IMG/VR virus record: IMGVR_UViG_3300042691_004699
Location: 1 to 24,059 of that record
DNA length: 24,059 bases
From: a virus
Reading direction: 5' to 3' (one strand)
Part shown: positions 1-24,059 of the stretch, piece after piece
How positions within the stretch are numbered: the stretch's first letter is position 1
Layout of the letters: each line of letters starts with the position of its first letter
The notes under the pieces: model-generated
The model's database searches: none
Seen by the model: the letters and a program-made list of their open reading frames with translations, nothing else
Told to the model about the DNA's origin: nothing
Made by a program: the position numbers and the translations under genes

Positions 1-1201
1 TAAAGGTACCTGTGCTCCAATCCCAGATAAGCGATATCTCCATACGTCCAGAGTTACGGCTTTCTAGCACCTTCAAGATACGAGTGTCGTCTACGTTCTC
101 ATCTTCACGCTGTAGACCAAAGATGACGTCAGCATCTTGGTGGAAGGATGATGAGTAACCAATAGAGTCGGCAGTTACTTGACCTTTACGCATCTTCCAG
201 TTAAGAACCTGAGTTGTAATAACAACTGGCACCTTGTACTTCTGAGCCATGCGCTTTAGGGAACGAGTGATGTTAGTAATAGCCTGTGGGGTGTTAGCTT
301 CCCCAGTCTGTTCGTCAATCATTAAATAAACACCGTCAATAAATACAATCTCTGGATGTAGCACTGACAACTTACTAGCTATACCAGAGACTGTAGAACC
401 ATTGGCTGAGTCAACTAACCAGAATGGCTTACGCATGTTCTCCATAGAACGAAGCTTTGCTTGATACCTTGCTTCTTCTTCGTTATCTAGCAAACCATTG
501 ATAAGACGTGAGTGTGAGATGCGTGCTCGCATAGCGTCGTAACGAGTCTGCTGTTCGTGGTTACTCATTTCAAATGACTGGAACATAACTGACTTGTCCT
601 GTAGGTGAACGTTCTGTGCAAACTGCAAAGCAACAGTTGACTTACCAGTCTTAGGTGGAGCAACAATTACAATTAACTGACCAGGCTGTAGACCACCAGT
701 AACTTGGTCAACACTAGGAAACCCTGTTGCTGTTCCAAGTAACCCTGGGTTGTTTTTACGGAAGGTGTATTCGTCCCAACGCTTCTGTGGTTCATCAATA
801 AGGTTTACATCGCTAGTCTTACCTAGCCCGTCCTCTTCTAAACCAATGATGCCAGCTTGAACTATACGTAGTCCTTCTTCGTGGTCTTTAGTAGAACCAT
901 ATGTGGCAGCGGCAGACTCCAACATCTTTAAGAATGAAGAAGAACGACGTGTAGCAACAACGCTGTCAATTAAATACTCTAAGGCGTCAGCAGACTCATG
1001 CTGTTTCCATGATGGGAAGTTCTGTGTTACTACCTCAAGGCTTGGACACTCTGCATACTTAGAGAAATGGTCGCGTACAAAAACCCATACACGTCTTACT
1101 TCACCGTCTACAAACCATGCGTCTTTAACACCACGGTCAAATAATGGGGCGAGGTCGCGGCTCTCTAATACTTTACTTAATAGTCGTAGTTCGTTGTTCA
1201 T
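1..1201 (-). CDS. DnaB-like replicative helicase (C-terminus beyond window)
   Basis: This reading frame stays open for 400 codons from the ATG at 1201 to the window edge, so the C-terminus is missing. The first 150 residues are a helical N-terminal part. A RecA-type ATPase core follows, with Walker A APPKTGKST (181-189), an EMS segment after the second core strand (211-213), Walker B IVFIDG (285-290) and a VITTQV stretch (327-332) like the H4 region of DnaB. These motifs point to a hexameric helicase that unwinds the phage replication fork. The start overlaps the stop of the preceding gene by ATGA. A DnaC-like loader lies two genes upstream, which fits a loader-helicase pair. A RecA/KaiC-type or RadA-like ATPase is less likely given that context. 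Confidence 0.88.
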   Translation of the reverse strand, partial: MNNELRLLSKVLESRDLAPLFDRGVKDAWFVDGEVRRVWVFVRDHFSKYAECPSLEVVTQNFPSWKQHESADALEYLIDSVVATRRSSSFLKMLESAAATYGSTKDHEEGLRIVQAGIIGLEEDGLGKTSDVNLIDEPQKRWDEYTFRKNNPGLLGTATGFPSVDQVTGGLQPGQLIVIVAPPKTGKSTVALQFAQNVHLQDKSVMFQSFEMSNHEQQTRYDAMRARISHSRLINGLLDNEEEARYQAKLRSMENMRKPFWLVDSANGSTVSGIASKLSVLHPEIVFIDGVYLMIDEQTGEANTPQAITNITRSLKRMAQKYKVPVVITTQVLNWKMRKGQVTADSIGYSSSFHQDADVIFGLQREDENVDDTRILKVLESRNSGRMEISLIWDWSTGTF

Positions 1202-1608
1202 TGTAAGTCAGCGAATGTCCTTCCCCAGTGTCCGTAACGTAAGAGGCGAGAGTCTACATCAACTACACCAACTACTTCAGGTCGATAGGGAAGTTCGCTG
1301 AGCAAGTGTTTGTCCGATTCATACGCCGTGTAGTATCTAAATGGGTTAGTACCGTTCTTGTCAAGCTCATCCATGGTCTCTGACAAACCATCATCATCTA
1401 GCTCAAACGATACTAACTCAAGCGTGAAGCCAGCCCTAGTTGTAAAAATGTACAAATAGGACAAAGCATCACGTCTAAACTTTTTATTTATTTGTACGGA
1501 TGGGATGACAAGAAGCTTACGCTTTACTGTCATCTCCACATCCATAATAATGTCTGTGGTAACTAATATCCTTCTGGGGAGTTCGTTACTGATATCCCCC
1601 TTCTTCAT
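1198..1608 (-). CDS. hypothetical protein in replication module
   Basis: I do not recognise this 136-residue protein. It is a mixed alpha/beta sequence with strand-like stretches KLLVIPSV (31-38) and PEVVGVVDVD (108-117), and a C-terminal RLLRYGHWGRTF segment (120-131) that looks conserved in style. There is no membrane segment, signal peptide or cysteine cluster. The start shares a TAATG junction with the SWIM protein upstream and the stop overlaps the helicase start by ATGA, so it is translationally coupled between zinc-finger protein and helicase. A replication accessory role is inferred only from this position. Confidence 0.75.
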   Translation of the reverse strand: MKKGDISNELPRRILVTTDIIMDVEMTVKRKLLVIPSVQINKKFRRDALSYLYIFTTRAGFTLELVSFELDDDGLSETMDELDKNGTNPFRYYTAYESDKHLLSELPYRPEVVGVVDVDSRLLRYGHWGRTFADLQ

Positions 1609-1916
1609 TAAAAGACTTCTATCTTGCCGAAGTTTATTACAAACTCCCTGAAGGCTTCCTTTGATGAACGGGCATTACTGATATCGTCCTTGGACGCACG
1701 GCTAGAAAACTCTAACGGATAATTATCGCCACCGTTTGCTTTGATGCGTGCGCTTACAAACTTAACATGCTTGCAAGTATTGCGACCACGATAACCAGGG
1801 CAGGTGCAGTACAGCTTGTTACTATCGTCCACTGATACTTCATAGATACCAGGACCAGGTGACTGTGTTTGACTAAGAAACACTTGTACTAGTTTAGTTT
1901 CCATTACCTTGCTCAT
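1608..1916 (-). CDS. SWIM-type zinc-finger protein
   Basis: A 102-residue protein with a clear CxC-x8-CxH pattern: Cys37, Cys39, Cys48 and His50 in CTCPGYRGRNTCKH. This is the SWIM zinc-finger signature, a domain that binds DNA or partner proteins in nucleases, transposases and recombination factors. The strand before it (GIYEVSVDDS, 23-32) is the usual lead-in to the finger. The rest is charged and probably helical. It overlaps the AAA+ loader by ATGA and the next gene by TAATG. In other proteins SWIM is usually a module of something larger; here it is almost the whole protein, so it may be a small DNA- or partner-binding adaptor for the replisome. The fold call is firm and the role is inference. 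Confidence 0.82.
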   Translation of the reverse strand: MSKVMETKLVQVFLSQTQSPGPGIYEVSVDDSNKLYCTCPGYRGRNTCKHVKFVSARIKANGGDNYPLEFSSRASKDDISNARSSKEAFREFVINFGKIEVF

Positions 1917-2599
1917 TCTCGTAGGTCTCCTTTGTTAGTAACCATTGGCAAATACATAAACGCTTCCTTAGCAAAACTCTCGGTAGCATCGCCGTAAAGA
2001 CTACCCCAGTCGTCAAGACTGACGTTAGTGGTTACTATGGTTGGCAGTCCAAGATTGAATCGTGTACGTAGTACATGATGCAAAACGTTCTTCTGCCACC
2101 CACTTAGGCTAGCGTGCTCCTTGCCTACGTCATCAATCACTAGGACTCGGATGTTGTAGGAGTCGTGCGCTTCACCTAAGAGACCATAGTAGAGGACCTC
2201 CTCCCAGTCTGTCGGGCTATCCATCATGCGACCTGATAAAGAAAGCACATCATTAAAGGTCATAAAGTAACAAGGACGTATAAGGGTTAGGCCGTCCTCT
2301 ACGTCAAAGGCAGACGGGGGTGATAGCCTCATGATATCTTGGATGGTTGCAACAGCCACCGTTGATTTACCGCGGCCAGGTTTACCCGCAATCATTAGAC
2401 CTTTGCCACAGTGCCTGCTACCAGAAGCTCTAACGTTAACACCTTGGTCTAGCAAACTAATCCAACCACGTATCTGTTCGATGTCTTCTGGGTCGGTATC
2501 AACGCAGTCATCCAGTTCCCAACCAAGGCGTGCCTTAGGGATGTTGGAAGATTTAATCCACATCTTACGACGAACTTTTTGCTCTTCTACTTTGTACAT
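1913..2599 (-). CDS. DnaC-like AAA+ helicase loader
   Basis: The 228-residue protein has a P-loop at about 71-79 (AGKPGRGKST), a Walker B strand with two acidic residues (VLVIDDVGKEH, about 152-162) and a sensor-1 strand ending in TTN (TIVTTN, about 186-191). This set and the size match the DnaC/IstB/DnaI family of AAA+ proteins that load DnaB-type helicases onto DNA. The downstream helicase gene and the upstream winged-helix gene complete a plausible initiator-loader-helicase set. The start codon ATG at 2599 shares one base with the upstream stop (TAATG), and the stop overlaps the SWIM gene by ATGA. The IstB transposition helper is unlikely because there is no transposase nearby. Confidence 0.85.
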   Translation of the reverse strand: MYKVEEQKVRRKMWIKSSNIPKARLGWELDDCVDTDPEDIEQIRGWISLLDQGVNVRASGSRHCGKGLMIAGKPGRGKSTVAVATIQDIMRLSPPSAFDVEDGLTLIRPCYFMTFNDVLSLSGRMMDSPTDWEEVLYYGLLGEAHDSYNIRVLVIDDVGKEHASLSGWQKNVLHHVLRTRFNLGLPTIVTTNVSLDDWGSLYGDATESFAKEAFMYLPMVTNKGDLRE

Positions 2600-3528
2600 T
2601 AGTCCAACCCTAACAGCTTTCGGTTCTTTGCTCGTGCAACGGCAACAGCATCTAAGTCCTCTGCCTTTACAGAACGCTTGGCTTCGCCAACCTTTGTCGG
2701 AGCCCAGTTTATAAAACCCCAGAAGATTTCCTCTGGGTTATATAACTTAGTCTTATCAAACTTTTTTGTCGAGATGTAAGTATCAATAAGATATTTATCA
2801 ATCTCACCGTTGGTGTCGTTGTCTATACGGAACAGGTCCATAGCCCTAACCAACTTAGGCCGTTGGGTTAACGCCACGTTCTCTACGTTCCAGATTAACT
2901 TAACCTGTTCGGAGAAATGGTTGACGACATCGGCTGGGGACCAGTCAACCACAGCGCGACTAGAGCGGATGCGCTGTCGGTCGCGGTAATGAGCCTCCGA
3001 CTGTTCCTTGCGCTCTTGCTTCTTGCGCTCCCTGTCCTTCTTCATCTCATCTGCTAAGTCATCTGGGTCTATCGGCGTTGAGCCCAAGCTCATGATTCCT
3101 CCTATGTTTTCTTTCCCGTTCAGTGCGGAACTCTGTTCCGCACTTTTGTTAACTGAATTAGCATATAAGCCATACTGCTCTTTGCTATATGGGATATCTG
3201 CTTTATAGGTATCAGCTATATTGCTATTCAGTGATATGTAGATGCTGGTTTCACCGTTCGGTAAAACCGCTAACGGTTTCTTACCAGTCATCCAGTTATG
3301 GGCGTAGGCTACACCCTCTGGGGTAAGTTCCACTTTGTACCAGAATGTCCCTTTTGCCGTTTTACCGTTGGAAAGCCGTACAAGGCCTATAGAGGCCAGC
3401 TCAGCCAGGGCAGAGTCAATCTGTACGCGACCTACCCCAAGCTCCTTAGAAAGGCCCTTAACGCCCTCTGGAGCCCCATAAACGGCTATCTCTAGGAGTA
3501 CACCTAGAGTCTTAGGACTTAGGGCCAC
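2599..3528 (-). CDS. winged-helix replication initiator or primosomal-like protein
   Basis: The first ~75 residues form a MarR/GntR-like winged helix: a helix-turn-helix of the type LSKELGVGRVQIDSALAELA, then a beta wing and a further helix. A polar, low-complexity linker with a KKDRERKKQERKEQ helix follows. The last ~120 residues form a helical domain (VKLIWNVENVAL to the end) of unknown family. I chose the GTG at 3528, which has GGAAGG six bases upstream and overlaps the previous gene by 17 bases. The longer TTG start at 3549 has no Shine-Dalgarno sequence and a larger overlap. The order winged helix, DnaC-like loader, DnaB-like helicase suggests that it recognises the origin or recruits the loader. 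A transcription regulator is the main alternative. Confidence 0.68.
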   Translation of the reverse strand: MALSPKTLGVLLEIAVYGAPEGVKGLSKELGVGRVQIDSALAELASIGLVRLSNGKTAKGTFWYKVELTPEGVAYAHNWMTGKKPLAVLPNGETSIYISLNSNIADTYKADIPYSKEQYGLYANSVNKSAEQSSALNGKENIGGIMSLGSTPIDPDDLADEMKKDRERKKQERKEQSEAHYRDRQRIRSSRAVVDWSPADVVNHFSEQVKLIWNVENVALTQRPKLVRAMDLFRIDNDTNGEIDKYLIDTYISTKKFDKTKLYNPEEIFWGFINWAPTKVGEAKRSVKAEDLDAVAVARAKNRKLLGLD

Positions 3529-4174
3529 CTTGGGCCTTCCACTCCTCAATAAAGACTCGGGCGAAGACTCGGGCTATCGCTTCGACTCCCGCATAGATAT
3601 CTTCAAGGTCTTCGGAGTCTTCTTCTTCTTCGTCGTCGTACTCTTCGTCGTCGTCTTCTTCCTCGTCGACTTCTTCTTCCTCCTCATCGGTCTCCTCACT
3701 CTCTGTGACCATCTCAGCTTTGGGGAATAGGGTTGCCTCTGGCTCCTGAAGGGTTTCAGATGGGGTTATCTCTGATAACCCATTAATCAGGTCATAGCAC
3801 GGGATGTTAGCTTTTTTACAGGACGCTAATACTGCAAGCGAGGCTTCGTCACCATCGTCCCAAAGAAGGAACGCAGACGCGTCTGCTCCAGCAACTATCT
3901 CTACAGATTTTTTAATTGGCTCATCATCATGAACTACTGATGCAGCAGGCATACTGCCCAAGTCAGCCTCTGGCTTTGCTACCAGAACTATCTCTTTGTT
4001 TTTATCTTTAGCAAACTGTGCAACGAATACCTGTGATGGTGTTGCATGTTTTTCAATAGCGATTACAACAGTACCGCCATCGCCTTTTGCGTAGTAATGG
4101 TCTTCCATTAACGCTTCAACGTTTTGTCTACTGGTGGCTCCTTTACCAGCCACTAGAACATAATATTTGCTCAT
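3512..4174 (-). CDS. hypothetical protein, Rossmann-like domain plus acidic tract
   Basis: Residues 1-135 alternate strands and helices, with a glycine-containing first loop (YYVLVAGKGATSR, 4-16), strands TVVIAI (35-40) and EIVLVA (61-66), and a FLLWDDGDEAS stretch (102-112) before a helix. This recalls SLOG/DprA-type nucleotide-binding folds, but I cannot confirm it. Residues 158-192 are almost all Asp and Glu, and a C-terminal amphipathic helix (about 195-213) follows. Acidic tracts like this can mimic DNA or bind basic proteins. The gene sits between the holin candidate and the replication genes. It has a perfect AAGGAGGT four bases before the ATG, so strong translation is likely. The function is unknown. 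Confidence 0.8.
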   Translation of the reverse strand: MSKYYVLVAGKGATSRQNVEALMEDHYYAKGDGGTVVIAIEKHATPSQVFVAQFAKDKNKEIVLVAKPEADLGSMPAASVVHDDEPIKKSVEIVAGADASAFLLWDDGDEASLAVLASCKKANIPCYDLINGLSEITPSETLQEPEATLFPKAEMVTESEETDEEEEEVDEEEDDDEEYDDEEEEDSEDLEDIYAGVEAIARVFARVFIEEWKAQGGPKS

Positions 4175-4192
4175 AGGACCTCCTTAGGTCCC
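4174..4192 (-). promoter_or_regulatory. Shine-Dalgarno sequence inside a small hairpin
   Basis: On the minus strand GGACC-UAAGGA-GGUCC can fold, with five base pairs and a six-base loop, immediately before the ATG at 4174. The Shine-Dalgarno AAGGAGG is half in the loop and half in the 3' stem arm. It could damp or time initiation, but short inverted repeats also arise by chance around an AGGAGGT. Confidence 0.3.
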
Positions 4193-4205
4193 TATTACCC
4201 TATCA

Positions 4206-4484
4206 CTAATCTCGGGCGGTGTTAACAACTGCGGGTTTATAGGTAGACATCCGCTCAACAATTGCAAGGAGCGCTGCCCCCAGAAATGCTCCAGCGACTG
4301 TCCACAGGATGGCCTGCTTAGTAGTTGAAACTTCAACTAAGTACACAGCTACGCCTGCAAATATAATTGAAAGTACGGCATTAATTACGGAAGTAGGTAT
4401 AAAAATACTTAACACGTCTACTAGATTCCGCACTGTAGCCAGGAAGAACCCAGTAAAGCAACCAACGAGTATTAGCTCCAGCAT
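4206..4484 (-). CDS. small three-helix membrane protein, holin candidate
   Basis: A 92-residue protein with three hydrophobic segments: about 3-17 (LILVGCFTGFFLATV), about 34-50 (INAVLSIIFAGVAVYLV) and about 58-76 (AILWTVAGAFLGAALLAIV), and a short polar C-terminus. Size, helix count and position right after the last tail gene fit a holin that permeabilises the host membrane at lysis. No endolysin gene is in this window, so the pairing cannot be shown. The gene begins 12 bases after the tail protein I stop, without a strong Shine-Dalgarno sequence, so it probably relies on readthrough from upstream translation. Another phage membrane protein, for instance an exclusion protein, is possible. 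Confidence 0.62.
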   Translation of the reverse strand: MLELILVGCFTGFFLATVRNLVDVLSIFIPTSVINAVLSIIFAGVAVYLVEVSTTKQAILWTVAGAFLGAALLAIVERMSTYKPAVVNTARD

Positions 4485-4496
4485 GGGAGCATCATA

Positions 4497-7310
4497 CTAC
4501 GTCTTTGGCTGTGCTAGGTATAGGGCGTAGGTAGACCCGCTTACAAGCCAGTCATCTAGGGCACCTTTTGCAAGGCGGTCAGCGATAGCTACTCGGTTCC
4601 TGTAGTAGTGGCTACGGGCTAGGTTAGGGACTGAGCCCTCCCAGAACAATTCAGCAGTAGAGCCAAAGCCCTGGCTTCCATCAAAGTATCGAAGAACAAA
4701 GGGGCTGTTCTCAAACAAAGCATTATCTAATGCGATTGAGTCATTAACCGCACCATTAGTCCATAGGATAGAAACGCTTGCATAGGCAGCATTCTCAGGT
4801 GCAACAGATGATGTGTTAATTCTTGACCAGTCTGTAGAGCTACTAATTGTTACAAGGTCAGCCAAGGTGCTAGAGATAGCTGTCTTGGTGCTGTCATACC
4901 AGTAAATAATTGGTCGCACAGTTGGGGCAGCGGTTCCAGTAACTCGTCTTACATACACACTAAAGGTGTAGTTGGTAGATGGGTAGTGAATGTCCATGTA
5001 GTTAGCAGAAGAGGCTGCTGCTCGAACTTCTGTATTGCCAGTTGCAGGCTTAGTTACTAAACAAGAGCTTCCAGCTTTAGCAATCGTCCCTGCATCAGCA
5101 GTAAACGCAACAGTTGCGGTAGGGCTTACTGTGTAACTAATTGTAAAATCTGTAACTGCAGTAATGGTCTGCACACCGTTGTATGCTGCAGGCAACCCTG
5201 CTACTACAACAACATCGTTAACTTTATAAGCGTGAACTGTTGACAAAGAAATTTCTGCAGTTCCACCAGTCTGTTGATAGCCTTCAATAATTAGTAGGTC
5301 ATCAATAGGGTCAGTTTGAGCACTTGAAGCTGTTGCTGTTCCGTTTGTAAAACCCCAAGGTGCAAAGCTATTTGCACTATTAAAGGTTGGGTTTTTAATT
5401 TCATTAATTCGGCTAGCCTTCATGGTGATGTGCACCTGGCGAGCCTCATCAAAATCTGTAACAGCTCCAGCCTTTTCAAACTGCGCTGCATCAAAGTAGT
5501 GGCGCTCACCGCTGTTGGCGTTAGCAACGCTAGATACAGAAATTGTAGGTGCTGCGTAGTAAGACTCTTGGACACGGTTAACGGTGGCTAGGAAGCCAGA
5601 ACCCCCTGCGCTACCGATAGACGCCTTATCAAAAGAGAATATGGTTGTGGTATCTGAGCCTTTGCCACCGTTAGTAATAGACACAGAAGACACTGACCCA
5701 CCAGAAATAGCAATGTTTGCTATTGGGGCTGTCGTAAACGCTTTGCCGCTAACTCTGGTTAATGGAACGCCTGTATAAACGCCATCGGTATAGCCAGAAC
5801 CGCCTGTAGCAAAGAAAGGATTTAACGTAATGTTGCAGGGACCTTGAGCGGTTACTACCGCTCTTGTAGATAGGGCTCCTGTGGCATTTGTTGTAGGGTT
5901 ACCTGTAGTAGTAGACATGAACGTTCCAAAGCGGTCGTACCAACTTATGCCTGCTGTAAAACTTCGAGCTGTTGATAAGGCTGCGCTATAGATGCTGAAG
6001 GTATAAGTGTCTCCAGAAATAATAGGGATACCCAAGGTTCTTGGTGATGCGCTTCCACAGGAAATGGTAACAACTTGTGGGGAACCTGTTGAGTTTGCAA
6101 CAGAAAGAATACCTTTTCGTTTATTTGGATATAGAGCAAGGGTTGTAGGTTCTGCATAAGGGGTTGGGTATGGCAGAACTGTTGGATAGGCATCTGCTTC
6201 TTGATTAAATGCATCAACTAAAGCAATGTCTGGACTAGAAACAATAATCTCTATGTAGCTAAGTGGGTCAACACCTGTGATAGCCACAGGAGTGCTGGCG
6301 TTGTAACCAGGGGACTTAAATCCACTAATAGTAATTTTATCCCCAATTTTGTAGCCGTGAGCTCCTACAATCATACGAAGGTTATTATTATTAACTTGGT
6401 ATTTGGTAACAGACTTTGCACCTAGTTGAGATAATAATGCTGTGCTATCTGGGGTTGTCCAGTGTCCAATGCCTTCTTCAAATGAAGAGTCGTTGTAATC
6501 CAACATCAGGTTGTGACTTACCTGTAAACCTTCAAGTGTTGGGTTAGGGGTTCCTTCGACAGGGGACGGGCAAGCCCACCCTGTAAATCCCTTTATGTAC
6601 TCTCGTAGACCCTGTGATGAGCCCTTTTCTTTTGTTAGCTGAACAGAGTCTCTAACAAGGATACGAGACTGTTGGAAACCAATCTCTGGCTCGTACTTAA
6701 GTCCAAACTGATTTAACAGCAAGGGAATAGAGGTTGCTGAAATTCTTTCAAAGTTATAACGGTCTGTAATAATTTCAGCTAGCGCCCTTGTGTGGTCTAA
6801 CTCATAGGCAAATAGGGATAGGAAATTATATAAATCATTGTTATCTGTAGCTTCAGATGCGATGTAAGGTGTTGTTAGCTTATAAATCTGTGGCAAGTAG
6901 CTGTACATCTTGTCAGCTGTGCCGTAGTTCTTTACTGACATACCAGACATTCGTCCAGCTAATACCCATGTCAGTTGTACAGAGTCAAATACAAAAATAG
7001 AATAGAAGAAGACCTTTGACTCTGCATTTGTAAGGGAGGTTTTATCTACATAGAACTGAGGGTCTGCTCGTCTAGTAGTTTCAAATACATTATCTCCATC
7101 GGTTACGTTTACAGGGAATCCGTATGGGCTTCTTACCAGACGCAACTTAACCCACGCACCTACTGGGCTTGTCCAAAATAAGGTTAACTGGTTATACCCA
7201 GAGGACAAAGCAAAGACGGGGTTAGCGTCGTAATTAAGAGCGTTATCACTACCATAGTAACTTAGAGGGAAGCTTAACGCGCTGTAGTAATCAAGACCAT
7301 ACCGTGCCAT
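4497..7310 (-). CDS. modular tail protein I-like protein with carbohydrate-binding-like modules
   Basis: A 937-residue protein directly after baseplate J, the place of P2 gpI. The first ~260 residues hold a gpI-like core with YLPQIYK near 138 and a helical region ending in a GLREYIKGFTG motif. Two tandem beta-rich modules follow (about 264-630 and 632-872). Each starts with an N-x-x-F...W jelly-roll lead-in like CBM4/9 domains and contains an H-x-Y-K-x-x-D beta insert (near 316 and 692). The first also carries a GSGYTDGVYTGVPLT element near 502, common in phage virion proteins. The C-terminus (from about 873, YFDGSQGFG...W.G) resembles ends of actinobacteriophage minor tail proteins. The protein likely joins baseplate to fibres and may itself bind cell-surface sugars. 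It overlaps J by TAATG. Confidence 0.8.
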   Translation of the reverse strand: MARYGLDYYSALSFPLSYYGSDNALNYDANPVFALSSGYNQLTLFWTSPVGAWVKLRLVRSPYGFPVNVTDGDNVFETTRRADPQFYVDKTSLTNAESKVFFYSIFVFDSVQLTWVLAGRMSGMSVKNYGTADKMYSYLPQIYKLTTPYIASEATDNNDLYNFLSLFAYELDHTRALAEIITDRYNFERISATSIPLLLNQFGLKYEPEIGFQQSRILVRDSVQLTKEKGSSQGLREYIKGFTGWACPSPVEGTPNPTLEGLQVSHNLMLDYNDSSFEEGIGHWTTPDSTALLSQLGAKSVTKYQVNNNNLRMIVGAHGYKIGDKITISGFKSPGYNASTPVAITGVDPLSYIEIIVSSPDIALVDAFNQEADAYPTVLPYPTPYAEPTTLALYPNKRKGILSVANSTGSPQVVTISCGSASPRTLGIPIISGDTYTFSIYSAALSTARSFTAGISWYDRFGTFMSTTTGNPTTNATGALSTRAVVTAQGPCNITLNPFFATGGSGYTDGVYTGVPLTRVSGKAFTTAPIANIAISGGSVSSVSITNGGKGSDTTTIFSFDKASIGSAGGSGFLATVNRVQESYYAAPTISVSSVANANSGERHYFDAAQFEKAGAVTDFDEARQVHITMKASRINEIKNPTFNSANSFAPWGFTNGTATASSAQTDPIDDLLIIEGYQQTGGTAEISLSTVHAYKVNDVVVVAGLPAAYNGVQTITAVTDFTISYTVSPTATVAFTADAGTIAKAGSSCLVTKPATGNTEVRAAASSANYMDIHYPSTNYTFSVYVRRVTGTAAPTVRPIIYWYDSTKTAISSTLADLVTISSSTDWSRINTSSVAPENAAYASVSILWTNGAVNDSIALDNALFENSPFVLRYFDGSQGFGSTAELFWEGSVPNLARSHYYRNRVAIADRLAKGALDDWLVSGSTYALYLAQPKT

Positions 7311-9082
7311 TAACTAATGCCTCCGCTTGTTGTTAGGTCTATTCCTACAACGGTGGTTACTCCAGCAGCCTTGGTTGTCTCTAGCTGAGGGAGCTCATTA
7401 ACTGAACAGATAATATCTTTTACAGCTAATAGGGATACTTTTCCAACAGGAGATACAGCAGCTGTAGGAACGTTTGTACTAATAACCGCGTAGTTAAAAG
7501 TAGTAGGGGCTACAGCGGTAACAACAAAAGTGCCATCAAAAGGAGCGGTAACGCCACTTACCAATACAGTCTCTCCAACTTGAAGGTTGTGAGTTGCTGT
7601 AGTTGTAAGCGTGGCTACGTTATTTAGTAGAACCTTGTTATTGATGCTCCATACCTTGTCTTCATCTTTTCTAATCATCTTACTCATAGACACGCGAGAA
7701 ACGCCATCTACTTCTTTGATGACTCCTAAAACGTCTGCCGTAGTTATGCGGTCATTAAAAGATACGTTATCAAAATCAAATAGCTCAGCAATAGCCTCTT
7801 GAATTGAAGCCGTTACCTGGGCATTTCTAAACTGTGGCAATATCACACACTCTAGCTTAAGTCGTACGTCTACGTAAGCAGGTGGTTGAAGTGTGATTGA
7901 AGTTCCTGGAGGTGTCTTATCTTCAAAGAACTTACCAATATCAACCGCTAAGTTATTAAATACATCTGATGCTGTCTGTCCGTCTGCCTGTAGTCCAGAG
8001 TCACCAAACGGTGCAATAAAGATAGTTACACTGCTGTATACATCTGAGATAGAGTTTGCCTTTGCCACGTTTGGTACTTGAATAGCGATATTAGAGTAGT
8101 CAGACAACGACACAGCGCGGTTAAGTGCTCTGACGCTTCTAGGGGCGTTGATACGAATAGAGTCTGTGGTCTCTGGGTCTGCTCCACCTGAGGCGGCACC
8201 AGAGGTCTGTCCAACATCTTGGTTGTTTACGCTAAGGCCAATAGTGGAATTGGTTTTAATAAACTTAATAGTATTGGCTGCAACGTTACCAAATTTTCCG
8301 CCGCCAATTCTGTACGTAGCTCTAATTGAAGCCTGGTTCGCTGGGATGCGACCGCTGATGCCGTCACCAAATTGAACATAGGTTGTTCCTTCAGCATCTG
8401 TAAAGGTAGTAAAAACTGGGTCGTAATCTTGGTAGTCAATTAAAAACGGTACGTAAGAGTACTTAACTCCAGATACATCTATCTCAATACTTCCCGCAAT
8501 TACTGGAGATTCTGGAAGTGGATAGAACTGATTAGCCGCACCACCAGATACGCCTATCTCCCCATCCTCAGGACGTGTTACTGGGTCATATCCGACAGTC
8601 TCACCTTGGGTCGCAGTTACTGTAATAGAACCATTAACTGTTGATACCTTTGCAGGCACGGTAACTGCGCTATCAGTTTCAAAAATAATTTGGGTTGTAG
8701 AACCGCTGTTAACAACGGTAGTTGCTACCTGAGTTCTTTTTGGTACGGTAATAGTGCTACCTGTTGAGTTTTGAAAAGTCAATAGAACTTTTGCAGCCGT
8801 AGACTCTGTAGGTGTATACCCAAGAAGTCGTGCAATTTTTAAAACGTTGTCTCTTTGACTAGAGGTGGTAATGAACGCCTCATTTAGAGAGCGGTCAATA
8901 TAGTAGTTAAGCTGGTCACCCATATAGGCAAACAACTCAATTAACGTCATACCAAAATCTGCTGGGTCACGGTTGGTCCAGTTAGGTGCAAAGTATGGGA
9001 TTAAAGCTTGCATCTCCTCTTTAAGGGATAGGTAGTCACGAGAGGTGTAATCTACTTGTGGGACATAGTTTTCATTTGCCAT
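7310..9082 (-). CDS. baseplate J-like wedge protein
   Basis: A 590-residue protein of the Baseplate_J / T4 gp6-like family, which forms the baseplate wedge ring in contractile tails. The N-terminus has the typical DYTSRDYLSLKEEM opening, then DPADFGMTLIELFAYMGDQL (about 40-59) and a LLGYTP motif. The middle has the Baseplate_J region (VRALNRAVSLSDYSNIA, about 315-331) and the PPGTSITLQPP stretch. Residues from about 495 hold an extra beta module (HNLQVGETVLVSG) not typical of J, which recurs in the next gene. A near-perfect AGGAGGT lies six bases upstream of the ATG. It follows the spike and gp25 genes in the P2 V-W-J-I order. Confidence 0.92.
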   Translation of the reverse strand: MANENYVPQVDYTSRDYLSLKEEMQALIPYFAPNWTNRDPADFGMTLIELFAYMGDQLNYYIDRSLNEAFITTSSQRDNVLKIARLLGYTPTESTAAKVLLTFQNSTGSTITVPKRTQVATTVVNSGSTTQIIFETDSAVTVPAKVSTVNGSITVTATQGETVGYDPVTRPEDGEIGVSGGAANQFYPLPESPVIAGSIEIDVSGVKYSYVPFLIDYQDYDPVFTTFTDAEGTTYVQFGDGISGRIPANQASIRATYRIGGGKFGNVAANTIKFIKTNSTIGLSVNNQDVGQTSGAASGGADPETTDSIRINAPRSVRALNRAVSLSDYSNIAIQVPNVAKANSISDVYSSVTIFIAPFGDSGLQADGQTASDVFNNLAVDIGKFFEDKTPPGTSITLQPPAYVDVRLKLECVILPQFRNAQVTASIQEAIAELFDFDNVSFNDRITTADVLGVIKEVDGVSRVSMSKMIRKDEDKVWSINNKVLLNNVATLTTTATHNLQVGETVLVSGVTAPFDGTFVVTAVAPTTFNYAVISTNVPTAAVSPVGKVSLLAVKDIICSVNELPQLETTKAAGVTTVVGIDLTTSGGIS

Positions 9083-9483
9083 TATCGGACCTCCTGTATT
9101 ACCTCTCCAGCTCTGGAGAATATCTTAGTCTTTATACTTAAAGACTCTGTTAGTGTCTGTTGGGACTTTCTATACTTAATATCTAACTCTAGGGTTCCAC
9201 CACTATCTAGGTTTGGGACTGCTTCTATAAACTCTAGGTAAGGAAAGAACTCTGTAAAACATGCAGCTACTGCCTCAGTAGCAACTGCTATGGCAGTATT
9301 TTCATCTTCAAATAGTGTCTCATAAACTGCGCTTCCAAAGCTTGGGCGCATCACCCTCTCGCCTGGACGGGTCATGATTGCTAGCACAAGCCTGTCCTGG
9401 ATAATCTTTTTTTCATCGTTTGTATAGGATAGTTCCCCTGCTGAATTAAAAGAAAACGGCAGCGCTATAGCTCTCTCTATCAC
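9082..9483 (-). CDS. gp25-like baseplate wedge protein
   Basis: A 133-residue protein of the T4 gp25 / P2 gpW family. The signature is RPGERVMRPSFGSAVYETLF (39-58), followed by a helix and a strand as in the family, and a QTLTESLSIK strand at the end. gp25-like proteins start sheath polymerisation and join the baseplate wedge to the sheath. The length is usual for the family. The start is a GTG at 9483 whose GTGA overlaps the spike stop, and the stop shares TAATG with baseplate J, so the three genes are translationally coupled. Confidence 0.93.
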   Translation of the reverse strand: MIERAIALPFSFNSAGELSYTNDEKKIIQDRLVLAIMTRPGERVMRPSFGSAVYETLFEDENTAIAVATEAVAACFTEFFPYLEFIEAVPNLDSGGTLELDIKYRKSQQTLTESLSIKTKIFSRAGEVIQEVR

Positions 9484-10034
9484 AGCTCAACTCCCATCCA
9501 TACTGGAAAATTAGGGTCTCCACCCTCAAACATAACCCAGACCTTTTGGCCAAGCTTAGGTACTAGTCTATGCGGTGTGTGCTCGGCTGTACTGGCAATC
9601 GTCTGCTCTTGGTCATCATTCCACTTGTTATCTGTGTTCTCATCTTCTTCATGTTCATGGTCTAAGTTCCACGTAGAGTCTGGGGTCTTACCTGTGTGGT
9701 TATTGGTATGAGCGTCGTGTGCAAGGCTGATGGCTACGGTGTGGGTGTGAGAGCCAAACGTACTAACCGTTGCTGGTCCTGAGGTAATTGTCTCACTATG
9801 TGTTGCGTGGGTAGCATGAGCCTGTAACAAAGCCGCAACCTCTGATGCCAAATGCTTTTTATGGTCAGGGTGATTGCTATTGGATGTAACAGGGAGACAT
9901 GCCCGTGCCCAGCCAGTTTCTGACTGACCTAGTACCTGAGGTACCTGTAAACGAATACGGTTGTCTTTCTCATCATCCTCCACATCTACGCATATGCCTA
10001 GGTAGATTCCATAAAATCTTTTATCGTCTATCAT
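9480..10034 (-). CDS. OB-fold baseplate spike protein with His-rich insert
   Basis: The N-terminal part (FYGIYLGICVDVEDD..NRIRLQVPQVLG...GWARACLPVT, 7-50) and the C-terminal part (LGQKVWVMFEGGDPNFPVWMG, 161-181) together match the gp5/VgrG/gpV OB-fold that caps the hub and carries the membrane-piercing spike. Between them is an insert of about 105 residues containing 15 histidines, with HxxHxxH at 55-61 and 73-79 and HxH at 96-98 and 126-128. Iron binding by HxH at phage spike tips is known for P2 gpV-type spikes. No beta-helix follows the OB-fold, because the protein ends at 184. The insert may therefore form or metallate the tip. It lies between hub and gp25 with an ATGA overlap upstream. 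Confidence 0.83.
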   Translation of the reverse strand: MIDDKRFYGIYLGICVDVEDDEKDNRIRLQVPQVLGQSETGWARACLPVTSNSNHPDHKKHLASEVAALLQAHATHATHSETITSGPATVSTFGSHTHTVAISLAHDAHTNNHTGKTPDSTWNLDHEHEEDENTDNKWNDDQEQTIASTAEHTPHRLVPKLGQKVWVMFEGGDPNFPVWMGVEL

Positions 10035-11365
10035 CGAACGGCGTTGCTCCTTACCCTGTTAGCCACGGTAGGTGACTTAATCTTCTTAGGAGTAAAGGTT
10101 ACCCTAGTAGTTTTTTTATCAGCAACCCAGGTAGATGGTTGTTTAATTTTTGCAGTAACCTTTTGTCGGTTGCCAATTTTTCCAAAGCTTCCTTTATTTT
10201 GGGCACCACTTCTACGGGCTGAACTCTTTATAAGAGGCTTGCTAGTCTTTGGTTTACCAGAGGCCATACCAGGTTTTATCTTCCTTTTTGGGCTTCCAGG
10301 TACTGCAATCTCTAGTCCAGCCACGCCGTTTACAGAGCCAAGAGAGTCAGTGCCTACAACAATGTTAGTAACATAGGTCGGTACATTTCTTTCAGTCTCA
10401 ATCATTACGTGTTCTGTAGATAAAATTGTCCAATAGCCAGAGTAGGTAGCCCCAATACCCGCTAGGTATACGGGCATATTAGGCCTCAAGGTAGGGTCAC
10501 CAAGCACACTAGCAGTACCTCTATATGGGAAAGAGTTCCTAGCCTCAGCTGCTTCTGCTTCATACGTTGCAATCTGAGAGTTCGGCGCTACAACTAAAGA
10601 GTTAAAACGGTCAAAGAACTCGTCTTGGCGTTTTGTTTTTGTAGTCTTATTTCTCTTTTGTTTAGTTTCAGCCATAGCAGCTTTAGAGAACCTGTCTACA
10701 CCACTAATAGCTACAGCGGACTTCATCTCTCCGTCATACTCAATAGACTCACCAATAGAAGGCTGAAAGGCATATAAGGTAGAGCCAGTAGAATCACTAG
10801 CGTCTTTCATTATAAAGACCTTTGCCGCATCCTTATACAGCTCGTAGTCACTCAAGATAGGTTCAAAATAGATATCAGTGTTTTCTCCACGCAGGGTGTA
10901 CCCAATCTGCTTTGCTAACCGCACTGCAAGTTGCCAGTCGGTATACCCAGCTTGAGATACCATTTCGTAAACTCTAGGGTGAGGCTTTCCTATAAAACGC
11001 AAACTGTGTTTAATACAAATTTCTTTTATAACTTGGTCCGCGGTGCAATCTCTATAGGTCTGTTGGGAAGCTTGCTTAAGGGGGAATGAGCCACCTATGC
11101 ATACAACTTCTGTAAACATTTTGCCTGGAGTAGCGGATGGGGTAATGTGATGAATGTACCCAAAAAAATCTCTAGGTGTAGTGTTTGAGGACAGCTTAAC
11201 TTCAATAGGGGTTCCTGGCCTAATCGACTCGTACTTAGGGTCCCAATCTTTAAACGTTAAAACCAATAGCTCATGTTCATATGTTTTTTGCATGAGTACG
11301 GCTTTATACACAGACGTTGGGCCTTCAGGAGAGTCTGGAAAAGAAACACTTACAAATTTAAACAC
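10031..11365 (-). CDS. baseplate hub protein, gp27/gpD-like
   Basis: A 444-residue protein of the gpD / T4 gp27-like hub type, which sits between tail tube and spike. Features seen are an N-terminal barrel (LLVLTFKDWDPKYESIRPGT), the FFGYIHHITPS strand-turn, the DQVIKEICIKH helix followed by a QAGYTDWQLAVRLAKQIG block (about 135-152) typical of this family, and a second barrel ending near 340. Residues from about 352 onward form a long Lys/Arg-rich, probably disordered tail, which is unusual for a hub. The start is GTG at 11365, supported by GAGGA six bases upstream, and overlaps the LysM gene by eight bases. It precedes the OB-fold spike with an ATGA overlap. Confidence 0.85.
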   Translation of the reverse strand: MFKFVSVSFPDSPEGPTSVYKAVLMQKTYEHELLVLTFKDWDPKYESIRPGTPIEVKLSSNTTPRDFFGYIHHITPSATPGKMFTEVVCIGGSFPLKQASQQTYRDCTADQVIKEICIKHSLRFIGKPHPRVYEMVSQAGYTDWQLAVRLAKQIGYTLRGENTDIYFEPILSDYELYKDAAKVFIMKDASDSTGSTLYAFQPSIGESIEYDGEMKSAVAISGVDRFSKAAMAETKQKRNKTTKTKRQDEFFDRFNSLVVAPNSQIATYEAEAAEARNSFPYRGTASVLGDPTLRPNMPVYLAGIGATYSGYWTILSTEHVMIETERNVPTYVTNIVVGTDSLGSVNGVAGLEIAVPGSPKRKIKPGMASGKPKTSKPLIKSSARRSGAQNKGSFGKIGNRQKVTAKIKQPSTWVADKKTTRVTFTPKKIKSPTVANRVRSNAVR

Positions 11366-11639
11366 GTGGAATCCTCAGCACAGTTCCAGCTGGAATGTTA
11401 AGGATGTCTTTAATTTCAGGGTTATGGTCCAATATAATCCACCACATGCTTGAACGGTTGTAGTACTTATTACCTAGCTGGTCTAAGCGCTCCCCCTCTT
11501 TATAGGTGTGCTCGTAATAGGTAAGCGTTCCTATATCAGGAAAATCGTAAAAGACAATAGGATTCTCGTCCCCGTTTGGGACGGTAGAAACAAAGTCAAC
11601 AAAAGACGGCTCGTATCTAGAACCTAAATATATAGTCAT
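11358..11639 (-). CDS. LysM-domain baseplate protein (gpX / gp53-like)
   Basis: A 93-residue protein whose last half is a LysM domain: TYKEGERLDQLGNKYYNRSS (45-64), the WWIILDHNPEI helix and the IPAGTVLRIP ending (82-91). In P2 gpX, T4 gp53 and the eCIS protein Afp7, a LysM domain binds within the baseplate hub rather than acting on cell walls. The N-terminal 40 residues look like a docking strand segment. A perfect TAGGAGGAA lies just before the ATG. The position between the tube-initiator-like gene and the hub gene supports a role joining tube, hub and wedges. Confidence 0.85.
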   Translation of the reverse strand: MTIYLGSRYEPSFVDFVSTVPNGDENPIVFYDFPDIGTLTYYEHTYKEGERLDQLGNKYYNRSSMWWIILDHNPEIKDILNIPAGTVLRIPRV

Positions 11640-11647
11640 GTTTCCTC

Positions 11648-12988
11648 CTAAACTACTGTAGAGCCAGCAAAGGCGTCACAGCTAAACGATACGGTTGTGC
11701 GTAAAGGAATCATGTCTTCTGTAAAGTAGGTGTGATTAATTGACATGTTTGTTATCCATCCAACAAAAGAAAGTTGCTGCTGAGCATTAGGGCCAAATCT
11801 GAAACCAAGAAGGCTCGGAGATAGGAACCCAATGTTAGCTGTCTTCTTAAGCATAAGGGTTGCCCACTCACCAGAGCCTTGATTAGCACCGTTTCCGTTT
11901 AGGGCCTTGAACAAATACTCAAGGTCAGCCATGGTTCCAAACTTCATTAGGTCATTAATTTTCTCCATATTTACAGACCCAAGTGCAGACGGGTAATAGC
12001 TCATAGCACTAGTTGGTATCTTGGAATACCTACTCTCTCTAACCTGTGGGCTGTTTGCGTTTACCTCTACAGCTTTTGGATGGTTCATTGAGTTTGCGTA
12101 TGTATCCCCAGCCATACTTCTAAAAGCTGCAAAGTCATTTACACGGTCTAACATAATTTGAAATTGATAAGTCTCTTGCCCAGGGAAGGCACCAGCTACT
12201 GAACGGAATCGGTCAGCTGATGATGGGGTTACGTCCATGTTTCGTGCAATAGAAGACGAAATTGTTTCTGGGTTCCATAAGAATTGAAAACCATATTTAT
12301 AGTTGTTTTCTTTTCCAGAGCTCTGCTTTAATAGTTTATTTGCTGCATCTCCTTTGGCCTTCGCTTGTATCTGAGCGGCGCTTGTGACTACTGTTTGACC
12401 GTTTTCTTCTTTAACAGCAGAAATATCGCTTCCGTTACTCCAGTGCCAAATGACACCTCTACGTAGTCTGTGGAAGTCACCTTCATGATTATTCTGTGCA
12501 GTATTTCCTTGACCTTCAGTACCGTCTACACGGTGTGGTCTTACAGGCAGACTCCACTTATGTGGTGGTAAGTTGTAGTCATAATCTCTTGGAGGAAATG
12601 ATTTGTTAGGCTTTGTATCTGGAGTGTTGTTACCTACCAAGTCACCATATTCTTTCACAGCTGTTTTCTCTAACGCTTTTCCAATAAGAGTTAGCCCTAG
12701 TCCAACACCGAGTCCAGGTAATCCACCTACTCTTACAACCTTACCTGCTCTACTAAGGGCGACACCAACAGCTTGACGGTTAAGTCCAGAGCCAGCAACC
12801 GTAGAGGCAGCCGCAGCAACAGCAACTGTGGGGGCTGCTGATGACGCAATACTTCCAGCCGTAGTTGCTGCAACGCTAGCGTTAGCTAAGTTGTTAATTC
12901 TTTTTAAAGAAGATGTAGTTTTAACTGTATCTTTTTTTACAGTAGCTTTCTTTTTTTGAAGTGCCTGTGGTGGAACAAAGTATGGCAT
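11648..12988 (-). CDS. tube-initiator-like protein (Afp7 / CIS_tube type)
   Basis: A 446-residue protein. Residues 1-110 are an Ala/Gly-rich, partly hydrophobic stretch with a glycine-rich segment (VGGLPGLGVGLGLTLIG), probably helical. The C-terminal 220 residues look like the contractile-injection-system tube-initiator fold: YGFQFLWNPETI near 229 (compare the f.fNP start), QFQIMLDRV, and a closing LSFVGWITNMSIN block near 404 followed by FTEDMIPLRTTVSFSCDAF. In Afp7 this fold and a LysM domain are one protein; here LysM is the separate next gene. The start shares TAATG with the tape measure stop. The role would be to seed the inner tube on the hub. The family call rests on motif resemblance only. 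Confidence 0.62.
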   Translation of the reverse strand: MPYFVPPQALQKKKATVKKDTVKTTSSLKRINNLANASVAATTAGSIASSAAPTVAVAAAASTVAGSGLNRQAVGVALSRAGKVVRVGGLPGLGVGLGLTLIGKALEKTAVKEYGDLVGNNTPDTKPNKSFPPRDYDYNLPPHKWSLPVRPHRVDGTEGQGNTAQNNHEGDFHRLRRGVIWHWSNGSDISAVKEENGQTVVTSAAQIQAKAKGDAANKLLKQSSGKENNYKYGFQFLWNPETISSSIARNMDVTPSSADRFRSVAGAFPGQETYQFQIMLDRVNDFAAFRSMAGDTYANSMNHPKAVEVNANSPQVRESRYSKIPTSAMSYYPSALGSVNMEKINDLMKFGTMADLEYLFKALNGNGANQGSGEWATLMLKKTANIGFLSPSLLGFRFGPNAQQQLSFVGWITNMSINHTYFTEDMIPLRTTVSFSCDAFAGSTVV

Positions 12989-15261
12989 TAGTTTTTAGCC
13001 GCCTTATCTAGAGTCTCTGAGTTTGATAGAGCCGCCTTTAGGGCTGCAATATTGTCTGATGGGCTTCCTCCACCTGATAGGTTTACGGTAACACCGCCAT
13101 AGTTGTATGTGGTTGCGCCTACTTGAGATGTAGTCTTTAATGCTGGGCTTGACATAGAGGTAAAGCCCTTTAGTAAGTCTGATATTAAGTTTTTGTTACT
13201 TGTCCCATCTTGAGTGAACAACTTAGACCAACTAAACTTTGTATCATCCCCGCCTTTGTTCTTTGAGGCAGAGGCAAAAGTAGACCTATCTGAACCACCC
13301 TCACCTTCTGGATTGTTGTTACCAAGTACAGACTTAGTAGACCAAGAGCTCCAGTTATAACCCTTTTGAGACATGTGATAGGCAACTCGTGCGTTTGTCT
13401 CTGCATCATATAGGTCATTTACTGAACCTAGTTTAAAAGTCTTGCCGTCTGCAGCTTTCCAAGATTTATTTAGGCGTTCATTCATAAGGTCGCCGAGCAT
13501 GTTAATTTGGAATAGACCATAAGAGAGGTCTCCACCGTGTGGGTTAAATGCATATGGGCGTCTACCAGATTCAGCTCCCGCAATTTTTAATGCGTTTGCT
13601 AATCCTTGTCCTTCAAATCCTGCTCTTTCTAAAACTTTCTTTAACTCATCTGGGCTTAACTGCTGTGCTCCAGAACCCTTAGGTCCTGTAAACTCCCCAT
13701 TGTGTGGGTGTCCTGGGTATGCAGGGCCACCCGCATGTCGGAATGGGTGGTTCTTTAACTCGTGGTTAGGAACAATAATGCCTGGCTGTTCAGGGACGAA
13801 TAGCTCAGGACCCTGCTCACCTACAACATATGGCATCTTTCCACCAACAGGTCCGCCCTCTGCTTTAAACATGTTGCCAAGCAAACCGCCTAGCAGTGGG
13901 CCCGCAGCAAAGTTAACAGCTCCAGATAGGATACTGCCAAGACCGCTAGACCCCAGCGTAGTAACGCCGCTTTTAATTGCGCTTAACCCAGAGAACAACC
14001 CAGTAAACCTATCAATTAAATTCATAAATCCAGTGAAGTAACTAACAACACGGTTCGCTGCTGTAAACGCGTCAGACATAGCGGGGGCTGCTTGTTGTAA
14101 GTTTCTAGTAGACTCAGTAATTCTCTGACTTAAAGAGCTGACTGCAGGTGTAGTAGCTCCGTATTTTTCTCCCAGTTTTTTAAGGTCTCTACCAGCAAAC
14201 CCTACACCGCCGCTTCTGGCTTTAAGCATAAGTCCATCTTCTACTTGCTTACGAAGTAACGGGTCGTTTCCAAAGTACTGGTCAAGCATAGATGCAAGAG
14301 CGTTACCAGGCTGTAGAGATATCTGAACATCTTGTACAGTGATGGGTTCGTTACCCATCTTTTCTCTCATTAACTTAGACCAAATTTCGTCAATAATTTG
14401 TGGCATAGGTTTCATAGAACCATCTTCACCACGAATACGAATACCAATACCGCGAAGCATATTAACGTTACGACCCTGTTGTAGTGCGCCGTATGCTCTC
14501 ATTGAACCTTCAACACCAATACCAGGAGTGATGTTAGACATCTGCGCTGTGCCTAGCGCTACGCTTGCAAAGTTAGGTCCACCAATACCAAGCTGTCGTG
14601 CAGCTTCCATTGCTTGTACAGTGTCAAACTTACCTGTAGTTGTTCCACTACGTCCTAGTTGTTGGAGTAGAGCAGTTGCTCTTGCGTAGTCGCTGTTAGG
14701 GTCTGGGTTACCTGGGATTAAATTAGAGAAAGGTCTGATTCTTCCACCAGGCTGATAAGAGGCTTGCTGTTGATAGAACACCATTCTTTGAGTAGCAAGT
14801 TCATATTCAACAGCTTCTTTTGCGGTAGGCATTGCAGCTATACCACCAACAGCACCGCCCATTAAACCGCGCTGCATAGCAGGAGACATGCCCCCACCGC
14901 CACCACCCGCACCTGTCGGTGCGCCTGTGTAGTATGTAGGTAGAGGGCGGTATGGTTCTATACCAGGAGCATTAAACAGTCGGTTATGACCAGACTGTTC
15001 GTACATGTAACCCTGTGATGTGTCACCTAGGGTTGTTACATTAAATACTGGTACAGGAGCAACAAGATTGTTACCAGGCTGTCCGTAACCACCGCCGCGG
15101 CCACCCAGCTTTCCCATCGCTCCACCGAGTAGGCTTGACCAACCTCCCGTGTCTTGCTTTAGGAGGTTCATCTCCTGTCGCAGTGAGGACAGGCCAGTTC
15201 TTAGGGATGAGATAAACGCGGCAGCGTTAGAGCTACCCATGTTAAGGTCTTCTCTTGCCAT
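12988..15261 (-). CDS. tail tape measure protein with lytic transglycosylase domain
   Basis: The start is the ATG at 15261, with AGAGGA five bases upstream; the in-frame GTG at 15264 would be too close. The protein has 757 residues. The N-terminus is Gly-rich (about 40-140). A helical middle has a hydrophobic glycine-rich stretch near 430-455. EGGPVGGKMPYVVGEQGPELFVP (two adjacent parts, about 466-490) is a tape-measure hallmark. Residues about 545-645 form an SLT/lysozyme-like domain with AESG (catalytic Glu near 561), SYGLFQIN near 578 and a closing NWSSW, so it probably cuts peptidoglycan during injection. At about 1.5 Angstrom per residue the tail would be near 110 nm. The C-terminal ~110 residues are low in motifs. 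Confidence 0.87.
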   Translation of the reverse strand: MAREDLNMGSSNAAAFISSLRTGLSSLRQEMNLLKQDTGGWSSLLGGAMGKLGGRGGGYGQPGNNLVAPVPVFNVTTLGDTSQGYMYEQSGHNRLFNAPGIEPYRPLPTYYTGAPTGAGGGGGGMSPAMQRGLMGGAVGGIAAMPTAKEAVEYELATQRMVFYQQQASYQPGGRIRPFSNLIPGNPDPNSDYARATALLQQLGRSGTTTGKFDTVQAMEAARQLGIGGPNFASVALGTAQMSNITPGIGVEGSMRAYGALQQGRNVNMLRGIGIRIRGEDGSMKPMPQIIDEIWSKLMREKMGNEPITVQDVQISLQPGNALASMLDQYFGNDPLLRKQVEDGLMLKARSGGVGFAGRDLKKLGEKYGATTPAVSSLSQRITESTRNLQQAAPAMSDAFTAANRVVSYFTGFMNLIDRFTGLFSGLSAIKSGVTTLGSSGLGSILSGAVNFAAGPLLGGLLGNMFKAEGGPVGGKMPYVVGEQGPELFVPEQPGIIVPNHELKNHPFRHAGGPAYPGHPHNGEFTGPKGSGAQQLSPDELKKVLERAGFEGQGLANALKIAGAESGRRPYAFNPHGGDLSYGLFQINMLGDLMNERLNKSWKAADGKTFKLGSVNDLYDAETNARVAYHMSQKGYNWSSWSTKSVLGNNNPEGEGGSDRSTFASASKNKGGDDTKFSWSKLFTQDGTSNKNLISDLLKGFTSMSSPALKTTSQVGATTYNYGGVTVNLSGGGSPSDNIAALKAALSNSETLDKAAKN

Positions 15262-15263
15262 CA

Positions 15264-15428
15264 CTATCCTCTAGGTTGATATCGTTGGGAACGTTCTAAC
15301 CAGTTCTGTCTTTCACGAACTGATAAGGCGCGTATGTCTGCGAGTGTCCAACCAGTAAAAGCTCTTGTTAGAACTTCATACTGGTCAAGTAGCTCTTCGT
15401 AATCTGGTTCGCTATATACGAAACAAAT
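15264..15428 (-). CDS. tail assembly chaperone extension, reached only by frameshift
   Basis: A 54-codon frame runs from just after an in-frame TAG (15429-15431) to a TAG at 15264, two bases before the tape measure ATG. It contains no ATG, GTG or TTG codon, so normal initiation is not possible. The encoded peptide is protein-like (EPDYEELLDQYEVL, then LADIRALSVRERQNWLERSQ). It overlaps the end of the zinc-ribbon gene by 17 bases. Position and layout match the G/GT chaperone arrangement before tape measure genes in many tailed phages, where a fraction of ribosomes shift frame. The frame is +1 (equal to -2) relative to the upstream gene. Chance or a true degraded gene is possible but less likely. 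Confidence 0.68.
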   Translation of the reverse strand: MCFVYSEPDYEELLDQYEVLTRAFTGWTLADIRALSVRERQNWLERSQRYQPRG

Positions 15429-16206
15429 CTAGCAAGCTAAGCGGTAGAGAAATATCTTCACCGCATGCCTTGCAAGCTTTCTTCACCTCCCCAAGGCGAG
15501 GGCCTGGGTTGCGTTTGATAATCTCGTCGATTACGCGGGTGCGGTCTGCCATACCAAGGGATAGTGCAGTACCAGCTCCAACAGATGGTTCACCGTTTAT
15601 TGAAACAATACATCCAGATAGTAAGAGTGTATTAATCTCAGCTGATGTCTTGTCGTAGTTTTCCATCAGCCTTTTTTGTGTTATTCCGTTTGGAAGAGCC
15701 ACAGTTACTGGACCTTGCTTAGTATCCATAACCCATACGCGGTCTCCCACTGGGTCTTTCAATCTAACAACAGGGACATCTTCTGTTAAGTCAATTGTTG
15801 TCTCATGCTCGTCTTGGCAAGAGAAACACTTAACCATTAGGTTAGATGTCTGTCCAAATGTAACTCTTCTAATACCTAGAAGGATTGCGTCACGGTCTCC
15901 CGATAGCAGCATATCTAGGTCGTCGGCTGTGGCTTCCTTGTCTCCAAGCTTAACCAAGCCTCTGGCTAGTAGAACGTTAAGAGCTTTTCCTGAAGAGCCT
16001 GACTTAGCTACAGCTTCTTCATCTGCTCCTGTTAGTTCCCTAACCTCTGCCGAAGTGTGCAGTTCACCCTTAAGGTCAACAAAACCACCAGGCAGTTCTA
16101 CCTCTGACTCAGAAGGCGCCCGCGTCTTAATCTTCGGCGCGGGCTCCTCTGAAATCTTTTCAGCGAACTGTTGTAGTAATTGTGCATCGGTAATAATGTC
16201 TGACAT
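15412..16206 (-). CDS. tail assembly chaperone / T4 gp26-like zinc-ribbon protein
   Basis: A 264-residue protein between tail tube and tape measure genes. It has two CxxC pairs, CFSC near 124 and CKAC near 243, which form a probable zinc ribbon split by a long insert. A strand-rich middle contains PVTVALPNGITQKRLMENYD. Its place corresponds to the tail assembly chaperone (gpG, P2 gpE), and zinc-ribbon proteins of the T4 gp26/gp51 baseplate type occur here in other contractile phages. The N-terminus is acidic with a PAPKIKTRAPS linker. The ATG at 16206 has AGGAG seven bases upstream. The end overlaps a frameshift-only ORF, which strengthens the chaperone reading over a structural baseplate role. 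Confidence 0.68.
   Translation of the reverse strand: MSDIITDAQLLQQFAEKISEEPAPKIKTRAPSESEVELPGGFVDLKGELHTSAEVRELTGADEEAVAKSGSSGKALNVLLARGLVKLGDKEATADDLDMLLSGDRDAILLGIRRVTFGQTSNLMVKCFSCQDEHETTIDLTEDVPVVRLKDPVGDRVWVMDTKQGPVTVALPNGITQKRLMENYDKTSAEINTLLLSGCIVSINGEPSVGAGTALSLGMADRTRVIDEIIKRNPGPRLGEVKKACKACGEDISLPLSLLDLFRI
15420..15423 (-). other. candidate +1 ribosomal slip site (TTT-C)
   Basis: The zero-frame codons before the stop are GAT TTG TTT CGT ATA TAG. A Phe-tRNA on TTT (15421-15423) can move one base forward to TTC, its better match, after which the extension frame continues GTA TAT AGC GAA. The shift must happen between 15428 and the zero-frame stop at 15412, and this is the only clean +1 re-pairing I find there. 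The product would be about 313 residues. Confidence 0.45.
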
Positions 16207-16227
16207 TTTATACTCCTATTAGTCGGT

Positions 16228-16893
16228 TTAAAGCTTTCCAGTATCCTTACGCTTGTAATCATCACCAGTAAAGAATACTGATAGACCTTCGTGAACTAGT
16301 GACATTGACTCATAAAGAATCGCTCCGTCAGCAGCATTTAGGTCTGTATAGTTTAGCGTAGTAATCCAAGCGTTATGAATCTTGAATCCCATACGTGGTG
16401 TGTTGTCATTTACAGTTGTGGTTGCTGCGTTTGTAGCAGTGTTTGGGTGGTCCATAACATAGACAGTGATGTCTACGCGGAAGTTCTTGTCCACTCCAGC
16501 CTGACGCATTGCAATACCTTCACCTGAAGATGTAGCAAACAGTCCACGCATCCAAGTAATAGCTTGGTCGTTTCCGTAAAGGACACCACGCTGCATAGTA
16601 ATTGGGCTGAAAGTAGTCATACCTGGTACCTGGTGAACAGTGGTGTTGTAGCCACCTTCACGGTACTGGATTGACTGTGTGTTAATGCTTAGACCAGAGA
16701 TTTGTGAGAAACCGCCAATCCAGCTAGTAGAGACACCAGAGGTTGCTGGTTCTGTGCTTGAGCCAGTTAGGATTTTATCAGTGAACGGTGCGCCACCTGC
16801 TGCGGGTGTAAACTGTGCATAAAATCGGAACGAGCGTAGCGGGTCAGTCGCTAACTTTGAGAAGCGATTGATGATACTTGAAGGGGTTGTCAT
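16228..16893 (-). CDS. tail tube protein (gp19-like)
   Basis: A 221-residue protein of the T4 gp19 / contractile tail tube family, which stacks in hexamers to make the inner tube. The motifs are DPLRSFRFYAQF near the start, GGFSQISGLSINTQSIQYREGG in two adjacent parts (about 60-81), ITMQRGVLYGND (about 97-108), and the C-terminal strands WITTLNYTDLNA and SMSLVHEGLSVFF. The order GFSQISGL, then EYREGG-like, then TMQRG, is the family hallmark. GGAGAG precedes the ATG. It follows the sheath gene directly, with a short gap, as in T4, P2 and eCIS clusters. Confidence 0.94.
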   Translation of the reverse strand: MTTPSSIINRFSKLATDPLRSFRFYAQFTPAAGGAPFTDKILTGSSTEPATSGVSTSWIGGFSQISGLSINTQSIQYREGGYNTTVHQVPGMTTFSPITMQRGVLYGNDQAITWMRGLFATSSGEGIAMRQAGVDKNFRVDITVYVMDHPNTATNAATTTVNDNTPRMGFKIHNAWITTLNYTDLNAADGAILYESMSLVHEGLSVFFTGDDYKRKDTGKL

Positions 16894-16908
16894 TTATTTG
16901 GCTCTCCT

Positions 16909-18411
16909 TTACGCAACAGTAACGGTGGTTCCACCGTCAAACTGGCCAATTTTGATGATTACGAATTCGGCTGGACGCTGTAGGGCAACGCCAACTTCAA
17001 TGTTTACTTGGCCTTGGTCGATTAGGTACTGAGGGTTGTTCTCAGCATCAACCTTGACAAAGAATGCCTGGCTAGGAGTAGTGCCGCGTAGGCCTCCCTG
17101 TGACCAGAACTGTGTTAGGAATGAAGACACTGTTGCATCTAGACGACGCCACAATCCTTCGTTGTTTGGCTCAAAGATAGCAAACTGAGTAAGGTCTGTA
17201 AGAGACTTACGTAAGTAGATAAGCGAACGACGTACTGGTACGTACTTATCAATGTAGCCTGCCTTAAGAGTTCTTGCTCCCATTACCACATAGCCTGAAC
17301 CTGGGATAAAACGGATAGCGTTTACAGGTGCTGCAGCTGTGTTAAGAGAGTCAAGATTTGCATTTGTAAGCTGACGTGTTGATACAACACCAGCAAGACG
17401 AGCCTGCAAACCAGCGGGCGCCTTGTAAACTCCACGAGAGTTATCAGTAGTAGAGATGAGACCTGCTACAGCAGCTCCCGCACCCACAGTTAAAGTTCTA
17501 CCAGTGGTAGCTCCAGGAGCTAAAGTTGGGTCTGTAATAGTAAGAGGTGGGTAGTAAACAGCAGCTAGAGAGCTTGGTGTGTATTGACCAGAACGTACAA
17601 GTTGGTCTGCTGGAGTGTTGTCAATTCCATCAACAACTACAAACACATCATCGCGACCTTCAGCGTAGCTGATTGCAGCGTTGACAATGTTCACAGCTGT
17701 CTGACCTGGCAAGTTAAGAACCAAAGACTGAAGGACAGTATCATGTGCTGCAAGTCCTGCTGAGTATTCAGTAACTGAAACTGCGTTTCCGACTGAACCA
17801 CCAGCAAGTGGCTGGTTAACAACAACAGCTGGGTTTCTTGTGGTTCCAGTGTTTGAAGAGTTTAGGTCTGTCAAAGTTACGTAGTTAGATACCACGTTAA
17901 CATTTGTTGGTGCGTAGCGTGCGTCAGATGCTGTCATTGATAGCTGAGTGAATGTCTCTACAACGTTAGAGTCTGTTGTACCGCCGCTATAGACAACTAG
18001 GTCAAAGTAGCCAGTCTCAATAGAGTTAGAGATAGAAATGTTTAAATCGTTACCCCAACGACCTGGGTTCTTAGCAGCTACCTGAAGAGTTGCTGAAGCG
18101 CTAACAGCTCGGTCATTAAGTGAGCGTGTAGAAAGACCTGGGCTTGCTGCAACACGTGTTACGTAAAGCTGGCTTCCCCCATTTGAGAAAAACATATAAA
18201 CTGCAAGTGGTACATCATTGTTAGTGTAAGAGTTCCAAGAACCAAATAGTGTTACGTACTGGTTCCAAGATGTTACAAGTGTAGGGGTGTTAATAGGGCC
18301 ACGGTCGTCTTCACCAACAAAAGCTGTAATAAACTCTGAGTTGGTGCCAGCGATTGGCTGTACAGGGTTTAACGTTTCTTGAACGTATACCCCAGGGCGT
18401 TGAAATGCCAT
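16909..18411 (-). CDS. contractile tail sheath protein
   Basis: A 500-residue tail sheath. The N-terminus FQRPGVYVQETLNP is the classic sheath opening, the donor strand that links neighbouring subunits. It is followed by FVGEDDRGPINTPTLVTSW and a VPLAVYMFFSNGGSQLYVTR block. The C-terminal domain has IRFIPGSGYVVMGARTL, the RRSLIYLRKSLTDLTQFAIFEPN stretch (two adjacent parts), and ends in EVGVALQRPAEFVIIKIGQF. The variable middle (about 130-290) is the outer domain. AAGGAG lies nine bases before the ATG. Sheath plus tube establish that the phage has a contractile tail. Confidence 0.96.
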   Translation of the reverse strand: MAFQRPGVYVQETLNPVQPIAGTNSEFITAFVGEDDRGPINTPTLVTSWNQYVTLFGSWNSYTNNDVPLAVYMFFSNGGSQLYVTRVAASPGLSTRSLNDRAVSASATLQVAAKNPGRWGNDLNISISNSIETGYFDLVVYSGGTTDSNVVETFTQLSMTASDARYAPTNVNVVSNYVTLTDLNSSNTGTTRNPAVVVNQPLAGGSVGNAVSVTEYSAGLAAHDTVLQSLVLNLPGQTAVNIVNAAISYAEGRDDVFVVVDGIDNTPADQLVRSGQYTPSSLAAVYYPPLTITDPTLAPGATTGRTLTVGAGAAVAGLISTTDNSRGVYKAPAGLQARLAGVVSTRQLTNANLDSLNTAAAPVNAIRFIPGSGYVVMGARTLKAGYIDKYVPVRRSLIYLRKSLTDLTQFAIFEPNNEGLWRRLDATVSSFLTQFWSQGGLRGTTPSQAFFVKVDAENNPQYLIDQGQVNIEVGVALQRPAEFVIIKIGQFDGGTTVTVA

Positions 18412-18453
18412 TTAGATTATCTCCTTAGATAGATTTTACGTAGGTTCCGTTTA

Positions 18454-19122
18454 TTACAAGATTTCGTAGACCGAAGGGATAGACGTCTGGTTGTTTACTG
18501 GAAGGTTAAGATTGACAGTAGTAACTGCAGGTATTGCTGCGGCTGCTGTTGCTGGAGTCATTTCGCTAACCACCCTTAATGTAAAGACGTTACGTAGGAG
18601 GCGTCGGTTTCCACTTTCCGCATCCTCAAACGTATCTCGCTTTGCATATCCATCCACGAACATAGACCGCTTGCTGTATTCAGTTCCTAACTGATTACTT
18701 ACAGGCAGGACGCCGTACTTGGATGGAAACTTATTCCACATCTGAAACAGGATAGCTCTGTCATGTCGTGGGTGTCTTGCATATGTTGTAAGCTGATAAA
18801 TAAGGTCGTAAGCAATTGGGTAGTCATACTCGTAAGCTAGGCCTGGCACAGCTGTGATAGTTCCACGGTAGTCTCCGTCGTGTAGCTTTCCCTGAACCTG
18901 TCGGTCGTTAGCTGGAACAACATCAATCAAATCTATTGTGACAAAAGGAAACTCTTGTGCGCGGGCTTCTACATCTGGATACCCGAACCAGACCTTTACA
19001 GGACGGGTCTTAAGAGTTTCAGTAGGGCCGTTATTTGCAGCAGACTTCTCATCAGCTACCACCATACCCTGCAGGTAGTTCTTGATTGCCTCATCTTCCG
19101 CAATGATAAATGGGCTACCCAT
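18454..19122 (-). CDS. putative tail terminator / tail completion protein
   Basis: The start at 19122 gives a 222-residue protein beginning MGSPFIIAEDEAIKNYLQ, with GAGG about eight bases upstream. A longer frame to 19170 has no support and would overlap its neighbour by over 50 bases. The sequence has a strand-rich core, FPFVTIDLIDVVPANDR and YEYDYPIAYDLIYQLTTYAR, and a disordered Ala/Pro tail. The place just before the sheath matches the tail terminator (T4 gp15-like), which caps the tube and sheath and binds the head. The family is not certain from sequence; neck or connector protein is the alternative. It overlaps the previous gene by eight bases. Confidence 0.6.
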   Translation of the reverse strand: MGSPFIIAEDEAIKNYLQGMVVADEKSAANNGPTETLKTRPVKVWFGYPDVEARAQEFPFVTIDLIDVVPANDRQVQGKLHDGDYRGTITAVPGLAYEYDYPIAYDLIYQLTTYARHPRHDRAILFQMWNKFPSKYGVLPVSNQLGTEYSKRSMFVDGYAKRDTFEDAESGNRRLLRNVFTLRVVSEMTPATAAAAIPAVTTVNLNLPVNNQTSIPSVYEIL

Positions 19123-19456
19123 GGAACACCTCGTCTTCCATAACCATACGGTCAAGGAGTTCGTGGTCAATTATTTCATCCATAAAACCAGATAGTCGGT
19201 AATTCAAACCTCGCATAACAGAGGTTGGGGCGGACTTATTAGGCTCGCCGTATTCTAGGTCCCATGCTTTATCGGGGACGTTGTAGTTTAAATTAGAGCC
19301 GTCAAAATTAACTGACATTTGGGGGATTACATCTGATGGCCAGCCAGCAGCTACTGCACGCTCACGAAGAGCTGCAGTCATTTCTGATGAACCTTCGGAG
19401 GCCTTAGCCTCTACGAGATTGTCTACGCTTAGCAACGTGTCTCCCCAGTAGTACAT
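19115..19456 (-). CDS. putative neck / head-tail joining protein
   Basis: A 113-residue protein. The core AWDLEYGEPNKSAPTSVMRG (64-83) recalls HK97 gp10-like neck proteins, where a short EYG/EFG motif is followed by a proline turn and a helix beginning with Arg. The C-terminus is helical and acidic. Two starts are possible: ATG at 19456 with no Shine-Dalgarno sequence, or TTG at 19435 with GGGGAG five bases upstream, which would also reduce the overlap with the gene before it. Position between a small membrane protein and the terminator-like gene supports a head-tail joining role. Confidence in the coding frame is higher than in the function. Confidence 0.55.
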   Translation of the reverse strand: MYYWGDTLLSVDNLVEAKASEGSSEMTAALRERAVAAGWPSDVIPQMSVNFDGSNLNYNVPDKAWDLEYGEPNKSAPTSVMRGLNYRLSGFMDEIIDHELLDRMVMEDEVFHG

Positions 19457-19565
19457 TTGCGACAGTCAAAGCTCCCAAAGCTGCAGTGACAGCATTACCA
19501 GGAATGGCCTTATTAATCTCGCGTCTGAAGTCTGTGTCAGATGCTGAGGATACTTTTTTAGGCAT
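19404..19565 (-). CDS. small basic protein with one membrane-like segment
   Basis: A 53-residue protein with basic ends (MPKKVSS and HVAKRRQSRRG) around a hydrophobic stretch AVTAALGALTVANVLLG (34-50). The ATG at 19565 has AGGA about six bases upstream; an ATG at 19571 and a TTG at 19592 are less well placed. It overlaps the next gene by 53 bases (32 if that gene starts at its TTG), more than any other pair here, so one of the two starts may be wrong. It is the first gene after the terminator at 19647-19664. I do not recognise the family. A membrane or virion-bound peptide is possible. Confidence 0.45.
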   Translation of the reverse strand: MPKKVSSASDTDFRREINKAIPGNAVTAALGALTVANVLLGRHVAKRRQSRRG

Positions 19566-19609
19566 GTCCATCCTAGATTTCGCAAGGTACAACGCAGGGG
19601 GTGAAGCTT

Positions 19610-19633
19610 TGAATCCCGCATGGATTCACTATA
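19610..19633 (-). promoter_or_regulatory. candidate -10 box with adjacent palindrome
   Basis: On the minus strand TATAGT (19628-19633) resembles a -10 box and is followed at once by a seven-base-pair palindrome, TGAATCC-ATGCG-GGATTCA (19610-19628), which shares one base with it. No -35 match lies 17 bases upstream. The spot, between a terminator and the first gene of the tail block, is where a promoter would be expected. The palindrome could be an operator or a 5' hairpin. Confidence 0.33.
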
Positions 19634-19646
19634 AGGATAAAGCAAA

Positions 19647-19664
19647 GGGCCCCTTTCGGGGCCC
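19647..19664 (-). terminator. intrinsic terminator after the Lys-rich gene cluster
   Basis: The minus strand reads GGGCCCC-GAAA-GGGGCCC, a perfect seven-pair GC stem with a GNRA-type tetraloop, followed by the T-rich run TTTGCTTTAT. It lies nine bases past the stop of the last Lys-rich gene and ends that transcript or lowers expression of the tail genes. Confidence 0.85.
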
Positions 19665-19672
19665 TAAGCGTA

Positions 19673-19873
19673 TTACTTCTTTTTAATCTTCTTGATAATC
19701 TTGGCGTCAATCTTCTTATCTTCAGCCATGGTCTTAGGCTTCTTCTTAGCTCCGTGAGCCTTGTCAGCCTTCTCAAACTTAGCCTTCTGAGCAGGGGTCA
19801 TACCCTTGGTCATCTTGGCGTCCTTCTTCTTATCCTTGGCTTCTGTATACTTACCAAAATTAAAGGTGGCCAT
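19673..19873 (-). CDS. Lys-rich small protein
   Basis: A 66-residue protein with about a third lysine, Ala-rich and with few hydrophobic residues: MATFNFGKYTEAKDKKKDAK, a MTPAQKAKFEKADKAHGAKK helix and a KIIKKIKKK end. It is histone-like in composition but has no motif I can assign. Being strongly basic it probably binds DNA or acidic proteins and may be packaged in the virion. The start shares TAATG with the preceding CxxCxC gene, and a terminator lies just downstream. Coding is supported by the coupling and the terminator position. Confidence 0.7.
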   Translation of the reverse strand: MATFNFGKYTEAKDKKKDAKMTKGMTPAQKAKFEKADKAHGAKKKPKTMAEDKKIDAKIIKKIKKK

Positions 19874-20013
19874 TACATGCCTTTCTTTCTTACCATAGAT
19901 GACTTCTTGCCCTTTGCTGGGGCAGCCTTCTTAGCAAACTTCTTGTTAGCCGCTTGAAGGGTCTTCATGCCGTGCTTATCCTTTGGCTTACCGCAGCCAC
20001 AGGTAGCGCACAT
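19873..20013 (-). CDS. CxxCxC small Lys-rich protein (second copy)
   Basis: A 46-residue protein starting MCATCGCGKPKDKHGMKTLQ, then a Lys/Ala-rich tail ending in SSMVRKKGM. The CATCGC head (CxxCxC) is shared with the previous gene, so the two look like diverged tandem copies. Three cysteines and a nearby His14 could hold one metal ion. It is too short for usual ORF cut-offs, but TAATG junctions on both sides tie it into the chain. Function is unknown; a virion-associated DNA-binding peptide is a guess. Confidence 0.68.
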   Translation of the reverse strand: MCATCGCGKPKDKHGMKTLQAANKKFAKKAAPAKGKKSSMVRKKGM

Positions 20014-20180
20014 TACTTCTTCTTCTTACGTAGGGCGGCAAAGTCTGAGCCTTCTAGCTTGCCGTCTTTGTCTACATCAAGCTTCTTCTGCTTAGATGAC
20101 ATACCCTTTGGAGCAGCCTTCTTAGCAACCTTCTTAGCAGCCTTCTTCTTCTTGCCCATGCATCCACATGTAGCGCACAT
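20013..20180 (-). CDS. CxxCxC small Lys-rich protein with EF-hand-like loop
   Basis: The start at 20180 gives 55 residues: MCATCGC, a KKKKAAKKVAKKAAPKG segment, then LDVDKDGKLEGSDFAAL before a Lys-rich end. The DVDKDGKLEGSD loop has acidic residues at positions 1, 3, 5 and 12, Gly at 6 and Leu at 8, which is the canonical EF-hand or dockerin-type calcium loop, here present once. A longer frame to 20264 would run across the previous gene and has no support. It begins one base after the preceding stop and shares TAATG with the next gene. The role is unknown; calcium-dependent assembly is a possibility. Confidence 0.68.
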   Translation of the reverse strand: MCATCGCMGKKKKAAKKVAKKAAPKGMSSKQKKLDVDKDGKLEGSDFAALRKKKK

Positions 20181-20181
20181 A

Positions 20182-20325
20182 TTATTTACTCGCTTTCTTT
20201 TTAGGTTTAGAGACCTTACTCTTTCCAGAACCTGCAGGGACGCAGTTCGGAACCTTCTTGCCACCCTTAGTCTTCATGCCTACTTGAACGTAGCCATCCC
20301 AACAAGGGTTAGTATCTTTTGCCAT
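20182..20325 (-). CDS. small NPCW...VPNCVP protein
   Basis: A 47-residue protein: NPCWDGYVQVGMKTKGGKKV followed by PNCVP, then a GSGKSKVSKPKKKASK tail. The CW-x-GY-x-x-VG-x-K-x-K-x-GK-x-VPNCVP pattern is one I recognise as a short module recurring in phage virion proteins, often fused to the end of larger head proteins; here it stands alone. The two cysteines could pair or bind metal. It lies 13 bases after the lectin-like gene and one base before the CxxCxC gene. Function is unknown. Confidence 0.7.
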   Translation of the reverse strand: MAKDTNPCWDGYVQVGMKTKGGKKVPNCVPAGSGKSKVSKPKKKASK

Positions 20326-20338
20326 TATGCTACCTGTT

Positions 20339-21562
20339 TTATCTTTGTTCTAACCAGTTAACTGAACAGACTACCTTTTTATTACCAGTAGTTGTTGCTG
20401 CAGCAATAGTAAATGTGTCCGATACGGTTCCCAGGGATGTTCGTCCTAGCTGGGCATTTACTCCAGGGTCAAACACAACCTGAGGAGCTCCGCTTCCAGC
20501 AACTTGGAACCCACCGTAGATTTCTACCCCACCACTTAAGGCAGTGGCTGAGTAGTTGTACTGAGTAATAGGTTCTGGGTTTAAGGTATCTACCCATGTC
20601 CCGCCTGTGAGGGTTGCGTTTATAAAAACCTTATAGTGCAAAGAGACGTTATCAAGGGTAGCTATCTGGAAGGATAGGGGAACAACCACAGCTTGAAGAG
20701 CGGTTGATTTCAACCGTCCACTGATAATAGGATAGAAGACGTTAGCCGTCGTAGTATCGACACCAGCGATAGGCGTAGTCATATTGTTAACCGCACCCTG
20801 ATAAGCAGAGTTACCTTCTACAGCGTATGAGATAGAGCCTACGTGTAGCTTTCCTCCACCAGTTACGCCAGTGGTGTTCTTGACTTCCATTCTAATTGGA
20901 AGGAACGGGGTAGCCGACCAGACAGTAGAGATATGGTTAGCGTGGCTAGTTGTATGAACTAAGCGTCGTCTACCATCAATAACAAAGTAATACTTAATTT
21001 CACCAGCGCCGTACCACTCATAATCAATAGTTAGAAGCTGTTGTTTTGTAAGGTCGATGTTAAGACCGCTACGGCCTTCACCGTTTAGCTTATCGCCATT
21101 CCATAAACTTCTTGGGACACGGTTCTCAACGATAGTTCCAGTAGTCTTAGTTCTTACTACACAGTACATCTCGTTGCCATCTACTTCAAAATAGGCGCCG
21201 TTGTTTTCGTCAAACAAGCCCCAGCGGTAACGCATGCCAGCTTTAATTGCAGAAAGGCGATAAGCGCCAGCTACAGAAGAGGCTCTACCAGGGATATAAC
21301 GCATAACGTTTTTAGACTGGTACAGAACCTGCGAGTTTAAAGTACTTTCTGCTGTAAGGTCTACAACTGCTGCATTGGAATCCCACACGGCAGAGCCGCC
21401 GTTAGATACGGACTCGTCCCACAAAACGTCTTTTCCAAATTGAAAGCTGCTATAAAAGGTAGTCTCAATGTTAGATACCTTAAGTCTGTCTTTAGATGTA
21501 AACGTCTCTGCGTTAATAACGGATTCTACTGGAGCGGAGTGTAAGTCACCTGAGTGTGGCAT
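20339..21562 (-). CDS. lectin-like virion protein (concanavalin/LamG-type fold, putative)
   Basis: A 407-residue beta-rich protein. The pattern from about 155 onward (GLNIDLTKQQLLTIDYEWYG, then GEIKYYFVIDGRRRLVHTTSHANH, then FLPIRMEVKNTTG) resembles a virion protein family seen in diverse tailed phages, with a concanavalin/LamG-like sandwich. The N-terminal part (KVSNIETTFYSSFQFGKDVL) may dock it. The C-terminal ~130 residues are a second beta domain. Roles proposed by analogy are a head or neck fibre, or decoration that binds surface sugars. GAGGAC precedes the ATG. It sits between connector-like protein and the Lys-rich cluster, upstream of the tail block. Confidence 0.6.
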   Translation of the reverse strand: MPHSGDLHSAPVESVINAETFTSKDRLKVSNIETTFYSSFQFGKDVLWDESVSNGGSAVWDSNAAVVDLTAESTLNSQVLYQSKNVMRYIPGRASSVAGAYRLSAIKAGMRYRWGLFDENNGAYFEVDGNEMYCVVRTKTTGTIVENRVPRSLWNGDKLNGEGRSGLNIDLTKQQLLTIDYEWYGAGEIKYYFVIDGRRRLVHTTSHANHISTVWSATPFLPIRMEVKNTTGVTGGGKLHVGSISYAVEGNSAYQGAVNNMTTPIAGVDTTTANVFYPIISGRLKSTALQAVVVPLSFQIATLDNVSLHYKVFINATLTGGTWVDTLNPEPITQYNYSATALSGGVEIYGGFQVAGSGAPQVVFDPGVNAQLGRTSLGTVSDTFTIAAATTTGNKKVVCSVNWLEQR

Positions 21563-21570
21563 GTTGTCCT

Positions 21571-22101
21571 CTACTTAATATACCCAGCAAGTTCCAGGAA
21601 CTGTGGGTCGTTGACCATTTCATCGGCCATTACCTGCATACATTCTACAACCAAGAGTGTGAATCTTTCAGCAACAATGCCAGCCTGTTGGATGTAATAA
21701 GGGCGATAAACCTGGCCCTTCCAAAGAATACGGCCACGTGCTTGAAGGTCTGGGTTACCAATAACTCCTGGGGCTATTTTCTCTACGTCTTCAGCGTTAA
21801 GGGTTAGGTGTAGAGAGTCAGCTCCGTAGTAACCACGTTGACTATTCTTTACACCGCCCTGCTTAATGACAGCTCTTACTACAGGCAATTCAAATGGGCC
21901 TCGCCACATACGACCACCAGTTGCAGTAGATAGGTCTTGTCCTACATCATAGATAGGGTCAAGTACAGTAGCAATTGGGTCCCAGATAAACCACTGGGCT
22001 TTTGTTCCTACAGGCCTTTTAAGGTCTGCGTCTACGCCCTCTAATACTTTATTGGTTTCAAAGTCTGCGTCAAAGCGACCACCTGGTGCGTGAGCTCTCA
22101 T
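21571..22101 (-). CDS. putative connector or head-completion protein
   Basis: A 176-residue protein with no clear signature. It contains WFIWDPIATVLDPIYDVG, a GRMWRGPFELPVVRAVIKQG stretch, and a strand-rich second half (RILWKGQVYRPYYIQQAG, then RFTLLVVECMQVM). The WRGPF-LPVVRA and VYRP-YIQQ pieces look like a compact beta-barrel of the head-tail connector kind. It overlaps the glycosyltransferase stop by ATGA and precedes the lectin-like protein by eight bases. A structural role in head or neck is inferred from position. Confidence 0.55.
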   Translation of the reverse strand: MRAHAPGGRFDADFETNKVLEGVDADLKRPVGTKAQWFIWDPIATVLDPIYDVGQDLSTATGGRMWRGPFELPVVRAVIKQGGVKNSQRGYYGADSLHLTLNAEDVEKIAPGVIGNPDLQARGRILWKGQVYRPYYIQQAGIVAERFTLLVVECMQVMADEMVNDPQFLELAGYIK

Positions 22102-23156
22102 TCTACCGCCTTCTTGTAGAGTTCAAGGTTACCGATTATGCGCTCATCTGTAGGGCTTAACTCTGCTGCAATGGTTCCGTATTCAAGGGCTTTGTCTCTT
22201 TCCCCTAGCCAGAATGCACATACAGCAGCTAGGTCATAGGGAGTTGCTCCCCAGGCAAATGCCTCATTTAAATAGTCCATGCTTTTGTTTTTAATATTAA
22301 CTGCCTTCTTAGCCCACATATAACACTCTTCAATACGGCCACTGTCGTAGTGATACTGTGCCAGCTCTACGTAAGCTTCTCTTTTAGCAGGCTCCTCTTG
22401 AACAGCAAGCTTCCACCACTTAAGTTTCTCTGCTTCATCTGTAGAGCACTTAGCTATATAACGCATGGAGGACGCTCGCTCTGCTTTCCATACAGCTTTA
22501 GGTAAAGATAGGTGTCGTTTAAATTGAACCAAAGCTTCTTCTATCTGACCATGGAAGAACAACTCACGTGCGTAGTAGTAGGCGTTGCGGTCGTTGTGTG
22601 GGTCCTCTTCTACAGATAGTTTAAGTAGTGGGAGGTATTGCCCACGAGACTTAGAGTCATCTGCTTTATGCCATAGACCTAGTTGGCTCCAGTATTCTTT
22701 CTCAACTAAACGGTCTGTATATAAACACTCATGCACAGGGTGTTGCCATCGGTATCCGTGGCGTGCGTGAATCTTATCTCCAGCAAATGTAAGACCAGGA
22801 GTTCCATCAGGATTAAAGTTCCAGGTGTAGTTGTAGCGTATACGTGTAGAACCTACGGGTATCTTTTCCATCTCATTGCGCCAACCAGGTTCTAATACCT
22901 CATCCATATCTAGAGAGATGCAGTAATCAATATCATCTGGAAGTAGGGCAAGGGCCGCGTTACGAGCATCATCAAATCGCCATGGACGTACGCTTATTGT
23001 GTGGACAGTGATACCTAGTTCTCGGGCTTTCTCCACGGTACCGTCTGCTGAGCCAGTGTCGGCAATCATTAGGTAGTCTGCTTCTTTTGCAGACTCATAC
23101 CAGCGTTCTACAAACTGTGCTTCATTTAATGCGATGGTGTATACGGCTATTTTCAT
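22098..23156 (-). CDS. family 2 glycosyltransferase with TPR-like C-terminus
   Basis: A 352-residue protein. Residues 1-115 are a GT-A domain: IAVYTIALNEAQFVERW (3-19), DTGSADGT (33-40) and the metal-binding DxD-like SLDMDE (81-86), after FDDARNAAL. It would transfer a sugar from a nucleotide-sugar to an acceptor. From about 185 to 348 there are helical repeats of TPR type (AYYYARELFFHGQIEEALVQ, AYVELAQYHYDSGRIEECYM, VCAFWLGERDKALEYGTIAA), probably for binding the acceptor. The layout resembles SunS-like and related GT2-TPR enzymes. Location among virion genes suggests a virion protein as acceptor. It starts after the terminator at 23185-23211 and its stop overlaps the next gene by ATGA. Confidence 0.87.
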   Translation of the reverse strand: MKIAVYTIALNEAQFVERWYESAKEADYLMIADTGSADGTVEKARELGITVHTISVRPWRFDDARNAALALLPDDIDYCISLDMDEVLEPGWRNEMEKIPVGSTRIRYNYTWNFNPDGTPGLTFAGDKIHARHGYRWQHPVHECLYTDRLVEKEYWSQLGLWHKADDSKSRGQYLPLLKLSVEEDPHNDRNAYYYARELFFHGQIEEALVQFKRHLSLPKAVWKAERASSMRYIAKCSTDEAEKLKWWKLAVQEEPAKREAYVELAQYHYDSGRIEECYMWAKKAVNIKNKSMDYLNEAFAWGATPYDLAAVCAFWLGERDKALEYGTIAAELSPTDERIIGNLELYKKAVE

Positions 23157-23161
23157 AATCT

Positions 23162-23170
23162 AATTGTATC
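23162..23170 (-). promoter_or_regulatory. possible -10 box upstream of the glycosyltransferase
   Basis: The minus strand has TACAAT six bases before the ATG at 23156, in a GGATACAATTAG context. If used, transcription would begin almost at the start codon, as in leaderless messages. There is no -35 match, and the AAGGA just upstream could instead be a poorly spaced Shine-Dalgarno sequence. A weak candidate. Confidence 0.2.
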
Positions 23171-23184
23171 CTTAAATAGAAAAG

Positions 23185-23211
23185 CCCCGCCAGTCCCTGA
23201 GGACGGCGGGG
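23185..23211 (-). terminator. intrinsic terminator before the glycosyltransferase
   Basis: The minus strand reads CCCCGCC-GTCC-TCAG-GGAC-T-GGCGGGG, a stem of seven plus four base pairs with one bulged T and a four-base loop, followed by CTTTTCTATTT. It lies between the beta-rich protein and the glycosyltransferase and ends the upstream structural transcript. Confidence 0.85.
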
Positions 23212-23229
23212 AGCTATTTCTAATCTATA

Positions 23230-23613
23230 TTAAGCTACGGTTGCAAACTCTAGACGTCCGAAGATAGTAACTCCGCCGTCTGGTGAATAGAAGTTTAGAA
23301 CAGAGGCTGCAGTGCCTGATGCGATGGTAGGGGTTGAGCCGCCGTCCCATGTAACACCATTGAACGCAACTGCGTTAGCGCCACGGTTTCTTACTTCTAC
23401 CTGCCAGCGAGTTCCGTAACCAGCTGGAACGCCTGTCCAGTTTACTGTTACTGCACCAACCAAGTTAGTGATTCGGATAAACGAACCGCTAGTTGGGTTG
23501 ATGGTAAGTGTTCCAGTTGCTGCTGAAAAGGTCTGAAGACGTCCTGTAACACCTACGTTAATGTAAGCGTCGTTAGACTGTGCCAGTACCGTTGGTTGTG
23601 AGGAGATAGCCAT
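23230..23613 (-). CDS. small beta-rich virion-like protein
   Basis: A 127-residue protein rich in Thr, Ser, Gly and Val with alternating strands (TGTLTINPTSGSFIRITN, AVTVNWTGVPAGYG, RWQVEVRNRGANAVAFNG). It has no cysteine and no membrane segment. The composition is that of a phage fibre, decoration or appendage protein. It shares TAATG with the gene before it and is followed by a terminator, so it closes the upstream unit. I do not recognise a family. Confidence 0.65.
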   Translation of the reverse strand: MAISSQPTVLAQSNDAYINVGVTGRLQTFSAATGTLTINPTSGSFIRITNLVGAVTVNWTGVPAGYGTRWQVEVRNRGANAVAFNGVTWDGGSTPTIASGTAASVLNFYSPDGGVTIFGRLEFATVA

Positions 23614-23885
23614 TACTTATCTTCCTCTTCTTCCTCTTCTTCAGGAGCTTCAATTTCTGCAGCTCCTTCAAAGCCAGTACCGTTCCAAAGAGCTTTAGCG
23701 GCTTCTGGGACCCCAGGAGGGCACCATGTACCGTTTACTCGCTCCCAGTCACGTGCTGGTTCTGGGTTAAGACCGTCAATCTGAACTACTTCGAAAAGCA
23801 GTGCCAGAGGACCGAGAGCATCTTCGCTCTCTGCAACCTGAACCTGAGTGATTAGGTTGTTATCTACTAGTGCGTATTTAGCCAT
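23613..23885 (-). CDS. small virion-associated protein with Glu-rich tail
   Basis: A 90-residue protein opening MAKYALVDNNLITQVQVAES, an opening I have seen in small proteins of phage structural regions. Then NPEPARDWERVNGTWCPPGV, and a C-terminal run of Glu (EAPEEEEEEEDK). The Shine-Dalgarno AGGAGG lies six bases before the ATG at 23885. Another ATG at 23889 is in a different frame. It overlaps the next gene by TAATG. A role in fibre or capsid assembly is plausible but not shown. Confidence 0.62.
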   Translation of the reverse strand: MAKYALVDNNLITQVQVAESEDALGPLALLFEVVQIDGLNPEPARDWERVNGTWCPPGVPEAAKALWNGTGFEGAAEIEAPEEEEEEEDK

Positions 23886-23895
23886 TCATTTCCTC

Positions 23896-24059
23896 CTAGA
23901 GTACTGCCTTGTCGAACCAGCGAATCATAGCGTAACCATCTGCGCCGTTTCCACCAAATGACTGGAATGCGTAGTACTGGCAACCTGCGAGGTCAACGTC
24001 AACTACGTCGCCTGCATCCATGTATAGGAACTCCCATGTAACATCGAAGTAAGAAGCAC
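23896..24059 (-). CDS. C-terminal end of an unidentified protein (partial)
   Basis: An open frame enters from the right edge and ends at a TAG at 23896-23898. The 53 visible residues include SYFDVTWEFLYMDAGDVVDV and end YAMIRWFDKAVL. They look like a beta-rich domain end, with single Cys in LAGCQYYAFQ. The downstream gene's AGGAGG overlaps the stop, so the two are coupled. Too little is visible to name it; a virion structural protein would fit the context. Confidence 0.6.
   Translation of the reverse strand, partial: ASYFDVTWEFLYMDAGDVVDVDLAGCQYYAFQSFGGNGADGYAMIRWFDKAVL

Follow-up and report, generated by a model that had tools for sequence, protein, structure and literature searches.

The junction between the tail assembly chaperone (TAC) gene and the tape measure gene of this phage very probably directs a programmed +1 ribosomal frameshift, by which the longer version of a T4-like TAC is produced. 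Its sequence features are a conserved and selected extension without a usable start codon, a fixed UUU-C and synonymous constraint at the E- and P-site codons, from which we infer the occurrence of shifting, its +1 direction, its rate and its function.

Gene order and junction

The window, by which we mean the whole 24,059-base stretch of the virus record IMG/VR IMGVR_UViG_3300042691_004699, carries a contractile-tail module on the minus strand. In this module, a tail sheath gene (16909..18411, minus strand; phrog_23, E 1.9e-44) and a T4 gp19-like tail tube gene (16228..16893, minus strand; PF06841, 84.3 bits) precede the gene of the short chaperone TAC-N (15412..16206, minus strand), which was assigned from Pfam and PHROG matches and synteny. 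The 264-aa protein is T4 gp26-like and matches PF12322, the known TAC family of T4 gp26 and gp51, with 34.1 bits against a Pfam cut-off of 24.5, and it also matches the phrog_150 baseplate hub family (E 3.6e-7). It contains two CxxC pairs (C127/C130 and C245/C248), all four cysteines of which are invariant in 12 compared sequences, so that the label "zinc ribbon" given to this gene by an earlier sequence-only reading is reasonable. The next gene, identified by domain and PHROG searches, encodes a tape measure protein with a lysozyme-like domain (12988..15264, minus strand, with GTG at 15264 or ATG at 15261 as start). The order of tube gene, PF12322 gene and tape measure gene is the placement known for G/GT systems. 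A DnaB-like replicative helicase is encoded at 2-1201, in the same orientation as the tail module. Residues ~549-643 of the tape measure protein (PF18896, lysozyme-like) share ~45% identity with a protein of three small Streptomyces phages of 18 kb (WheeHeim, Forthebois and RickRoss). This protein is annotated there as "glycosyltransferase" and is probably a lytic transglycosylase-type enzyme. Actinobacterial relatives give a hint, and only a hint, as to the host of the phage.

The TAC-N gene ends, read on the minus strand, with ...CTA GAT TTG TTT CGT ATA TAG, the last codon being its zero-frame stop (15412..15414, minus strand). Overlapping this end, the +1 frame has 54 codons without a stop (15428-15267, minus strand) between TAG at 15431-15429 and TAG at 15266-15264 and contains neither ATG nor GTG nor TTG, exactly as the sequence-only reading had described it. 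The same reading had placed a TTT-C in the last codons of the gene, which we find at 15423-15420 on the minus strand, and had dismissed stop readthrough, which we reject likewise because the zero frame meets a TGA after eight further codons. Based on the conservation and the synonymous constraint described below, we assign TTG TTT CGT (15418..15426, minus strand) as the E-, P- and A-site codons of the shift site. Within it, TTT-C (15420..15423, minus strand) is the proposed place at which the Phe-tRNA re-pairs from UUU to UUC; it is the sole in-frame TTTC of the TAC-N gene, and no long homopolymer is present at the window's site. The extension, TAC-C, comprises 51 codons in the +1 frame (15264..15419, minus strand) from GTA at 15419-15417 up to the TAG at 15266-15264, and this stop overlaps the start of the tape measure gene.

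In the proposed mechanism, most ribosomes would terminate at TAG and release TAC-N. On the others, the Phe-tRNA would slip forward by one base from UUU to UUC and GUA would be read next, TTTC thus being read as one Phe step. The predicted product is the 313-aa TAC-NC (15264..16206, minus strand), which would run through ...SLLDLF/VYSEPDYEELL... (the slash marks the shift) and end at the tape measure start; the tryptic junction peptide expected for a +1 shift at UUU is ACGEDISLPLSLLDLFVYSEPDYEELLDQYEVLTR. If lambda gpG/gpGT is taken as the model, TAC-N would coat the tape measure protein, with the extra domain serving to recruit the tube protein.

Collection of relatives

The family of the window protein belongs mostly to uncultured phages and ranges from IMG/VR contigs to Streptomyces phages. 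Three scans of viral contigs, two led by the window protein and one by its Streptomyces phage relatives, provided the best 80 of 99, the best 80 of at least 585 and the best 80 of 315 relatives, and further loci came from a scan of bacterial genome contigs and from named phage records. The first set of 86 (80 loci, five Streptomyces records and the window) contained 83 complete TTT-C junctions with an open +1 extension, two loci being cut off and one having an earlier stop. Complete junctions of this kind were found in 73 of 76 loci of a second set (one cut off, one with the extension running off the contig, one on the earlier-stop contig) and in 72 of 73 of a third (one match began outside the gene). 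Eight of nine bacterial genome loci had TTT-C and an open +1 extension, the ninth being a Lysobacter MAG (L246). Altogether, 177 loci were taken, which are partly redundant (the 83 from the first set were not dereplicated, and many are copies of the same contigs); they correspond to 144 distinct gene-plus-extension sequences and, after clustering of the fusion at 90% identity, to 79 representatives.

Since entry to the 177 required TTT-C within the last 20 codons of the gene, the excluded loci bear on how its conservation is to be read. Four were incomplete: in L022, L045 and L115 the gene is cut off, and in L137 the extension runs past the contig end. The only complete loci that failed the entry rule are L060, L126 and L192, each of which is otherwise explained: L060 and L126 are a single contig with an earlier in-frame stop, and the L192 match starts upstream of the gene on a contig shared with L049, which passes. 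Hence, no complete and intact junction of the window's family without TTT-C was found among the matches listed. The Lysobacter MAG locus was kept out because both frames are open. On the L060/L126 contig, a TAA lies in frame in the first CxxC region, yet the DLFRI end and the +1 extension are intact, and this early TAA is either a sequence error or the mark of a decayed gene. Seven of the bacterial loci (L239-L245) are chaperone relatives with a TTT-C junction on genome contigs of Streptomyces (five), Nonomuraea and Saccharothrix. These are likely prophages or phage remnants, because the chaperone gene of L239 is flanked by a sheath-like ORF before it and a tape-measure-like ORF of 1,090 aa after it.

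The extension as a selected coding sequence

Under a rule blind to the motif, which calls a frame open when it runs on for 35 codons or more beyond the zero-frame stop, the +1 frame alone is open in 78/79 representatives and both the +1 and the -1 frame in 1/79. Stops occur in both other frames of all 100 distinct extensions of 45-53 codons. When representatives are compared in 150 gapless pairs, pN/pS has a median of 0.32 in the +1 frame versus 1.09 and 1.98 in the other two, and the +1 frame has the lowest value in every pair, a pattern in which purifying selection is seen to act on the extension in the +1 frame only. The extension is 45-59 codons long in 72/79 representatives and 72-81 codons long in the remaining seven, so that scattered stops, which would have spoken against the sequence-only reading, are not seen in the relatives' frame. 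Searched alone, the extension has no match to PHROGs or Pfam at E <0.01. It is annotated as a separate small CDS in four of the five Streptomyces phage records (LuckySocke, BRock, GiJojo and Alone3; L081, L082, L083 and L087), while no CDS is annotated in the extension of pSt2308 (L084) and a joined frameshift CDS is annotated in none of the five.

Conservation of the proposed shift site

TTT followed by C occupies the P site in 79/79 representatives, and the A site holds a sense codon (CGN, CAR or CTS) in all of them, namely CGC in 36, CGT in 21, CGA in 8, CGG in 1, CAG in 4, CAA in 4, CTC in 4 and CTG in 1. With CGN thus in 66/79 and with TTG in 59, CTG in 12 and other codons in 8 representatives at the E site, the junctions have the sequence features of the UUU_C(GN) class described by Firth et al. 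2012. A conserved slippery site as in G/GT systems is present, which is substantiated by synonymous constraint. In Fitch counts on a FastTree tree of the 79 representatives, the shift Phe underwent 0 synonymous changes versus 4-26 at 12 other two-fold columns, and the E-site Leu 5 codon changes versus 13-44 at 16 other Leu columns. The lowest two-fold control, with 4 changes, is the Phe of the TFG motif, which indicates that Phe columns are slow to change anyway. Elsewhere in the same genes, Phe is encoded by 182 TTT and 151 TTC codons, and the nearly invariant TFG Phe by 60 TTT and 13 TTC (Fisher p 4e-5 versus the shift Phe, with relatedness ignored). The high-GC actinobacterial genome loci are a stronger test of TTT fixation as judged from codon usage: their shift codon is TTT in 7/7, while TTT makes up 51/418 of their other Phe codons.

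The location of the shift is narrowed by the upstream stop of the +1 frame, which lies as near as 5 nt before TTT; the shift must therefore take place within the last few codons. Among these near-end codons, TTT alone keeps its first two base pairs on a +1 slip, and it does so in 79/79 representatives. The claim of the sequence-only reading that this frame, reached by +1 or -2, is entered by a shift at the end of the upstream gene is thus supported, with +1 favoured by the re-pairing at TTT, and both the extension frame and TTT-C, whose conservation it had proposed to check, are kept in all 79 representatives. The zero-frame stop lies one codon past the A-site codon, 9 nt from the first U, in 59/79, and its distance from the first U varies among 9, 12, 21 and 24 nt.

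Context and possible stimulators

In-frame TTT-C occurs 18 times, the shift site included, in the 24 CDS counted on the contig. Hence, the tetranucleotide alone is insufficient and its context must matter; the best candidate for this context would be the fixed E-site UUG. In the window, TTT is rare among Phe codons followed by C (TTT-C in 18/193 TTT versus TTC-C in 29/90 TTC; Fisher 4e-6), and the TAC-N genes of the 79 representatives have TTT-C in 10/182 TTT versus TTC-C in 28/151 TTC. This scarcity may mean that shift-prone UUU_C is avoided, or it may be a codon-context bias of the ordinary kind. A pause at a rare A-site codon is unsupported, since CGU is the commonest Arg codon by the contig's own usage (14.1 per 1,000).

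RNAalifold on 40 of 60 freshwater-group representatives returned no consensus RNA structure after the site and five weak pairs, all of them upstream. For the 80 nt past the A-site codon, the mean folding z-score of the representatives is -1.20 with 16/79 below -2, whereas a control stretch taken from these genes gives -0.66 and 8/79. We thus see a slight folding excess after the site and no shared structure. The window itself reaches -3.62 for the 80 nt from the site and -2.82 for the 80 nt past the A-site codon, and these z-scores point to a possible RNA stem 35-74 nt past the first U of the site (15349..15388, minus strand) which is not conserved in the family. No Shine-Dalgarno-like conservation was detected in the 60 nt upstream of the site in 60 representatives.

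The wider PF12322 family

Wider PF12322 relatives were classed by their open frame with the motif ignored, which left 5/115 loci unclassable (2/80 and 3/35 in the two groups). In the group of the Flavobacterium and Microcystis phage type, the +1 frame is open in 78/78 classed loci (of 80), in six of them together with the -1 frame, and the TTT_Y closest upstream of the stop reads TTT_C in 19 loci and TTT_T in 59. In the group of the Bacillus SP-15 and Listeria LIS04 type, the +1 frame is open in 29/32 classed loci (of 35), and the -1 frame in 3/32, at U-runs. These +1 loci comprise 20 with TTT_C (19 distinct sequences; A site CGT in 15, CGC in 2, CGA, CAC and CAT in 1 each), one with TTT_T and 8 with neither. 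Six of these 8 SP-15-type loci with an open +1 frame and no TTT_Y near the end (L354, L357-L359, L363 and L364) read AAT CCC AGT, where a +1 slip on CCC is possible. Named records with an open +1 frame are SP-15, LIS04, Streptococcus phage GXN1 (TTT CGT), Flavobacterium phage immuto and Microcystis phage Mel-JY01; those with an open -1 frame are Atu_ph07 and XacN1, and two further giant phages have one frame each, one +1 and one -1.

At the Lysobacter MAG locus, the +1 frame is open for 53 and the -1 frame for 47 codons past the stop, and the extension-like sequence lies in the -1 frame following a U-run, from which we infer a -1 shift there. It shares an extension in the -1 frame near U-runs with L251, L253 and L367-L369. 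When the window's extension was compared by hhalign with nine other distant PF12322 loci, only the Lysobacter MAG was significant (probability 72%, E 3.4e-5 for a single comparison). As judged from open frames and motifs, +1 shifting at UUU_Y is probably common across the PF12322 family, and the direction of the shift has probably changed within it. At U-run sites, a -2 shift is on pairing grounds as possible as a +1 shift, which is not the case at UUU_C sites.

Alternative explanations

One alternative to a +1 shift is a -2 frameshift as in phage Mu, according to the accessible part of PMC3498833 the only natural programmed -2 case known at that time. It would reach the identical frame and add one residue (LLDLFF/VYS), and U-run relatives (59/78 of the Flavobacterium and Microcystis phage-type loci) re-pair at -2 equally well. 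Re-pairing two bases back with the first two bases kept is, however, found in just 1/79 representatives at each of two codons, against 79/79 for +1 at TTT, and the C that always follows TTT is needed by a +1 but not by a -2 shift. We favour +1, since a slip of that size leaves the first two base pairs intact at TTT alone and does so in all representatives, and rate -2 as quite improbable. A +1 slip of another kind, with UUG and UUU slipping in tandem or with the nearby stop exerting an influence, has a similarly small chance. The E-site UUG is fixed to a similar degree and the stop follows one codon after the A-site codon in most representatives, but UUG does not re-pair with UGU, and the stop lies outside the A site while UUU occupies the P site and, as noted, varies in its distance.

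We consider it very unlikely that the extension is a separate small gene, translated without any fusion through re-initiation or an unusual start. The overlap of the stop with the extension would suit such a gene, as would the presence of ATG, GTG or TTG by extension codon 12 in 52/79 representatives and the CDS of its own in four of the five Streptomyces phage records. Against this, the annotated starts fall inside the conserved extension, 10/79 representatives including the window have no ATG, GTG or TTG anywhere in the frame, and there are only eight Shine-Dalgarno-like contexts, in seven representatives, at no common place and all ahead of the shift site (codons -10 to -15). A consistent normal start, another finding that would have counted against the sequence-only reading, is accordingly not seen in the relatives, and an internal start is rejected as a general explanation, the frame being start-less in the window and nine further representatives. 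A separate gene would also leave the fixed UUU-C and UUG unexplained. Formally, any frame change could be an indel, and a sequencing or assembly error or transcript slippage would mimic a junction of this kind; we regard this as exceedingly improbable, as the same frame relation recurs in 144 distinct sequences, isolated Streptomyces phages included, the window's site has no long homopolymer and the extension is under purifying selection.

Discussion

G/GT is the textbook -1 switch of tailed phages, and a large family with +1 shifting at UUU_C would amount to a natural set of sites that show no evident conserved RNA stimulator. From these sites, the codon rules that +1 shifting follows at the E, P and A sites could be deduced by evolutionary comparison and then examined in E. 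coli. Such a family would tie a motif proved in a eukaryotic virus to bacterial ribosomes, and it would account for small ORFs ahead of tape measure genes that are absent from phage records or start wrongly there, which is useful to gene finders. Beyond the window's own family, we find it reasonably likely that UUU_C(GN) +1 slippage is an old and widespread route to the long tail chaperone in PF12322 contractile-tailed phages of several bacterial phyla (actinobacterial, Bacillus/Listeria/Streptococcus, Flavobacterium and cyanobacterial) that operates without a conserved RNA structure or Shine-Dalgarno stimulator and corresponds in bacteria to the UUU_CGN signal of eukaryotic RNA viruses, with tuning by the E-site UUG and with switching of direction between +1 and -1 (at U-runs) within one gene family. 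In the open-licence papers searched, no literature linking UUU_C +1 shifting to a phage tail chaperone was found, and a +1 shift in T4-like TACs may be in print; as far as the searchable papers show, the use of UUU_C for the G/GT switch appears new.

Like lambda gpG/gpGT, the window has a gene pair before the tape measure gene, a second frame without a start and a predicted short and long chaperone (excerpts of PMC5009743). In the lambda model given there, the short form binds the tape measure protein and the extra domain brings the tube protein. Lambda and most described cases shift -1, whereas in the window's family the +1 frame is open with the -1 frame closed in nearly all representatives and the site is UUU_C. 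T4 gp26 (208 aa) and gp51 (249 aa) both match PF12322, and gp51 continues for ~48 residues beyond the match; T4 therefore seems to encode the short and long forms as two separate genes, unlike the window with its one gene and a frameshift. Vladimirov et al. 2022, a study cited in PMC12846349 and PMC10885494, reportedly assigned T4 26/51 as TAC-N/TAC-NC. By eye, the extension pattern GW-L--I--L--RER--W resembles gp51, but comparison with the gp51 C-terminus by hhalign is not significant (probability 0.5-2.4%), and the best block of the fusion lies elsewhere.

The +1 direction was called unusual in the sequence-only reading. This holds against the experimentally studied cases, which are mostly -1, but not within the PF12322 family, in which +1 is the rule, nor in view of the SEA-PHAGES annotations, in which 350 of 2,718 positives are "forward" cases, reported without experimental tests in the accessible part of the PRFect paper (PMC10885494). 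G/GT frameshifts are described as mostly -1 and as very likely +1 in the haloarchaeal myovirus HSTV-2 in the excerpts of PMC5009743, so that a +1-type TAC shift had been proposed earlier both there and in the SEA-PHAGES "forward" TACs. The TACs of Vandenendeviridae and Andersonviridae share with our case the argument from frame and motif conservation and differ in shifting -1 at a GTTTTT U-run (PMC12846349, as excerpted). HK97-like TAC fusions tested elsewhere shifted at 6-7%, according to the available text of PMC3711429. A Listeria phage and RF2 likewise use bacterial +1 P-site slippage, but at CCC_UGA (or CCC before a pseudoknot) and at CUU_UGA with an upstream Shine-Dalgarno sequence (excerpts of PMC5009743 and PMC3711429), in contrast to the sense A-site codon of the window's family.

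Schwartz and Curran 1997 are said to have worked on UUU-pyrimidine sites. UUU_Ynn is called especially prone to +1 shifting in bacteria in the excerpts of PMC5009743. As far as the accessible part of PMC3498833 goes, a +1 shift at UUU_CGU in influenza PA-X was proved by peptide sequencing, and a UUU_C class with CGN preference was predicted in closteroviruses, amalgaviruses and others; Firth et al. 2012, in the excerpts available, left open the use of such motifs beyond eukaryotic viruses, in cellular genes. The window's family resembles these UUU_CGN sites in its P-site UUU followed by C, its CGN-preferring A site and its restricted E site, and it differs from them in its bacterial ribosomes, in the gene concerned, in an E site of UUG/CUG rather than UCC and in CAN or CTN A sites in some members.
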